64,000 nucleotides of DNA from Alphaproteobacteria bacterium (lineage in GTDB: Bacteria; Pseudomonadota; Alphaproteobacteria; UBA8366; Aestuariispiraceae): the NCBI GenBank assembly GCA_030065235.1, contig JASJDC010000002.1:582001-646000 (forward strand), given 5' to 3'. The notes beneath the pieces are model-generated. The model was not told the origin of the DNA. It was given only the letters and a program-made list of their open reading frames with translations, and made no database searches. The position numbers and the translations under genes are program-made. Below are positions 1-64,000 of the stretch, in pieces; the stretch's first letter is position 1, and each line of letters starts with the position of its first letter.

Positions 1-185
1 TTGCTTCGGAAAACAGGGCCATGAGACGCTCGCAGGGTCGGTTGCCGGTAGACCAAAGGACGATAAGGTTACGCCGCCCCCGGTTCGCAAGATCACAGAT
101 GACCGGCGCGCGGCCCAACAATCAAGCCGCGCCGCAAAATCGCCTTATTCGAGCGGCGCCGCAGGGCCGTCTTTGCGCCGGCCGC
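1..185. other. Window edge, no gene recognised
   Basis: No supported gene lies between the window edge and the stop codon of the hisN-like gene. A long plus-strand reading frame crosses this stretch but it is antisense to the phosphatase and its translation is Arg/Gly-rich with no recognisable domain. The neighbouring gene to the left lies outside the window. Confidence 0.5.
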
Positions 186-989
186 CTAAACCGATGGGCC
201 GAGTATGGCGACGGCGGCGTCGCGCAAGGCGGGCGTCGCGGCGCCGAGGAACGTGTCGCCGGAAGTCAAAGTCAGCGGCTTGCCGTCCCAGGTCGAGGCT
301 GCGCCGCCCGCCGCCTCGATGATCGGGGCCAAGGCCATGTAGTCATACGGCGCCATATCGCATTCGACATGAAGCTGGACGAAGCCGCTGGCGAGCAGCC
401 CGGTGACGTAACAATCGCCGCCGAACCGCCGGTCTCGGACCTGGCGGGTGAGGGCTTCGAACGCCGCCCGCCGCGCATCGGTGGTCAATTGATCCGGCGA
501 GGTCAGATAAAGCGCCGCATCCGCCACTCGTTCGGATCCGGCCGTGCGGGTCGGTTGCGGCGCGCTAGGGCCCTTTTGGTAGGTCGCCGGATGGCCGACC
601 GCCCCGGTCCAGCGCTCTTCCAGAATAGGCTGGTCCAGCACCCCCAGGACCGGCCGGCCGCGGCGGGCCAGCGCGATCAGGGTCCCGAAGACCGGCATGC
701 CGGTGATGAAAGAGCGGGTGCCGTCGATCGGGTCGAGCACCCAGACATGCTCCGCATCGGTCCGCACGGCGCCATGCTCCTCGCCGAAAATGCCATGGTC
801 CGGATATTCGGCCTCGATCAGCGCGCGCATCGCCGCTTCGATCTCCCGGTCGGCGATGGTGACCGGGCTGTCATCGGACTTGCTGATGATCTCGACCGGC
901 TGTCGGAAATAGCGCCGGGCGATCGGCCGCGCCGCGTCGGCCAACCGATGCGCGAAATCCGCCAGCGCGGGGTCGACGGGGTCGGTCAT
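186..989 (-). CDS. hisN: Inositol-monophosphatase-family phosphatase, probable histidinol-phosphatase
   Basis: Mg-dependent phosphomonoesterase of the IMPase/FIG superfamily, cytosolic, 267 aa. With the chosen start the metal-binding GEEHG is at residues 69-73 and DPIDGT at 86-91, followed by RSFITG. The second metal-ligand region CDMAPYDYMALAPIIEAAGG is near the C terminus. In many alphaproteobacteria this subgroup supplies the histidinol-phosphatase step of histidine synthesis; myo-inositol-phosphatase activity is the alternative. An upstream ATG at 1016 exists, but AAGGA seven bases before the ATG at 989 favours the shorter protein. It lies downstream of the cytochrome c gene on the same strand, with a hairpin between them. 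Confidence 0.82.
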   Translation of the reverse strand: MTDPVDPALADFAHRLADAARPIARRYFRQPVEIISKSDDSPVTIADREIEAAMRALIEAEYPDHGIFGEEHGAVRTDAEHVWVLDPIDGTRSFITGMPVFGTLIALARRGRPVLGVLDQPILEERWTGAVGHPATYQKGPSAPQPTRTAGSERVADAALYLTSPDQLTTDARRAAFEALTRQVRDRRFGGDCYVTGLLASGFVQLHVECDMAPYDYMALAPIIEAAGGAASTWDGKPLTLTSGDTFLGAATPALRDAAVAILGPSV

Positions 990-1028
990 GTTTCGATCCT
1001 TTTTTGCCTCAGCCAAGGGCCGCCAAAG

Positions 1029-1052
1029 GAAAGGGCGGCCTGCGCCGCCCTT
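1029..1052 (-). terminator. Hairpin between cytochrome c and hisN genes
   Basis: A 9-bp perfect inverted repeat (AAGGGCGGC, 4-nt loop, GCCGCCCTT) at 1031-1052 lies just after the cytochrome c stop codon on the minus strand. It is followed on that strand by TCCTTT, a poor U-tract. It is probably a weak intrinsic terminator; read-through into hisN is possible. Confidence 0.5.
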
Positions 1053-1081
1053 CTATCCATCTATTATTCCGGAAAGCGATC

Positions 1082-1630
1082 CTAGGGCAGCGCCGCCGGC
1101 GACGCGCTGAGCGTGCGCAGATAGGCCACCATGTTGGCGCGATCCTCGACCTTCCGCAGGCCACGATAGGACATTTTGGTGCCGGGCATGTAGCCTTTCG
1201 GGTCGGCGATGAAGCCGTTCAGCTCTTCATAGCCCCAGACCCCGTCGAAACCGCCCATCGCGTCGGAATAGCGATAGCCGTCCACCGAGCCCTTCGCCCG
1301 ATTGACGACGTCCCACATGGCGGGGCCGGTCTTGTTGGCGCCGCCTTGATCGAACGAGTGGCAGGCGCCGCAGGCCCGCTGAGCCAATTTCTCACCGGCG
1401 GCGACATCGGCGGAGGCGAGCAAGGCCGTGATCGGCTCCGGTCCGGCGGGCTCTTCCGGCGCGTCCGCCACGGCTTCCTCGGACTCGGCCACCTCGATGA
1501 TATAGACGTTCTGCGACAGGTCCGTCGGGCTGTAAATCCAGCCGGTGACCAAACCGGCGGTCATCGCAATCAGGGCCGCGGTCAGGACGGCGGCGATAAC
1601 CTTATTCAGAAAAAGCGGATCGGGAATCAT
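1082..1630 (-). CDS. Membrane-anchored class I cytochrome c (CycM-like)
   Basis: Electron-transfer haemoprotein, 182 aa. An uncleaved N-terminal anchor (about residues 10-32, VIAAVLTAALIAMTAGLV) is followed by an acidic Glu/Ala/Pro linker and a class I cytochrome c domain. The haem-binding CGACH is at 87-91 and the likely axial Met is in PGTKMSY near residue 153. This matches the CycM/cytochrome c552 type that shuttles electrons from the bc1 complex to cytochrome oxidase in alphaproteobacteria. It is divergent from kdsB, a pairing common in that class. The ATG at 1630 gives a good signal-anchor. Confidence 0.85.
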   Translation of the reverse strand: MIPDPLFLNKVIAAVLTAALIAMTAGLVTGWIYSPTDLSQNVYIIEVAESEEAVADAPEEPAGPEPITALLASADVAAGEKLAQRACGACHSFDQGGANKTGPAMWDVVNRAKGSVDGYRYSDAMGGFDGVWGYEELNGFIADPKGYMPGTKMSYRGLRKVEDRANMVAYLRTLSASPAALP

Positions 1631-1859
1631 CCATCGGGTCCAATCGGTGATTGCTCAAACATACGCTCTTTGGCGCGACACACGTTCATAGCGGAGGAAA
1701 GGAACGGGCTCCGAACGCCGTATCGGCGTTTCCGCGCCATTCTTGTCCCCCTTCATCTCAGGCGGTATATCCTGGCTCAAGCCCCGAATCAACCGCATCC
1801 AACCGTCCCATAAGCCACTATTTAAATTGGGATATCCCGCTTTCGGAGGGTCTTTCGCC

Positions 1860-2609
1860 GTGTCCCCGCCGCCCCGCTCGCTGATCGTCATCCCGGCGCG
1901 CCTCGCCGCGACGCGGTACCCGAACAAGCCGTTGGCCGACATTCACGGCAAACCGATGATCGTGCATTGCCTGGCGCGCGCGCTGGAGGCGGATATCGGG
2001 CCGGTCCTGGTGGCCGCCGGCGACGTCGAAATCGCCGATGCGGTGCGGGAAGCGGGCGGACAGGCGGTCATGACCGACCCGAATCTGCCCTCCGGCTCCG
2101 ACCGGGTCTGGGCCGCTGTGCAAGAATTCGATCCGGAAGGCCGGTTCGATGTTTTGGTCAATATGCAGGGCGATCTCCCGGCGCTGGACCCGCAGGTGCT
2201 GCGCGCGCTCGCCGCGCCCCTGGCCGACCCGGAGATCGATATCGCCACCTCGGTCTCGGTAATCGACAACCAGGAGGACCGCCATAATCCCAATGTGGTC
2301 AAGGCGATCGTTGGGTTCCGCCCGGGGGCCCGACAGGCCCGCGCTCTGGCCTTCACACGGGCGACCGCGCCCTGGGGGCCGGGCGATCACTACTATCATT
2401 TTGGAATCTACGCCTTCCGCCGCGCCGCTCTGGCCCGCTTCGTCACCTTGCCCAAGGGCGTGCTGGAGGCGCGGGAGAACCTGGAGCAGATGCGCGCCTT
2501 GGAAGACGGGATGCGGATCGAGGCGGTATTGTTCGACACCGCGCCTTTGACGGTGGACGCGCCGGAAGACCTGCCGCCGGTCCTGGAGGCGCTGGCCGGT
2601 CAGGCGTGA
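1860..2609 (+). CDS. kdsB: 3-deoxy-manno-octulosonate cytidylyltransferase
   Basis: Activates KDO to CMP-KDO for lipid A/LPS core synthesis in the cytosol, which marks the host as Gram-negative. N-terminal nucleotide-binding IPARLAATRYPNKPLADI, then LPSGSDRVW and the metal-binding VNMQGDLP are characteristic of KdsB. The frame is open from 1743, but GTG at 1860 is preceded by GGAGG at ordinary spacing and gives 249 aa, the usual size. Its 3' end overlaps the convergent folC by 10 nt. In many alphaproteobacteria kdsB is followed by pheA; here pheA is 27 kb away and carries a fused HTH. Confidence 0.93.
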   Translation: MSPPPRSLIVIPARLAATRYPNKPLADIHGKPMIVHCLARALEADIGPVLVAAGDVEIADAVREAGGQAVMTDPNLPSGSDRVWAAVQEFDPEGRFDVLVNMQGDLPALDPQVLRALAAPLADPEIDIATSVSVIDNQEDRHNPNVVKAIVGFRPGARQARALAFTRATAPWGPGDHYYHFGIYAFRRAALARFVTLPKGVLEARENLEQMRALEDGMRIEAVLFDTAPLTVDAPEDLPPVLEALAGQA

Positions 2610-3838
2610 TCGCGCAACACCCGGCCTGCCAAATAGAGCGAGCCGCAAATCAGCACGCGGGTCGCGGCCGCCTCGCGAAGCGTGGCCATCGCCGCATTGA
2701 GATCGGCGCGCGCCGTTGCCGCCACCCCGACCGAGCCGGCGATCTCGAACAATTCTTGCGCCGAGAAGCTGGCCTCTTCGCCGGGAATCGCGACGCACTG
2801 CACCGACTCGGCCACCGCGCCGACCCGCGCCAGAAAGTCGCCCGCCGCCTTGGAATTGATCATCCCGACGACAAGATGCAGCGGACGATCGCACCAGGCC
2901 TCCCGCGCCATCTCGGCGATCGCCGCCGCCGCCGCTTCGTTATGGCCGCCATCGAGCCAAAGCTCCGCCCGTGGCGCGCCTTGGCGCAGCGTCTCGATCA
3001 ACGGCCCCTGACCCAGCTTCTGCAGCCGCGCTGGCCAGGTCGCACTGGCCAGACCCTTGGCGATGTCCGCCTCTGAGAGGGTGAAGCCGTTTTGCGTGAG
3101 AACCTCGGCGACGGCGCGGGCGGCGCCCGCATTGATCCTTTGATGTGCGCCCTTCAACGCCAGGACCGTCTCGGGCGGTTCGACCACTGACCGGATAATC
3201 GGCGCGCCGACCTCCGCAGCCACCCGCCTGATCACCGCCATCGCCTCGGACGCCTGCGGCGCGATGACCGTCGGAACGCCCGGCTTCTGGATCGCCGCCT
3301 TCTCACCAGCGATCTCGGGCAGCGTGTCGCCAAGGAAACGCATATGGTCCATCGAGACCGGCGTGATCGCGGTGCAAACCGGCCGATCGACAACATTTGT
3401 GGAATCAAGCCGGCCGCCGAGCCCGGTTTCGAGCAGCAGGATATCCGCCGGCGCCTCGGCGAAGGCTCTGAAGGCGGCGCAGGTGGTGATTTCGAAATAG
3501 GTAATCGGGTCGCCGGCGTTCACCGCCTCGACCTCGGCGAGAAGGGCGGTCAGCGCCTCTTCCGAAATCGGCGCGCCGGCGAGCACGATCCGTTCGGCGA
3601 AGCGCACCAGATGCGGCGAGGAATAGACATGGACTTGATAGCCCGCCGCTTCGAGGATCGCCCGCAGGAAGGCGACGGTTGAGCCCTTGCCGTTGGTGCC
3701 GGCGACATGGACGACAGGCGGCAGCCGATTCTGCGGACGCCCCAGCCGGTCGAGCAAATCCAGGGTCCGGCCCAAGGACAGATCGATGGCCTTGGGATGA
3801 AGGGTCAGCAAGCGTTCGAGAATGGCGTCGCTGGACAT
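2600..3838 (-). CDS. folC: Bifunctional dihydrofolate/folylpolyglutamate synthase
   Basis: Mur-ligase-family ATP-dependent enzyme (412 aa) that adds glutamate to dihydropteroate and to folates. The P-loop HVAGTNGKGSTVAFL is near residue 45; ITPVSMDHMRFLGDTLPEIAGEKAAI and the C-terminal LWLDGGHNEAAA are standard FolC motifs. It is the last gene of the minus-strand run trpB-trpA-accD-folC, 64 nt after accD, an order typical of alphaproteobacteria. Confidence 0.93.
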   Translation of the reverse strand: MSSDAILERLLTLHPKAIDLSLGRTLDLLDRLGRPQNRLPPVVHVAGTNGKGSTVAFLRAILEAAGYQVHVYSSPHLVRFAERIVLAGAPISEEALTALLAEVEAVNAGDPITYFEITTCAAFRAFAEAPADILLLETGLGGRLDSTNVVDRPVCTAITPVSMDHMRFLGDTLPEIAGEKAAIQKPGVPTVIAPQASEAMAVIRRVAAEVGAPIIRSVVEPPETVLALKGAHQRINAGAARAVAEVLTQNGFTLSEADIAKGLASATWPARLQKLGQGPLIETLRQGAPRAELWLDGGHNEAAAAAIAEMAREAWCDRPLHLVVGMINSKAAGDFLARVGAVAESVQCVAIPGEEASFSAQELFEIAGSVGVAATARADLNAAMATLREAAATRVLICGSLYLAGRVLRDHA

Positions 3839-3902
3839 TCAAACCGCGCGCGATCAGAGGGTTATCGCAAGAACGTCAAGGGCAACCTGAAGAAATAGAG
3901 AG

Positions 3903-4910
3903 TCAGGGCTTGCCGCCGGCGGCGCCCGCGTCATCGCCGGCCGCTAGTGCGGGGATTTCAAGATCGGCCGACCCGGCCTGCTCCAGCTCCGCTTCCACCC
4001 GAGCCAGATCGGCGACGGCGTCCGGCGCGCCCGGCGTCAACAGACTGATGACCCGCACGAGGGTCTCTTTGAGCTGGCTGCGCGGCGCGACGATGTCGAC
4101 CATGCCATGCTCCAGCAGATATTCCGCCGTCTGGAAGCCTTCCGGCAGGTTTTCCTTCACCGTCTGTTCGATCACCCGACGACCGGCGAAACCGATCACG
4201 GCGCCCGGCTCAGCGATATGAATGTCGCCCAGCATGGCGAAACTGGCCGACACGCCGCCGGTGGTTGGGTTGGTCAGCAAGACGATGTAGGGCAGCCCGG
4301 CGTCCTTGACTTCCTGAACGGCGATGATCGAGCGCGGCATCTGCATCAGGGACAGAATGCCCTCCTGCATCCGCGCGCCGCCGGTCGCCGGAATGACGAT
4401 CAGCGGCGCCTTCTGCAACACCGCCAAGCGCGCCGCCGCCACCAGGCCTTCGCCGACGGCGATCCCCATCGACCCGCCCATGAAGGAAAAGTCGAAGGCG
4501 GCGATGACGGCGTTCCGCCCGTCCATCTTGCCATGGGCGACGCGAATGGCGTCGCGATGGTCGCCGACGGCGCCGCTGCCCGCGGCCATCGCCGCCAGTT
4601 TCGATTGGCTTTCTTTCAGCCGATCCGAATAGCGCTTCACATCGCGGAATTTCAGCGGATCGACCGGCGTCTTCGGCAGTTCGATCGTCTCATAGGCGCC
4701 TTCGTCGAACAGCAGGGCCAGGCGCGTGGCGATCGGGAGCCGCATGTGATGGTTGCAGTGCTGGCAGACATGATGGTTCGCTTCCAGGTCGCGATGGAAG
4801 ATCATCTGCCCGCAATTATCGCATTTCAGCCACAGATTCTCCGGAATATCCGGCGGCGAGCCAACCAGCGCTTTGATCTTCGGACGGACATAGGTTTCGA
4901 GCCAGGACAT
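3903..4910 (-). CDS. accD: Acetyl-CoA carboxylase carboxyltransferase beta subunit
   Basis: Beta subunit of the carboxyltransferase that makes malonyl-CoA for fatty-acid synthesis, 335 aa. The N-terminal zinc ribbon is visible as LKCDNCGQ and HVCQHCNHH (four Cys, residues about 30-56), followed by the crotonase-fold carboxyltransferase domain with GGARMQEG and TTGGVSASFAMLGD. The C terminus is an acidic/Ala tail. It starts 8 nt after trpA, so it is almost certainly co-transcribed with trpBA. Confidence 0.95.
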   Translation of the reverse strand: MSWLETYVRPKIKALVGSPPDIPENLWLKCDNCGQMIFHRDLEANHHVCQHCNHHMRLPIATRLALLFDEGAYETIELPKTPVDPLKFRDVKRYSDRLKESQSKLAAMAAGSGAVGDHRDAIRVAHGKMDGRNAVIAAFDFSFMGGSMGIAVGEGLVAAARLAVLQKAPLIVIPATGGARMQEGILSLMQMPRSIIAVQEVKDAGLPYIVLLTNPTTGGVSASFAMLGDIHIAEPGAVIGFAGRRVIEQTVKENLPEGFQTAEYLLEHGMVDIVAPRSQLKETLVRVISLLTPGAPDAVADLARVEAELEQAGSADLEIPALAAGDDAGAAGGKP

Positions 4911-4918
4911 AGGAGGCT

Positions 4919-5773
4919 TTACTCCGCCGCTTGCAGGCGGCCGCGCACGCCCGCCGCCAAGGACCGTACATAGTCGAGCGTCTTCGCGGCGATCGCCTCG
5001 CCGTCCAGCCCGTCATCCAGACCCGTCTTGATCCGATCGACGATGGCCGAGCCGACCACCGCCGCGTCCGCCGCCTGCGAGATCGCAAAGGCCGCTTCCG
5101 GTGTCTTCACCCCGAACCCGACAGCGACCGGCAGATCGGTGTGGTCCTTGATCCGGCCGACCGCGGCGCGCACCGCCGCTTCCGGCGCTTCCTTGGTGCC
5201 GGTGATACCAAGCACCGAGACGTAGTAGAGGAAGCCCGACGTATTCTTCAGCACTTTCGGCAGCCGCGCCGCGTCCGTCGTCGGCGTCGCCAGCCGGATG
5301 AAATTCACGCCGGCCTTCAGCGCCGGGATGCAGAGCTCGTCATCTTCCTCGGGCGGCAGATCGACGACGATCAGACCGTCGATCCCGGCCTCGCGGACGT
5401 CGCCCAGGAACCGGTCGACGCCATGCGCATAGATCGGGTTGAAATAGCCCATCAGGATGATCGGCACGTCCCCATCGACCGTGCGAATTCGACGCGCCAG
5501 GTCCAGCGTCTTCAGAAGGGTCTGGCCGCCCTTCAGCGCGCGCAGCCCGGCCGCCTGAACCGCCGGACCGTCCGCCATCGGATCGGTAAAGGGCATGCCG
5601 ATCTCGATCAGGTCGGCGCCCGCCGCCGGCAGTCCTTCAAAGATTTTGCGGGACGTTTCGAAATCTGGATCGCCCGCAGTGATGTAGGTTACCAGGCCGC
5701 CGCGGCCCTCTTGCTTCAGCGCGGCGAAGCGCGCCGCGATCCGGCCGCTGTCCGGCATTGTCGGTCCCGCCAT
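4919..5773 (-). CDS. trpA: Tryptophan synthase alpha subunit
   Basis: Cleaves indole-3-glycerol phosphate to indole and G3P; forms the alpha-beta complex with TrpB. The 284-aa TIM barrel shows the catalytic Glu/Asp region [15 protein letters not shown] and the phosphate-binding GFGVKTPE. It starts 3 nt after the trpB stop codon, consistent with translational coupling in a trpBA-accD-folC unit. The length is slightly above the usual 265-270 aa because of a short N-terminal extension. Confidence 0.95.
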
Positions 5774-5776
5774 CGG

Positions 5777-6997
5777 TCAGATCTCCACGCCGAGCACAGC
5801 GGCGACCGTGTGAACATCCTTGTCACCCCGACCGCAGAGATTCATCACCAGAATATGATCGCTCGGCAGGTCCGGCGCGATGGTCGCGACATGGCCAAGC
5901 GCGTGCGCCGGCTCCAGCGCCGGAATAATGCCTTCCAGTTTCGAGCAAAGCTGGAACGCCTCCAAGGCCTGCTTGTCGGTCGCCGAGACATACTCGACCC
6001 GGCCGATATCGCTGAGCCAGGCATGTTCCGGCCCGATGCCGGGATAATCCAGCCCGGCGGAAATCGAGTGGGCCTCGATAATCTGACCGTCGCCGTCCTG
6101 CAGAAGATAGGTGCGGTTGCCGTGCAGCACGCCCGGACGGCCGCCGGTGATGCTGGCGGCGTGCTGACCGGTCTCGACCCCGGCGCCGCCCGCTTCAACG
6201 CCGATGATCCGCACCTCTTTGTCATCCAGGAACGGGTGGAACAGGCCCATCGCATTCGAGCCGCCGCCGATGCAGGCGACGAGCGAATCCGGCAAACGGC
6301 CTTCCGCTTCCAGAATCTGGCCGCGCAATTCCTGACCGATCACCGATTGGAAATCGCGCACCATTTCCGGATAGGGATGCGGTCCGGCCACGGTGCCGAT
6401 GATGTAGAATGTATCCTCGACATTGGCGACCCAGTCGCGCAAGCCTTCGTTCATCGCATCCTTGAGGGTCATGGAGCCCGACGTCACCGGCTCGATCTCG
6501 GCCCCCAACAGTTTCATGCGAAAGACGTTCGGCGCCTGACGCTCGACATCCTTGGCGCCCATATAGACCTTGCAGGGCAGATCGAAGAGGGCGCAGACCG
6601 TGGCCACCGCGACGCCGTGCTGGCCGGCCCCGGTCTCGGCGATGATCCGCTTCTTGCCCATCCGGCGGGCGAGCAGGATCTGGCCCAACACATTGTTGAT
6701 CTTGTGCGAACCGGTGTGGTTCAGCTCGTCGCGTTTAAAGTAGATTTTCGCGCCGCCGAAATGTTTGGTCAGCCGTTCGGCGAAATAGAGCGGGCTGGGA
6801 CGGCCGGCGTAATGCGTGTTGTAATAGGCGACTTCGGCGGCGAAATCCGGGTCGGCCTTGGCCTCCTCATAGGCTTTCTCCACCTCCAGGATCAGCGGCA
6901 TCAGGGTCTCGGCGACAAATCGCCCGCCATAGAGTCCGAAATGTCCCGACTCGTCGGGACCGCTGCGATAAGTGTTGATGGCGGCGGCTTGTGTCAT
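5777..6997 (-). CDS. trpB: Tryptophan synthase beta subunit
   Basis: PLP enzyme joining indole and serine to make tryptophan, 406 aa. The PLP lysine is in [11 protein letters not shown] and the phosphate-binding [12 protein letters not shown] is present, as is [10 protein letters not shown]. It heads the minus-strand run trpB-trpA-accD-folC. The 5' region (6998-7134) contains no leader ORF with tandem Trp codons, so classic trp attenuation is not visible. In relatives trpF usually lies directly upstream; here an AraC-type gene separates them. Confidence 0.96.
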
Positions 6998-7134
6998 GCG
7001 GGGATGGGCTTTCCTGTAGCGCGCCGGCGGACAGGCCGATAAAGCGGCGGGCGGCGCAAGGCGACAGGAGATAGCGCAGCGACGGCAGGCTGTCCATACG
7101 CCCGTCCGGCGCAGCCTCTATCGTGAACCGGGGT

Positions 7135-7152
7135 CCCGGCGCGCGCGCCGGG
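7135..7152. repeat. 18-bp perfect GC palindrome downstream of AraC gene
   Basis: CCCGGCGCGCGCGCCGGG is a perfect inverted repeat just after the araC-type stop codon and upstream of trpB. It lacks a following T-tract on either strand, so it is not a standard intrinsic terminator. It may stabilise the araC 3' end, or be a chance product of GC-rich sequence. Confidence 0.4.
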
Positions 7153-7160
7153 CCGGCGCC

Positions 7161-8093
7161 TTAGACGGCGCTTTCGCGGCGGAATTCGCGCGGCGATCTT
7201 TCGGCCAAGCGCCGGAAAGTCCGGCAGAAATGCGACTGCGAGTTAAAGCCGCAGCGCGTGGCGATCACCGAAATCGGAAGGTCGGTGCGGGTCAGCAACT
7301 CCTTCGACCGCTCAATCCGACGTTCGATCACATAGGCGACCGGAGTCGTGCCGATGGCGGATTTGAACGTCCGGGCGAAATGAAACGGGCTCTTGCAGGC
7401 GACATCGGCGATCTCGTTCAGCGTAATGTCGCGATCGATATTCGCCTCGATGAAATCCAGGGCCCGGCGCAGCGGGGACGCTTCCAACGCCTCCAACGGC
7501 GCGCCGCCGTGATACGGGCCGTCGGCCAAGGCGGCCAAGGCCTCATGCACCGCGACCACGGCTAACGAGCGGGCGACGATTTCGCCGCCGGGCCGGCCGT
7601 TCGTCATGAAATCGCGCAAGCGCCGTCCCAGCGCTTCGGTCAGCGGGGTCTGTAGATTGACCCCATAGGGCGGACGGAACTCGCCCAGCCCCATGCCCTC
7701 AGCGATCTGGCTGCGCAGGCTTCGATTCACCGCAACGGATACAACCTGCATCGACCGACCGTCATAGCGGGCGTAAAGCGCCTGGCCGGCCGGGTGGAAA
7801 TGCATCCGCCCCGGCAGGACGGTGACGGTCTTCGGATCCTCTGCGCCGAAGGACGAGACCACTTCCGCCGACGAATCCAGGCTGAATGCGATATAGTCGG
7901 TGTCTTCGGCGACATAAAATATTTCGAAATAGTCGCGCGGCCGCAGCGTAATGCCGCCGCCGTCAAAGACATAGCTATCTCCGAGATTGGGCGCGGCCGT
8001 AGACAGTTCGTGGGTCGCCAACAGGGCGGCGTAGGTCTCTCGCCCCGCGCCGAGGCCGTGTGGTCCGCCTGAATAAGTGTGCCCGTCCATCAT
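7161..8093 (-). CDS. AraC-family transcriptional regulator
   Basis: About 310 aa with an N-terminal cupin-like sensing region (around residues 40-160) and a C-terminal pair of AraC HTH motifs: ITLNEIADVACKSPFHFARTFK, then PISVIATRCGFNSQSHFCRTFRR. The frame is open back to 8159, but the upstream residues are basic and unrelated. An ATG at 8093 or 8090 is more likely and leaves a 16-bp palindrome (8136-8151) in the promoter region. It sits between trpF and trpB on the same strand, interrupting the usual trpFBA order. The effector is unknown; nothing shows that it controls trp genes. Confidence 0.85.
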   Translation of the reverse strand: MMDGHTYSGGPHGLGAGRETYAALLATHELSTAAPNLGDSYVFDGGGITLRPRDYFEIFYVAEDTDYIAFSLDSSAEVVSSFGAEDPKTVTVLPGRMHFHPAGQALYARYDGRSMQVVSVAVNRSLRSQIAEGMGLGEFRPPYGVNLQTPLTEALGRRLRDFMTNGRPGGEIVARSLAVVAVHEALAALADGPYHGGAPLEALEASPLRRALDFIEANIDRDITLNEIADVACKSPFHFARTFKSAIGTTPVAYVIERRIERSKELLTRTDLPISVIATRCGFNSQSHFCRTFRRLAERSPREFRRESAV

Positions 8094-8468
8094 TCGGGTC
8101 CGCCGTGTGTTTGAACGCCGCCGACATGGCGCTTCGGCCTTGATCAAGGCCAATATCACCCGTTCTTAACTTTTATCGTACGCCAATATGCCGCTGTGAT
8201 GCAACAAGACCGCATGAAAATTATGTAATTGTTGTTATTTGCGAAGGGTCTTTTAACCCTCTCTGTTCATTGGGTTTGGTTCCTGAGAGTGATCCCATTC
8301 ACCGAGAATCCGCAGGGCGCCGCCAGATTCTGGCCGCGTAATAGAATACCGCGCCCGTAGTCCTTTCAGTCGGTGAGCGGCTTGGAGACCGACCTCATCG
8401 ACGGATTCCGTATCGCCGAAAGAGCCTGGTCGAACGGAATCCGAGCCAATCAGGCCCGCCGACGGCGT
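8094..8468. other. Intergenic region between araC-type gene and trpF
   Basis: About 375 nt without a supported gene. It contains the 16-bp palindrome described separately, an AT-rich stretch around 8155-8240 that should hold the AraC-gene promoter, and a small hairpin AGGGT...ACCCT at 8245-8260. No convincing ORF, tRNA or transposon remnant was seen. Confidence 0.5.
8136..8151. promoter_or_regulatory. 16-bp palindrome upstream of AraC-type gene
   Basis: GGCCTTGATCAAGGCC is a perfect palindrome centred about 50 nt upstream of the preferred start of the AraC-family gene. Its position fits an operator or autoregulatory site, although AraC proteins usually bind direct repeats. It would lie inside the coding region if the longer start at 8159 were used. 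Confidence 0.4.
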
Positions 8469-9107
8469 CTAGCGCCGCGCCGCGGCCACGAATTCCCGGA
8501 TCTTGTCAGCGCTCTTCCGGCCCGGCGCGTCCTCAACGCCTGACGAGGCGTCGATCAACCGCGCCCCGCTGATCCTCCGCGCCGCGCCGATATTGTCCGC
8601 CGTCAGGCCGCCCGCCAGGAACCAGGGCTGCGACCAATCTCGCCCGGCCAGAAGCGTCCAATCGAAAGCTTCCGCGTTGCCGCCGGGGCGGGTCGCGCCC
8701 TTGGGCGGCTTGGCGTCGAATAACAGAAAATCGACGCGGCCCTCATAGGCCTGCGCGGCGTCGAGATCCTCGGCCTCGGCGATCTTCAACGCCTTAATCA
8801 CCGGCAGTCCGGTGCGGCGACGCAACGCACCGGCGCGATCAGGAGACTCGTCACCATGAAGCTGCAGCAGGTCGAGCGGCGCCCGGGCGAGAACCGCGTC
8901 GATCTCGTCGTCGCTGGGATCGACGAACAAGCCGACGCGCTTGACCCGGCCTTCGACCCCGCCCGCCAGCGCGGCCGCCTGATCCGGCGTCACGGCCCGA
9001 GGGCTGGGCGGAAAGAAGACCAGCCCGACATAGTCCGCCCCGGCCTCGACCGCCGCGTTCAGTGCGGTCTGGTCCGTCAAACCGCAGATTTTGACGCCGA
9101 CGTTCAT
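8469..9107 (-). CDS. trpF: Phosphoribosylanthranilate isomerase
   Basis: Third step of tryptophan synthesis, an Amadori rearrangement on a TIM barrel; 212 aa. Hallmarks are VKICGLTD at the N terminus (catalytic Cys), AGADYVGLVFFPPSPR, LLQLHGDE, FLAGGL and the C-terminal DASSGVE. The true start is the ATG at 9107, although the frame stays open far upstream inside the peptidase gene. The ATG overlaps the M20 peptidase stop codon (ATGA), so the two are translationally coupled. Confidence 0.95.
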   Translation of the reverse strand: MNVGVKICGLTDQTALNAAVEAGADYVGLVFFPPSPRAVTPDQAAALAGGVEGRVKRVGLFVDPSDDEIDAVLARAPLDLLQLHGDESPDRAGALRRRTGLPVIKALKIAEAEDLDAAQAYEGRVDFLLFDAKPPKGATRPGGNAEAFDWTLLAGRDWSQPWFLAGGLTADNIGAARRISGARLIDASSGVEDAPGRKSADKIREFVAAARR

Positions 9108-10564
9108 CCGGCGGCGGCCCTGCTCTGTTGGGACATCGCTGAGAAATCCGGCCCTTGTTCCAGATCCCAATAAAGCCCGGTCATCATACGCATGCCTTCC
9201 TCCGCCAAGGGCGCCAGGATATGCTCGTTCGGCGCGTGTTGATTGCAGCCGCGATAGGAATGCGGGACCCAGATCGTCGGCAGGCCCAGCACGTCGGCGA
9301 AACAGTCGTTCGGCAAGGAACCGCCGAGGTTGGGCAGGATCGCGGGCTCTTGGCCTGTCGTCTCGGCGATCGATCGGCGCGCCCAATCGACCCAGGGACT
9401 GTTCGGATCGACCCGCGTCGCCGCCATCGCCGTCATGGTCGGATTCGTCACAACCTGGATATCGCTGAAGCCCATCGCGTCGAGATGGCGTCGCACGGCT
9501 GGAACGACATCGTCGGCGTCGGTTCCGACCACCGTGCGCAACTGACAGACCGCCCGGGCGCGGCCGGCGATGGCGTTGGCCGGGGTCGCGGGATCGCCGA
9601 GCTCCAAGGCCAACACGGCGAAACTGTTCCAGCCGAAGACGCGCTCCGCCGGGCTGAGCGACGGCTCGCCCCAATCGGGATCGATCGCAGGCTCGCCGGA
9701 CGCCGATGCCTGGGCGTCCTCCAGCGGCTCGCAACCGGCCAGCATTCGCCGCACCGCATCGGTCAGGCTGTTCCGCGGCCGCCATTCCGGCACTTCCAGC
9801 CGGCCGCGGGCGTCGGTCAGGCTGGCCAGCGCGTGGGTCAGCCGAACGCCGGGATCCTTGAGCAATCCACCCCAATTGCCGGAATGGTGTGCGCCATCGC
9901 GAAACTCGGCGATCAGTTCAAAATTGATCGCCCCGCGCGCGCCGAGGAACAGCGTCGGCCGATCGGGCGCCAGACGCGGCCCGTCGGACGCTATAAAGAC
10001 ATCGGCCGCGAGCAGGGCGGCGTTTTCTTCGCAGAATCGGCGAAGACCCGGCGAGCCTGTCTCTTCGCCGGTTTCCAACAGGATTTTCACGTTGAAGCCG
10101 AGCCGGCCCTTGGTCTCGAGCGTGAAGCGCAGCGCCTTGATATTCGCCCAATGCTGCAGCTTGTTGTCGGCGGTCCCGCGGCCGTAATACCGGTCGCCCC
10201 GCCGGGTCAGTTCGAACGGTTGCAAGCCGGCGTCCCACGCCGCATCCATCCCGGCGACCGTGTCGATATGGCCGTAGATCAGGACCGTCCGCGCCGCCGC
10301 CGCCTCAATTCGCGTCGCGACGAGAAACAGCCCGGCGCCCGCATGACGACCGGCCTCGGGATTGTCGTACAGGCGGCGCTCGAACCCCATAGAGTCCAGT
10401 TGCGGCCCGACCACCGTATCGAAATAGCGCTGGAACTGTTTGCGTGAGGGGTCGCTCTCCGGACTGCAAGTGGGGCAGGCGACGGCCGCGGCGAACTCAT
10501 GGTCGAACCGACCGGATTCGACATAGTCGCCGGCGGCGGCCAAAGCCTGGGAACGGGTGGACAT
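9104..10564 (-). CDS. M20-family metallopeptidase
   Basis: Zinc-dependent dipeptidase/carboxypeptidase-like hydrolase, 486 aa. The first metal His and Asp are in YGHIDTV, the bridging Asp in GRGTADNK, and the catalytic and metal Glu pair in LLETGEETGSPGL; HHSGNWGG and the C-terminal PNEHI support the dimerisation and C-terminal catalytic lobes. The frame is open to 10732, but the ATG at 10564 starts a normal M20 N terminus. No signal peptide is seen, so it is probably cytosolic. It is the first gene of a two-gene unit with trpF (4-nt overlap). The substrate cannot be read from sequence. Confidence 0.88.
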   Translation of the reverse strand: MSTRSQALAAAGDYVESGRFDHEFAAAVACPTCSPESDPSRKQFQRYFDTVVGPQLDSMGFERRLYDNPEAGRHAGAGLFLVATRIEAAAARTVLIYGHIDTVAGMDAAWDAGLQPFELTRRGDRYYGRGTADNKLQHWANIKALRFTLETKGRLGFNVKILLETGEETGSPGLRRFCEENAALLAADVFIASDGPRLAPDRPTLFLGARGAINFELIAEFRDGAHHSGNWGGLLKDPGVRLTHALASLTDARGRLEVPEWRPRNSLTDAVRRMLAGCEPLEDAQASASGEPAIDPDWGEPSLSPAERVFGWNSFAVLALELGDPATPANAIAGRARAVCQLRTVVGTDADDVVPAVRRHLDAMGFSDIQVVTNPTMTAMAATRVDPNSPWVDWARRSIAETTGQEPAILPNLGGSLPNDCFADVLGLPTIWVPHSYRGCNQHAPNEHILAPLAEEGMRMMTGLYWDLEQGPDFSAMSQQSRAAAG

Positions 10565-10716
10565 CGGCTTGATTCGCCTTTGATTGATCGGACAGCCGTA
10601 GGTAAGGGCCGCCCTTGTCCTTGGCAAGCGCACCGACACCAGCAGCTTGATCGATCGGCGATCCCGCTTACCTGAAAGGCCTGTTCCGCCACCATTTCGT
10701 TCAAAGGCCCCGTTCC

Positions 10717-12834
10717 ATGCCAGACGCCCCAAGCGCTCCCGCCGACTTGACCCCGCCCGTCGCCAAGACAGAACCCGTTGTGACGGAGCGCCACGGCGTC
10801 ACGCTGAGCGATCCCTATGACTGGCTGCGCGACAAAGGCTATCCCGAGGTCGCCGACCCGGATGTGTTGGCCTATCTGGAGCAGGAGAACGCCTATTTCG
10901 ACGGCGTGATGGCGCCCCATCGCGGATTGATCGATACGCTGTTCGACGAGCTGAAGGGGCGGATCAAGGACGATGATGAAAGCGTCCCGGTGAAGGACGG
11001 CGCGTATCTCTACTGGCGGCGCTTCGCCCCCGGCGCGCAATATCGGACCTGGCTTCGGCGGAAGGCCGGTGATGCGACCGCGCCGGAAGAGGTGATCCTG
11101 GACGAGCCGGCGCTCGCTGAAGGGCTCGATTATTTCCGCACCCGCGCCGTCGAACCGAACCAGGCCGCGACCCTGCTCGCCTGGTCGAGCGACACGGACG
11201 GGTCCGAGCGCTACACGATCCGGGTGCGCGATCTCGAAAGCGGCGAGACGCTGAGCGATGAAGTCGCGAATACCAGCGGCGGCGTCGCCTGGACCGCGCA
11301 AGGCGACGCGTTCTTCTATACCGAACTAAGCGAGCAACTGCGCCCGTTCCGGGTGAAACTGCACCGGCTGGGCGAGGATCCGACGCAGGACGTGGTGATC
11401 TATGAAGAGACGGATACGTCCTTCTTCGTCGGTCTCGGCGACACCTTGAGTCGCGCCTTCATTGTGATCAGCGCCGGCGACCATGTGACCTCGGAAATCC
11501 GCCTGATCCCCAGCGCCAACCCGCTGGCCGCGCCGATCTTGGTCGCCAAACGCGAGAGCGGTCATGAATATGACGTCACCCATATGCCGACCCGCGAGGG
11601 CGCGGCGGACGGTTGGCTCTTCATCCGCACCAACGATCAGCGCCAGGATTTTCGTCTGGTCAAAGCGCCCCTCGCCACTCCGGGCCGCGCGCATTGGCAG
11701 GAAATCGATCTCGGCGAGACGCCGGTCTATCTGCGCGGCGTCAGCGCCTTTTCCAGCTTCCTGGCGCTCAGCGAGCGGGTCGAGGGGATCGATCGCATCC
11801 GACTGCTGTTTACAGAAGACGGCTCGATCACGGGCGCGCATATCGTTCCCTTTCCCGAAGATGTCTACACCGCCGGGCTGGGCGAGAACGCCGAATTCGA
11901 CACAGCAACGCTGCGCCTGAGCTACACCTCAATGATTACCCCGGGGACCGTCTTCGATCTCGATCTCAAGAGCCGCGCCTTGACGGTTCGAAAGGTTCAG
12001 GAAGTGCCCTCCGGCTATGACAAGAGCGCCTATCGGACCGAGCGGCTGACGGTGACCGCGCGCGACGGGACGCAAGTGCCGGTCTCGATCGTCATGGCGG
12101 CGGATTTCAAGAAGGACGGATCGCAACCGCTGCATCTCTATGGCTATGGCGCCTATGGCATGGGCATGCCGCCAAGCTTCTCGACCAGCCGCATCAGCCT
12201 GTTGGATCGCGGCTTCGGTTTCGCCATCGCCCATATTCGCGGCGGCGACGAGATGGGCTATGGCTGGTACGAGGCGGGCAAGCTCGAGCGCCGGCGCAAC
12301 ACGTTCAACGATTTCATCGATTGCGCACAGGGGCTGATCGAGGCGGGGTTCGCGAGCCCGGGCCAAATCTCGATCTCAGGCGGCAGCGCCGGCGGCACGC
12401 TCATGGGCGTCGCCCTGAATGACGCGCCGGAGCTATGGCGTGCGGCGGTCGCGCATGTGCCCTTCGTCGATGTGCTGAACACGATGCTGGATGACAGCCT
12501 GCCGCTGACCCCGATCGAATGGCCGGAATGGGGCGACCCGATCACCGACAAAGCGGCCTTCGACCTGATCCACGCCTACAGCCCCTATGAGAATGTCGAA
12601 GCCAAGCCCTATCCGCCGATCCTGATCACCGCCGGCCTCAGCGACCCGCGCGTCACCTATTGGGAGCCCGCCAAATGGGCCGCCAGACTGCGGGCGCTGA
12701 AGACGGACGACAACATTCTGTTGTTTAAAACGAACATGGGCGCCGGCCATGGCGGCAAATCCGGCCGCTATGAAAGCCTGCACGAAACCTCGGAGGAATA
12801 CGCCTTTCTACTGGCGGCGTTCGGATTGGCGTAG
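10717..12834 (+). CDS. ptrB: Oligopeptidase B (S9A prolyl-oligopeptidase family)
   Basis: Serine peptidase that cuts short peptides after basic residues, 705 aa, close to the family length. The N-terminal beta-propeller starts with the typical YDWLRDKGYPEV. The C-terminal alpha/beta hydrolase domain carries the nucleophile in SISGGSAGGTLMG, the acid in ITAGLSDPRVTYWEP and the His in NMGAGHGGKSGR; HIRGGDEMGYGWYEAGK is also diagnostic. No signal peptide is present. It is divergent from the M20 peptidase; the start lies 152 nt from that gene's start. Confidence 0.92.
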   Translation: MPDAPSAPADLTPPVAKTEPVVTERHGVTLSDPYDWLRDKGYPEVADPDVLAYLEQENAYFDGVMAPHRGLIDTLFDELKGRIKDDDESVPVKDGAYLYWRRFAPGAQYRTWLRRKAGDATAPEEVILDEPALAEGLDYFRTRAVEPNQAATLLAWSSDTDGSERYTIRVRDLESGETLSDEVANTSGGVAWTAQGDAFFYTELSEQLRPFRVKLHRLGEDPTQDVVIYEETDTSFFVGLGDTLSRAFIVISAGDHVTSEIRLIPSANPLAAPILVAKRESGHEYDVTHMPTREGAADGWLFIRTNDQRQDFRLVKAPLATPGRAHWQEIDLGETPVYLRGVSAFSSFLALSERVEGIDRIRLLFTEDGSITGAHIVPFPEDVYTAGLGENAEFDTATLRLSYTSMITPGTVFDLDLKSRALTVRKVQEVPSGYDKSAYRTERLTVTARDGTQVPVSIVMAADFKKDGSQPLHLYGYGAYGMGMPPSFSTSRISLLDRGFGFAIAHIRGGDEMGYGWYEAGKLERRRNTFNDFIDCAQGLIEAGFASPGQISISGGSAGGTLMGVALNDAPELWRAAVAHVPFVDVLNTMLDDSLPLTPIEWPEWGDPITDKAAFDLIHAYSPYENVEAKPYPPILITAGLSDPRVTYWEPAKWAARLRALKTDDNILLFKTNMGAGHGGKSGRYESLHETSEEYAFLLAAFGLA

Positions 12835-12876
12835 GCGCACCCCCAAAACATTTTATATGTTATTTGTTGATTTTGT

Positions 12877-12905
12877 TTGACTCGAACAAATGCAGCGTAT
12901 ATAGA
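12877..12905 (+). promoter_or_regulatory. Sigma-70-type promoter for candidate sRNA
   Basis: TTGACT at 12877-12882, a 17-nt spacer and TATAGA at 12900-12905 form a near-consensus housekeeping promoter. An AT-rich stretch upstream (12846-12876) could act as an UP element. The predicted start of transcription is near 12912, just before an 11-bp inverted repeat. Confidence 0.75.
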
Positions 12906-12911
12906 TCGTGG

Positions 12912-13013
12912 TAATTGAGCGTCCGCCTGTACGTCCCTGACCACGGCGGACGCTCCAAACGCTTCCTCCTAAAGCACCTATTCGGGCGGCGCGCCACGCG
13001 CCGCCCGTTTTTT
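12912..13013 (+). ncRNA. Candidate small RNA or terminated leader with anti-SD motif
   Basis: Predicted transcript of about 100 nt. Near its 5' end GAGCGTCCGCC (12917-12927) pairs perfectly with GGCGGACGCTC (12945-12955) around a 17-nt loop. A single-stranded linker follows with TTCCTCCT (12963-12970), complementary to Shine-Dalgarno sequences. It ends in a strong intrinsic terminator. Anti-SD-bearing trans-acting sRNAs are known in alphaproteobacteria; no specific family is claimed. The alternative is a regulated leader of the downstream Tlde1-like operon, whose start lies 56 nt beyond the terminator. Confidence 0.6.
12983..13013 (+). terminator. Strong Rho-independent terminator
   Basis: An 11-bp perfect GC stem (12983-12993 with 12997-13007, loop CCA) is followed directly by six T. 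It closes the candidate sRNA transcript and insulates or attenuates the effector operon downstream. It lies about 150 nt after ptrB and could also end read-through from that gene. Confidence 0.88.
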
Positions 13014-13068
13014 GTCTCAGTCTCGCCATAAAGCTCTGCCTACCCTTATAACGATTATGGAGACCGAA

Positions 13069-14865
13069 ATGCCGACTTTTTCATTGCGCGGCCCCGTTCG
13101 CCGCTTTGCGCCGGCGGAGATCGACGATGTCATCGACCTGAAGTCCGCCCTGATCCGAACTGGAGACTATGCGCGTCCGGCGAACGGCCTCTCCGCCGCG
13201 GTAGACGACGAGATGTCACGCGGTTTGATGCGCTTTCAATATCGCAATGGCCTGAAAGTGGACGGCGCGGCGACGCCCGGGGGGCCGACCGAACGCACGC
13301 TCGACCGCGCTCTCGCCCAACCAACCGATCCTCATCCAACCAATGCGCCCGGGTACCCACCAGAAAATACGCAAAACGGTTTCGAGACCCGGCGCGCGGA
13401 CGGCACAGCTCAAACCGGTTTATTTGCGCGAACGCCGCTTAGGACCAAACCGCCAGGTCAGACGCTGACAGAAAAGCGGGAGGGGCTTCCGCCGCGCCAA
13501 CGCGCGCTGATCTCTCCTCCACGCGCCGACCAGCGCGGCGCCGCGCCCGGTCTGATCTTTCTCGGCGATGACCCGACGCCGCCGCGCCCGCTGCGTCTCG
13601 GCGGCGGCGTCGGCGAACAGGCGGAAAACGCGCCCGAAGACACGGTGCGCGCCAAACACGCCTTGGCCTGGGCGGGTTACTACCCGATGGCGCGCGACAG
13701 AATCGCCGATCCTACGCCGGAGACGGAATTCCGTCATGCGATCCTGGACCTTCAAGCGATCAACGGTCTAAGACGCGACGGCCGCGCCCAACCGGGCGGC
13801 GAGACAGAAGCCAAATTGAACGAACTGAACGAACCGGGGTTTTCATTGCGGACGCGGCGACCTGCGACGGACGCGCAGGCCAAGTTGCAGACCGATTGGC
13901 GTCGCCAGATCGACACGGCGCGGGCCGACACGGTGCGGGTCGCTTCGATCGAACCGAATTTCGGCGGCGAAACATCGGAATCCCTGGCCGCCAGGTTGAA
14001 CAGCGTCGCCGACGGGACGCGCACCGGGTTCGGCCAAGCCGCCCCAATCCAGACCGCCCAAACGCAAACAGCTCGGCCTCGGATTGCGCAATCCCCCCTG
14101 CCTGAACCCGCCGCGCCGGGGTCTCAATCCGGCCCGGCCGCCCGCGATCCGGCGCCCCCTTGGGCGGCGCCATCCGCCATGTCCGAGCCGGCGCCGGCCG
14201 AACCCGCCGCGCCCGATCCCGCCCCACCTGCCTTTGTCCCGTCTCTGGATACACTGCGCCGGATCGCGCCGGAAACGGACTGGACCGAAGAGCGGGTCGC
14301 GGCGCAGCAATCGGTGATCGGCCAATCCACGGCGGAAGCCAACACGACCGCCCTACCGGCATTCCAAAGCCGCGTCCCGAGCGCGGCCGGTGTCTCCGAA
14401 TACTTCGCCTTCGACGGCAAGCAGATGATGCATGTGCGGGACGGCCAAGTGATCCGAAGCTGGCCCGCCGTCTCCGGCAAGGAAGGGTTCCAGACCCGCG
14501 CGCATCAGCATGAGGAGAACAAGGGACCGATCCCCGAAGGTTCCTACTCCCTACGGCAAGACCGCCATCAGGCGATCCAGGATATTTCCGTGTTCGACCG
14601 ATTTTTGAGCTTGTCTCCTTTCCACGGTCCATGGCCCCGGGGAACCGCAAGTTGGGGCGAAAACCGCGTCTGGGTCTCCGGCCCTAATGGCGAAGAGACC
14701 CCAGTAGTGAATGGCCGTAGCGGATTCGCCGTTCATGGCGGCGACACCCCAGGATCGCAAGGCTGTATCGATCTTACCGAGCATATGCCGGATTTCACCG
14801 CCTACTTTAAAAACCGAAACCGCGATATACCGCTGATCGTGTCCTACCCAGAGGACAAGAAATGA
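13069..14865 (+). CDS. Peptidoglycan-binding protein with C-terminal Tlde1-like (DUF2778) L,D-transpeptidase domain; putative effector
   Basis: 598 aa. Two peptidoglycan-binding-like repeats lie at about residues 21-82 (RFQYRNGLKVDG, GGPTERTL) and 186-254 (LQAINGLRRDG, GGETEAKLN). A Pro/Ala-rich linker follows (about 336-393), then a C-terminal domain (about 441-598) with YFAFDGKQMM, NKGPIPEGSYSL and the catalytic-type HGGDTPGSQGCIDL (His556, Cys566). That is the short His-Cys spacing of the DUF2778/Tlde1 subgroup, some members of which are type VI-secreted peptidoglycan-attacking toxins. No signal peptide is seen. The ATG at 13069 follows GGAG by 6 nt. Its stop overlaps (ATGA) the first of three tandem membrane proteins. 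The toxin role is inferred from architecture; a housekeeping cross-linking enzyme is the alternative. Confidence 0.72.
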   Translation: MPTFSLRGPVRRFAPAEIDDVIDLKSALIRTGDYARPANGLSAAVDDEMSRGLMRFQYRNGLKVDGAATPGGPTERTLDRALAQPTDPHPTNAPGYPPENTQNGFETRRADGTAQTGLFARTPLRTKPPGQTLTEKREGLPPRQRALISPPRADQRGAAPGLIFLGDDPTPPRPLRLGGGVGEQAENAPEDTVRAKHALAWAGYYPMARDRIADPTPETEFRHAILDLQAINGLRRDGRAQPGGETEAKLNELNEPGFSLRTRRPATDAQAKLQTDWRRQIDTARADTVRVASIEPNFGGETSESLAARLNSVADGTRTGFGQAAPIQTAQTQTARPRIAQSPLPEPAAPGSQSGPAARDPAPPWAAPSAMSEPAPAEPAAPDPAPPAFVPSLDTLRRIAPETDWTEERVAAQQSVIGQSTAEANTTALPAFQSRVPSAAGVSEYFAFDGKQMMHVRDGQVIRSWPAVSGKEGFQTRAHQHEENKGPIPEGSYSLRQDRHQAIQDISVFDRFLSLSPFHGPWPRGTASWGENRVWVSGPNGEETPVVNGRSGFAVHGGDTPGSQGCIDLTEHMPDFTAYFKNRNRDIPLIVSYPEDKK

Positions 14866-15335
14866 TCCTACTTACGCAAGGGTTCGGTTCCTGGCTTCGG
14901 TCAGAAACCGGCGTTCAGATCAGAAACTGGCGCGATTGGCCATTTCGTTCCTCGGCCTTGGTCACTCTCAAGGCCTTGGGCGCCATGCCAGCGGCGTTGC
15001 TACTATTTCTTTACCTCAATCCCATCTTGGCCGAGGTGGGGGCGCCGTTCGCAAGGCACCCAAACTTGAAAGGGGGACCTTACACGTTCTGCATGGATGT
15101 ACCCTTCTTCTACCTTATGCACTACGGGGTCCAAGCGCTGGTCAGCGGCGCACTGTTGCTTTGGGTCATCCGGATGCGATCTCTATCGGGGGCGCTTCTG
15201 GCGGTGGCGATCATCTGGATCATGCTGGATGTATTCTTCATCACGATTGATGGCTCAGAACTACTCGCGCCGAATTTTTCGAGCGCTCCGTTCCTTGAAC
15301 CGTTCTGTCGGTCGCTTTGGGAACGGTGGGGTTGA
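14862..15335 (+). CDS. Three-TM membrane protein, candidate immunity protein copy 1
   Basis: 157 aa, no family recognised. An N-terminal amphipathic region with IRNWRDWPFRSS is followed by three hydrophobic segments (about residues 39-60, 83-104, 107-127) and a conserved tail ending FCRSLWERWG. The ATG overlaps the effector stop codon (ATGA) and has GAGG 7 nt upstream, so translation is probably coupled. Two homologues of identical length follow directly. Position and membrane location fit an immunity protein guarding the periplasmic face against the upstream peptidoglycan enzyme; this is inference. Confidence 0.7.
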   Translation: MILLTQGFGSWLRSETGVQIRNWRDWPFRSSALVTLKALGAMPAALLLFLYLNPILAEVGAPFARHPNLKGGPYTFCMDVPFFYLMHYGVQALVSGALLLWVIRMRSLSGALLAVAIIWIMLDVFFITIDGSELLAPNFSSAPFLEPFCRSLWERWG

Positions 15336-15893
15336 CCGTGGCCGCTTTGGTTTCGCCCGCCATCCAATGGCTGCGGTCCGAAGCCGCGTTCCAAATTAGG
15401 AATTGGCGCCAATGGCCGATCCGCTCAGGCGCGCGAATCGGTCTTAAGTCTATAGGCGCTGCGCCCGCCATGCTGATTTTCGTCGTCTGCATGGTGCGGA
15501 TTGGCGCCGAGCTTGGCGCGCCGCTTCCAGCGCCGTCAGATGGAAAAGATGAACCCTACGCTCTCTGTATGCATGTGAGCGTCTTCTATCTGCTGCATCA
15601 GGGATTCTTCGCGCTGATGAATGGCGCCATAGTACTTTGGATAATCTGGTTACGATCGTTATCGACAGTAATGTTGGCGACAGCAGCCGCCTGGATCATG
15701 TTGGATGTGTTCTTCATGACACACCAGGGATCACTGCTCTTCGCGCGAGACCTCTCAAGTAGCCCGTTCCTCGGTCCATTCTGCCGGGCGCTATGGGAGC
15801 GGTGGGGCTGATCGTGGCCGCCTCGGTTTCGCCCGCCATCCAATATCTGCGGTCCGAAGCCGTCTTCCAAATTAGGAATTGGCGGCAATGGCC
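15319..15893 (+). repeat. Direct repeat, about 99 nt, at the starts of copies 2 and 3
   Basis: Segments 15319-15417 and 15795-15893 are direct repeats offset by 476 nt with about 10 mismatches by eye. Each spans the last codons of one gene and the first 26 or so codons of the next. The remainder of the genes has diverged much more, which suggests recent gene conversion or duplication through this segment. Confidence 0.75.
15338..15811 (+). CDS. Three-TM membrane protein, candidate immunity protein copy 2
   Basis: Paralogue of the preceding protein. Starting at GTG 15338, two bases after the previous stop, it is exactly 157 aa like copies 1 and 3. The frame also opens at TTG 15317, which would add seven residues and overlap copy 1 by 19 nt. 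Conserved blocks are LRSEAAFQIRNWRQWPIRS, ELGAPL, LLHQGFFALMNG, WIMLDVFFMTHQGS and FCRALWERWG. A GTGGGG six bases before the GTG may serve as SD, lying inside the previous gene's C-terminal codons. Confidence 0.7.
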   Translation: MAALVSPAIQWLRSEAAFQIRNWRQWPIRSGARIGLKSIGAAPAMLIFVVCMVRIGAELGAPLPAPSDGKDEPYALCMHVSVFYLLHQGFFALMNGAIVLWIIWLRSLSTVMLATAAAWIMLDVFFMTHQGSLLFARDLSSSPFLGPFCRALWERWG

Positions 15894-16287
15894 CATACGG
15901 TCCGCTGCACTGATCGCCATCAAGGTCCTAGGCGTCGTCCCCGTCTTGCTACTCTTCATTCTCTGTTTGAATCTTGTCTTGGTCGAGCTGGGAGCGCCGC
16001 TCTTGGCGCCGTCTTATCGGAAATATGACGGCTACTACGATTGTTCGATGGTCTCAGTCTTTTTTTTGCTCCATCAAGGTTTCTTCGCGCTTGTCACTGG
16101 TGTTCTTGTGTTCTGGGTATTTCAGCTACGGTCGCTAGCAACGGCGCTCCTCGCGGTACTAACATCTTGGATCACAATGGATGTGTATTCTATGACGCAT
16201 CAAGGCTCTAGGTTGATTAACCCCGATTTCACGACCGTCCACCTACTCGAACCGTTCTGTCGGTCTCTGTGGGAGCGGTGGGGCTGA
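15814..16287 (+). CDS. Three-TM membrane protein, candidate immunity protein copy 3
   Basis: Third paralogue; from GTG 15814 it is again exactly 157 aa (an in-frame ATG at 15793 would overlap copy 2 by 19 nt). Conserved LRSEAVFQIRNWRQWPIRS, VELGAPLLAP, LLHQGFFALVTG, MTHQGS and FCRSLWERWG. The middle loop is the most divergent (YRKYDGYYDCS against KDEPYALCM in copy 2), as expected if copies track different effector variants. Codon use in this array includes more AT-rich codons than flanking housekeeping genes, a possible sign of acquisition. It is convergent with the ampG-like gene 29 nt away. Confidence 0.7.
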   Translation: MAASVSPAIQYLRSEAVFQIRNWRQWPIRSAALIAIKVLGVVPVLLLFILCLNLVLVELGAPLLAPSYRKYDGYYDCSMVSVFFLLHQGFFALVTGVLVFWVFQLRSLATALLAVLTSWITMDVYSMTHQGSRLINPDFTTVHLLEPFCRSLWERWG

Positions 16288-16316
16288 GGCCAGGGTTTCC
16301 GCTTTTCCTCTTCCGC

Positions 16317-17711
16317 TCAGCCGCGTCCGAACAGGTTGACCTCGGCGCCGGCGATCAGGTCGCGGAGTTGGCGGCGGATCAGGAACAGGCAGATCAGGGA
16401 CGGCAGCACCATCACGGTGGTGAGCACGAAGAACAGGCCCCAATCGCCGTCCAGCGCGTCAACCAGCGCTCCGGAGCTGGAGGCGAGCAGCGTGCGGCTG
16501 GCCGTGCCGATCGACGCGAGCAAAGCATATTGCGTCGCCGTGTAGGACCGGTCGACCAGCATCGAGATGAAGGCGACGAAGGTGACCGTGGCGAAGGCGC
16601 TGGTCAGGTCGTCGAGGATCACGGCGGCGGCGAACAAAAGCGCGGATTTACCCGACCAGGCGAGCAGGGCGAACATCAGATTGGCGCCCGCCATCGCCAG
16701 GCCTGATATCACCAGCGCCTTAATCAGACCGGCGCGCGCCGCGACCAGACCGCCCAGCAGCGTGAAGATCACCGTGACGAGCCAGCCGAGGCCTTTGGAA
16801 TATATGGCGATATCCGCCTTGGTGAAGCCGATCTCGCCATAGAAGATGATCGACATCCGACCGAGAAACGCCTCGCCGACCTTAAACAGGAAGACGAAAC
16901 CGAGCAGCGCCAGGGCGACGCCGACCCCATTGCGTCGGAAGAAGCTCCAGATCGGGTTGAAGACCGTCCCGACAAACCAGACCGCGACAGGACCCATACC
17001 GGTTTTGGCCAGGACCGCATCGTCGGCCTTCTGCGCCGCGACCCGGTCCGCGGTTCCGCCCTCCGGCACAAACATCAGCGCGATGTTGCACAAGATGATG
17101 ACGACGCCGAGCACGAGGAAGGTCGCTTGCCAATACCCAGCGACGCCGGCCGCCTGGAATCCTTCGGCGACCCAGAGAGAGACCGCGCCGCCCAGTTTGA
17201 AGCCGGTCCACCAGCCGACGACGGCCACCGCCGCGCCGGCCGCCATGCTCTCGCCCTCCGTCTTGCCAATCTGCTCGATGCGCAGCGCGTCGACGGTGAT
17301 GTCCTGGGTCGCTGACGCGACAGCAATGGCCAGCCCGACGCTCACGACCAGCGCCAGATTGTCGCTTGGATCGACCGCGCTCCAGATCACCAGGCAGAGC
17401 AGGATCACCGATTGTAGCGTCACGATCCAGGCGCGGCGATGGCCAAGCCGCTCGGTCAGCACCGGCACGCGGATGCGATCGATCAGCGGGGCCCAGAGGA
17501 AATTGAACGCATAGACGCCGAAGATCAGCCCGGCCCAGCCGATCGTGCTGCGGGACAGCCCGTCTTCCTGCAACCAGACCGACAGGCTGCTGCCAATCAG
17601 GACCCAGGGAAAGCCGCTGATGATCCCCAGCAACAGGATCCGCGCCATCCGGATGTCGAAATAGACGGTCAACGGGTCGGAAAACGTCTTGGTATTGGCT
17701 TGGTCCGCCAT
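16317..17711 (-). CDS. ampG: AmpG-like muropeptide permease (MFS)
   Basis: Inner-membrane major-facilitator transporter, 464 aa, about 12-14 hydrophobic segments. The N-terminal GIISGFPWVLIGSSLSVWL plus DGLSRSTIGWAGLIF and ATQDITVDALRIEQ match the AmpG family, which imports anhydro-muropeptides for peptidoglycan recycling. The C terminus is a short cytosolic tail. It lies convergent to the Tlde1-like module, an interesting cell-wall neighbour, though ampG is also a normal core gene. Other AmpG-type MFS permeases transport different substrates, so the substrate is inferred. Confidence 0.78.
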   Translation of the reverse strand: MADQANTKTFSDPLTVYFDIRMARILLLGIISGFPWVLIGSSLSVWLQEDGLSRSTIGWAGLIFGVYAFNFLWAPLIDRIRVPVLTERLGHRRAWIVTLQSVILLCLVIWSAVDPSDNLALVVSVGLAIAVASATQDITVDALRIEQIGKTEGESMAAGAAVAVVGWWTGFKLGGAVSLWVAEGFQAAGVAGYWQATFLVLGVVIILCNIALMFVPEGGTADRVAAQKADDAVLAKTGMGPVAVWFVGTVFNPIWSFFRRNGVGVALALLGFVFLFKVGEAFLGRMSIIFYGEIGFTKADIAIYSKGLGWLVTVIFTLLGGLVAARAGLIKALVISGLAMAGANLMFALLAWSGKSALLFAAAVILDDLTSAFATVTFVAFISMLVDRSYTATQYALLASIGTASRTLLASSSGALVDALDGDWGLFFVLTTVMVLPSLICLFLIRRQLRDLIAGAEVNLFGRG

Positions 17712-17787
17712 CGTTTCCGACCTTGGCTGGAGGGAGCATGAGAAGTACGCGAGTCTAAATGATTCGCAGCAGCCGATACCAGACCGC

Positions 17788-18225
17788 TTAGCCGGGCAGG
17801 CGGCGCTTCATGGATCGATGCGGGATCTCGGCGTCGAGGAATTCCGCGCCTTCCGCTTCGAAGCCGAGCTTGCGATAAAAATCCAGAGACGCTGTCTGCG
17901 CATCGAGCCGCGCGAGGGTGACGCGCCCCTCTGCCGCGAGATGATCGATGATGAAGCCGATCAGCCGCGCGCCGATGCCCAAGCCGCGGCCTTCGCGCGC
18001 GACGCAGACGCGCTGGATCTTGGCGACGTCACCTTTGACCTGCACCCGCGCGGCCCCGACAGGCGCGCCATCCCGGCGGACAAGCAAATGGGCGCAGCGA
18101 TCATCCTGGCCGTCGATCTCTTCTTCTTCCGAAACGCCTTGCTCATCGATGAAAACGGCGCGGCGCAGCGCCAAACACATCTCGATCTCTTCCGGTGATT
18201 GCACAAAAGCAATGTCGAGCGTCAT
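17788..18225 (-). CDS. GNAT-family N-acetyltransferase (YjcF-like)
   Basis: 145 aa. The acetyl-CoA-binding motif A is seen in VCVAREGRGLGIGARLIGFI (about residues 73-92), with RRAVFIDEQGVSEEEEIDG near the N terminus and the C-terminal LDFYRKLGFEAEGAEFLDAEIPH typical of the YjcF/ElaA-like subgroup. The acceptor is unknown. It lies upstream of ampG on the same strand with a 76-nt gap, and is divergent from ppa. Confidence 0.82.
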   Translation of the reverse strand: MTLDIAFVQSPEEIEMCLALRRAVFIDEQGVSEEEEIDGQDDRCAHLLVRRDGAPVGAARVQVKGDVAKIQRVCVAREGRGLGIGARLIGFIIDHLAAEGRVTLARLDAQTASLDFYRKLGFEAEGAEFLDAEIPHRSMKRRLPG

Positions 18226-18372
18226 GAACCGATCCTTGCGTCGCGCCTCAACCGGCGCGCACTATAAGCCGGTTCTGGCTGGCTGACAGGCCGGCCGCGG
18301 CCGCGCTTGTATTGTGCAGTGCAGCATAATAGGGTCCGCCGCGTGAAACGGGCTTCCGCAAAGGAGACGGGC

Positions 18373-18918
18373 GTGGATATCAGCAAAATCTCAGTCGGCG
18401 AAAATCCGCCCTATGACGTGAATGTCATCATCGAGGTGCCGATCGGCAGCGACCCGGTGAAATACGAATTGGATAAGGAATCAGGGGCGATGTATGTCGA
18501 CCGGTTTCTGCACACCGCGATGTTCTACCCGGCCAATTACGGCTTCATCCCGCACACGCTGTGCGGTGACGGCGACCCGGTCGATGTCCTGGTGGTCAGC
18601 CGCCTGCCGGTGATCCCCGGCGCGGTGGTGCGCTCGCGCCCGGTCGGAGTGATGATCATGGAGGATGAGGAAGGGATGGATGAGAAGATCATCGCCGTCC
18701 CGCATGACAAGCTGCATCCCTACTATAATGACGTCTCCAGCTATCGCGACCTGCGGGATGTGCTGTTGGAGCAGATCGCGCATTTCTTCTCCCATTATAA
18801 GGATTTGGAGAAGGATAAATGGGCGAAGATCTCGCGCTGGGGCGAAGCGGGCGAGGCCCAGGAAATCATCACCGCCTCAATCAAGGCGCATGACGATAAG
18901 CTGACCGAAGCGCATTAA
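18373..18918 (+). CDS. ppa: Inorganic pyrophosphatase (type I)
   Basis: Hydrolyses PPi and drives biosynthetic reactions, cytosolic; 181 aa. Family I motifs are [16 protein letters not shown], the metal/catalytic DGDPVDVLV and a C-terminal [10 protein letters not shown]. The reading frame is open from 18307, but GTG at 18373 has a perfect AAGGAG six bases upstream and gives the normal length. It precedes pheS on the same strand by about 100 nt. Confidence 0.94.
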
Positions 18919-19021
18919 GCCTCGCCGGACCGGGAACGCCCCCGCCGCTTGCCAAAGCGCGGGCCGCCCGTTAGATCACGCCCCCCGTCGTACGCCCAAC
19001 CGCACGCCCGAAAGGCCGACC

Positions 19022-20107
19022 ATGTCCATCGACGCCGATGCGCTGAAAACCGAACTGCTGAGCCAAATCGAGGCCGCGCCCGATCTGGCTGCGCTCGACG
19101 GCGTCCGCGTTTCGGCCCTGGGCAAGAAAGGCCGGATCACCGCCGCCATGAAAGGGCTGGGCGGATTGGACCCGGAGGCGCGCAAAGCGACAGGCCAGGC
19201 GCTGAACGCTGTCAAGGACGCGCTGGCCGCCGCGATCGACGCGCGCAAGGACGTCCTTGAAACGGCCGAGATGAACACGAAGCTGGAAGCGGAGCGGATC
19301 GATGTGACCCTGCCGGTGCGGCCCGAGCAGCGCGGCAAGCTGCACCCCATCAGCCAGACGATCGACGAGGTAGTAGCGATCTTTGGCGCTATGGGGCTGA
19401 GCGTTCGCGAAGGGCCCAATATCGAGGACGGCTTCCACAATTTCACCGCGCTGAACATGCCGCCGGAACACCCGGCGCGGCAGATGATGGATACCTTCTA
19501 TCTAAAGGGCGAAGACGGCGAAGCGGACATGGACCGCGTGCTGCGCACCCATACCTCGCCGGTACAGATCCGCACCATGCAAAGCGAGAAGCCGCCGATC
19601 CGGATCATCGCGCCCGGCCGCACCTATCGCTCAGACTATGACGCGACCCACACGCCCATGTTCCATCAGGTCGAAGGTCTGGTGATCGATAAGGACATCA
19701 ATTTCGGCCATCTGAAAGGCTGTCTTCAGGAGTTTTGCGACGCCTATTTCGAGGTCGACCATGTGCCGCTGCGCTTCCGGCCCAGCTATTTCCCCTTTAC
19801 CGAACCCTCAGCGGAAGTGGATATCGGCTGCTCGCGCAAAGGCGGCGAATTGAAGATCGGCGCCGGCGACGATTGGCTGGAAATCCTTGGCTCCGGGATG
19901 GTGCATCCGCGCGTCCTGGACTATTGCGGCATCGATCCTGAGGAATATCAGGGCTTCGCCTTCGGCATGGGGATCGAGCGCATCGCGATGCTGAAATACG
20001 GCATCCCCGACCTGCGCACCTTCTATGAGGCGGATGTGCGCTGGCTGAAGCATTACGGCTTCGCCCCGATCGAAGTCGCCAGCCTGGAACGCGGCCTGAC
20101 GCCGTAG
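19022..20107 (+). CDS. pheS: Phenylalanyl-tRNA synthetase alpha subunit
   Basis: Catalytic alpha subunit of the alpha2beta2 class II PheRS, 361 aa. An N-terminal coiled-coil region (residues 1-90) binds tRNA-Phe; the catalytic core shows [41 protein letters not shown] (motif 2) and [15 protein letters not shown] (motif 3). The pheST pair is normally contiguous; here an opposite-strand hydrolase gene separates the two, so they may be transcribed separately or across the intruder. Confidence 0.96.
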
Positions 20108-20134
20108 AGGGCGGCGCGCCCTCGGCGCCCGGCC

Positions 20135-21052
20135 TCACCGCGCGGCGAGATAGTCCAGCATCGCCTCCGCCGTCTCCTCTGGCGCCTCTTCGGCGATGAA
20201 GTGGCCGCAATCGAAAACGCGCTCATCGACCGCGTCGCACCAGCGCGTCAGACTCGGCGCCAGCGGGGTCTTGCGATAGCGCTGGCCGCGCAACAACAAC
20301 ATCGGGCTGGGCAGCCGCCGCCCCGCCGCCAGGTCTTCGCGATCGTGGTCGACATCGACGGTAGCGCCGGCGCGGTAGTCGTTGCACATGGCGGCGATAA
20401 CCTCAGGTTTGGCGATCGCAGCCTCATACTCCGCGACGGCGTCAGGATCGAGCGCCTCTGGCCGGCCGGCCCAGGCCGACAGCAGATGATGCAGATAGAA
20501 GGAAGGATCGGCGCCGATCAGGGTCTCCGGCACCGGCGCGGGCTGCGCCAGGAATGGCCAGTGATAGGCCGCTAGCGCGGCGCGCCAATCCATTTCCTCC
20601 CAGACTTCGAGCGTGGGAACCGTGTCGAGACTGATGAAGCCTTGCACCCGATCCGGATGGTCCAGCGCCAGCCGAAAGGCGGCCCGGGCGCCGCGATCGT
20701 GTCCGGCCAGATGGAACCGCTCATGGCCCAGCGCCGTCATCATCTCGGCCAATATCCCCGCCCAGACCCGTTTCGAAGCCGCGCGGATCGGATCGTCGCC
20801 TGGACAGAGGGCCGGCGTCCCGCTGGCGCCATAGCCGGGCAGGTCTGGAATGATGGTGGAGTAAGACAACGCCAGGGTCGGGGCGACGCGATGCCAGGCG
20901 GCGCCGGTCTGTGGGAAACCGTGCAGCAGCAAGAGCGGCGGTCCCGCGCCGCCGATCCGGACGCTTAGTATCATATCACCGGCCTGTACTGGCTTGATTT
21001 CGAAACCCTCGAACACCGTTTCCTCCATCATTGTCGACGCTTGTTCGGCCAT
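20135..21052 (-). CDS. Alpha/beta hydrolase, fluoroacetate-dehalogenase-like
   Basis: 305 aa hydrolase. From the start at 21052, HGFPQT forms the oxyanion region, GHDRGAR carries the nucleophile Asp119 with Arg120 and Arg123, YHW gives His164-Trp165, Tyr226 lies in NDYRAG, and GHFIAEE supplies the base His. The Asp to Arg(+1,+4) pattern and the Asp-to-HisTrp spacing of 45 match fluoroacetate dehalogenases, where Arg binds carboxylate and His/Trp/Tyr bind the halide. An epoxide hydrolase is the main alternative. The start may be the Met at residue 8 or 9. It lies on the opposite strand between pheS and pheT. Confidence 0.8.
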   Translation of the reverse strand: MAEQASTMMEETVFEGFEIKPVQAGDMILSVRIGGAGPPLLLLHGFPQTGAAWHRVAPTLALSYSTIIPDLPGYGASGTPALCPGDDPIRAASKRVWAGILAEMMTALGHERFHLAGHDRGARAAFRLALDHPDRVQGFISLDTVPTLEVWEEMDWRAALAAYHWPFLAQPAPVPETLIGADPSFYLHHLLSAWAGRPEALDPDAVAEYEAAIAKPEVIAAMCNDYRAGATVDVDHDREDLAAGRRLPSPMLLLRGQRYRKTPLAPSLTRWCDAVDERVFDCGHFIAEEAPEETAEAMLDYLAAR

Positions 21053-21122
21053 GGGCGCACGGCTATAAGCCAGCCGGCCGAAAGCGCGCCCTGTTCTACA
21101 AAACCCCTCTCAAGGCATCACC

Positions 21123-23543
21123 ATGAAATTCACCCTGTCCTGGCTGAAAGACCATCTGGAGACCGAGGCGGGCGTCGCGGAAATCGCCGAACGCCTGACC
21201 GCCATCGGGCTCGAGGTCGAGGAGATCACCGATCCGGCGGCGGGGCTGGAGCCCTTCATTATCGGCTATGTCGAGGACGCCTGGAAGCATCCCAACGCCG
21301 ACCGGCTGAAGGTTTGTCAGGTCAGTACCGGCGCTGAGACGGTGCAAGTGATCTGCGGCGCGCCGAACGCGCGCAAAGGCATGAAAGGCGTCTTCGCCGC
21401 CGCCGGGTCCTATGTCCCAGGCACCGATCATCACCTGAAGGCGGGCGAGATCCGGGGCGAGGCCTCGAACGGGATGCTCTGCTCGGAGCGGGAGCTGGGC
21501 CTGTCTGACGAGCATGACGGGATCATCGACCTGCCCGAGGACGCGCCGGTGGGCGAGAGCTTCGCCGCCTATCGCGGCCTCAATGATCCGGTGATCGAGA
21601 TCGGCATCACGCCGGACCGCGCCGATTGCCTCGGCGTCTATGGGATCGCCCGTGATCTGGCCGCCGCCGGCCTGGGTATTCTGAAAGCGTTCGACCGCAC
21701 CGAGATTGCCGGAAGTTATGAGAGCCCGATGGCGTGGCGGATCGATGAGCACGCCCTCGACGGCTGCCCCTATGTCGCCGGCCGGCATTTCCGCAATCTC
21801 ACGAACGGGCCCAGCCCGGACTGGATGCAACGCCGGTTGACCGCCATTGGCCTGCGCCCGATCTCGGCGCTCGTCGATATTACCAACTATGTGACCTATG
21901 ACCTGGGCCGGCCGCTGCATGTCTTCGACGCTAAGACGGTGAAGGGCGACCCGACGATGCGCCGCGCGCGCGACGGCGACACGATCCTGGCGCTGGACGG
22001 CAAAGACTATACGCTGACCTCGGACATGGTCGCGATCTATGACGAGAACGGCCCCGAAGGGATCGCCGGCGTCATGGGCGGCGAAGAAACCGGCTGTACG
22101 CTGGAGACGACCGAGGCCTTCCTGGAGGTTGCCCTGTTCGATCCGGTGATGGTCGCCGAGACCGGCCGGGCCCTGGGAATCAATTCCGACGCCCGCTACC
22201 GGTTCGAGCGCGGTCTCGATCCGGAAAGCGCCGCGTGGGGCGTACATGTGGCGACGCGCCTCATCCAGCAGCTTTGCGGCGGCGACGCCAGTACGCCGGT
22301 CAGCGCCGGAACCCTGCCGAAGCCCGAGCGCCGGCTGGATCTGCGGATCGCGCGGATGACACGGCATAGCGGCTTGGAAGTCCCGGTCGAAGAAGCGGAG
22401 GAGGCGCTGAAAGGCCTTGGCTTCGAAACCGAGATCAGCGAGGGCGCGCATGGGCCGATGATCCACACGGTCGTCCCCAGCTGGCGCCACGATGTCGAGA
22501 CAGAATATTGCCTGATCGAGGAAGTGCTGCGGATCAAAGGTTTCGACAGCGTGCCGGCCCGCGCCCTGCGCCCGTCGGAGGCGCTGCCCGGCGCCGCCAT
22601 CGGCCTGCAGCAGCGGCGCGACGCCTTCGCCAAGAAGGTGCTGGCCCAACGCGGCATGCTGGAGGCGGTGACCTGGTCCTTCATGCCCGGCGATCTCGCC
22701 ATACTGTTCCGCGCCGATGACGGGTTCGACCGAGCGGCCATGACGCTGGCCAACCCGATCAGCGCTGATCTCGACGTGATGCGGCCCAGCATACTGCCGA
22801 ACCTGATCCAGGCCGCGGCGCGCAACGCGGATCGCGGCGCCGGCGATGTCGCCTTGTTCGAGGTCGGCCCCGCCTTCCGCGACCCGACTCCGACGGGGCA
22901 GGACACGGTCGCCGCCGGTATCCGCGCCGGCAAGACCGGCGAGCGCTCCTGGACCGGTCCGGTGCGCGACGCCGACGCGTTCGACGCCAAGGCCGACGCG
23001 CTCGCGGTGCTGGAAGCTTGCGGCGCGCCCGTCGCCAATCTGCAGGTCTCGCTCGATGCGCCAGACTGGTATCATCCGGGCCGGGCCGGAACCCTGCGCC
23101 TGGGTCCGACCGTTCTAGCCTGGTTCGGCGAGTTGCATCCCGGTCTCGCGCGCAAGCTGGACCTGCGTGGGCGCGCGGCGGTGTTCGAAATCTTCATGGA
23201 GCGCATCCCCAAACCGCGCGGCAAATCCGGCGGCAAGTCCCGGCCGCTGTTGAAGACCGAGGCGCTGCTGCCCGTCGGGCGCGACTTCGCCTTCCTGGTC
23301 GACGCCGGGACCGCCGCCGATGCGCTGGCGCGCGCGGCCGCGGCCGCAGACAAGAAGATGATCGCCGGGGCCCGCGTCTTCGACGTCTATGAAGGGCCGG
23401 AACTCGACGGGGCCAAGTCGGTCGCCGTCGCCGTGACGATCCAGCCGACCGAGAAGACCCTGACCGACCCGGAAATCGACGCCATCGCCGGCAAGATCGT
23501 CGCCAATGTCGAAAAACTCACCGGCGGCAAGCTGCGGGGGTAG
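21123..23543 (+). CDS. pheT: Phenylalanyl-tRNA synthetase beta subunit
   Basis: Beta subunit of PheRS, 806 aa, the usual length. Domains in order: N-terminal tRNA-binding EMAP-like domain (about 40-150, HPNADRLKVCQV), B1/B3-B4 editing region (about 200-390, GIGI-type FERGLDP), B5 (about 400-475), catalytic-like core (about 490-690, KVLAQRGMLEAVTWSF) and C-terminal anticodon-binding FDX-ACB domain (about 710-806, PVGRDFAFLV, TLTDPEIDAI). It starts 70 nt after the divergent hydrolase start, so it must have its own promoter or depend on read-through from pheS. Confidence 0.96.
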   Translation: MKFTLSWLKDHLETEAGVAEIAERLTAIGLEVEEITDPAAGLEPFIIGYVEDAWKHPNADRLKVCQVSTGAETVQVICGAPNARKGMKGVFAAAGSYVPGTDHHLKAGEIRGEASNGMLCSERELGLSDEHDGIIDLPEDAPVGESFAAYRGLNDPVIEIGITPDRADCLGVYGIARDLAAAGLGILKAFDRTEIAGSYESPMAWRIDEHALDGCPYVAGRHFRNLTNGPSPDWMQRRLTAIGLRPISALVDITNYVTYDLGRPLHVFDAKTVKGDPTMRRARDGDTILALDGKDYTLTSDMVAIYDENGPEGIAGVMGGEETGCTLETTEAFLEVALFDPVMVAETGRALGINSDARYRFERGLDPESAAWGVHVATRLIQQLCGGDASTPVSAGTLPKPERRLDLRIARMTRHSGLEVPVEEAEEALKGLGFETEISEGAHGPMIHTVVPSWRHDVETEYCLIEEVLRIKGFDSVPARALRPSEALPGAAIGLQQRRDAFAKKVLAQRGMLEAVTWSFMPGDLAILFRADDGFDRAAMTLANPISADLDVMRPSILPNLIQAAARNADRGAGDVALFEVGPAFRDPTPTGQDTVAAGIRAGKTGERSWTGPVRDADAFDAKADALAVLEACGAPVANLQVSLDAPDWYHPGRAGTLRLGPTVLAWFGELHPGLARKLDLRGRAAVFEIFMERIPKPRGKSGGKSRPLLKTEALLPVGRDFAFLVDAGTAADALARAAAAADKKMIAGARVFDVYEGPELDGAKSVAVAVTIQPTEKTLTDPEIDAIAGKIVANVEKLTGGKLRG

Positions 23544-23555
23544 CGTCGAGAATGG

Positions 23556-24731
23556 CTATGTGTCGGCTTCTGGACCGTCGATCGGCAGATTGACCGTGAA
23601 GACGCGGCGGACGAGGTCGGTGCGGTCATGGCAGTCGGTCTTGGCCAGGATCGATTTGATCTGCTGACGGGTGGCGCCGAGACTGACCGATCGATGGTCT
23701 GCGATCTCGTTGGTGCGCAGCCCGTCCATCAGCAGCGTCAGAATTTCCGACTCCGCTGGCGTCAGCCCATAGAGCGCCGCCATGCCGGTGAGATTCAAAT
23801 GCTCTCGCCGATCCGGGTCGACGATCGTCACCCAGGCGCCGCGAAAGGCGCGGTCGATCTCGCCATCCGCGTCGCGCACCGGCGCGATCTCCAAGGCATA
23901 GTGCCCGCCATGAGAGCGTTTCGGGACCTTGAGAAACCGGCCGACAGCAGACCCTTCCTCAGCGGCGGTCGCCGCCACATCGGCCACGGCGCGCTTCATC
24001 TCGGCGTCCAAATGCGCGGCGGTTAGGCGGAGCACACCGTCATAGCCATGATCTACGCCGTCCCGCGCGTCGAAAATCCGTTTGGCGCTGATGTTTGCAT
24101 AGACGATGCCCGCATCGCTCCGAACCAACACATGGCCAATATGCCACCGATCAAGCGCCGCCAGCGCCGCTTGAAAACGCGCACGCAAGACGTTTAACCC
24201 GCGTCCGATTTCAACGGCTTTCGCAAGATGGGGTTCGAAGGATCGCGCCACCGCCCTTTCTGGTCCGGTTATGCCGCCGCGACCGACCACATATTGAAAC
24301 GTCAGTGCGTCAAACCAGGCCTTCTCGTCGTTGAGCTTCACGGCCGCGCGGCAACGGATCCCCATTCGTCGAACGCACCAAAGGGTATCAGGTCGATTGT
24401 TGAAGGCGTCTCGATCCGGCCATAGTATCTCATCAGTCACACAGGTCCCCGCCGGAGAGGCTTTTAACAAGTTCCAACCTTCGGCTTCATAAGTCCAAAA
24501 GTCGCGAACATACTCCGCCATCAGTTCTCTGGGGAAGTTCGTCGTACTCGCGTCTATCGCAAATGGCGTCGCATCCTCGGCGCCGATCGCATAGAGGATA
24601 CACCCTTTAGCCCCAACCTCGGCAGCGATGGGATCCAGTGCACGCGGCCAATTCTCTGGATTAATCGCAGCATCATAGATCGATCCGACAATTTGCGTGC
24701 TTTGCCCGATCAAAGGAGTCGAGCCGTTCAT
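23556..24731 (-). CDS. LuxR-type HTH regulator, tandem copy 1
   Basis: 391 aa with a C-terminal LuxR/NarL-like HTH (LTPAESEILTLLMDGLRTNEIADH, then ATRQQIKSILAKTDCHDRTDLV; about residues 318-382). The central part (about 200-300, DRWHIGHVLVRSDAGIVYANISAKR) resembles a PAS-like sensor. The N terminus (IYDAAINPENWPRALDPIA) is of the kind found in solo LuxR regulators of proteobacteria. No acyl-homoserine-lactone-binding domain is recognisable. The ATG overlaps the stop of the upstream paralogue (ATGA). It ends 12 nt from the convergent pheT. Confidence 0.82.
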   Translation of the reverse strand: MNGSTPLIGQSTQIVGSIYDAAINPENWPRALDPIAAEVGAKGCILYAIGAEDATPFAIDASTTNFPRELMAEYVRDFWTYEAEGWNLLKASPAGTCVTDEILWPDRDAFNNRPDTLWCVRRMGIRCRAAVKLNDEKAWFDALTFQYVVGRGGITGPERAVARSFEPHLAKAVEIGRGLNVLRARFQAALAALDRWHIGHVLVRSDAGIVYANISAKRIFDARDGVDHGYDGVLRLTAAHLDAEMKRAVADVAATAAEEGSAVGRFLKVPKRSHGGHYALEIAPVRDADGEIDRAFRGAWVTIVDPDRREHLNLTGMAALYGLTPAESEILTLLMDGLRTNEIADHRSVSLGATRQQIKSILAKTDCHDRTDLVRRVFTVNLPIDGPEADT

Positions 24732-25891
24732 ACCGATGTATCCGTCGGGTCGATCGGTAGGTTGACGGTGAAGACGCGGCGGACCAGGTCGGTGCGGTCG
24801 TGGCAGTCGGTTTTGGCCAGGATCGATTTGATCTGTTGACGGGTGGCGCCGAGACTGACCGACCGATGGTCGGCTATTTCGTTGGTGCGCAGCCCGTCCA
24901 TCAGCAGCGTCAGCACCTCCGACTCCGCTGGCGTCAGATCATAGAGCGCCGCCATACCGGTCAGATTGAAATGCTCGCGCCGATCCGGATCGACGATCGT
25001 CACCCAGGCCCCGCGAAAGGCGCGGTCAATCTCGCCATCCGCGTCGCGCACCGGCGCGACTTCCAGGGCGTAATCGCCGCCGCCCGAGCGTTTCGGGACC
25101 TTCAGGAAGACACCGGCGGTCGCGCCCGCCTCGTCAGCGGTCGCCGCGACATCGGCGACCGCGCGCTTTAGCCTGTCATCCAAATGCACGAAGGTTGCGC
25201 GCAGGACGCCGTCATGGCCGTTCTCGACGCCATCCCGCGCCTCAAAGATCCGCTTGGCGCTGTCATTCGCGTAGAGGATGCCGCCATCCGCTCGAACCAG
25301 CACATGGCCGACATGCCATCGATCGAGCGCCGCGAGCGCAGCGTGAAAACGCCGGCGCAACACACTTAGGCCCCGGCTGACTTCGATGGCTTTGGCGAGG
25401 TGCGGCTGGTAGAGTTTGGCGACCGTCCTCTCTGCGCGAGTCGCATTGCCGCGGCCAACGGCATACTGAAAAACGATCGCGTCGAACCATGCCTTGTCAT
25501 AGCTGAGTATCATCGCTGTCCGGTTGTAGTAGCCCTTCGTTTGGATCGCCCACAGCACGTCAGGCCGCACGTTGAAAGCGTCCCGATCTGTCCACACCAT
25601 CTCGTCCGTAATAAAGGTCCCGGCTGGCATGTTGAGGTAGGATTTCCACCAATCCCCAACATATTTCTCCCAATCGCGGTAGAGTTTGGCGATGGCGCCG
25701 GCGTCGAACAGCGATGAGTAGGAGACGACCGAGAAGGGCGTCGCGTGTGCGTCGGAAACCGCGAAGATCACGCTGCCCTTCGCGCCGACCTCAACGGCGA
25801 TTGGATCGAGCGCGGCCGACCAATATTCCGGGTTGACCGCTGCGTCGTAGATGGACCCGACAATTGCAGACAGCTTCGATTCACCATCCAT
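24728..25891 (-). CDS. LuxR-type HTH regulator, tandem copy 2
   Basis: 387 aa from the ATG at 25891, which has GGAGG seven bases upstream; an ATG at 25936 in the same frame lacks an SD. Same architecture as the downstream copy. In the last 100 or so residues, from AFRGAWVTIVDPDRREH to the end of the HTH, only about three residues differ between copies, whereas the N-terminal 190 residues have diverged strongly (for example SYSSLFDAGAIAKLY against ASTTNFPRELMAEYV). Different signals feeding one DNA site is a reasonable inference. The pair forms an operon with a 4-nt overlap. Confidence 0.82.
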   Translation of the reverse strand: MDGESKLSAIVGSIYDAAVNPEYWSAALDPIAVEVGAKGSVIFAVSDAHATPFSVVSYSSLFDAGAIAKLYRDWEKYVGDWWKSYLNMPAGTFITDEMVWTDRDAFNVRPDVLWAIQTKGYYNRTAMILSYDKAWFDAIVFQYAVGRGNATRAERTVAKLYQPHLAKAIEVSRGLSVLRRRFHAALAALDRWHVGHVLVRADGGILYANDSAKRIFEARDGVENGHDGVLRATFVHLDDRLKRAVADVAATADEAGATAGVFLKVPKRSGGGDYALEVAPVRDADGEIDRAFRGAWVTIVDPDRREHFNLTGMAALYDLTPAESEVLTLLMDGLRTNEIADHRSVSLGATRQQIKSILAKTDCHDRTDLVRRVFTVNLPIDPTDTSV

Positions 25892-26108
25892 TAGGAAACC
25901 TCCGCCACCGGAGAAAAAGGCTGCATCCTTTTGCATTAAAACCCTACAGGAATTGTCGGTTTGGTTTCAACCGGAGCGGCGCGCGTAGCCTTAAGGCCGC
26001 ATGCGAAAAGATGCATGGCGTCCGGTATCCCCGGCCCGACCAAGCGACTCTGGCGCTTTTACGCCGGAATCGCGTGGGCCGAGCCGGGCCGTCACTCTTG
26101 ATCAGGGG

Positions 26109-26735
26109 TCAAGATGACGGCGGGAGAATTGTGGCGATGTGCTTGCGCTCTTCCGCCAAACCGGAGCCGATATTCACGCGCGAGTAGGCGACCGTTCCGA
26201 CGCCGGGCGCGTAGTAGCTGGTTCTAACCGTCCGTTCGTCGGCGCATACCACCTTGTAGGCGTCATAGCTGCCGCTTGGCACGGTGACATTGCTGGCGGC
26301 CTCCACCGTGCAACGGTGGTTGCGTGTCCAGGTGTTTCCCTTCGAGTTGGCGCCTTTAAGATCGAACCGAACGGTCGATTGCATGGCGAGAGGCCAAATG
26401 GCGCCCTCTTGGGTGATGTCATACGTACCGCTGCCGCCGCCGCAATTCTCCCAGCGCGCCGCGGGCGTGAATGACTCGGCGATCCACCAGCTGCATCCGG
26501 TGGTTTCATTAGTCCAGTTCTCGACGCCATCCGCCCGGCTGAGAAGTACGGTGCGCTGCGTGTCCCCGTCTTGGTTTTGGTACTCGATCACAGTACCCAC
26601 CGGGTGAATGACCTGCGCGACCTCTCCCAGGTCCGCTGTGGCCGGGGTTTCCTCGACCGTTGTCGTCGTTTGACAGGCGGCCAACGCAAGGCCGACCAGG
26701 AGCACGGCTCCCAGTTTCATTTCTTGATTAAACAT
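26109..26735 (-). CDS. Putative lipoprotein, paralogue pair member 1
   Basis: 208 aa. A lipoprotein signal peptide ends at LALAAC with QTTTT following; the mature part has no named family. Features shared with the next gene: TVEETPAT, WTNETTGC, WENCG, ITQ(D/E)G, PSGSYDAYKVVC, YAP(G/E)VGTVAYS and the C-terminal HIATILPPSS. Cysteines are conserved, suggesting disulfides in a periplasmic or outer-membrane-anchored domain. The start at 26735 is set by GGGGAG six bases upstream; the longer frame to 26897 is unlikely. A palindrome shared with the paralogue lies about 160 nt upstream. Confidence 0.75.
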   Translation of the reverse strand: MFNQEMKLGAVLLVGLALAACQTTTTVEETPATADLGEVAQVIHPVGTVIEYQNQDGDTQRTVLLSRADGVENWTNETTGCSWWIAESFTPAARWENCGGGSGTYDITQEGAIWPLAMQSTVRFDLKGANSKGNTWTRNHRCTVEAASNVTVPSGSYDAYKVVCADERTVRTSYYAPGVGTVAYSRVNIGSGLAEERKHIATILPPSS

Positions 26736-27077
26736 GGTGATCTCCCCGATCTGATAACGAACTCTCACTCGAACCGGCGCTCCCTCCCCAGTCGCGATGT
26801 CGCGGGCAACCGTGTTTCCGCCTTTGGCGAGAACGACCGGGTTTTGGTTCGAATGAGTGAAGGCTAGATCGACCAACCAGAACGCCGCATCTACCATTTG
26901 GTATACGGAGAGCGCTTTTTTTTATGATTTGGTTGTGCGTGTTATGACGATGCGCCTCGCGGACGCCGAACCAGAGCGGCCGCTTCCGAAGGGATGACAT
27001 CAATCACCCCATCGGCGCCGCCTCTGGAAGAAACAGCGCGATGGGGCGAGGGACTGGCGCCGCGTCAGCGCTGTAGG
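26736..27077. other. Upstream region of lipoprotein 1
   Basis: 342 nt between the two lipoprotein genes. It holds the palindrome at 26892-26903 and an A/T run at 26915-26925. I saw no ORF with support and no clear -10/-35 pair. Confidence 0.5.
26892..26903. promoter_or_regulatory. TACCA-TT-TGGTA palindrome, copy upstream of lipoprotein 1
   Basis: Perfect 5+2+5 inverted repeat about 160 nt upstream of the lipoprotein start, within the longer conserved block GCATCTACCATTTGGTATA. The same block occurs at a similar distance upstream of the paralogue, so it is either a shared regulator site or part of the duplicated unit. Confidence 0.55.
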
Positions 27078-27713
27078 CTAGGACGACGGCGGGAGGATCG
27101 TGGCGACATGCTTGATGTCATGCTCCATACCCTTGCCGGTTCGGAACCAGGAATAGGCGACTGTTCCGACTTCGGGCGCGTAGAACCAGGTGCGAGCCGA
27201 CGAGCCGCCGACGCAAACGACCTTGTAGGCGTCATAGCTGCCGCTGGGGACCGTTATATTGCTGGCCGCCTGGACTTCGCAGCGGCGTGTGTCCTCCCAA
27301 GTATCGCCGGCCTGATTCGAGCCCGTCAGCTGGTAGGTGGCCTTGGCGCCAAGCGTCAAAGGCCAGAGGGATCCGTCTTGGGTGATTTCTTGAACGCCAT
27401 CTGAAAAATCGCCGCAATTCTCCCAGCTTTGAGCGGCTGTTATCGGGCCGGCGTTTGTCCAACCGCACCCTGTCGTCTCATTGGTCCACCTTTCCAGGCC
27501 GTTTTCCCGGCTCAGAAGCGCCTCACGATCGGTGGCGCCGTCTTTGTTGCGAAAATCTTGAACGGTTCCCACCGGGTATATGACCTTGTCGACCGCGCCC
27601 AATTCCACGGTCGCCGGCGTCTCCTCGACCGTTGTCGTCGTCGTTTGGCACGCGGCCAGAGCCAAACCGGCCAGCAGAACGGCGCACAGCTTGAGTTTGT
27701 TCTTGGACTTGAT
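27078..27713 (-). CDS. Putative lipoprotein, paralogue pair member 2 (start uncertain)
   Basis: About 211 aa. Lipobox LALAAC and mature region clearly homologous to the neighbouring lipoprotein (VEETPAT, WTNETTGCGW, WENCG, PSGSYDAYKVVC, HVATILPPSS). There is no ATG, GTG or TTG close to the signal peptide: the clear SD GGGGAG is followed by ACA, ATC, AAG, so an ATC codon at 27713 is the nearest candidate, with short spacing. The frame stays open to an ATG at 27872, but the residues between are basic and unlike a protein N terminus. It could be expressed weakly from a rare start or be start-crippled. Confidence 0.6.
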   Translation of the reverse strand: MKSKNKLKLCAVLLAGLALAACQTTTTTVEETPATVELGAVDKVIYPVGTVQDFRNKDGATDREALLSRENGLERWTNETTGCGWTNAGPITAAQSWENCGDFSDGVQEITQDGSLWPLTLGAKATYQLTGSNQAGDTWEDTRRCEVQAASNITVPSGSYDAYKVVCVGGSSARTWFYAPEVGTVAYSWFRTGKGMEHDIKHVATILPPSS

Positions 27714-28013
27714 TGTCTCCCCTAATGATGCGCAATACGCGCCTGGACCGGCCGCACACCCCCGGATGCGACTTAGGCGACGATCTGCTCGCCGCCTCCG
27801 TCGCGAGCCGACCAGCCTTCGGTCCAGACAGCGATACGCTATTGCGACCGGACATAGGCGCGCATCTACCATCTGGTATAGAGAGCCGGCGTTTCGGGGC
27901 TATTTACGCCTAGCGGCGATGCGCATCCGGGGGCCGCGGGACCGTTAAGCCTTTTTTGGGCGTCGGCGGTGGGCGTAGGGCGGCGGGTGTTGCTCGAGCC
28001 TATGGGGCCGTCA
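27714..28013. other. Upstream region of lipoprotein 2
   Basis: 300 nt between the second lipoprotein and the XRE regulator 3' end. Contains the second TACCA-N2-TGGTA palindrome (27867-27878). Nothing else recognisable was seen. Confidence 0.5.
27867..27878. promoter_or_regulatory. TACCA-TC-TGGTA palindrome, copy upstream of lipoprotein 2
   Basis: Second copy of the palindrome, inside GCATCTACCATCTGGTATA, about 155 nt upstream of the lipoprotein coding region. The spacer differs by one base from copy 1 while both arms are intact, as expected for a selected dimer-binding site. Confidence 0.55.
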
Positions 28014-28556
28014 CTAAGAAGTATCGGAGCGGGCGTCGGATGTCTCGAGATTTGCGCAGGCGTCGACCAACAACAGAATTTGCGTCCGAACCTTCTTGTT
28101 GCGGATGGCCGCGATCTTTCGCGCCAATCGGATCACGTTCTGTGGCGACAGGGCGTCCTGATCATCGAAGAGCGATTGCGTCTCGACAGAATGTTCGGAA
28201 GGGCGTTCAGCGCGAATGGGCGGCGACTGGATAGGACCGCCATTGACCCGGCGGCCAGCCGATCGGACCGACTTGCCCGCCTTGTCCGGATCAGATGGCG
28301 CGCCGAGAGTCCCGTCCGGCGGGTCAGAGACGCCGTCCTGGGCGGCTTCGGGGAAGAAATAGGGGATCGGCGCGCCCAAAGTCTCACCGATCTCCCAGAG
28401 CCGGCTGCACGCGATCCGGTTCGCAGCCCGCTCGTATTTCTGCAGCTGTTGAAAACTGATGCCGACCCGGTCGGCCAGTTCCTGCTGGCTCATGCCGCGC
28501 GCCGTCCGGTATTCGCGAAGGCGATTGCCGACATACTGGTCGATCTTGTGCGGCAT
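28014..28556 (-). CDS. XRE-family (Cro/C1-type) HTH regulator
   Basis: 180 aa. The N-terminal HTH (about residues 9-65, VGNRLREYRTARGMSQQELADRVG, ISFQQLQKYERAANRI) is of the kind seen in phage-repressor-like and alphaproteobacterial regulators. A Pro/Gly/Ser-rich linker and a C-terminal helix pair (VIRLARKIAAIRNKKVRTQILLLVDA) follow, perhaps for dimerisation. The ATG at 28556 begins the typical MPHKIDQYVGNRL; an in-frame start at 28661 is less likely. It is divergent from the J-like gene, with palindromes and a promoter between them, suggesting that it regulates that gene and itself. Confidence 0.85.
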   Translation of the reverse strand: MPHKIDQYVGNRLREYRTARGMSQQELADRVGISFQQLQKYERAANRIACSRLWEIGETLGAPIPYFFPEAAQDGVSDPPDGTLGAPSDPDKAGKSVRSAGRRVNGGPIQSPPIRAERPSEHSVETQSLFDDQDALSPQNVIRLARKIAAIRNKKVRTQILLLVDACANLETSDARSDTS

Positions 28557-28721
28557 GCGGAGACTTCCCGGCGCTGTTTGAACGCTTCGCGGAACGCCAA
28601 AGGGCCCGGCCGCGTGCGTTGGTGATACACGGTAAAGACACAACGTAGTTTCACAAAACACTATTATATTTTCATAGCCACGCGCCAGCAGTTTCTGCTC
28701 GCAATGCGTGAGGCAGCGAAA

Positions 28722-28733
28722 TTACTCGAGTAA
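28722..28733. promoter_or_regulatory. Palindrome TTACTCGAGTAA
   Basis: Perfect 12-bp palindrome in the XRE/J-like intergenic region, 31 nt from the second palindrome. It is a candidate operator for the adjacent XRE regulator. Confidence 0.45.
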
Positions 28734-28760
28734 GAAGTGTGTTACCTCAACCCGCCAACA

Positions 28761-28788
28761 TTGACTGCATATGCAGTTACAGTATGGT
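28761..28788 (+). promoter_or_regulatory. Promoter overlapped by palindrome ACTGCATATGCAGT
   Basis: TTGACT (28761-28766), a 16-nt spacer and TATGGT (28783-28788) form a plausible sigma-70 promoter reading toward the J-like gene. The perfect 14-bp palindrome ACTGCATATGCAGT (28764-28777) overlaps the -35 element and the spacer, a classic repressor position. Confidence 0.55.
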
Positions 28789-28893
28789 TGAAGAACCTGG
28801 ATCGTTTCTCAAATAAGCGCGCTCGACGCAGAGTGATTTTACTTCTTTAACCTTGTCATACGCAGGCAAATCAAGTTAAGGCGGCATCGAATA

Positions 28894-29685
28894 GTGAACG
28901 GTTCAAGTAACTATGAGGATATACTCTTGGAAGGCTTTGCTCCATCCGCCGCGCGCGACCTGCAGGACCTTGTCGGCCAGAGTGACGCTAAAGCCCCAAC
29001 AGGCGCGGCCGCACCCGAAGCGACAACAGGACCGGCGGCAAAGCCCGCGAACGGCGCCAAGAAAATCTCCTATGCGATTTCCTGTTCGTCCCGCTTCCGG
29101 GACGCGATCCAGACCTTGGCGGATCGCCGGGATGTGAATGTCGGCGATATCGCGCGTTCGGTGATGTTGACCTTACCCGTGGAGGCGATCGACGCAGCGC
29201 CGGATCCGGGCGAACCGGCGGAGGCCGATCGCGAGACGATCTATCTGAAATCCGGACCCAGCGCCGGCAAGCCCTGGCGCCGCAAGCCACGGCTTCAAGT
29301 AAGGCTGCCGGCGGGCTATGCGGCGCAGACAATCCGCAAGGCGTTGGGCGTCGCCCTGGCCTTGGAACGCGGCGACAGTCGGATCAACCTGGAGAATGCG
29401 CTGGCCCCGACTTGGGAAAGTCTGGTCGGCGAGTTGCACGACAAGATCTCGCGGCTTCAGGCGACGGTGACCGCCTTGTCCTTCGATCCGCTGCCGAACG
29501 GCGTACGCAGCCGAGCCGAGGCGCTGCATGTCTTAGGCTTCCCGGGCGACGGGACGCCCGGCGCGCCGGCGATCAAGATCCGGTTTCGGATGCTGGCGGC
29601 GATCCATCATCCGGACAGCGAGTTCGGCGATACCGCGCGCATGTCCCAACTGAACCAGGCGATGGCGCTGCTGAAACATGGTTAG
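28894..29685 (+). CDS. Protein with C-terminal degenerate J-like domain
   Basis: 263 aa from a GTG start at 28894; the upstream SD is weak, so the start is uncertain. The N-terminal third is Ala/Pro-rich; residues about 60-100 (ISYAISCSSRFRDAIQTLADRRDVNVGDIARSVM) look like a helical fold; residues about 135-200 are helical. The C-terminal 55 residues contain a J-domain-like helix-HPD-helix (IKIRFRMLAAIHHPDSEFG, then MSQLNQAMALLKH), so it could recruit an Hsp70. It is not DnaJ: no Gly/Phe or zinc region exists. It is divergent from the XRE regulator. Its role is unknown. Confidence 0.7.
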   Translation: MNGSSNYEDILLEGFAPSAARDLQDLVGQSDAKAPTGAAAPEATTGPAAKPANGAKKISYAISCSSRFRDAIQTLADRRDVNVGDIARSVMLTLPVEAIDAAPDPGEPAEADRETIYLKSGPSAGKPWRRKPRLQVRLPAGYAAQTIRKALGVALALERGDSRINLENALAPTWESLVGELHDKISRLQATVTALSFDPLPNGVRSRAEALHVLGFPGDGTPGAPAIKIRFRMLAAIHHPDSEFGDTARMSQLNQAMALLKHG

Positions 29686-29702
29686 GCGGCGCGCGCCTAT
29701 GC

Positions 29703-29729
29703 GTTATGCATCGGTTATGCGCGCATAAC
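29703..29729. promoter_or_regulatory. Operator-like array upstream of HTH-pheA
   Basis: A perfect 16-bp palindrome GTTATGCGCGCATAAC occupies 29714-29729, and an extra direct half-site GTTATGC lies exactly 11 bp upstream (29703-29709), one helical turn away. It ends directly before the -35 hexamer. The downstream gene itself encodes a DNA-binding domain, so autoregulation is the simplest idea. Confidence 0.65.
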
Positions 29730-29730
29730 T

Positions 29731-29759
29731 TTGATTATTCGCTTGATATTCGGGATAAT
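29731..29759 (+). promoter_or_regulatory. Promoter of HTH-pheA
   Basis: TTGATT (29731-29736), 17-nt spacer and GATAAT (29754-29759) give a good sigma-70 promoter with a predicted start near 29766, about 30 nt before the ATG. The palindromic array abuts the -35. Confidence 0.65.
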
Positions 29760-29796
29760 GCGCTGCTATTGCGGGTTTCCACGATAGGAGACCGCT

Positions 29797-30945
29797 ATGA
29801 CCCCGCCCCTGAGCGGCCCGACCATCAGCGATCGGATTCGCGCCGCCCGCCGCAATGCAAGCATGACGCAAGCCGCCCTGGCCGACGCGCTGGGCGTCAC
29901 CCAGTCAACCGTCAACCGCTGGGAAAGCGGCCGGCACGACCCGTCTCGCGAGACCGCGCAGCATATCGCCCGTGCGCTCCAAGTCGACCTGAGCTGGCTC
30001 GAGGTCGGGGCCGTGACCGATCCGGAAACGGCGCAAGACGCCCAAGCGATCGCCAATTATGAAAGCCGCGCCGCCTCACGCGCCTTGGAGCGGGATATCG
30101 CGCCCTACATCACGCTGCCCACCGTCGCCTATCAGGGCGTGCCCGGCGCGCATTCGCATCTCGCATGCAAGGCGGTTTTTCCCAACTTCGAACCGTTAAG
30201 CTGCCCCAGTTTCGAAGAGGCCTTCGCCTCGGTGGAAGAAGGCCGCGCCGGCTTGGCGATGATCCCGATTGAGAACTCGCTGGGCGGGCGGGTCGCCGAT
30301 ATCCACCATCTGCTGCCGGAATCCAGCCTGTATATCGTCGGCGAGCATTTCCAGCCGGTGCACCACAACCTGCTCGGCCCGCCCGGCGCCAAGCTCGAAG
30401 GAATTCGCGAGGTCCACAGCCATACGCAAGCCCTGGCGCAATGCCGTGAGACGCTGCGGGAGTTGCGGATCAAACCTGTTGTCGCCGCCGACACCGCCGG
30501 CGCCGCGGCCGAGATCGCGGCCCTGAACGACCCGACCGTCGGCGCGATCGCCTCGACCCTCGCCGCCGAGACCTACGGGCTTGAGGTCTTGCGCAGTCGG
30601 GCCGAGGACCGGATCGGCAATGTCACGCGGTTCGTCATCATGGCGCGCACTCGGATCGAGCCGGACCCGCGCAAAGGCGCCGCGATGACCAGCTTTGTCT
30701 TCAATGTCCGAAGCGTCCCGGCCGCGCTCTATAAATCGCTCGGCGGTTTCGCGACCAACGGCGTGAATATGATCAAGCTCGAAAGCTATATCTCAATCTC
30801 GGATTATGCGACCGCGCGGTTTTATGCGGAGATCGAAGGCCATCCGGCCGAGAAACATGTCGACCGCGCGCTTGAAGAGCTGCAGTTCTTCACGAACAGG
30901 GTGAAAATACTCGGCACATATTCGCAAAGCGCATTTCGATTCTAG
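29797..30945 (+). CDS. pheA: Prephenate dehydratase fused to N-terminal XRE DNA-binding domain
   Basis: 382 aa. Residues about 8-68 form a Cro/C1-type HTH (IRAARRNASMTQAALADALG, VTQSTVNRWESGRHDPS). After a linker, residues about 108-285 are prephenate dehydratase (VAYQGVPGAHSHLA, IPIENSLGGRV, catalytic TRF near 277), which makes phenylpyruvate for Phe synthesis. An ACT domain (about 297-380, LGGFATNGVNMIKLESY) normally binds Phe. The ATG has AGGAG upstream and no ATG/GTG start suited to a stand-alone enzyme was seen at the domain boundary, so the fusion appears genuine. With a palindrome at its own promoter it could be a Phe-sensing autoregulator as well as an enzyme (inference). Its stop overlaps the convergent LysR gene by 4 nt. 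Confidence 0.88.
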   Translation: MTPPLSGPTISDRIRAARRNASMTQAALADALGVTQSTVNRWESGRHDPSRETAQHIARALQVDLSWLEVGAVTDPETAQDAQAIANYESRAASRALERDIAPYITLPTVAYQGVPGAHSHLACKAVFPNFEPLSCPSFEEAFASVEEGRAGLAMIPIENSLGGRVADIHHLLPESSLYIVGEHFQPVHHNLLGPPGAKLEGIREVHSHTQALAQCRETLRELRIKPVVAADTAGAAAEIAALNDPTVGAIASTLAAETYGLEVLRSRAEDRIGNVTRFVIMARTRIEPDPRKGAAMTSFVFNVRSVPAALYKSLGGFATNGVNMIKLESYISISDYATARFYAEIEGHPAEKHVDRALEELQFFTNRVKILGTYSQSAFRF

Positions 30946-31898
30946 AGGACGGGATCGGGCGTCACCCAGGGCGCGGCGCTGAAATGGTCGGCGAGATGGT
31001 CGATCAAGGCCCGCACGCGCGTCGGCAGATGGCGGTTCGGCGGGTAAAGCGCGCAAAGCGCGGCGTCGGCGGATGCATAGTCCGTCAATAGGCTGGTCAA
31101 TCGACCCTCGTGGATGGCGTCGGCGACCGCATAGGCGGGGGATCGCGCGACGCCGGCGCCGGCCAGCGCCAACCCGGCCAGCGCCGCCGGCGCGTTGGCG
31201 CGCAGGCGTCCCGCCACACGCACGGCGACCTCACGCTTTGGCCGCGATCCGCCCCGATCGTTGCGGGCGCTCCGGTCATTCACGGGGCGAAACCGCCAGA
31301 TCCGCGGCTCTGCGAGGCTTTCATCAATCAGGCATTCGTGATGGCTGAGGTCGCTCGGGCGGCGCGGCGCGCCGGCCCGCGCCAGATAGTCGGGGGCTGC
31401 GCAGATGACGAAAGGCATCGGGGCCAGACGCCGCACGATCATGCTCGAATCGGCCGGGGCCCCGACCCGGATCGCTAGATCATACCCTTCCGCCGCCAGG
31501 TCCAGCCGGGCGTTGCTGAGGAAGAGCTGAACCTCCACCTGCCGATTTCGCTCGATAAAGGGCGCAAGCGCGTCTGGCAGCGGGTGACTGCCAAACCCTG
31601 TCGGCGCGGTGATCCGGATCTGCCCCGCCAATGTGTCCTGCCGGGCGCGCAGCGTCGCGTCGAGCTCGTCGAACTGATCGATCAGCCCGCCGGCGCGGTC
31701 CCGATAGGTCTGCCCGGCGTCAGTGAGGGACACGCTGCGGGTCGTACGGGCGAAGAGTTGAGCGCCGAGACGCGCCTCCAGCGCCGCCACACGCTTGCTG
31801 ACCAGCTTGGTCGACAGGCCGAGGCGCCGAGCGCCGCCGGTGAAGGATCCTTCTTGCGCCACCGCGAGGAAGGCCCGCATCGCTTCGATTCGATCCAT
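30942..31898 (-). CDS. LysR-family transcriptional regulator
   Basis: 318 aa from the ATG at 31898 (a second ATG at 31910 adds four residues; neither has a clear SD). The N-terminal winged HTH has RIEAMRAFLAVAQEGSFTGGARRLG and TKLVSKRVAALEARLG; the rest is the periplasmic-binding-like effector domain (QIRITAPTGFG, DLAIRVG). It resembles the CrgA/DmlR-type branch that often neighbours oxidoreductases. Divergent from the GST gene with a 147-nt gap containing an inverted repeat, so it probably controls the GST and the oxidoreductase downstream. Confidence 0.9.
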   Translation of the reverse strand: MDRIEAMRAFLAVAQEGSFTGGARRLGLSTKLVSKRVAALEARLGAQLFARTTRSVSLTDAGQTYRDRAGGLIDQFDELDATLRARQDTLAGQIRITAPTGFGSHPLPDALAPFIERNRQVEVQLFLSNARLDLAAEGYDLAIRVGAPADSSMIVRRLAPMPFVICAAPDYLARAGAPRRPSDLSHHECLIDESLAEPRIWRFRPVNDRSARNDRGGSRPKREVAVRVAGRLRANAPAALAGLALAGAGVARSPAYAVADAIHEGRLTSLLTDYASADAALCALYPPNRHLPTRVRALIDHLADHFSAAPWVTPDPVL

Positions 31899-31923
31899 CG
31901 CACATCCCAAAGTTTTGTCGCCG

Positions 31924-31937
31924 GATTATACATAATC
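31924..31937. promoter_or_regulatory. GATTAT-AC-ATAATC inverted repeat
   Basis: Perfect 6+2+6 inverted repeat in the LysR/GST divergent region, containing an ATTAT-N2-ATAAT core compatible with a LysR-type site. A further GATTATC half-site lies at 31954-31960. Confidence 0.4.
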
Positions 31938-32045
31938 ATTCGCCAAAGTGGTAGATTATCTTCCCATGCTTCACGGCCTATTTCATCGACACCGGCGGCG
32001 TTCCGCTGTTGGAAACGCAATCAAACGAGTTGAGGAGTAACAATC

Positions 32046-32675
32046 ATGTCCGAGCCCGTCCGTATCCACTATTTCGCCAAATCAGGCCACAGCCATCGTG
32101 TTGCGTTGTTCGCCGGCCTCGCCGGAATCCCGCACGAATTGGTCACTGTCGACCTGGTCGCCGGTGAACATAAGCAAGCGCCTTTCTTGTCCCTGAACCC
32201 AGCCGGTCAAGTGCCGGTGATCGAGGATGGCGGCGTCGTTCTGTCAGATTCGAACGCCATCCTCGTCTATCTAGCGCGCACCTACGCGCCGGACTGGCTG
32301 CCGACGGATTCGGTCGGCGAGGCCGAAGTCCAGAAATTCCTGTCGATCGCCGCCGGCGAAATCGCCTATGGGCCGGCGGCGGCCCGGCTTGTCACCGTCT
32401 TTGGCGCGCCGCTTGACGCGGAACGGGCGAAACAGATCGCCGCTGGGATCTTCGAGCGACTGGAAGCGCATCTCGACGGCCGCGATTGGTTGGTCGGCGA
32501 CCGGCCGACAATCGCCGATGTCGCGATCTATTCCTATACGGCGCACGCGCCGGAGGGCGGCGTATCCTTGGAGCCGTATCCGCATATTCGCGGTCTTTTG
32601 CGCCGGATCGAATCGCTGCCGGGTTTCACGCCCATGCCGAAAACGGCCGCCGGTCTGGTCGCCGACGCGGACTAA
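32046..32675 (+). CDS. Glutathione S-transferase family protein
   Basis: 209 aa, cytosolic. N-terminal thioredoxin-like domain with HRVALFAGLAGIPHELV, the cis-Pro region GQVPVIEDGGVVLSDSNAILVYL (about residues 55-77) and a helical C-terminal domain with the family-typical WLVGDRPTIADVAIYSY. GAGGAG eight bases before the ATG gives a strong SD. It is 25 nt upstream of the multidomain oxidoreductase and divergent from the LysR gene; these may form a detoxification or stress unit. The substrate is not predictable. Confidence 0.88.
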   Translation: MSEPVRIHYFAKSGHSHRVALFAGLAGIPHELVTVDLVAGEHKQAPFLSLNPAGQVPVIEDGGVVLSDSNAILVYLARTYAPDWLPTDSVGEAEVQKFLSIAAGEIAYGPAAARLVTVFGAPLDAERAKQIAAGIFERLEAHLDGRDWLVGDRPTIADVAIYSYTAHAPEGGVSLEPYPHIRGLLRRIESLPGFTPMPKTAAGLVADAD

Positions 32676-32700
32676 AATCTAAACATACAAAGCGGGAGTA

Positions 32701-34782
32701 ATGATGATGAGACAGGACGGATGGCTTTTGGAGACCTCGCCCTTCCATGAAGGCGAGATCGCCGCCCAGAAACGGGTTGGGGCGGCCGAGACCATGGACC
32801 AGTTCGGCCGCAAAGTCGTGCGTCCTTACCTCACCGAGGAGCTTCGCGCTTTCTTCACCGACCTCCCGCTGGTCTATGTCGGTCATGTCGATGAGGCGGG
32901 GCGGCCCTGGGCGTCGGTCCTGTCCGGCGCGACCGGCTTTATCGCCTCGCCTGACTCCACAACCCTGGCGATCGACGCCGACCCGGTCGTCGGCGATCCG
33001 CTGGCGGCGGCGCTGGCGCCGGGCGCGGCGATCGGCATGGTTGGGGTCGGGGTCGGCAACCGGCGGCGCAATCGCGTGAACGGCCATGTCAGCGCCATCG
33101 AAGACGGACGCGTGACCGTGACCGTGGATCAGGCCTTTGGCAATTGCCCGCAATATATCCGCCCGCGCACGCATAGCGACGCAAGGCCGAAACGCGTCGG
33201 GAACACAGCGCCCGCGCGTTTGACGACGCTCGACGACGCGGCGCGCGCGCTAATCGGCCGATCCGAGAGCTTCTATGTCGCCAGCTTCAGCAACAGCGGC
33301 GACGACGCCGCGCGGACCAACGGGGCCGATGTCTCGCATCGCGGCGGCAAGCCCGGCTTTGTCAGAATCGAGGGCGACACGCTGACGATCCCCGATTTCG
33401 CCGGCAACTCGCATTTCAACACGCTGGGCAACTTCTTGCTTGAGCCGCGCGCCGGTCTGTTGTTTCTCGATTGGGAGACCGGCGCGGCGCTGATGCTGAC
33501 CGGGTCGGTCGAGATCCAGTGGGACGGGCCGGAAGTCGACGCTTTTCGCGGGGCCGAACGGCTCTGGCGGTTCAAGGTCGAGGAGGGCGTCTGGCTGGAC
33601 CACGCCATCGCCTCGGACTGGACATCGGGCGAGGCGTCGCCCAACAGCCTGATCACCGGCGACTGGGACGCGGCCGCCGCGACCCTGGCTGCTGAGAAGA
33701 AACGCAATGCGTGGCGCCCCTATCGTGTCGTGAAGGTCGAAGATGAGAGCAGCGTGATCCGCTCTTTCTATCTGGAACCCGCCGACGGCGACGGGCTTGT
33801 CCGCGCCAAGCCGGGCCAGCATCTGACAATCCGCGCGCCGGCCGGGCCGGAGGGCGAGAGTGTCGTCCGCTCCTATACCTTGTCCTCCGCGCCCTCCGAC
33901 AGCGTCTACCGCCTGTCGATCAAACGCGAGGATGCAAGCGGCGACGCGCCGAACGGCGTGATGTCCACCTGGCTGCACGCCAATCTGAGCGAAGGCGACC
34001 AGATCGAGGCGCGGGCGCCGGCCGGGTCCTTTTATCTCGACACGACCGAGCGCCGTCCCGCGGTGCTGATTCCCGCCGGCGTCGGCGTCACGCCGATGAT
34101 CGCGATGGCGCGCGAAGCCGCCTATGAAGGGTTGCGCAGCCGTCACCTGCGGCCGCTGACGGTGATCCACGCCGCTCGTTCGGCCGGTGAACGCGCCTTC
34201 GCCGAAACGTTTCAGTCGCTTGGCGAAAACAGCGACGGGCGGATACGCTATGTCTCGGTCTTGAGCGACCCACAACCCGGCGATGCATACGATTTTGAAG
34301 GGCGCATCGATGCCGGTCTAATCAAGAGTTTGCTTGGGCTCGACGATTATGACTTCTTCCTCTGCGGCCCGCCGGCCTTCATGCAAGCGCTTTATACGGC
34401 GCTGCGCAGCCTGGGCGTGCGCGACGCGCGGATCTTCGCGGAAGCCTTTGGACCGGCCGCCTTGGACCGAACCCCCGACGAAGGCGGCGCCGAGCCGGAG
34501 CCGGAACCCGAGGCGGAAGAGGCGGTCGTCGCCTTCACCCAATCGGCCGTCGAACAAAGCTGGACCAAGGGCGGACCGACGCTGCTGGAACTGGCGGAAA
34601 GCGAAGGCCTGTCGCCGGAGTATGGATGCCGAAGCGGCACCTGCGGCGCCTGCGCCGTCCCCCTGAAATCCGGCAAGACCGCCTACCGCACCCCGCCCCG
34701 AACCGAGGTCGCCGACGGTTCGGTCCTCATCTGCTGCGCCACGCCGGCCGCGGATAGCGAAAGGATCGAGCTTGATCTGTAA
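32701..34782 (+). CDS. PNPOx-like / ferredoxin-reductase / [2Fe-2S] ferredoxin fusion oxidoreductase
   Basis: 693 aa three-module protein. Residues about 45-320 are a pyridoxamine-5'-phosphate-oxidase-like split-barrel (VYVGHVDEAGRPWASVLSG, GNSHFNTLGNFL). About 337-580 is an FNR-type FAD/NAD(P) reductase (RSYTLSSAP for FAD, IPAGVGVTPMIAMA and LCGPPAFMQAL for NAD(P)). About 605-693 is a plant-type [2Fe-2S] domain (YGCRSGTCGACAVP plus LICCA). An acidic Glu/Pro linker joins the last two modules. Electrons should run NAD(P)H-FAD-FeS, or to the flavin in the split barrel. Three ATG codons in a row make the start ambiguous by 6 nt. Probably co-transcribed with the GST. Confidence 0.87.
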   Translation: MMMRQDGWLLETSPFHEGEIAAQKRVGAAETMDQFGRKVVRPYLTEELRAFFTDLPLVYVGHVDEAGRPWASVLSGATGFIASPDSTTLAIDADPVVGDPLAAALAPGAAIGMVGVGVGNRRRNRVNGHVSAIEDGRVTVTVDQAFGNCPQYIRPRTHSDARPKRVGNTAPARLTTLDDAARALIGRSESFYVASFSNSGDDAARTNGADVSHRGGKPGFVRIEGDTLTIPDFAGNSHFNTLGNFLLEPRAGLLFLDWETGAALMLTGSVEIQWDGPEVDAFRGAERLWRFKVEEGVWLDHAIASDWTSGEASPNSLITGDWDAAAATLAAEKKRNAWRPYRVVKVEDESSVIRSFYLEPADGDGLVRAKPGQHLTIRAPAGPEGESVVRSYTLSSAPSDSVYRLSIKREDASGDAPNGVMSTWLHANLSEGDQIEARAPAGSFYLDTTERRPAVLIPAGVGVTPMIAMAREAAYEGLRSRHLRPLTVIHAARSAGERAFAETFQSLGENSDGRIRYVSVLSDPQPGDAYDFEGRIDAGLIKSLLGLDDYDFFLCGPPAFMQALYTALRSLGVRDARIFAEAFGPAALDRTPDEGGAEPEPEPEAEEAVVAFTQSAVEQSWTKGGPTLLELAESEGLSPEYGCRSGTCGACAVPLKSGKTAYRTPPRTEVADGSVLICCATPAADSERIELDL

Positions 34783-34795
34783 AGGGAGTAAAGAA

Positions 34796-34834
34796 GCGGC
34801 CCGTCGACCCCTTTCTCTGGGATCGACGGGCCGC
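34796..34834 (+). terminator. Stem-loop after oxidoreductase gene
   Basis: A 12-bp perfect inverted repeat (34796-34807 with 34823-34834, GCGGCCCGTCGA arm) begins 13 nt after the stop codon. No T-run follows, so it may be a weak terminator or an RNA-stabilising structure. Confidence 0.45.
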
Positions 34835-34873
34835 GAATAGACCGCCGCCTCGCCGGCATGCTACTCATCACGC

Positions 34874-35671
34874 ATGCACAGGTCGGCGCGCCATCGAACG
34901 ATTTTTCCGGGTGTTGATGCGGTTTCGATCGCGTCGGACAGGACGTTTCCGCGCCATTCGCATGACGAGTTCGGGTTCGGCTACATCGTCGCGGGCGGGC
35001 AGGATAGCTGGAGCGGGCGCGGTTTGGTGGCGGCGCAGGCGGGTGACACGATCACGGTTAATCCCGGCGAACTGCATGACGGGGTGGGGCGAAAGGGTCA
35101 ACCGCGTCATTGGCGAATGCTCTATCTCTCCCCCGCCGCGCTCGCGGATTTCACGGACGTCCCGCTGGACCGTGCGGCGTTTACGCGACCGGTAAACCCT
35201 TCTCGACAGGCTTTGACGCGGGCCGTTGACGCTATGGCGGCCGTGACGCGCGATCAACCCGACCGGGATCAGGCGGAGCAGTTGCTGATGCTAGCGCTCG
35301 CCGCACAGCTGGAGCCGGATCGCAGCCCTGGCGGCCGACGGAACGCACAGCGTTCACACCAGGTGCGGACCGTCCTCGAGATGATCTATCAGGCCTGGGA
35401 CGCGCCGCTATCGCTCGCCGATTTCGCGAAGGCCACAGGCGCCAGCCGATTCCAGATTCTCCGGCGGTTTTCGGCGGAAATGGGCGCCACGCCGCACGCC
35501 TATCTGATGCAGCACCGGGTGAAACGGGCGAAGGACATGATCACGGCCGGGTCAACCTTGGCGGACACGGCGGTCGCCTGCGGCTTCGCGGATCAAAGCC
35601 ATCTGACACGCACGTTTGCTCGCCAGACCGGCCTGACGCCCGGTTGTTTTGTCAGGCCTGCGACCGCCTGA
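34874..35671 (+). CDS. AraC-family transcriptional regulator
   Basis: 265 aa. N-terminal cupin (about 20-100) with PRHSHDEFGFGYIVAGGQ, then a C-terminal AraC domain with two HTHs: LSLADFAKATGASRFQILRRFSAEMG and LADTAVACGFADQSHLTRTFARQTG. The cupin sensor plus the APHAYLMQHRVKRAKDMI linker is typical of AraC regulators of exporters, and a LysE exporter lies two genes downstream. The SD is weak. A target is not established. Confidence 0.87.
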   Translation: MHRSARHRTIFPGVDAVSIASDRTFPRHSHDEFGFGYIVAGGQDSWSGRGLVAAQAGDTITVNPGELHDGVGRKGQPRHWRMLYLSPAALADFTDVPLDRAAFTRPVNPSRQALTRAVDAMAAVTRDQPDRDQAEQLLMLALAAQLEPDRSPGGRRNAQRSHQVRTVLEMIYQAWDAPLSLADFAKATGASRFQILRRFSAEMGATPHAYLMQHRVKRAKDMITAGSTLADTAVACGFADQSHLTRTFARQTGLTPGCFVRPATA

Positions 35672-35734
35672 GCTGCAATATCCTTCAATCCAAACCCGCG
35701 CCCGCCTCCTATCCTGCTCAAAACAGGGGGCCGC

Positions 35735-36457
35735 ATGCGTTTTCTCTATTCTCAGCATATGCTGGACACGTTTCCCGACCGGGTGACGGGCATAGCAGCG
35801 TTGGACGGCGTCCGGCCGGATGTCGCGGTCACAGACGCGGTCGCCGAATTGACCGCACGGGCGCGCAGGCGGCTGGAAGCGGAGACGGAAGGCGCATGGC
35901 CGGAAATACAGGCCTGGCGGCGCGCCTACGCTGCAATGGGCCTCAAGCCGACGCAGGTTCGCTGCGCGTCAGAGGCGTTGCTCCGACGGTTGCGGAAGGA
36001 TGGCGCGCTACCCAACCTGCATCCCCTGATCGACCTGTGCAACGGGGCCTCTGTCGCTTACGCCACACCCGTCGCGGTATTCGATCTGGATCACGTGGCC
36101 GGCGACCTCGAGGTCAGGCGAGCCACGGGCGACGAACGTTACATCACCTTCTCCGGCGAGATGGAAACGCCGGAACCAGGTGAAGTCATCTTCGCGGATG
36201 AGGAAGGTTACGCCCACGCACGGCGATGGGCGAACCGCCAGAGCGGCAAATCGGCTGTATCCGGCGGCACGACACGCGCCCTAATCGTCGCCGAAGCGTT
36301 GCATGAAGGCGGCGCTGACGATATGGCGGCGCTCATGCATGAACTCTCGGGCATGATCGCCAAGACGTTCGGGATCGCAGGCGAGACCGCGCTGTTGCTT
36401 TCCCCGGACGCAGTCTATGCGTCGGGCGGCATGGGAAGCAGCGATCATGTGGGCTGA
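35735..36457 (+). CDS. Stand-alone B3/4-domain protein
   Basis: 240 aa protein of the family related to the B3/B4 editing domain of PheRS beta. Features: AWRRAYAAMGLKPTQVRCASEALLRR, LPNLHPLIDLCNGASVAY, PVAVFDLDH and GEVIFADEEGYAHARRW. Stand-alone members may act as trans-editing or amino-acid/tRNA quality-control factors, but that is unproven. It overlaps the LysE-type exporter by 11 nt, so the two are coupled; an amino-acid-linked role for the pair is reasonable. Confidence 0.82.
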   Translation: MRFLYSQHMLDTFPDRVTGIAALDGVRPDVAVTDAVAELTARARRRLEAETEGAWPEIQAWRRAYAAMGLKPTQVRCASEALLRRLRKDGALPNLHPLIDLCNGASVAYATPVAVFDLDHVAGDLEVRRATGDERYITFSGEMETPEPGEVIFADEEGYAHARRWANRQSGKSAVSGGTTRALIVAEALHEGGADDMAALMHELSGMIAKTFGIAGETALLLSPDAVYASGGMGSSDHVG

Positions 36458-37058
36458 GTTCTTGATCACCTCGCTGATCGTTGTCATCGCCCCGGGAACG
36501 GGCGTGATCTACACGATCGGCGTCGGACTGGGGCGCGGGGGCGCCGCCAGTATCGCCGCGGCGGCGGGTTGCACCTGCGGGATCATCCCGCACATGGCCG
36601 CCGCGATCGCCGGACTCGCGGCCGTCCTCCAAACCAGCGCCGTCCTGTTCCAGAGTTTCAAATGGGCGGGCGTGCTCTATCTGCTTTATCTTGCCTGGTC
36701 GATCCTGAAAGAGGGCGGGCCAATCCAATTCAAGCCCGAGAGCGACACGGGCTCGTTTCGCAGAATCGCCGTGACGGGTTTCCTGATCAACATCCTGAAC
36801 CCAAAACTGTCGATCTTCTTCCTGGCGTTCCTGCCGCAGTTCATTCCCGCCGAGACGGCGTCGCCCCTAACGCGGATGCTGATCCTGAGCGGGATCTTCA
36901 TGGCGATGACCTTCGCCGTCTTCGTCTGCTATGGCGCATTCGCTTCCAAAGTTCGCGGATATGTTCTGCGGACGCCTGCCGCTGTAACTTGGCTAAAGCG
37001 CAGTTTCTGCGCCGCCTTCGTCGCCCTCAGCGCCCGGCTGGCGTTTCAGGCGGCGTGA
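36447..37058 (+). CDS. LysE/RhtB-family amino-acid exporter
   Basis: 203 aa inner-membrane protein, about six hydrophobic segments. The N terminus FLITSLIVVIAPGTGVIYTI and the motif GRGGAASIAAAAGCTCG are diagnostic of the LysE/RhtB family, and FLINILNPKLSIFFLAFLPQF is also typical. The ATG at 36447 (GGGAAG upstream) is preferred over 36417. It overlaps the B3/4 gene and follows an AraC regulator on the same strand. The substrate is not known; family members export homoserine, threonine, cysteine or basic amino acids. Confidence 0.88.
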   Translation: MWAEFLITSLIVVIAPGTGVIYTIGVGLGRGGAASIAAAAGCTCGIIPHMAAAIAGLAAVLQTSAVLFQSFKWAGVLYLLYLAWSILKEGGPIQFKPESDTGSFRRIAVTGFLINILNPKLSIFFLAFLPQFIPAETASPLTRMLILSGIFMAMTFAVFVCYGAFASKVRGYVLRTPAAVTWLKRSFCAAFVALSARLAFQAA

Positions 37059-37108
37059 CCGAGCCCAGACTTGGTCGCACCGAAGACGCTTGGCGTTAGG
37101 CAAGCTGT

Positions 37109-37729
37109 CTAAAGCCGCGCCGCCGGCGCCTCTGTGGCGGCCGGGCCGGTGACATGCACGGTCTGGAATCCCAAGGCGCGGGCGGCGGCGATGTTGGCGT
37201 CCAGATCGTCGAACAGGAGGATTTCGGCCGGCGTCAGGCCTACCGCCTGGGCGACATGCTCGAACGCCGCAGGCTCCGGCTTTCGGCCGCCGATCCGATG
37301 GGACAGGAAGAGCGTGTCGAACGCGGCGAACAGTTCAGCATAGGCCTCCAGAAAATGCGCGGCGTGCGCATTATTTGTGTTGGATAGCGCATAGAGCGGA
37401 TATTTCCCCCGCGCCTGCGCCAAAACGGCCTCAACGCCCGGAACCGGTCCGGCGAAGATGCTGTTCCAACCCGCGCGGATGGCGGTGTCAGACAGGTCGG
37501 CGTCCAACAGCCCGCGCAGATGCGCGAAAAAGGCCGCATCGTCGATCTCGCCGCGCTCATAGCGATGATGGACCGGGTCCTCGGCGAGGGCGGCCGCAAA
37601 GTCGCGAACGCCGCCGGGCTCCGGGAAAGGCCAATGCGCCGCGGCGCGCCCGACATCGATCGACAGGATCACATTCCCGATATCGAACAGCAGCGCCTTG
37701 ACGGTCCCCGGGGACCCTTGCCCCGCCAT
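37109..37729 (-). CDS. HAD-superfamily phosphatase (YihX-like)
   Basis: 206 aa. Motif I LLFDIGNVILSID, motif II YALSNTNNAHA, conserved Lys in GGRKPEPAAFEHV and motif III ILLFDDLDANIAAARALGF. The DIGNV form of motif I and length fit the YihX-type hexose-phosphatase/haloacid-dehalogenase subgroup; the substrate is unknown. It starts 4 nt after nudC, so the two are likely co-transcribed. Confidence 0.87.
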   Translation of the reverse strand: MAGQGSPGTVKALLFDIGNVILSIDVGRAAAHWPFPEPGGVRDFAAALAEDPVHHRYERGEIDDAAFFAHLRGLLDADLSDTAIRAGWNSIFAGPVPGVEAVLAQARGKYPLYALSNTNNAHAAHFLEAYAELFAAFDTLFLSHRIGGRKPEPAAFEHVAQAVGLTPAEILLFDDLDANIAAARALGFQTVHVTGPAATEAPAARL

Positions 37730-37733
37730 GCGC

Positions 37734-38768
37734 CTAAAGGACCTTGGGCTTCGGAAAAGGCAGGTTCGGGCTCTGCGGCTTCAGATCCGCCGCTGCATCG
37801 CCTAGCCAGTCTTCGAGCAGGCGCCGGGCGATCGAGTCCTTGCGCGGCAAGCGGAAGGTGAGGTCCTCCGGCGAAGCCAACACTTCGTCTCGGCTGTACC
37901 AGCGCGCCGATTCGATTTCCGTCTCGTCCAGCGTGATTGGGCCGACCTCCGCCTCGGCGGTGAAACCGATCATCAGAGAAGCCGGGAAAGGCCAGGGCTG
38001 GGAGGAATGGTAGCGCACATTCTTCACACGGGCGCCGACCTCCTCAAAGACCTCGCGCGCCACGGCGTCCTCCATGCTTTCGCCCGGTTCGACGAAACCC
38101 GCCAGGACCGAATGCATGCCGGGCGGCCAGTTCAACTGCCGCCCCAGGATCACGCGGTCGGCGCCGTCATGCACCAGCATGATCACAGCCGGGTCGGTGC
38201 GCGGGAAATGCTGGGCGCCGCAATCCGGGTTGGTGCAGCGCCGGACATGCCCGGCGCGATCGCTGACGGTCGGAGAACCGCAAACGCCGCAAAACAGGTG
38301 CCGCCGATGCCAATGCATCAACCCGCGCGCATAAGCGAGGATCGAACCTGTTCCATGCGGGATAATCTGTCCAAAAGCGCGCAGGTCCCTGAACTCGCCG
38401 GCTTCCTCCAGCGGCGGGGCCGAGAGATGCGAGAAATCGGCGGCGAAATGCGCGGTTTCCTCAACCATGCCCAGGAAGACCAAATGCTCGGCCTGGGGCA
38501 GTATCGGATGATCCCCGCGCAGCATCACAGGATCCGGCGGCGCGTCGGCTGAGTTCGAACGGCTGACCAGATTTTGCGCCTGCCAGACCGGCACGATCCG
38601 GGCGGCCCCGTCGGCGATGGTCTCCAACAGCGTCTCGATATCGGCGCGCAAGTGGGTCATGCGGTCCAAAGGGCCGCTCTCGTAATAATTCGCCCGGCGC
38701 GGCAGATGCGGCGGAGCAGGGGGGTGCTGGGACGGGGGATGTTGAGACGGGTCAGGCGGCATAAACAA
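37734..38768 (-). CDS. nudC: NAD(+) diphosphatase / NAD-decapping Nudix hydrolase
   Basis: 344 aa. An N-terminal NudC domain precedes a zinc ribbon (CGVCGS and CTNPDCG, about residues 178-200), then a Nudix domain with box GFVEPGESMEDAVAREVFEEVGA and the diagnostic SQPWPFPASLM. NudC cleaves NAD(H) to NMN and AMP and removes NAD caps from RNA 5' ends. The N terminus is Pro/His-rich and may start a little later. The SRP RNA gene lies in its upstream region on the other strand. Confidence 0.93.
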   Translation of the reverse strand: MFMPPDPSQHPPSQHPPAPPHLPRRANYYESGPLDRMTHLRADIETLLETIADGAARIVPVWQAQNLVSRSNSADAPPDPVMLRGDHPILPQAEHLVFLGMVEETAHFAADFSHLSAPPLEEAGEFRDLRAFGQIIPHGTGSILAYARGLMHWHRRHLFCGVCGSPTVSDRAGHVRRCTNPDCGAQHFPRTDPAVIMLVHDGADRVILGRQLNWPPGMHSVLAGFVEPGESMEDAVAREVFEEVGARVKNVRYHSSQPWPFPASLMIGFTAEAEVGPITLDETEIESARWYSRDEVLASPEDLTFRLPRKDSIARRLLEDWLGDAAADLKPQSPNLPFPKPKVL

Positions 38769-38879
38769 ATCCTCAGCCGAACGAATTAGCGGCGTTCCTA
38801 CGCCTCAACCTAGCGCTGTCGCCGGTCCGGTCCAGGCGCCGGGGCTTGTGATCGCGGCGGCGATGACCGATATAGGGGG

Positions 38880-38981
38880 CGGAAGGTCGGCGGATGGACG
38901 AGCGCCTCGCTAACCCGGTCAGGTCCGGAAGGAAGCAGCCGTAACGAGTTTTCCGCTCGGGTCGTCTCTCCGGCCTTCCAC
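38880..38981 (+). ncRNA. ffs: Signal recognition particle 4.5S-type RNA
   Basis: Bacterial small SRP RNA. The universally conserved apical region GGTCAGGTCCGGAAGGAAGC is at 38918-38937, flanked by helix arms; the outer stem pairs GGAAGGTCGG (38881-38890) with CCGGCCTTCC (38970-38979). It binds Ffh to deliver nascent membrane proteins. It lies just upstream of dnaX, a common alphaproteobacterial position. The exact ends are estimated from the stem. Confidence 0.95.
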
Positions 38982-39022
38982 CTCACAAAGCCGCCCCTTC
39001 TCTCAGCCGTGAAGAGCGCCGC

Positions 39023-40942
39023 ATGTCCGACGAGATTTCCGCCGACGCCGGCGTCGCCCCATCGGGGTCAGACCCCGAAACGCTCGGACCGGACCTTCTC
39101 GGACAGACCCCGCCTAACGCGTCAGTCGAACCGGCGTCAGAGTCTTCATCAGAGTCGTCGTCTGGGCCCTATCGGGTTCTCGCTCGAAAATACCGGCCAA
39201 ACGATTTCCAGACGCTGATCGGTCAGGAGGCCCTGGTCCGCATCCTGACCAACGCGATCGAAAGCGGCCGAATCGCCCAGGCCTTCATGCTGACCGGCGT
39301 GCGCGGGGTCGGCAAGACCACCACCGCCCGGATCATCGCCAAGGCCTTGAACTGCACAGGACCGGACGGGACCGGCGGACCGACGCCGACCCCCTGCGGG
39401 CTCTGCGACAATTGCCGGGCGATCGCCGAAGACCGGCATCTCGACGTGCTGGAATTGGACGCCGCCAGCAATACCGGCGTCGACAATATCCGCGAGGTGA
39501 TCGACGGCGCCCGCTATCGCCCGGTGGCCGCGCGCTACAAGGTCTATATTTTCGACGAAGTTCATATGCTGTCCAAGAACGCCTTCAACGCCCTATTGAA
39601 GACGCTTGAGGAGCCGCCGGAACATGTGAAGTTCATTTTCGCGACGACGGAAATCCGGAAAGTGCCGGTGACGATCCTGTCGCGCTGTCAGCGCTTCGAT
39701 CTGCGGCGGGTGCCGATCGAGATGCTGTTCACGCATTTCCAGAGCATCGCCACGGCTGAAGGCCGAAAGGTCGAGGACGCGGCGCTGACCCTGGTGGCGC
39801 GCGCGGCCGACGGCTCGGTGCGCGACGGCCTGTCGATCCTGGATCAGGCGATCGCTCTGTCGGACGGCGCGGTGACAGCGGAGCAGGTTCGGACGATGTT
39901 GGGTCTCGCCGATCGCGCGCTGGTCTTCGATCTGTATGAGGCCGTGATGGCCGGGCAAGCCGGCGCGGCGCTGGATGGGATTAACGGCCTCTATAATTCC
40001 GGGGCCGATCCGACCGTCATATTGCAGGACATGCTGGACCTGACCCATTGGCTGACCCGCGCCAAGCTGACGCCGGAGATCGCCGAGCGCGCCTCGACGC
40101 CGGAGCTCGAGCGCACGCGCGGCATGGCGCTGGCGAGCCGCTTGTCGATGCCGATCCTGACCCGGACCTGGCAGATGCTGCTGAAAGGGATCGACGAGAC
40201 ACGCATGGCGCCGAGCCCGATCCAGGCCGCCGAGATGGCGCTGATCCGCCTGATGCACGCCGCCGATCTGCCGGCGCCGGGCGACTTGGTGAAGCGACTC
40301 GAGTCCGCGCCGCCGTCGTCGACTCAGCCGTCAGCGCAAGCGTCCGCTCAACCATCCACCGCGACACCGTCAGCGGCTCCGACCGCCGCAGCGCAGCCAA
40401 TGGGTGGCGCAGAGCCGGCGGCCCAAAGCGCGGCGCGTCTGGCGCCCGCGCAGGAACCGTCGCCCGCGCCGGAACGCGCCGCCTTGCCCGCCGCCGAAAC
40501 CGCTGTGAACGACCCGCCCGATTTCAACGCCTTGCTGGCGCTGGTCGAGGAAAAGCGGGAAGGGCGTCTCTATCTCGAGCTCAGCCGCAACATCCATCTG
40601 GTGCGCTACGAGCCGGGCCGGATCGAATTTCGCCCGACCCAGGCGGCGGCGCGGGACTTGAGCGCGCAACTCGGCCAGAAACTGGCGCAATGGACCGGCA
40701 AACGCTGGCTGATCTCGATCAGCCGCGACCAAGGCGCACCGACCATCGCCGATCAAAAGGCGGAGCAGGAAAGGGCGCGGTTCGACGCAGCCGCCCGCGA
40801 TCCGCTGGTGCAAGCGGTGATGCGCGAATTCCCGAAAGCCGCCATTAAGCGCGTGAAACCGATCGCATCGACTCCGCCGCCCGAGGCGAGCGACGCAGAC
40901 GGCGACGCGCGCGGCGATGACGACAGCGACCCAACCCGCTAA
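39023..40942 (+). CDS. dnaX: DNA polymerase III subunits gamma/tau
   Basis: Clamp-loader ATPase, 639 aa. AAA+ Walker A in TGVRGVGKTTTARIIAK, zinc-binding CGLCDNCRAI, Walker B VYIFDEVHMLS and the sensor region ATTEIRKVP; domain III follows to about residue 430. A long Ala/Pro/Ser-rich linker and a C-terminal tau domain (RLYLELSRNIHLVRYEPGRIEF) contact DnaE/DnaB. It heads dnaX-ybaB-recR. A Ser-rich segment before the conserved YRVLARKYRPNDF is a species-specific N-terminal extension. Confidence 0.95.
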   Translation: MSDEISADAGVAPSGSDPETLGPDLLGQTPPNASVEPASESSSESSSGPYRVLARKYRPNDFQTLIGQEALVRILTNAIESGRIAQAFMLTGVRGVGKTTTARIIAKALNCTGPDGTGGPTPTPCGLCDNCRAIAEDRHLDVLELDAASNTGVDNIREVIDGARYRPVAARYKVYIFDEVHMLSKNAFNALLKTLEEPPEHVKFIFATTEIRKVPVTILSRCQRFDLRRVPIEMLFTHFQSIATAEGRKVEDAALTLVARAADGSVRDGLSILDQAIALSDGAVTAEQVRTMLGLADRALVFDLYEAVMAGQAGAALDGINGLYNSGADPTVILQDMLDLTHWLTRAKLTPEIAERASTPELERTRGMALASRLSMPILTRTWQMLLKGIDETRMAPSPIQAAEMALIRLMHAADLPAPGDLVKRLESAPPSSTQPSAQASAQPSTATPSAAPTAAAQPMGGAEPAAQSAARLAPAQEPSPAPERAALPAAETAVNDPPDFNALLALVEEKREGRLYLELSRNIHLVRYEPGRIEFRPTQAAARDLSAQLGQKLAQWTGKRWLISISRDQGAPTIADQKAEQERARFDAAARDPLVQAVMREFPKAAIKRVKPIASTPPPEASDADGDARGDDDSDPTR

Positions 40943-40973
40943 AGCGCGGCGCAATTAAAAGGAAGACCCGATC

Positions 40974-41300
40974 ATGCTGAAGAATCTCGGCTCGATGATG
41001 AAGCAGGCGCAGGAAATGCAGGCCAAGATGCAGGAAATGCAGGAACGGCTGCAGGAATCCGAGATGACAGGCTCCTCCGGCGCTGGCATGGTGACGGCGA
41101 CCATGTCCGGCAAGGGCGAGTTGCGCCGCCTGTCGATCGACCCGACCCTGACCCAGGGCGAGGACAAGGAGATCCTTGAAGACCTAATCGTCGCCGCCGT
41201 GAATGACGCCAAATCCAAGGTCGACGCGTATGTTCAGGAAGAGACCCAGAAAGCGATGGGCGGCCTGCAACTGCCGCCGGGTATGAAATTGCCTTTCTGA
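40974..41300 (+). CDS. ybaB: YbaB/EbfC nucleoid-associated protein
   Basis: 108 aa DNA-binding dimer of the YbaB/EbfC family: N-terminal helix [20 protein letters not shown], a central sheet with [18 protein letters not shown] and a C-terminal helix with [22 protein letters not shown]. It binds DNA non-specifically and is conserved between dnaX and recR. AAGGAAG precedes the ATG at good spacing. Confidence 0.93.
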
Positions 41301-41319
41301 CCCGCCGCGCCGCCCTCCG

Positions 41320-41913
41320 ATGAACGAAATCGATCAGGTCATCCAACTGCTCAGCCGTCTGCCGGGATTGGGTCCGCGTTCGGCGCGGCGGGCGGCGCTG
41401 CATCTGATCAACCGGCGAGAGGGTCTGATGCGGCCTTTGGCGGCGGCGCTGACCCAGGCGGCGGACGCCATCGCAATCTGCGAGATCTGCGGCAATCTGG
41501 ATACGGTGGACCCCTGTTCGATTTGCACCGATCCAAGGCGGGATGGCGCGACTGTGTGCGTGGTCGAGCAGGTCGCCGATCTCTGGGCCTTGGAGCGCGC
41601 CGGGTCGTTCAAGGGCCGGTACCATGTGCTTGGCGGCGTCCTCTCAGCCATCGACGGGGTCGGGCCGGAGGATCTGAACATAGCCAGTCTGATCCAGCGC
41701 TGCGAGGGTGGCGGCGTGTCGGAGGTGATCCTGGCCACCAACCTGACCGTCGACGGCCAGACCACCGCGCATTACATCACCGACCGGCTTTCCGCCGCGT
41801 CGGTCACGATCACACGGCTGGCCCATGGCGTACCAGTGGGCGGCGAACTGGACTATCTCGACGACGGCACCCTGAGCGCCGCCTTGCAGGCGCGCCAGGC
41901 CTTGCCGAGTTGA
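41320..41913 (+). CDS. recR: Recombination protein RecR
   Basis: 197 aa, RecFOR-pathway DNA clamp. N-terminal HhH ([19 protein letters not shown]), a zinc finger [16 protein letters not shown] and a Toprim domain ([32 protein letters not shown]) in the standard order. It starts 19 nt after ybaB; the set dnaX-ybaB-recR is a conserved replication/repair operon. Confidence 0.95.
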
Positions 41914-41946
41914 GGACCGGGTTGAGCGCTAGACAGGCGAGGAGCA

Positions 41947-42684
41947 ATGAGCCAAACCCAACCGAAACCGCGTCTGCTGTTCGTCTCGATCCTCGGCCAG
42001 CCCGGCTATTACAGGCCAGAAATCTTCGCGCGGGTCGCGGGCGGCGATGACGAGGTCGCCTGGTTCAAATCCATGCTGAACGGTCTCGGCCTGCTGGACC
42101 GCGTGTCCTATCGCGGCGTCTTTCATGCGCGCGGCGAGCCCTTGCCGGCGCATGACGCCTATGACGCGGTGATCGTCGGCGGCAGCTTCCATTCGGCCCA
42201 TGACGGGTTGCCCTGGCAAGACAGCCTATGGGACTGGATGCGCGAGTCTCGGGCCGCCGGCAAACCGTTGTTCGGGATCTGCGGCGGGCATCAATTGATG
42301 GCGCTTCGAACCGGCGGCTCTGTCGATCGGCTAAAAAACGGGCGCAAGAATGCGACCATGCAAATCGACCTGACTGAAGCGGGGCGAGACCACTATCTCT
42401 TCAAAGACCTTGCGAGCCTGGATTTTCATTTCGGCAATGGAGAGCGGGTAGCGAAACCCCCGCCCGGCGCTGTTGTGCTGGCGCAGAGCGACGATCTTCC
42501 GGCGATGGCGCTGGATCATGGTAGCGGTTGGGTCTCCGTTCAGTTTCATCCCGAGGCGAAGGCGGAAATCCTGGCGGCCAGCTGGACCGACACTGCGCCG
42601 GAATTCGCCGAGAATTACTGCGAGACGCCCGAGGCGCCGCGCCTGTTCAAGAATTTCCTCAAAGCGCACGGACTCCTGTCATGA
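41947..42684 (+). CDS. Class I glutamine-amidotransferase-like protein
   Basis: 245 aa. The nucleophile elbow LFGICGGHQLMAL contains the Cys, and VQFHPEAKAEI supplies the His-Glu of the triad, so it looks active. It resembles the stand-alone GMP-synthase-glutaminase-like family whose acceptor is undefined (gamma-glutamyl hydrolase is another option). Its stop overlaps the ATG of the DUF4139 gene (ATGA), so they are coupled. Confidence 0.85.
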   Translation: MSQTQPKPRLLFVSILGQPGYYRPEIFARVAGGDDEVAWFKSMLNGLGLLDRVSYRGVFHARGEPLPAHDAYDAVIVGGSFHSAHDGLPWQDSLWDWMRESRAAGKPLFGICGGHQLMALRTGGSVDRLKNGRKNATMQIDLTEAGRDHYLFKDLASLDFHFGNGERVAKPPPGAVVLAQSDDLPAMALDHGSGWVSVQFHPEAKAEILAASWTDTAPEFAENYCETPEAPRLFKNFLKAHGLLS

Positions 42685-44057
42685 TCCGCATCGCCTTTCT
42701 GTTTGTCGCAGTCGTTCTGGCCGCGCCCCACGCCTCCGCCCAGAACCGCATCGCCTCGGTTGAGCGCGAGGCGACGGCGCTTGCGCTTTATCAAAACGGC
42801 CCGGCCATCGTGCGGGAGGTGCGGCCGGTCACCCTGGCGCCGGGCGAAACCCTGATTGCGCTGCACGGACTGCCGAGCGGCGCCCCGTTGGACGGGATGA
42901 GCGTCCAGGCGTCTGACCCGTCGGTCGCCCTGTCCATCACAGCCAATAGGGAAGGGTTGAGCCGCGCCGCCTTGTTGCGCCGCTCGATCGGGCGCGAGAT
43001 CGAATGGGCGCATGAAGGCGCAGTGCGGCGGGCTGTCGTGATCAGCGTGACCGGCGGGGTGGTGTTGGAAATCGACGGCAAGATCGAGATCGACCCGCCG
43101 GGCCGGCCGGTCTTCCCAGCCTCGGTCCTGGAACAGGCGGACGCGCCGCCGATTCTGCTGCGCGCGCGTTCCCAGTCCGGCGGTCCGGTGAGCCTGACGC
43201 TGCTCTATCAGGCGCCCGGCCTGACCTGGCGCGCCGACCATATCGGCCGCTATGACGCGACGGCGCAGCGGCTCGGCTTGGATGTCGGCGCCATTGTGAT
43301 GAACGAAACCGACAGCGCCTTTTCCAACGCTTCGGTCACCTTGGTCGCGGGCTTTGCGCGGCGGCAATCGGTTCCAGATCCAGGACCCGCGCCGATGGCG
43401 ATGCGGATGAGCGTTGAGGCCGCCGACAGCTTGGCCGAACCGCCGCCGCCGGAACGGGCCGGCGATCTCTGGCGATTCACCCTGCAAGGCGCGCTCGATC
43501 TGCCCGCCTGGTCCGAGCGACGGGAAGCCCTGGCCGCGACCCGAGAGATCGCGGTGCGACAGGTCTATCGCCTGACCCTGCGGGACAGGCGGCGCGGCCC
43601 GACGCCGGAGGCGCTGCGCCCGACCTCCTTGCTCAGCTTTCGCAACACAGGCGAGGCCGGGCTGGGCCTGCCGCTGCCGGGCGGGGCGCTGCGGGTCTAT
43701 CAGGAAGGCGGCGCGCCGCTCTTGTTGGGCGAGGACCGGCTGCCGGACATCGCCGAGGGCCAAGAGGTTGAAGTCCTTCTGGGCGAGGCGTTCGACATCA
43801 CCGTCGAGCGACGCCAGACCGCGTTTCGCCAAACCGACCAACGCGGCGGCTATGAGGCCGGCTATGAGATCACCCTGAAAAACGCCAAGCCGGTCGGCGC
43901 GACGGTCCAGGTCGAGGCGCTATTCCCGGGCGAATGGCGCATTCTGGAGGAAAGCGCGCCGCATACCAGCCGGGACGCCAACCGCGCCGAATGGAGCATG
44001 GCGATCCCAGCCGCCGGCGAAACCGTCTTAACCTACCGCGTCTCAGTCCGCCCCTGA
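42681..44057 (+). CDS. DUF4139 domain-containing exported protein
   Basis: 458 aa with a cleavable signal peptide (IAFLFVAVVLAAPHASA, predicted cut near ASA-QN). Most of the protein is the beta-rich DUF4139 region, seen in VSLTLLYQAPGLTWRADH, LPGGALRVYQEGG, LGEAFDITVERRQ and a final beta strand domain. The frame is open to 42528, but ATG 42681 starts the signal peptide and overlaps the previous stop. Function is unknown; family members are periplasmic or surface-associated. Confidence 0.83.
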   Translation: MIRIAFLFVAVVLAAPHASAQNRIASVEREATALALYQNGPAIVREVRPVTLAPGETLIALHGLPSGAPLDGMSVQASDPSVALSITANREGLSRAALLRRSIGREIEWAHEGAVRRAVVISVTGGVVLEIDGKIEIDPPGRPVFPASVLEQADAPPILLRARSQSGGPVSLTLLYQAPGLTWRADHIGRYDATAQRLGLDVGAIVMNETDSAFSNASVTLVAGFARRQSVPDPGPAPMAMRMSVEAADSLAEPPPPERAGDLWRFTLQGALDLPAWSERREALAATREIAVRQVYRLTLRDRRRGPTPEALRPTSLLSFRNTGEAGLGLPLPGGALRVYQEGGAPLLLGEDRLPDIAEGQEVEVLLGEAFDITVERRQTAFRQTDQRGGYEAGYEITLKNAKPVGATVQVEALFPGEWRILEESAPHTSRDANRAEWSMAIPAAGETVLTYRVSVRP

Positions 44058-44088
44058 CCCCAGGTTGACGCAGGGGGGCGTGCGGCTA

Positions 44089-44517
44089 TCAGAGGCGGCT
44101 GTTCGGCTCGGGCGTCGTTTTCAACTCGACCACATTGCCTTCGGGATCGCGTAGATAGATCGACAGGCCGAAACCGTCGGCGCCATAGCGGCGTCCGGGC
44201 TCCGCATCCACATCGATCCCTTGCGCCGACAAGCGCGCGGCGATCGGCGCCAAGTCCGCATCGCCGATCCGAAGACAGAGATGCGCCATATTGGGGGAGG
44301 CCGGATCGGGCGGGCTGTCCGCAGCGCCGAGTTGGCCGACTGGCCGTTCGACATCCGCCAGGTCGATCAGGCTTGACCCCGCGCGATACTGATAGAGACC
44401 GAGATCCGCCAACACGCGCTCTTCGACCATGCCCAGCGTCTCGCCATAGAAGCGGCGCATGAGTTCAATATCCCGGCAGCGCAGGACGACATGATCGAGG
44501 CCCAGATAGTCGATCAT
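44089..44517 (-). CDS. VOC-family (glyoxalase/dioxygenase-like) protein
   Basis: 142 aa, one VOC module pair: LGLDHVVLRCRDIELMRRFYGETLGM at the N terminus, HLCLRIGDADL in the middle and GLSIYLRDPEGNVVELK at the C terminus. Metal-ligand His in DHVVLR and HLCLRI and Glu in VVELK are in place. Candidate functions are lactoylglutathione-lyase-like, fosfomycin-type or extradiol-dioxygenase-like; sequence alone does not decide. It ends the rmuC strand run, 12 nt after rmuC. Confidence 0.86.
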   Translation of the reverse strand: MIDYLGLDHVVLRCRDIELMRRFYGETLGMVEERVLADLGLYQYRAGSSLIDLADVERPVGQLGAADSPPDPASPNMAHLCLRIGDADLAPIAARLSAQGIDVDAEPGRRYGADGFGLSIYLRDPEGNVVELKTTPEPNSRL

Positions 44518-44529
44518 CGCCGGATAGCC

Positions 44530-45699
44530 CTACTCCGCCGCCGCCGCGCCGCGATCGGATAGCCGATCCGGCGCGGGACCAAGGCCGGACGCATCCAGCG
44601 CCTCGACATCCGAGAGCTCGACCGATTCGATCTTTTCCGCCCGTTTGACGACCTTCTCGGTGGAAATGCGGATGTTGCGAATGTCGTCGCTCGCCTGACC
44701 AAAATGCCGCTGGAGCTTGCCGACCCGGTCGTCCAAACGGCCGACATCCTCGCTCATCAGGCGCACTTCGCGCTGGATCAGGCCCGCCTGTTCGCGCATC
44801 TCCGTGTCTTTGAGGACCGCGCGAATGGTGTTCAGCAGCGCCATCAGTGTGGTTGGCGAGACGATATAGACCCGCGCATGGTGCGATTTCTCGACCACGT
44901 CCGGCAATTCGGCGTGCAGTTCCGCATAGACCGCTTCGGACGGCAGGAACATCAGGGCGCAATCGGCGGTCTCGCCGGGGATGATATATTTCTTGGCGAT
45001 GGCATGGACATGGCGCAACACGTCGCGGCCGAAGGCCTTGCGCGCCTTGGTCCGGTCGTCGCCGTCAGGCGTCGCACGGATCTGGTGGAAACTCTCGAGC
45101 GGGAATTTCGAATCGACGGCGATCGATCCCGGCGGGTTCGGCAGGGTCAGCAGGCAGTCGACCCGCATGTTGTTCGAAAGCTGGGCCTGAAACGCGTACG
45201 CGTTGGGCGGCAGCGCGCCTTTCACCTGATCCTCGAGCTGGGTTTCGCCGAAACCGCCGCGCGCCTGTTTGTTGGTCAACACATCCTGAAGCGTCACGAC
45301 CTGTTCGCTGAGCTGGGTGATCCGGTCCTGCGCGACATTGATCGCCGCCAGCCGCTCTTTCAGATCGCCCATCGTGCTCTCGGTCTGGGTCGATTGCCGA
45401 TGCAGGCTCTCGCCGACCCGGCGCGAGACATCGGCCAGACGAACGTCGAGCGTCTTGGTGATGGCGCGCTCCTGCGCCTGCAGCCTTTCATTAACCGAGG
45501 ACTGGTTGCGCGACGCCTGTTCCGCGAACTGAGCGAGGCGGCCCGCCAGCTCCGCCTGTGTCTCGACCAGTCGCTGCACGGTGTCGCCCATCGCATCTGA
45601 AGCGCTACCGGACGATCGTCGGGATAGGAACAGCGCCAGCGCGCCGCCAAATGCGAACAGAGCGGCCAGCACGAGGATCAGGATCGGGTCGAGGGTCAT
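44530..45699 (-). CDS. rmuC: DNA recombination protein RmuC
   Basis: 389 aa. An N-terminal membrane anchor (ILILVLAALFAFGGALALFL), a long coiled-coil (about residues 35-120) and a nuclease-like C-terminal core with GGFGETQLEDQVKGAL, VDSKFPLESFHQI, IIPGETADCALMFLPSEAVYAEL and VYIVSPTTLMALLNTIRAV. RmuC limits recombination at inverted repeats. It is divergent from def. Confidence 0.93.
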   Translation of the reverse strand: MTLDPILILVLAALFAFGGALALFLSRRSSGSASDAMGDTVQRLVETQAELAGRLAQFAEQASRNQSSVNERLQAQERAITKTLDVRLADVSRRVGESLHRQSTQTESTMGDLKERLAAINVAQDRITQLSEQVVTLQDVLTNKQARGGFGETQLEDQVKGALPPNAYAFQAQLSNNMRVDCLLTLPNPPGSIAVDSKFPLESFHQIRATPDGDDRTKARKAFGRDVLRHVHAIAKKYIIPGETADCALMFLPSEAVYAELHAELPDVVEKSHHARVYIVSPTTLMALLNTIRAVLKDTEMREQAGLIQREVRLMSEDVGRLDDRVGKLQRHFGQASDDIRNIRISTEKVVKRAEKIESVELSDVEALDASGLGPAPDRLSDRGAAAAE

Positions 45700-45864
45700 G
45701 AGGTTGGTCCTTATTGCACCTCTTCATGTCCACCGATTCGGCGGGTCAAAGCCAGTATCGATGGCCGCGTTCCGCCCCGGCGGCCCGCTTGACGCCGCGC
45801 CCCCGGAGCCCTACCTACGGCTCCAGGAAACCCGCCCCGTCCCACGAGCAATTGAGCATCGATC

Positions 45865-46380
45865 ATGGCCATTCTTCCGATCTTCGTCGCCCCCGCGCCC
45901 GTCCTGAAGACGAAATGCGCGCCGGTCGAGGCCGTGACGCCGGAGCTGGCCAAACTGATGGATGACATGCTGGAGACGATGTATGACGCGCCCGGCATCG
46001 GTCTAGCGGCGCCGCAAGTCGGGGTCTCTAAACGCATCCTGGTCGTCGATGTGGCCCGCAATGATGAAGAGCCGCGGCCCCTGAAGATCGCCAATCCTGA
46101 GATACTCTGGGCCAGCGACAAGATGGCGACCTACGAAGAAGGCTGCCTCTCCTTCCCAGAGCAATTCGCCGATGTCGACCGGCCGGCGGAGGTCAAAATC
46201 CGCTATCTCGACGAGCATAATCAAACCCAGGAGCTGCATGCCGACGGGTTGCTGGCGACCTGCATCCAGCATGAGATGGACCATCTGGAAGGGATCGTCT
46301 TCGTCGATCATCTGTCGACGCTGAAGCGCGGCATGATCATGCGGAAGCTGAAAAAGCTTCAGAAACAGCGCGCCGCCTAG
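45865..46380 (+). CDS. def: Peptide deformylase
   Basis: 171 aa metalloenzyme that removes the formyl group from nascent proteins. All three motifs are intact: GIGLAAPQVG, EGCLSFPE and QHEMDHLEG. It lies 36 nt upstream of fmt, the usual def-fmt pair. Confidence 0.96.
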   Translation: MAILPIFVAPAPVLKTKCAPVEAVTPELAKLMDDMLETMYDAPGIGLAAPQVGVSKRILVVDVARNDEEPRPLKIANPEILWASDKMATYEEGCLSFPEQFADVDRPAEVKIRYLDEHNQTQELHADGLLATCIQHEMDHLEGIVFVDHLSTLKRGMIMRKLKKLQKQRAA

Positions 46381-46416
46381 GCCGCATCGCCGAAACGCCC
46401 GGCCACCGGCCCAATC

Positions 46417-47355
46417 TTGGATAAGACCGACAGGCCGTTGCGGCTCGCCTTCATGGGGTCGCCGGATTTCGCGGTCCCGACTCTAGAGGCCCTGCATGCG
46501 CGCGGCCACGCCATCGTCGCGGTCTATTCCCAGCCCCCGAAACCGGCCGGCCGGGGCAAACAGCCGAGGCCGACCGCTGTGCAGAAAGCGGCAGAGGCGT
46601 TGGGCCTGCCAGTGCGGACGCCGGTCTCGCTGAAATCCGCCGAAGCGCTCGCCGGTTTCCAGGCGCTGGACCTGGACGCCGCGGTCGTCGCCGCCTACGG
46701 GCTGCTGCTGCCGCAAGCGATTCTCGACGCGCCAAGGCTGGGCTGCCTGAATGTGCACGCCTCCTTGCTGCCCCGTTGGCGCGGCGCGGCCCCGATCCAG
46801 CGCGCCATCCAGGCGGGCGATACGGTGAGCGGCGTCAGCATCATGCAGATGGTCCTGGCGCTCGACGCCGGCCCGGTGCTGGCGACGCGCGACGTCCCGA
46901 TCACGAACGCCATGACGGCGCAAGACCTGCATGATCGGCTGGCTGAGATCGGCGGTCCGCTTCTGGTCGAGAGTTTAGAAGGGCTGGCGGCCGGAACCGT
47001 GACGCCGGTCGCGCAGGACGAGAGCGCGGTCACCTACGCCGACAAGCTCTCGACTGACGAGGCGCGGCTGGATTGGACGCAATCGGCCGAAAGCCTTGAC
47101 CGCGCCATCCGCGCCTTCACGCCCTGGCCCGGCGCGCGTTTCAGTTTCGAGGGCGAAACGATCAAGGTCCTGGGAGCGGAAACGGCGATCGGATCAGGCG
47201 CGCCGGGCGTAACGCTGGATAACGCCCTTCTGGTCGCTTGCGGGGCCGGCGCGCTGCGCCTGACGCGGCTGCAACGGCCTGGCAAAAAACCGATGGCGGC
47301 GGCCGACCTGCTGCGCGGCTGGCCGGTTCCGACAGGATCGCGCCTGGACGCATAG
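46417..47355 (+). CDS. fmt: Methionyl-tRNA formyltransferase
   Basis: Formylates initiator Met-tRNA using 10-formyl-THF; 312 aa from TTG 46417. Motifs: [50 protein letters not shown] (catalytic Asn/His) and a C-terminal OB-like domain. There is no ATG before the conserved start; the in-frame TTG at 46438 would give the more typical N terminus and is also possible. Confidence 0.95.
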
Positions 47356-47370
47356 GCGCGGCGACCGCTG

Positions 47371-48249
47371 TCAGTTCATGCGTTTCGTGAGGTCGGCGAT
47401 CAATGCTTCGGCCTGGGCCCGTTGCTGATCGCGCGGCTCGATGGCGATATAGTTGTGGAGCGCCGTGATCGCCGCGCGCAAGTTGCCTAGCGAGGCGTTC
47501 AAGACTCCCGCTTCGCGCCAAAGACCGGCGTTGTTCGGGTCGATCATCAGCATGATTTCGAGGACTTCGGCAGCCTTGTCCTGCTGGTCCGTCTGCAACA
47601 GCCGCAATTTCATATTGTTCTGCAGCCGCAGCAGGATCGACCGGTCGTCGGCCTTGGCGTACAGGTCGGGAGTCAGTTCCGCCTCCGCCCCGTGGCTCGT
47701 TTTCAGCAAGGCGCGCAACCCGGCCGCGTCGCGCGTCATGCCGCCCAGGAACGGATCGGCGATCACGCGTTCCGCGCCGCATTGGACCTGGATCAGGAAG
47801 TGGCCGGGAAAGGCGAGGCCATCGACCTCAAGCCCCGCGCCTCGACCGACATGCATGTAGAGGATGCCCAACGCGACCGGCAGGCCACGCCGCCGCTCGA
47901 TCACACGGAACAGGTTCGCATTGCTGAGATCGTCATAATCCTGGGCCGCGCCGCCATAGCCGGCGCGCGTCTGGATCGCCTCGTTCAGCGCCACCAGCGC
48001 GGCGGCCGCGCTGGGCGGACCGCCTGCCAAACCGGAGACGACATCGCGGATCAGACCGTCGAAATGGCTCAGCGCTTCATCGATCCGGTCGGAGGCGCGG
48101 CGGTTGATCGGGTCCATCATCGCCGCCGCGAGCGCGCCCTGCATGATCGGCAAACGCCCATCCTGGTCTTCCGTGAGGCTGCGTAAGAGAAGCTTCGGAT
48201 CGCGCAAAGCGGCGCCGCCAGCTTGGATCGGGGTTTGCGGCTCTGTCAT
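47371..48249 (-). CDS. SirB1/transglutaminase-like family protein
   Basis: 292 aa with an N-terminal SirB1 domain (LSHFDGLIRDVV, RAGYGGAAQDYDDLSNANLFRVIERRRG), then GLPVALGILYMHVGRGAGLEVDGLAFPGHFLI, which aligns with the SirB1/DUF1570-type transglutaminase-like fold, and a TPR-like C terminus (QDKAAEVLEIMLMIDPNNAGLWREAGVLNASLG). No catalytic role is established. It is convergent with fmt and follows the BON protein on the same strand. Confidence 0.87.
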   Translation of the reverse strand: MTEPQTPIQAGGAALRDPKLLLRSLTEDQDGRLPIMQGALAAAMMDPINRRASDRIDEALSHFDGLIRDVVSGLAGGPPSAAAALVALNEAIQTRAGYGGAAQDYDDLSNANLFRVIERRRGLPVALGILYMHVGRGAGLEVDGLAFPGHFLIQVQCGAERVIADPFLGGMTRDAAGLRALLKTSHGAEAELTPDLYAKADDRSILLRLQNNMKLRLLQTDQQDKAAEVLEIMLMIDPNNAGLWREAGVLNASLGNLRAAITALHNYIAIEPRDQQRAQAEALIADLTKRMN

Positions 48250-48285
48250 GATTACTGCGGGGGCGCTCTCAGCTCGAGGATGTCT

Positions 48286-48918
48286 CTAGGCCGTCCTATA
48301 TCTCTCGCGGCGCGGGTCGTCTTTCAGGACGACATGCTGACGCACCACCCGCCGGACCGATTCGATCTCGCGCGCGTGGGCGACGACGCGATCCAGTTCC
48401 GCCTCATTCTGGGCGATGCCAAGAAGGTAGATCACCCCGCCCGAGACCTCAGCCACGTAATTCACTGCTTTGATCTGTTGGTCGAAGGTGATCTTCGTGC
48501 GCAACTGCGCTGAAATCCAGGCGTCATTGGTGCTGTCCACCAGCGTGTCGGGATCGCCGACCAGAATTTCGTTGATCACCTCAGTAACGCCGTCCTGGTT
48601 CAAAGCGATCTTCAACACGGCGATCCGGTCCTCCGGCTCCCGCACCACGCCGGTCAGCAGCACGCGGTCTTCATAGACTTCGACCTCGACATCGCCAAAA
48701 GTCTCGAGATCGGCGTTGAACAGCTCCTTGGCGATGGCGGCTTCGGTGACACGATCCTTCACCCCTTGCTCGAAGCCGCGCTCTTCAAGAGCGACCGATC
48801 CGGCCTTCGCGCCGGCGCCGACGGCCACCCCAACCGGCGAACAGCCCGCCAAGAGGAGCGCCCCGACCAAGAGAAGCGCGCCGCCGAGGGCGCCACGAGC
48901 CTGTTCCGCTTTCACCAT
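48286..48918 (-). CDS. BON-domain lipoprotein
   Basis: 210 aa. A lipoprotein signal ends at LLLAGC, then Gly/Ala-rich region and two BON domains (about residues 55-120, VYEDRVLLTGVVREPEDR, and 130-200, GGVIYLLGIAQNEAELDRV). The architecture resembles the outer-membrane lipoprotein DolP/YraP, which binds anionic phospholipid and supports envelope integrity. A role in envelope stress is inferred from that similarity. Confidence 0.88.
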   Translation of the reverse strand: MVKAEQARGALGGALLLVGALLLAGCSPVGVAVGAGAKAGSVALEERGFEQGVKDRVTEAAIAKELFNADLETFGDVEVEVYEDRVLLTGVVREPEDRIAVLKIALNQDGVTEVINEILVGDPDTLVDSTNDAWISAQLRTKITFDQQIKAVNYVAEVSGGVIYLLGIAQNEAELDRVVAHAREIESVRRVVRQHVVLKDDPRRERYRTA

Positions 48919-49076
48919 AAACGCCTCATTCCAATTCGGGACCTGAGACCCCGCCAGCCGACCGCGCTATGAAGTCTGAATCGCGCGATTGCATCAACAC
49001 GGCGCGGAACACGAGATTATTAGGGCGGTTTTGCGGCGTCGAGAAAGGCCGGGCGCCGCAGCCGCATCGAGGTGCG

Positions 49077-49625
49077 TCAGGCGCCTTGCTTGAGATATTC
49101 CAAAGCCAGATTGCGGTGGTAGTGGCCGGAATTGGCCTCGATGAAGCCTTTCTCGACCGGCTTGATCTCGCGCGCGAAGCGGGCCGGAACGCCGGCCCAC
49201 ATCTGACCCGCCTTCACCACCTTGCCGGGAGACACGACGGAGCCGGCGGCGACCACGGCGCCGCGCTCGACCACCGCGCCGTCCAAGACCTTGGCGCCGA
49301 TCCCGACCATGCAGTCATCCTCCAACCGGCAGCCATGCAGCATGACGCCATGACCGACCGTGACGCGTTCGCCGATGATGGTCGGAAATTTCTCGGCGAA
49401 GACATGCACGACCGTGCCGTCCTGAATATTCGTGTCCGCCCCGACCTCGATATAGTGATCGTCCCCGCGCAGGACGCAGTTGAACCAGATGTTCGACCGG
49501 TCGCCGAGTCGGACATCGCCGATTATCGCCGCCGTCGGCGCAATGAAGACATCCTGTCCGATGGTCGGCGTCTTGTCCTTGAAGGGCATCACGGTCGGGT
49601 TGGGCGAATGCAGCGGATAGGTCAT
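49077..49625 (-). CDS. Gamma-class carbonic-anhydrase-like hexapeptide protein
   Basis: 182 aa left-handed beta-helix. Hexapeptide repeats run from DVFIAPTAAIIGDVRLGD to VVAAGSVVSPGKVV. Likely zinc ligands are the histidines in GTVVHVF and VGHGVMLHGC. The frame is open back to 49904 inside the pnp region, but ATG 49625 has GAGGAA upstream and starts the normal family N terminus. It could be a true carbonic anhydrase or an acyltransferase-like relative. Confidence 0.88.
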   Translation of the reverse strand: MTYPLHSPNPTVMPFKDKTPTIGQDVFIAPTAAIIGDVRLGDRSNIWFNCVLRGDDHYIEVGADTNIQDGTVVHVFAEKFPTIIGERVTVGHGVMLHGCRLEDDCMVGIGAKVLDGAVVERGAVVAAGSVVSPGKVVKAGQMWAGVPARFAREIKPVEKGFIEANSGHYHRNLALEYLKQGA

Positions 49626-49665
49626 GGCGGTTCCTCGCAGGCGGGACAAAAGAAGCGGGAGAATG

Positions 49666-49692
49666 GAAAAGGCCCGCCAAAATGACGGGCCT
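49666..49692 (-). terminator. Terminator of pnp
   Basis: On the minus strand AGGCCCG (49692-49686) and CGGGCCT (49676-49670) form a 7-bp stem with a 9-nt loop, followed by TTTTCC. It lies 31 nt after the pnp stop codon and upstream of the carbonic-anhydrase-like gene. Confidence 0.75.
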
Positions 49693-49722
49693 GATCCGGT
49701 TCGACTAGTGTAAATCGCAGCC

Positions 49723-51891
49723 TTAGTCGCGGCGGGGACGACGGGGACGGCGCGGACGGTCCTCGCCCTCTTCGCGCGGCGGGCGATCATCCGGCAATTC
49801 TTCGCCGGTCTCCTGATCGACCACACGCATCGACAGGCGCACCTTGCCGCGTTCGTCGACGCCGAGGCATTTGACATAGACCTCGTCGCCTTCGTTGCAG
49901 ACATCGGTGACCTTCTCGGTCCGGCCCGAAGCCAGCTCGGAGATATGGACCAGCCCGTCGCGGGTGCCGAGGAAGTTCACGAAAGCGCCGAAATCGACGA
50001 CTTTCACGACCTTGCCCTGATAGATCACGCCCGGCTCCGGCTCGGCGACGATGGAGTTGATCCAGTCGATCGCCGCCTGCGCCGCCGATTCCTCGGTCGA
50101 GGCGACCTTGATCGTGCCGTCATCCTCGATGTCGATTTTGGCGCCGGTGGTCTCGACGATCTCGCGGATCACCTTTCCGCCGGTGCCGATCACTTCGCGG
50201 ATCTTGTCACGCGGGATACTCAGCGTTGTGATGCGCGGCGCGTTCGACGAGACGGTCTCGCGGCCCGACGTGATCGCTTTCGCCATCTCGCCCAGGATAT
50301 GCTGGCGTCCGCCATGCGCCTGCTCCAGCGCCTGCTTCATGATGTCCTCGGTGATCGAGGTGATCTTGATGTCCATCTGAAGCGAGGTGATGCCTTGGGC
50401 CGTGCCGGCGACCTTGAAGTCCATATCGCCGAGATGATCCTCATCGCCCAAAATGTCGGAGAGGATCGCGATCCCTTCCTCGTCCTTGATCAGACCCATG
50501 GCGATCCCGGCGCAGGCTTCCTTCAAGGGCACGCCCGCATCCATCAGCGCCATCGAGGTGCCGCAAACGGTCGCCATCGACGAGGAGCCGTTCGATTCGG
50601 TGATCTCCGAGACGACGCGGACGGTGTAGGGGAAGTCCTCATGCGCCGGCAGCATCGGGTTGATCGCCCGCCAGGCGAGCTTGCCATGGCCGATCTCGCG
50701 GCGACCCGGCGAGCCCATGCGGCCCGCTTCGCCGACCGAGTAGGGCGGGAAGTTGTAGTGCAGCATGAAGGCGGAGCGATACTCGCCTTCCAGCGCGTCG
50801 ATGATCTGCTCGTCCTGACCGGTGCCCAGCGTGGTCACGACCAGAGCCTGGGTCTCGCCGCGGGTGAACAGAGCCGAGCCGTGCGCCCGATCCAGCACCC
50901 CGACCTGGCAATCAATCTGGCGGACATCGCTGGTCGAGCGGCCGTCGATGCGCTTGCCGGTCGACAGGATATTGCCGCGCACGACCTTGGACTCGAGGCC
51001 TTTGAACTTCTTGGCCGCGATTTCCAGGTCCAGCTCTTCCTCGGCCAGCGTCGCCATCGCCTCTTGCTTGACGGCGGCGACAGCGGCGACGCGTTCGGTC
51101 TTCTTGGTGATCGCATAGGCCTCGCGCAGACCGGCCTCGGCCACTTCGGCCAAGCGCGCCGCGACGACATCGCCCTGCGGATCGGGTTCCGGCATGTCAT
51201 AGGGGTCTTTGGCGCTTTTCTCGGCCAGCGCGATGATCGCGTCGATTACCGGCTGGAAGCCGCGATGACCGACCATGACAGCTTCGAGCATCTGCGCTTC
51301 GCTCAGCTCAGACGCCTCGGATTCGACCATCAGCACACCTTCCTGCGTGCCGGCGACGACCAGATCCAGATCGCCTTCCTTGACCTGATCCTGGGTCGGG
51401 TTCAGCACGAATTCGCCGTCGATCATGCCGACGCGCGCGGCGCCGATCGGACCGAGGAACGGCGCGCCGGAAATCGTCAGCGCGGCGCTGGCGCCGATCA
51501 TGGCGACGATATCGGGATCGTTTTCCATGTCATGGGCGAGCACGGTGCAGACCACCTGCGTCTCGTTCCGGAACCCGTCGATGAACAGCGGACGGATCGG
51601 CCGATCGATCAGGCGCGAGGTCAGGGTTTCCTTTTCCGTCGGGCGGCCTTCGCGCTTGAAGAAGCCGCCGGGGATCTTGCCCGCCGCGAAGGTCTTCTCC
51701 TGATAGTTCACGGTCAGCGGGAAGAAGTCCTGTCCCGGCTTCTGGGTCTTAGCGAAAACAGCGGTGCAGAGCACACGCGTGCCGCCCAGCGAGGCCAGGA
51801 CGGCGCCGTCGGCCTGACGCGCAATGCGCCCGGTCTCTAGAACCAGCGTGCGCCCGGCCCAATCGATCTCTTGTTTGTGAATTTCGAACAT
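49723..51891 (-). CDS. pnp: Polyribonucleotide nucleotidyltransferase
   Basis: 3'-5' phosphorolytic exoribonuclease and degradosome component, 722 aa. Two RNase PH-like cores separated by a helical domain, then KH ([14 protein letters not shown]) and S1 ([20 protein letters not shown]) domains; a basic Arg/Pro C-terminal tail ends RRPRRPRRD. The ATG at 51891 ([11 protein letters not shown]) is preferred over 51909, with AAGGAA upstream. It is the last gene of truB-rpsO-pnp, 280 nt after rpsO. Confidence 0.95.
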
Positions 51892-52171
51892 GCGTTTCTT
51901 TTCCTTCATCGGGGCGTCGTCCTCGATGACGCGCCCCCCTACATGCGGCCCTGTATCTCATCCTGGGCCTTCGTCTTCGGTCCCCCATGGACCTTGCGCG
52001 CCGCCGCCGTCTCATACGGCGTCGGCGGATAAAGCGGCGGGCTCAAAAAAGATGCGAACCCGGCGCCGACGGGCCGCGCAACCGGCGTCCCGTTGAATCT
52101 GTTCTGACAGTGAGTGTCCGTTCGTTCCTAAAGCAAAGGGCGCGGAAACCCGCGCCCTTCCCGTGTCCGCC
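51892..52171. other. rpsO-pnp intergenic region
   Basis: 280 nt spacer. It holds the rpsO terminator (52132-52159) near its upstream end and GC-rich imperfect inverted repeats around 51995-52050 that could form the kind of structured pnp leader used for RNase III-dependent autoregulation elsewhere. That use is inference; no gene is seen. Confidence 0.5.
52132..52159 (-). terminator. Terminator of rpsO
   Basis: 10-bp perfect stem AAGGGCGCGG/CCGCGCCCTT with a 4-nt loop, 12 nt after the rpsO stop. On the minus strand it is followed by TTGCTTTAGG, a moderate U-tract. Partial read-through into pnp is expected from the usual organisation of this pair. Confidence 0.7.
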
Positions 52172-52441
52172 TTAGCGGCGGATGCCCAACTCGCCGATCA
52201 GCGTCTTGTACCGCTCTTCATTGCGGGCCTTCACATAGTCCAGCAGGCGACGACGCTTGCCGACCATGACCAAGAGGCCGCGGCGCGAGTGGAAGTCTTT
52301 CTTATGGGTCTTCAAATGTTCCGTCAGATTGCTGATCCGTTCGGTCAGGATCGCGACCTGCACTTCCGGCGAGCCGGTGTCGCCGTCCTTGGCGCGGAAT
52401 TTCTCTATCACTTCGGTCTTACGTTCACTGGTAATCGTCAT
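52172..52441 (-). CDS. rpsO: 30S ribosomal protein S15
   Basis: 89 aa, full family length. Signature: [41 protein letters not shown] and [10 protein letters not shown]. It binds 16S rRNA at the platform and nucleates assembly. Between truB (48 nt upstream) and pnp as usual. Confidence 0.98.
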
Positions 52442-52489
52442 GGTTTTCCTTTCGCGGCATCGCGATTCCGACCCGACACGGGCCTGAAA

Positions 52490-53464
52490 CTATAGATTAA
52501 ACACCCGAACCGGATGCAGCGCCCCATTCTCAAACCGGACCATACCGACCGCGATATCGTCGGGCCCGGTGCGGTCCGCCATCGTCGCGAGCGCCAGATC
52601 GCCGGTGTCGAAACCCCGCACGCGATCCAGGTCGAGTTTCTTGAGAAGGGAAATGGCCTGACCGTTTCGCAGGCGCCTCGCTTCCGCTTCGTTCACAACC
52701 AACGCCGGGATGCCGTCCAGCGCCGATTGAATCGGCAATAACCACCGATCTTCCGCGGGCTTATCCTCTCTTTGCTCAGTTTCTTCAAGAGAAAAGTCCG
52801 CAAGATCCACCGAGTCGTCGATATCGAAGGGCCCGACCCGCAACCGGCGCAGCGACACGATATGGGCGACCGTCCCCAACCGGCGGGCCAAGTCTCGGCC
52901 GAGCGAGCGAACATAGACCCCCTTGCCGCATTGCATGAAGAAGGTCGCTTCATCGGCGCCGTCCGGATAGGGCCCGTCATCCTCGACCAGTTCCAAAGCG
53001 TCGATGAAGACTGGACGCGGCTGCATTTCGGGGGCCTCGCCCGATCGCGCCAGATCATAGGCGCGCCGCCCGTCGATCTTGATGGAAGAATAGGCCGGCG
53101 GCGTCTGCATCACTTCGCCGACGAAGTCCGGCAGCGCGTCGAGGATCGCCTGCCGCGTTGGGCGCGCCGCGCTGGTCTCCACGACCGCGCCGTCGATATC
53201 CAGCGTGTCGGTCTCAGCGCCCCAGCGCACGGTGAATTCATACTCTTTGTCGCTGTCCAGGATGTAAGGCATGGTCTTAGTCGCCTCGCCCAAGGCTATC
53301 GGCAAGACGCCGGACGCGAATGGGTCAAGCGCGCCGCCATGACCCGCTTTCTGCGCCTGGAAGTATCGTTTCACTGTCGAAACGGATGGCGTCGAGCCGA
53401 CGCCGGCCGGCTTGTCCAGGATGATCCAGCCGTGGACGGGAAAACCCTTCTTCTTGCGGCCCAT
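52490..53464 (-). CDS. truB: tRNA pseudouridine(55) synthase
   Basis: 324 aa. The catalytic Asp is in GHGGALDPFASGVLP; GWIILDKPAGVGST, VYVRSLGRDLARRLG and a C-terminal PUA-like segment complete the TruB pattern. It modifies U55 in the T-loop of tRNAs. Its ATG shares one base with the rbfA stop (TGATG). Confidence 0.95.
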   Translation of the reverse strand: MGRKKKGFPVHGWIILDKPAGVGSTPSVSTVKRYFQAQKAGHGGALDPFASGVLPIALGEATKTMPYILDSDKEYEFTVRWGAETDTLDIDGAVVETSAARPTRQAILDALPDFVGEVMQTPPAYSSIKIDGRRAYDLARSGEAPEMQPRPVFIDALELVEDDGPYPDGADEATFFMQCGKGVYVRSLGRDLARRLGTVAHIVSLRRLRVGPFDIDDSVDLADFSLEETEQREDKPAEDRWLLPIQSALDGIPALVVNEAEARRLRNGQAISLLKKLDLDRVRGFDTGDLALATMADRTGPDDIAVGMVRFENGALHPVRVFNL

Positions 53465-53925
53465 CAGACCGGCTCGTCGCTGTCTTCAGACTGTATGAGA
53501 TCGCGCTTCACACGCTTATCCTCGAGTGCGGCGTCGATCCGCGCCGCCTCATCGAAGCTCTCATCCAATTTGAAATCGAAACGCGGCAGGTATTTCAGAT
53601 GGACCCGGCGGGCGACCTCCGAGCGCAGATATGGCGCCGCGCGCTTGAGCCCGGCCAGGATGCGCGCCGCCTCGCCGCCGCCCAAAGGCGAGACGAAGAC
53701 CGTCGCGTTCCTGAGATCGGGGCTGGAACGCACCTCGGTCACGGTCAGATTCACCGATTCGAGATCTGGGTCGCGGAACCCTTCGCGCAAAAATATCTCT
53801 GAGAGCGCGTGGCGCAGCTCTTCGCCGACGCGCAACTGTCGCTGCGACCGCGGACGCCCGTCAACGGACGCCGCGCGCCGCCGGCCCGATCCGCGGGCCC
53901 GCCCATCCTGAAAATCTCCGGCCAT
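53464..53925 (-). CDS. rbfA: Ribosome-binding factor A
   Basis: 153 aa cold-shock ribosome-maturation factor with one KH-like fold: RVGEELRHALSEIFL, LTVTEVRSSPDLRNATVFVSPLGG and LKYLPRFDFKLDESFDEAARID. An N-terminal Arg/Gly/Ser-rich extension (about 20 residues) precedes the conserved part. It lies 33 nt after infB and overlaps truB by one base. Confidence 0.94.
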   Translation of the reverse strand: MAGDFQDGRARGSGRRRAASVDGRPRSQRQLRVGEELRHALSEIFLREGFRDPDLESVNLTVTEVRSSPDLRNATVFVSPLGGGEAARILAGLKRAAPYLRSEVARRVHLKYLPRFDFKLDESFDEAARIDAALEDKRVKRDLIQSEDSDEPV

Positions 53926-53958
53926 GATCGTCCCGCCGAACCGTCGGCGCGGCGCGCC

Positions 53959-56460
53959 TTAGAGCGCGCGCGCGACCTCCTCAATTTCGAAACATTCGAT
54001 CATATCGCCTTCGCGAATATCGTCGTAATTCTCGAAAGCCATGCCGCATTCGTAACCGTGCTGAACCTCGCGGACATCGTCCTTGAAGCGCTTCAATTGC
54101 TTCAGCGAGCCCTCGTGGATCACCACATTGTCGCGCAGCAGACGCACCTTGGCGCCGCGTTTGACCTGACCCTCGGTGACCATGCAGCCGCCGATCTTGC
54201 CGACCTTCGAGATATTGAAGACCTCGCGGATTTCCGCGTAGCCAAGGAAATTCTCACGGCGTTCCGGCGCCAGCATCCCGCCCATCAACTGCTTGGCGTC
54301 GTCGATCAGGTCGTAGATCACCGAGTAGTAGCGGATATCGACGCCGTCGCGCTGAGCCTGATCCCGCGCCTGCGGGTTGGCGCGGACGTTGAAGCCGATC
54401 ACGGCGCCGCCGGTCGAGGCCGCCAGCACGATGTCGGATTCGGTGATGCCGCCGACAGCGCCATGCAGCACGCGGACCTTCACCTCGTCGGTGCCCAGCT
54501 TGTCGAGCGACGCCTGGATCGCCTCCAAAGAGCCTTGAACATCGGTCTTGATGACCATCGGGACTTCCTTGATTTCGCCGGCTTTGATCTGGCTGAACAT
54601 CTGTTCCAGCGTGCCGCGCGCGGCCAGATTGGTCGACGCGTCGCGCGCCTTGCGCTGACGAAACTCTGAGATTTCCCGCGCCTTGGCCTCATCCTCCAGC
54701 ACGGCGAATTCATCGCCGGCGCTGGGCGAGCCTTGCAGGCCCAAGACTTCGACCGGCGCCGACGGGCCTGCCTGTTTCACATTCCGACCCTTGTCGTCGA
54801 TCAAGGCGCGGACGCGGCCGAATTCGGCCCCAGCGACAAACGCGTCGCCGACTTTCAAGGTGCCGTGCTGGATCAGGACGGTCGCCACAGAGCCGCGGCC
54901 TTTCTCCAGCTTCGCCTCCACCACCACGCCCTCGGCGCGCCGATCCGGGTTCGCCTTCAACTCCAGAAGCTCGGCCTGCAGCAGGATATATTCCTCCAGC
55001 TTGTCGAGATTCATCTTCTGGGTCGCCGAGACCTCGACGGTGATGATGTCGCCGCCCATTTCCTCGGGGATCAACTCATGCTGCAGCAGCTCGTTGCGGA
55101 TCCGGTCCGGTTCCGCTTCGGCGCGGTCGCATTTATTGATCGCGACGATGATCGGAACCTCAGCGGCTTTCGCATGATTGATCGCCTCGACAGTCTGCGG
55201 CTGGACGCCGTCATCCGCCGCGACGACCAGCACCACGATATCGGTCGCCGACGCGCCGCGCTGCCGCATGGCGGTGAAGGCCTCGTGGCCCGGCGTGTCG
55301 AGGAAGGTGATTTGCTCGCCGCTTGAGAGGTTCACCTGATAAGCGCCGATATGCTGGGTGATGCCGCCGGCCTCGCCGGAGACCACATCGGTCGCGCGCA
55401 GGGCGTCGAGCAGGCTGGTTTTACCGTGATCGACATGGCCCATCACGGTGACGACCGGCGGGCGCGGCTTCATATCTTCTTCCGCATCCTCGACATGCAG
55501 GTTCAGCACGTCTTCGACATCGGATTCCGAGACCCGCTTCATCTTGTGGCCGAATTCAGAGATGATCAGCTCGGCCGTGTCGGCGTCGATCACCTGGTTC
55601 ACGGTCGCCATGACGCCCAGCTTCATCAGCGCCTTGACGACATCGCCGCCGCGTTCCGCCATCCGGTTGGCGAGATCGGCGACCGTGATCGCCTCGGGCA
55701 CGACAACCTCGCGGATGACCTTCTCGGACCGCGCGAGCATTTCCTTATTTTGCTGCTTCTCGCGCTCACGCGCCCGCTTCAACGCCGCCAGGGAGCGGCC
55801 GCGTTCTTGCAAATCCTCGATATCCAACGCTTGCGAGATGGTCAGCTTGCCCTGACGGCGGCGCGGCTCGCCTTTCGAGCGCGGCGGGGTCGGACGACGA
55901 TCATCCGCGGTCTCTTTGGCGCGCGGCTTCGCGGCGGCCGGACCAGTCGGACGCTTGTCGGCCGGGGGCGCGGCGGCGGGCGCCCGGCGTCCGGTCGTAT
56001 CCTCGGCCTTCATCAGTTTCGCTTCTTCGGCGGCGATGCGCGCAGCCTCGGCGGCGGCGCGCTTCTCTTCTTCTTCGGCGACGCGGCGTTGCTCTTCCTC
56101 GCGCAGACGGCGCTGCTCCTCGGTCCGGCGCTCCTGCTCGGCCAGGGTGAGGCGGCGTTCTTCCTCGTGCTTCGCCGCGCCGGCCAGAGCTTGAAGTCGG
56201 CGGTCCCGTTCAGCCTTCGACAGACCGTCCGGCCCCAGCGCGTCGTCGGGCTGTTTCGCCGCTTCGCCGGTGACGCGCTGCATCTTGCCGGCATCGTTCC
56301 GCTCGAAGGTGCGTTTGCGCTTCTTCTCGACCTTGACGGTCTTCGACCGGCCATGGCTGAAGCTCTGCCGCACCTGGCCGCTTTCCACGGTCTTCCGAAG
56401 CTCCAGGGTCTTCGGCTTGCCGAGGGTCAGTTTGCCGCCGCCGTCTTTGCTGTCACTCAT
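53959..56460 (-). CDS. infB: Translation initiation factor IF-2
   Basis: 833 aa GTPase that brings fMet-tRNA to the 30S subunit. An alphaproteobacterial-type N terminus ([22 protein letters not shown]) and a long charged coiled-coil (about 90-170) precede the IF2 N-domain. The G domain carries [20 protein letters not shown] and NKCD, and is followed by the IF2 beta-barrel domains. Its ATG overlaps the ylxR-like gene stop (ATGA). Confidence 0.96.
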
Positions 56461-57203
56461 TCTTCGCTTCCTTCATGGACCGGGTCGGACGCCTTCCGCG
56501 CCGGGTCCTTGGGGTCCGTCACGCTCGCGCCGGGCCGCAACCCCGCCAATCTCTTACTATCCACCACAAATGTCGTCGCCAGTCCGCCGCGCTGCAGCGC
56601 CGCATGGACCGTATCCTCCCGCCCGAACGCCGCGCCAAGCTCCGCCCGGGTGAGGGCCAGAACCCGCGTTGCGCCGGCGTTCCGAGCCGCGGCGCCCAGT
56701 TTGGCGGCGCCGCCCTCCGCCCCGTCCAGCGCAGTGATATAGACACCGGCCGGCCATTTGGACGCCGCCAAAGCGGCGGCGGTCTTCTCGAAGCCGGCCA
56801 CCGCCTGACCCGCCCGCCGGGCGCGGGACACGCCATCGATGCAGCGTTTCACCAGCAGCGCCTCGACCCGCGCAGGCAAATCCGGCGGGACCGACACAGC
56901 GCGGCGCGCCGCCTTGGCGAAATGATTGCGCGCAACCGCGCGTTCCAGCGCAGCCTGTTCCGTCGAGACCCAAATCCCCCGGCCCGGCAGCTTGTTCAGA
57001 ATGTCGGGAGTGACGACGCCTTCAGGCGACACCACAAAACGGATCAGGGCGTCCTTCGGGCGCACGACGCCCGTGACGATGCAGCGTCGCAACGGCCCAG
57101 AGGCCGGTCCAGAGACCGGGTCTGTCGCCGAATCCGGCGCGCCATCCGTCGGGCGATCGACATCACCGGGCGCATGTGCGCCGTCCAGCCCGTCGATTTC
57201 CAT
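56457..57203 (-). CDS. ylxR: YlxR-family RNA-binding protein fused to L7Ae-like domain
   Basis: 248 aa. Residues about 35-105 are the YlxR (DUF448) fold with [19 protein letters not shown] and [10 protein letters not shown]; the C-terminal half ([34 protein letters not shown]) resembles an L7Ae/L30e-like domain. The combined protein is common between nusA and infB in alphaproteobacteria. ATG 57203 is preferred; a longer frame extends into nusA. It may bind RNase P or rRNA, which is inference from the family. Confidence 0.86.
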
Positions 57204-57282
57204 GTTCCCGCCGTTGAGCACTGTCCTGCGCTTTCCCGTATCCGTTGTTTCGCTGCGTCTGAACCATCGTTCCGGAGGCGGC

Positions 57283-58929
57283 CTAGGCCGCGCCTGCCGG
57301 TTCGGGCGCGGGCGCCGCACCCGCAGCTTCGCCTTCTTCACCGGCTTCTTCGCCTGCCTCTTCGCCGGCTTCCGCCGCCGCTTCGGCGGCGCGCTGCGCA
57401 TCAAGCTCCTCTTGCGTGATCCAGCCGACCGCGACCCGCGCATTCATGATCAAATCGGTCGCCGTATCCTCATCCATGCCGAACGTCCGCAGGATCCCAT
57501 CCTCAGATGCGGTCAACTCATCGGCGACCAAGCCGGCGAAATCCTCGAGCGTCTTCACGCCGTCCTGACCCAGCGCCACCAGCATTTCCGGGGTCAGGCC
57601 TTCGGTTCCCGCAAGATCGTCGGTGACGCCGAGTTCGACCCGCTCCTTGTCAAGCCGCGCCCGTTCCTCGTCGAGGAAAGAGCGCGCCCGGTTGCGCAGT
57701 TCCTGGCCGACTTCTTCGTCGAACCCTTCGATCGCCGCCAATTCGTCGACCGGCACGAAAGCCACCTCGTCGATCTCGGTGAACCCTTCGGTGACCAGCA
57801 GGCGCGCGATCACGTCATCGACATCGAGCGCGGTCATGAATTTCTCGCTGCGCTGCTTGAATTCCAGCTCGCGCTTCTCGGATTCCTGCTCCTCGGTCAT
57901 GATATCGATATCGAACTCGGTCAGGATCGAGGCGAGCCGGACATTCTGTCCGCGCCGTCCGATCGCCAAACTCAATTGGTCGTCCGGCACGACGACATCG
58001 ACTTTGCGCGTCTCTTCATCCAGCACGACCTTCGCCACTTCCGCCGGCGCCAACGCGTTGACGATGAAGGTCGCCTCGTCCTCGCTCCAGGGGATGATGT
58101 CGATCTTCTCGCCCTGCAGTTCGGCGACCACCGCCTGAACGCGCGAGCCGCGCATCCCGACGCAGGCGCCGACTGGGTCGATCGAGCCGTCATAGGAAAT
58201 CACGGCGATCTTGGCCCGGCTGCCCGGATCGCGGGCGACCCGGCGCACTTCGATGACGCCGTCATAGATTTCCGGCACTTCCTGACGGAACAGGCGCTGC
58301 ATGAAAACCGGATGGGTGCGGGACAGGAAGATTTGGGGGCCGCGCTGTTCCTGGCGCACGTCCATGATCAGGGCGCGCACCCGGTCGCCGCGTTTCAGAT
58401 GTTCGCGCGGAATGCTCTCGTCGCGCCGCATCATGCCTTCGGCGCGGCCGAGATCGACCGTGACATTGCCGAACTCGACCCGCTTGACGATGCCGTTCAC
58501 GACCTCGCCGACCCGATCCTTGTATTCTTCGTACTGGCGCTCGCGCTCGGCCTCGCGGACCCGCTGCACGATCACCTGTTTGGCGGTCTGCGCGGCGATC
58601 CGGCCGAAATCTATCGGCGGCAGCGGATCGACCAACTCGTCGCCGACCGCAGCGTCCGGCTTCTTCGCCTTGGCCTGATCGACGGTAAGCTGGGTGATCT
58701 CATCCTCGATCTCTTCGACCACGGTGAGATACCGCGCCAGCAGGATTTCCCCCGATTTCCGGTCAATCGAAGCGCGGATATCGTGCTCATGGCCGTATTT
58801 CGAGCGACCAGCTTTCTGAATGGCCTGCTCCATCGCCTCAAGCACCAACTCCCGCTCGATGCCCTTTTCACGGGCCACGGCGTCGGCGACATTCAGCATG
58901 TCGGTCCGGGTGATCGCGAAAGCTTCCAT
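57283..58929 (-). CDS. nusA: Transcription termination/antitermination factor NusA
   Basis: 548 aa. N-terminal RNAP-binding domain (VAREKGIERELVLEAMEQAI), S1 domain (VNGIVKRVEFGNVTVDLG), two KH domains (PGSRAKIAVISYDG, IGRRGQNVRLAS) and C-terminal acidic helix-hairpin repeats, ending in a Glu/Ala-rich tail. It acts on RNAP pausing and rRNA antitermination. It follows rimP by 55 nt. Confidence 0.96.
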   Translation of the reverse strand: MEAFAITRTDMLNVADAVAREKGIERELVLEAMEQAIQKAGRSKYGHEHDIRASIDRKSGEILLARYLTVVEEIEDEITQLTVDQAKAKKPDAAVGDELVDPLPPIDFGRIAAQTAKQVIVQRVREAERERQYEEYKDRVGEVVNGIVKRVEFGNVTVDLGRAEGMMRRDESIPREHLKRGDRVRALIMDVRQEQRGPQIFLSRTHPVFMQRLFRQEVPEIYDGVIEVRRVARDPGSRAKIAVISYDGSIDPVGACVGMRGSRVQAVVAELQGEKIDIIPWSEDEATFIVNALAPAEVAKVVLDEETRKVDVVVPDDQLSLAIGRRGQNVRLASILTEFDIDIMTEEQESEKRELEFKQRSEKFMTALDVDDVIARLLVTEGFTEIDEVAFVPVDELAAIEGFDEEVGQELRNRARSFLDEERARLDKERVELGVTDDLAGTEGLTPEMLVALGQDGVKTLEDFAGLVADELTASEDGILRTFGMDEDTATDLIMNARVAVGWITQEELDAQRAAEAAAEAGEEAGEEAGEEGEAAGAAPAPEPAGAA

Positions 58930-58984
58930 AACGTCCTCGTCCTGCTCTCAAATCCGGCGGCGGCGCTCTTGCGCGCCACGCGCT

Positions 58985-59539
58985 CTAGGCGTCCTCGCCC
59001 GCCGTTTCCTCTATTTCTTCGTCAGCCCCGTCCGCGATCGGCGCGCCGGGCAATGTCCCATTCTGGGCGGCCGCCATCAGGGCGTCGTTCATGATCAGCT
59101 TCGCCGACCGGATTTCCGAATAGGGCAGATCGGCCGATCCGCCTTCCGCCAGTGCGAGCCGTACAGCCTCGCCCGCAACCCCGTTGATCCGTCCGGAATA
59201 CCGTTTGCGTCCGTCCAGCATCGCATGCAGTTCGATCTTTGCGTCGAAACCCGCGAACCGCTCGAAATGCGCCAGCCTTGTCAGCGGCCGATCAATGCCC
59301 GGCGAACTTACCTCCAGTGAGTACGCCCCCGGGATCGGATCATCAACATCCAAAAGCGCGGAAACCGCATGCGAGATATCGGCGCAATCCTCGACAGACA
59401 TGCCCGCGCCGTCGATCCGGTCGGCCATGATCTGAAGAGTCTTGCGTTGGGACCCGGTCAGGCGGACCCGCACAAGCTCATAGCCCATGTCGCCCAGCGA
59501 CGGCTCAATCAATTCCGATATGCGCTCAGACAGCTCCAT
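58985..59539 (-). CDS. rimP: Ribosome maturation factor RimP
   Basis: 184 aa, two-domain RimP for 30S assembly. Hallmarks: LIEPSLGDMGYELVRVRL, GMSVEDCADISHAVSALLDVDDPIPGAYSLEVSSPGIDRPL. The ATG at 59539 is chosen because the 30 residues before it in the open frame are unlike RimP. It begins the nusA-infB operon. Confidence 0.93.
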   Translation of the reverse strand: MELSERISELIEPSLGDMGYELVRVRLTGSQRKTLQIMADRIDGAGMSVEDCADISHAVSALLDVDDPIPGAYSLEVSSPGIDRPLTRLAHFERFAGFDAKIELHAMLDGRKRYSGRINGVAGEAVRLALAEGGSADLPYSEIRSAKLIMNDALMAAAQNGTLPGAPIADGADEEIEETAGEDA

Positions 59540-59762
59540 AAGCCCCTGATTTTCTTGCCGAACCGCCTGTGCGCTCGGATGCCGCATCAAGCCGGTCAGC
59601 CAACAAAAAAGGCGGGCCGCGCGGCCCACCTCCCATATTCAGCGTCGATCCATCGGTCCAATACGACCCATTCATCACGCTTAATGTGATCGGTATGGGT
59701 GGCGATGTAAGCGAAAAGCCCGCGAAACGCAAGGGCCGGACGCCCCGGGCGCGTTGGATGGC

Positions 59763-60800
59763 TTAGCCGACCAGTCGTCCGACGACTTTGGCGGTATAAT
59801 CCACCATGGGCACGATGCGGGCGTAATTCATCCGCGTCGGACCGACCACGCCGATGGCGCCGACGATTTTCTCGTCCCGGTTCTGATAAGGCGCCACGAT
59901 CATCGAGCAGCCCGACAGCGAAAACAGGTCATTGTCCGACCCGATGAAAATCTGCACCCCGTCCGCCTGACGCGAGGCCTCGAGCAAGCGAAGCATCGAT
60001 TCCTTCTTCTCGAGCGCGGCGAACAGCGCCCTTATATGCTCTAGATCGCTGACGCCTTGGACGTCGTTCAGCAGGTTCGACTGGCCGCTGACGATCAACA
60101 CCCCTTTACCGTCCCGGCTGTCGGACCAGGTCGCCAAGCCGGCCTCGACCACTTTCTGGGTCAAGGCGTCGACCTCGGTGCGATTCGCCGCGATCTCGGT
60201 CGTCACCTGCTGCCGCGCTTCTTCCAGCGTCCGCCCGACGATCTTGGCGGAGAGGTAATTGCCAGCTTCAACGAGAGAAGACGGCGGCAGGTCGAGCGGC
60301 AGATCGACGACGCGATTCTCGACCATGCCGGCCTCATCGACCATCACGACCAGCCCGCGGCCGGGCCCGAGATAGACGAATTCGATATGGCGCAGCCGGT
60401 TTTCGCCCATCGGCGCCGCCACCAGCCCGGCGCATCGGCTGAGGCCGGACATCAGACCGCTGGCTTCCTCCAGCACCTGGGTGATCGAGCGGCCGGACGC
60501 CTCGCATTGCGACTCGATCGCCGCGCGCTCCTCTTGCGACAGGTTGCCGATCTCCAGCAAGCCGTCCACGAAGAGCCGCAATCCGGCGTCCGTCGGCAGC
60601 CGCCCGGCCGAGGTGTGAGGCGCGTAGAGCAGGCCGGTCTCTTCCAGATCCGACATGGCGTTCCGGATCGTCGCCGGCGACACGCCTTCCTGCAGCCGCC
60701 GAGCGATGGTCCGCGAGCCGATCGGCTCGCCGGTCTCGACATATTCCTCGACGATCAGCCGGAGGATTTCGCGGGAGCGTTCGTTTAGCGTGTCAAACAT
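59763..60800 (-). CDS. hrcA: Heat-inducible transcription repressor HrcA
   Basis: 345 aa, negative regulator of chaperone genes through CIRCE elements. N-terminal winged HTH (LNERSREILRLIVEEYVETGEPIGSRTI, SPATIRNAMSDLEETGLL), a dimerisation GAF-like domain and the C-terminal GPTRMNYARIVPMVDYTAKVV. It is divergent from rph, an order seen in other alphaproteobacteria. No CIRCE was spotted in its own upstream region. Confidence 0.95.
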   Translation of the reverse strand: MFDTLNERSREILRLIVEEYVETGEPIGSRTIARRLQEGVSPATIRNAMSDLEETGLLYAPHTSAGRLPTDAGLRLFVDGLLEIGNLSQEERAAIESQCEASGRSITQVLEEASGLMSGLSRCAGLVAAPMGENRLRHIEFVYLGPGRGLVVMVDEAGMVENRVVDLPLDLPPSSLVEAGNYLSAKIVGRTLEEARQQVTTEIAANRTEVDALTQKVVEAGLATWSDSRDGKGVLIVSGQSNLLNDVQGVSDLEHIRALFAALEKKESMLRLLEASRQADGVQIFIGSDNDLFSLSGCSMIVAPYQNRDEKIVGAIGVVGPTRMNYARIVPMVDYTAKVVGRLVG

Positions 60801-60976
60801 GGGCGGCGGTTGGTCCTTTGCGTCTCCGAAATCTAGGAATAGGCCTGCACAGCGTCAACGCAGGCTGTTGCCTCTGGACGCCGAGGGCATGGATCGATAG
60901 CTATGCCCCGCGCTTAGCGCGCCAGACCCCGATCAAACGCTATTCGATCCAACGATTTCGACGATAGGAACCCGGC

Positions 60977-61687
60977 ATGAGACCCAGCGGACGCGACCCG
61001 GATCAGATGCGCGACGTGTCGATTGAGACCGATATTTCGCGCTATGCGGAAGGGTCCTGCCTGATCGCTTTCGGCCACACCAAGGTGATGTGCACCGCCA
61101 GCGTCGAAGACGGTGTGCCGCCCTTCCTGAAAGGCGCCGGGCGGGGCTGGGTGACGGCGGAATACGGCATGCTGCCGCGCTCGACCCATGATCGGATGGA
61201 TCGGAAACGCGCGGCGGGCAGCGGCCGAACCCAGGAAATCAGCCGCCTGATCGGGCGTTCGTTGCGCGCGGTGACCAACCTGGCGACGCTGGGCGAGCGT
61301 CAGATCAAGGTCGATTGCGACGTTCTGCAGGCGGACGGCGGCACGCGGACGGCGGCGATCACCGGCGGCTATGTCGCGCTGCATATGGCCTGCGCGCACC
61401 TTCAGCAATTGGGCGCGGTCCGGACGTCGCCGCTGAGCGATATGGTGGCGGCGATTTCCTGCGGGCTGTATCGCGGCGCGGCGGTGCTGGACCTGGATTA
61501 TGACGAGGATTCGAGCGCTCAAGCCGACGCGAATTTCGTGATGACCGGTTCCGGCGGCATCGTCGAGGTGCAGGGCACGGCCGAGGCCGATCCGTTCAGC
61601 AAGGCGCAATTCGACGACCTGATGGATCTCGCGTCAAAAGGCGTCGGCGAGTTGGTCGCGAATCAGAAATCCGCCCTCGGCCTCTGA
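60977..61687 (+). CDS. rph: Ribonuclease PH
   Basis: 236 aa phosphorolytic tRNA 3'-end-trimming enzyme. [57 protein letters not shown] and [19 protein letters not shown] are all standard. It heads rph-rdgB-hemW, divergent from hrcA. Confidence 0.97.
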
Positions 61688-61704
61688 CCAGGAGCGCGGA
61701 AAGC

Positions 61705-62301
61705 ATGGCCCGTCGTTTCACAGAGCCGAAACTGGTCCTGGCCAGTCACAATCCGGGCAAACTCGTGGAAATCGCCGCGCTGCTCGACCCGTTCGGGATC
61801 GCGGTGGTCTCGGCGGGCGATCTCGGCCTGCCGGAGCCGGAGGAGACCGGCGATACGTTTGTCGCCAACGCGGAATTGAAGGCGCGGGCGGCGGCGCAAG
61901 GCAGCAGCCTGCCCAGCCTCGCCGACGATTCCGGGCTGGCGGTCAGCGCTTTGGGCGGCGATCCGGGGATCTATTCGGCGCGCTGGGCCGGACCGGAGAA
62001 GGATTTCCGGCTGGCGATGGAGAAAGTGAATAGGGCGATGGGCGACGCGGCGGATCGCAGCGCCCGGTTCGTCTGCGTCCTTAGCCTGGCCTGGCCGGAC
62101 GGCCATATCGAGAGTTTCGAAGGGACCGTCTCGGGCGACCTGGTCTGGCCGCCGCGCGGCGATAGAGGCTTCGGCTATGACCCGATCTTCATCCCCACGG
62201 GCGGGACGATCACGTTCGGCGAGATGGATCCCGACCGGAAACACGCGATCAGTCATCGCGCCGTCGCGTTCGAGAAATTGGTGAATGCCTGTTTCCGATA
62301 A
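61705..62301 (+). CDS. rdgB: XTP/dITP diphosphatase (HAM1/RdgB)
   Basis: 198 aa house-cleaning NTPase that hydrolyses non-canonical purine triphosphates. Motifs: [39 protein letters not shown], and [13 protein letters not shown]. Starts 17 nt after rph and overlaps hemW by 17 nt, so the three genes are translationally linked. Confidence 0.96.
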
Positions 62302-63469
62302 TCTGGGGTCGGACGGGTCGCCGGGCGCGCTGGCGCTCTATGTGCATTGGCCCTTCTGCCTCTCGAAATGCCCTTACTGCGATTTCAACAGCCATGTCCG
62401 CGACCGGGTCGATCACGGCGCTTGGCGTACCGCGCTGATCTCAGAACTGAACGAGGCGGCGGACCGGACCGGGCCTCGGCGCTTGACCAGTATCTTCTTC
62501 GGCGGCGGCACGCCGTCGCTCGCGGAACCGGAAACCATCGGCGCGGTGGTGGCGGCGGCGAAAGCGCGTTGGGCCGCCGACGCCGATCTCGAGGTCACGC
62601 TGGAGGCCAACCCGACCAGCGTCGAGACGGACCGGCTGCGCGCGGTCGCCGAGGCCGGCGTCAACCGCCTGTCCCTTGGCGTGCAATCGCTGGATAACGA
62701 CGCCTTGCGCTTTCTGGGCCGACGCCATGATGCGGGCGAGGCGCTCAAAGCGCTGGAGACCGCCGCATGCTTGTTTCCGCGTTTCAGTTTCGACCTGATC
62801 TACGCCCTGCCGGACCAGACCCCGGCCGTCTGGGCCGCGCAGTTGAAACAGGCGTTGGCGCGCGCCGGCGACCATCTATCGCTGTATCAATTGACGATCG
62901 AGCCGGGCACCGCCTTCCACACCGCGCATCGGCTGGGCCAATTCGACATCCCGGACGAGGCGGCCGGCGAGGCGCTCTACGATCTGACCCAAGAACGCTT
63001 GGAGACAGCCGGCATGCCGGCCTATGAGATCAGCAACCACGCACGGCCCGGCGCCGAGTCGCGCCACAATCTGAGCTATTGGCGCTCGGACGACTATGTC
63101 GGGATCGGGCCGGGCGCCCATGGCCGCGTCACGATCGGGGGCGAGAGACGGGCGCAGCGCCGCGTCCGGCTGCCGGAGAAATGGCTGGCGCGGGTCCAGG
63201 CCGACGGCGCGGCGATGGAAGAAGAGACCGTGCTGAGCCGGGACGAGGCCATCCGGGAAAGCCTCTTGATGGGACTGCGGCTGTCGGAAGGAATCGACGC
63301 GGCGCGGTTCCAGGACCGGTTTGGGGCGCCGCCGGAAGAGGTTTTGGACTGCGCCCGGCTCAAACCGCTGTTCGATGAGGGGCTGCTGGAGCATAAGGCC
63401 GGCGCGCTTCGAACAACGCCGGCGGGGCGCAAACGTCTGAACGCGGTCTTGTCCTATCTGCTGGCCTGA
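62285..63469 (+). CDS. hemW: Radical-SAM haem chaperone HemW-like protein
   Basis: 394 aa of the HemN/HemW family. The radical-SAM cluster motif is [17 protein letters not shown] (Cys-x3-Cys-x2-Cys); [23 protein letters not shown] and [13 protein letters not shown] follow. HemW proteins bind and transfer haem rather than oxidise coproporphyrinogen; the lack of the HemN N-terminal region and the rdgB context favour HemW. Starts inside rdgB and is convergent with the histidine kinase. Confidence 0.93.
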
Positions 63470-63490
63470 ACGCCCAACCCAAAGGCGCGG

Positions 63491-64000
63491 TCACGCGGTC
63501 TGCACCGCCTTCGCCGCATCGGGCGCCAAGGGACGCGCGACAGGGGCCGGGCCCAGCGGCAGCCCAACACGAAAGGTGCTGCCTTCGCCTTCCTCTGACG
63601 TGATGGCCAGCCGGCCGCGATGCCGGTTGACGATATGTTTGACGATGGCGAGGCCGAGCCCGGTGCCGCCCAACTCGCGCGAGCGCGCCGCGTCGACACG
63701 GTAAAACCGTTCGGTCAGGCGCGGCAGATGTTCGCGCGGAATGCCCGACCCGAAATCGCGCACCGAAATCCAGAAGACATCCTCGGCGATCTCGCCCGAG
63801 ACCAAGACCTCCGTCCCACGGCCGCCATATTTCAGCGCGTTTTCGATCAGATTCTGAAACACTTGCGTCAACTGATCTTCGTCGCCAAGCACCGGCGGCG
63901 GGTCTTCCAGCGTCTCGATCCGGATCGTCATACCCAGACTGTCCGCCTTCTGCGACAGCGTCTCGGCGACCCGCCGCGCCACCGCCAACGCGTCGACCTG
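63491..64000 (-). CDS. Sensor histidine kinase, C-terminal fragment at window edge
   Basis: At least 169 aa of a HATPase domain; the 5' end lies outside the window. N box FQNLIENALKYGG, G1 VRDFGSGIP, F box LTERFYRVDAARSRE and G2 GGTGLGLAIVKHIVNRH are intact, followed by a Pro/Ala-rich tail. The sequence style resembles PhoR-type phosphate sensors of alphaproteobacteria, but the sensor region is not visible. Confidence 0.9.
   Translation of the reverse strand, partial: QVDALAVARRVAETLSQKADSLGMTIRIETLEDPPPVLGDEDQLTQVFQNLIENALKYGGRGTEVLVSGEIAEDVFWISVRDFGSGIPREHLPRLTERFYRVDAARSRELGGTGLGLAIVKHIVNRHRGRLAITSEEGEGSTFRVGLPLGPAPVARPLAPDAAKAVQTA

Follow-up and report, generated by a model that had tools for sequence, protein, structure and literature searches.

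The palindrome at 28764-28777 is probably the core of a conserved, putative protein-bound operator that precedes the gene of a J-like protein (hereafter J) in the window, the whole stretch of 64,000 nucleotides that was analysed. The product of the adjacent XRE gene is probably not the protein that reads this operator; the reader is more probably the J-domain protein or a regulator encoded at a distance. A guess on one palindrome is replaced by a defined, putative 16-bp operator that recurs at promoters of orthologues both within and beyond the window's order, and two proteins can be named as candidate readers. The coordinates of the features are collected in Table 1.

Table 1. Coordinates of the features discussed (window positions, except where a genome and contig are given)
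Feature	Position	Strand	Basis or remark
XRE/HTH_3 gene, 180 aa, divergent	28014-28556	-	Pfam HTH_3 2.2e-12; not conserved with the operator
Divergent gap between the XRE gene and the J-like gene	28557-28893		divergent, AT-rich
First palindrome, TTACTCGAGTAA	28722-28733	no strand	no sign of function
Extra left half-motif, GCCAACATT, directly before the operator	28754-28762	+	third best in 64 kb with the left-half matrix
Candidate promoter of the J-like gene, TTGACT-N16-TATGGT	28761-28788	+	overlapped by the putative operator
Putative operator, GACTGCATATGCAGTT, 16-bp form of AACTDC-N4-GHAGTT	28763-28778	no strand	de-novo motif and matrix ranks; contains the palindrome 28764-28777
J-like gene, 263 aa, GTG start	28894-29685	+	RHH-like N-terminal module, coiled coil, C-terminal J domain
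Predicted ribbon-helix-helix pseudo-dimer, codons 57-159	29062-29370	+	AlphaFold2, VIA
J domain, codons 201-263, HPD at 239-241	29494-29682	+	HPD, Pfam DnaJ, fold match
XRE240, HTH_3 gene, 234 aa, intact	G000:C1:418453-419157		HTH_3 domain

Two palindromes in the divergent gap

Both palindromes of the gap, TTACTCGAGTAA (28722-28733) and ACTGCATATGCAGT (28764-28777), lie exactly where a sequence-only reading of this DNA had placed them, as does the promoter-like pair TTGACT (28761-28766)-N16-TATGGT (28783-28788). That reading had also called the divergent region AT-richer, which agrees with a GC content of 0.49 in the gap compared with 0.644 for the whole window; a value this low is reached by only 2 of 1274 segments of 337 bp, the size of the gap. 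The promoter-like pair is a 9/12 match and the sole one found, shuffled sequences give 0.6 (sd 0.8), and TTGACT-N16-TATGGT by itself is not above chance. Neither palindrome is remarkable as a palindrome alone because the window is rich in such elements: its 64 kb contain 63 perfect palindromes whose arms are 6 or longer, where 25.1 would be expected, and for arms of 7 or longer the figures are 21 and 6.8. With up to two mismatches allowed, ACTGCATATGCAGT occurs once in the window compared with an expectation of 0.03, and TTACTCGAGTAA occurs once compared with 0.51.

A comparison with homologous regions separates the two palindromes: ACTGCATATGCAGT is one instance of a motif that is kept at the J promoters of relatives, whereas TTACTCGAGTAA is found in only 4 of 108 loci, all of which are copies of the window region, and is absent from the relatives compared. 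With this distribution and a frequency as expected by chance, TTACTCGAGTAA was rejected as a conserved site, and it looks like chance. The earlier proposal of dimeric-regulator sites at the J promoter therefore holds for the second palindrome, where conservation argues for such an operator, and falls for the first. Further operator-like half-sites are present on the XRE side of the gap (AACGTAGTT at 28642-28650 and AGCAGTTTCTG at 28687-28697), and therefore the regulator that reads the operator might act at the XRE promoter as well.

A conserved, putative operator at J promoters

The J upstream regions were taken from the window's family and from further genomes, which include Magnetospirillum, Paramagnetospirillum, Telmatospirillum, Terasakiella and many MAGs. 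Two copies (L001 and L003), one locus that is not an orthologue (L015) and seven near-duplicates (L012, L018, L021, L022, L053, L056 and L058) were left out before the motif count. In the 58 non-redundant regions, with the window excluded, de-novo motif discovery yields A.CaACaTTtGtAGTTGACG with a log-likelihood of 420.8, compared with 89-95 for eight shuffled sets. The 3' part of this motif is the -35 element TTGAC, which in many relatives overlaps the right end of the operator, not its left, and by our reading a TATTCG-like -10 element follows approximately 17 bases after TTGAC in many loci. The best motif scores are bimodal, with 42 of 59 loci at 8.6 or above and 17 of 59 at 0.1 or below, and the best position in the window is the palindrome 28764-28777.

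A palindromic matrix was built from 32 loci that lie outside the window's order; with it, the window palindrome has the highest score of 63,985 positions, 17.5 versus 12.3 for the runner-up. With the strictest one-strand matrix, which was trained without the window's own order, the window site scores 3.7, a value that is reached by 29 of 300 shuffles and is not significant, and the L008 site is reached by 83 of 300 shuffles; the asymmetric form of the motif alone is not convincing for the window site. Exact arms, ACTGC-N4-GCAGT, are present at the J promoters of G019, G021, G022, G023, G024, G034, G035, G036 and G038, and ACTDCNNNNGHAGT has only 5 sites in the 4.18 Mb genome compared with 63 for its reversed control. 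Additionally, a second copy of the motif's left half, the 10-mer GCCAACATTG (28754-28763), lies just left of the operator; in several loci of the Magnetospirillum type, the J operator begins with this 10-mer. The operator is two-fold symmetric with a fixed geometry, is common to unlinked orthologous promoter regions and overlaps a -35-like element at J.

An origin of the palindrome by chance, or as an RNA hairpin or terminator, would suit the many palindromes in this GC-rich DNA and the several sites that closely follow stop codons, but the conservation of the operator across relatives argues against it. In an RNA stem, positions 5 and 12 would often be unpaired (e.g., AACTTC with GCAGTT or GTAGTT), and the region 28400-29000 matches no Rfam family at E ≤ 1, in view of which an RNA element was rejected. 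Chance or a hairpin is the most improbable of all the explanations weighed here.

In 9 of the 17 motif-negative loci (L006, L007, L038, L042, L055, L062, L065, L068 and L069), a long same-strand frame ends within 70 nt of the residue-57 codon, and J probably has no promoter of its own there; in the 42 motif-positive loci, no such upstream frame ends closer than 87 nt. The operator is absent from six loci in which J lies close behind an upstream gene (L038, L042, L055, L062, L068 and L069), and where J closely follows another gene, as also in G006 and G007, it has not moved to the front of the operon. The strict TTGAC form was found in 1 of the 12 motif-negative genomes searched.

The strict pattern ACNWTNGHAGTTGAC, which was written after the J upstream regions had been viewed, so that its hits at J are partly by construction but its rarity elsewhere is not, has 33 matches in the genomes of 31 relatives, compared with 5 for the reversed control. 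Twenty-five of these matches are directly upstream of J (in 25 genomes) and 8 are elsewhere. Three of the 31 genomes coincide with G014-G016 of the window's own order, and without these duplicates, 28 matches in 28 genomes are left, 22 of which are at J; location outside the order was judged from the J coordinates, as these genomes carry no group names. For the own order, 16 matches to the first strict pattern are listed, including 3 at J.

The pattern AACTDCNNNNGHAGTT is not enriched over the 43 genomes of the own order, with 104 sites compared with 208 for the reversed control, and the following figures by gene rest on the 75 sites that are listed. Eleven of these are within 400 bp upstream of J (10 genomes), 10 precede the HTH_3 gene XRE240 (10 genomes), 6 lie between ubiB and coaBC (5 genomes), 2 are at the start of dut beside coaBC, 6 adjoin a quinone-oxidoreductase gene and 2 precede flagellin-like genes. 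At least 10 other listed sites fall inside predicted coding frames or in unrelated gaps. The surroundings were read for 16 + 14 sites, 3 of G000 and 7 at XRE240, the 11 J sites were placed by coordinates, and gene names are readings of the translations unless a Pfam result is given. The notion that use of the operator is confined to the J promoter was dropped because of the recurrent sites at XRE240 and coaBC.

The sites in the convergent gap between rho and the quinone-oxidoreductase gene (L141, L142, L143, L126 and L119 in G014, G015, G016, G023 and G024, respectively) do not look like promoters. In G021 (L125), where only the oxidoreductase side is covered, the operator is next to the oxidoreductase gene. 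Recurrence of the J-type operator in this gap might reflect a small RNA or a structural role. In two genomes of the window's family, the operator palindrome is also found approximately 150-200 bp before flagellin-like genes (G000:C13:66137-66152 and G004:C1:1806441-1806456).

The J-like protein and related systems

The J-like protein joins a J domain to an N-terminal module that, as a reasoned prediction from the modelled structure, is a ribbon-helix-helix (RHH) pseudo-dimer. AlphaFold2 places strands at residues 57-63 and 133-139 and helices at 66-79, 83-93 and 144-159, with a pLDDT of 92.5 (E3-9, H12-24, H29-39 ... E79-85, H90-105 in the numbering of the N-terminal piece). Residues 57-159 are highly conserved, and Q135 and R137, which are invariant, alternate with the near-invariant R133 on the second strand of the module. 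The top five matches in VIA are chains of the F plasmid relaxosome, with a best Z of 5.6, an rmsd of 3.4 and 84 aligned residues, a weak match (Z < 8); from chain length and number, we infer that these chains are TraY. A VIA list that does not name a family leaves that family possible. Foldseek returned no hit with E < 0.001 for the N-terminal module, a Pfam scan of 45 N-terminal pieces returned no RHH family, and none of the 8 matches (E ≤ 10) from a profile search of PDB sequences is an RHH protein; an NCBIfam search of the J-like protein gave nothing useful.

The C-terminal 63 residues are a J domain. H239, P240 and D241 are invariant in 45 of 45 proteins and lie between the helices H224-238 and H247-262, and residues 198-263 superimpose on Tim14 (2guz_A) with a Z of 9.1, an rmsd of 2.0 and 63 aligned residues, which corresponds to the J-domain fold. 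Pfam DnaJ matches all 45 aligned proteins at E ≤ 1 (best 7.6e-7), and the J-like protein of the window scores 14.7, below the cut-off of 27.8. The C-terminal J fold and the invariant HPD are shared with J-domain proteins (DnaJ/Hsp40); unlike these, the J-like protein has a putative DNA-binding module in front of its J domain, which is C-terminal, and its Pfam score is below the cut-off. CbpA is a DNA-binding J-domain protein.

F TraY is described as a monomer whose single chain forms the complete fold of an RHH dimer (PMC12117103), and the F relaxosome structures used for comparison were PDB 9f0x, 9f0y, 9f0z, 9f10 and 9f11. Similar to RHH proteins and F TraY, residues 55-160 of the J-like protein are predicted to form a beta-helix-helix ... 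beta-helix arrangement with alternating polar, conserved strand residues. Unlike F TraY, the J-like protein has no Pfam RHH match, shows a weak fold match and is fused to a J domain, and its gene is chromosomal and lies beside phenylalanine genes.

The nearest thematic parallel in the open-access literature searched is CdbA, where an RHH DNA-binding protein also acts in a pathway with DnaK-type chaperones. CdbA is an RHH protein of the Myxococcus xanthus nucleoid; PilZ-DnaK chaperones are involved in the phenotype of its depletion, and in the same study a J-domain protein was pulled down with CdbS (PMC10313047). In contrast to the J-like protein, these are, in the passages compared, separate proteins linked to c-di-GMP, and no operator of such a kind appears in those passages (PMC10313047).

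Candidate readers of the operator

The sequence-only reading had looked to the adjacent XRE protein as the binder, which is not borne out. Relatives of this protein were sought by tblastn (E ≤ 1e-3) in the flanks of J loci, mostly of 1.5-5 kb, and were found beside J in 7 of 67 J loci with the window's copies excluded, L003 and L016 being the same in sequence; among the operator-bearing, non-redundant J loci, with the window included, the proportion is 4 of 42. Repression of the J promoter by the adjacent XRE would fit its position, its HTH_3 domain and the loci L003/L016, L005 and L008, all of which have a relative by J and the operator. However, L009, L010 and L013 have a relative and no operator, and the protein belongs to a multi-copy family, with 7 matches in G000 versus the 5 occurrences of ACTDCNNNNGHAGT in 4.18 Mb. 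The adjacent XRE was rejected as the main reader because, in the flanks searched, it is not conserved together with the operator, and its action as repressor of J is very unlikely.

The preferred reading is that the J-like protein reads the operator at its own promoter (autoregulation), to which we assign a probability of roughly 0.45 on the basis of sequence comparison and structure prediction. It is favoured because the J-like protein alone, of the two candidates compared, occurs both inside and outside the order. The half-sites AACTDC/GHAGTT are one helical turn apart and overlap the -35 element, where they might be bound by a dimer or by two pseudo-dimeric monomers; as the half-sites overlap the -35 region, a bound dimer would be expected to block RNA polymerase. 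The RHH-like module would bind the operator and hold down the J promoter, and in the window's order, the J-like protein may, less certainly, also repress the XRE240 and coaBC promoters.

Several observations stand against autoregulation. J is present without an operator at its promoter in G001, G006-G013, G028, G031, G041 and G042, and the J proteins of motif-negative genomes, among those listed, keep the N-terminal module. Sites at the XRE240 promoter are present in G017 and G040, incomplete genomes (93% and 84% complete) in neither of which J was found. Additionally, the rho-side sites are unlike promoters, the TraY matches are weak and there is no Pfam RHH match. G003 has coaBC sites and J was not found in it, but this genome decides nothing on J because its contig breaks off 106 bp short of the gene that usually comes after J.

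A somewhat unlikely alternative is that XRE240, a Cro/C1-type HTH_3 protein, reads the operator and has a small regulon made up of its own gene, J and coaBC. Its gene is unlinked to J and adjoins a ratA/COQ10-like gene, in 2 of the 3 loci first read also a cinA-like gene. XRE240 was found in 41 of the 43 genomes of the order, and 24 of these 41 have a palindrome upstream of it, at -159 to -232, that scores at least 10 with the J-promoter matrix, where the background 99th percentile is 8.2. Conversely, with a matrix of the XRE240 sites, 23 of 36 J upstream regions score at least 10 (background 99th percentile 9.2); the threshold of 10 for both counts was set after the scores were known. This matrix also gives the window palindrome the top score among 63,985 positions (21.4 versus 9.5), with the limit that its sites had been selected by means of a matrix in which the window site was included; 9 of the 16 sites had been found by the pattern alone. 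Regulators commonly have a site at their own promoter. Similar to autoregulated Cro/C1-type pairs, the system has a short symmetric operator over the -35 element, and XRE240 carries the operator upstream; unlike such pairs, the adjacent XRE is not a conserved partner and the operator is common to unlinked genes.

What tells against XRE240 is mainly its distribution. A search of 32 genomes outside the order gave no full-length relative; the matches there span at most residues 1-115, and 22 of these 32 genomes carry the strict J operator. Within the order, nine genomes have XRE240 and the operator at J and none at the XRE240 promoter, namely 5 of the 7 f3 genomes (G025, G026, G027, G029 and G030) and G032-G035. 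The upstream region of XRE240 in the window's own genome retains only TTCATTTGTAGTT, with a score of 7.0, and the XRE240 site is far upstream of the start codon.

It is also doubtful, and more so than for XRE240, that the operator is read by another transcription factor, one that occurs both within and beyond the order, with J, XRE240 and coaBC as its targets. The sites that recur at J, at XRE240, at coaBC (in 5 genomes), before flagellin-like genes (in 2) and in the rho gap resemble a small regulon, and neither J nor XRE240 fits every genome. However, 22 of the 28 strict matches outside the order lie at the J promoter, a distribution in favour of a regulator that acts on its own gene. When HTH genes outside the order were considered as readers (30 loci), a motif-like site just upstream was found only at L179 and a hit 690 bp away only at L194.

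Should the operator indeed be read by the J-like protein, this co-chaperone would at the same time act as a sequence-specific repressor, an arrangement of which no description was found in the open-access literature searched. Speculatively, the C-terminal J domain might let DnaK act on the bound protein, which would tie repression to chaperone availability. That the RHH pseudo-dimer, coiled coil and J domain together make a repressor and co-chaperone that DnaK removes or remodels via the HPD is an unlikely proposal, though less so than that of a third factor; if it is true, the promoters of J, XRE240 and coaBC would report free DnaK capacity. HrcA-GroE and HspR-DnaK are chaperone-controlled repressors, and the J-like protein would likewise couple a repressor to a chaperone; unlike in these systems, the co-chaperone domain would be inside the putative DNA-binding protein itself. 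The open-access literature searched contained no paper joining DnaJ, ribbon-helix-helix and Magnetospirillum, and none joining a J-domain protein, a DNA-binding transcriptional repressor, DnaK and autoregulation.

In the product of the gene after J (29797-30945, + strand), residues 14-68 are an XRE-type HTH that is joined to a prephenate dehydratase (Pfam PDT 2.3e-55; PRK11899 above the NCBIfam cut-off), a fusion for which there is apparently no paper in the portion of the open-access literature covered. The fusion is present in 14 of 14 family genomes, in G002 as two aligned pieces in one frame, and lies directly downstream of J in all 13 family genomes in which J was found. A 16-bp perfect palindrome, GTTATGCGCGCATAAC (29714-29729), precedes this gene, and L005 and L008 have a different strong palindrome (TTGTGCA...TGCACAA) at this place, which suggests, from the sequences compared, a separate, fast-changing autoregulatory operator. 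Additionally, two tandem paralogue pairs lie on the minus strand between pheT and the XRE gene, one of LuxR/GerE-type regulators (23556-24731 and 24728-25936) and one of lipoprotein-like proteins (26109-26897 and 27078-27872); several relatives have J directly after pheT.
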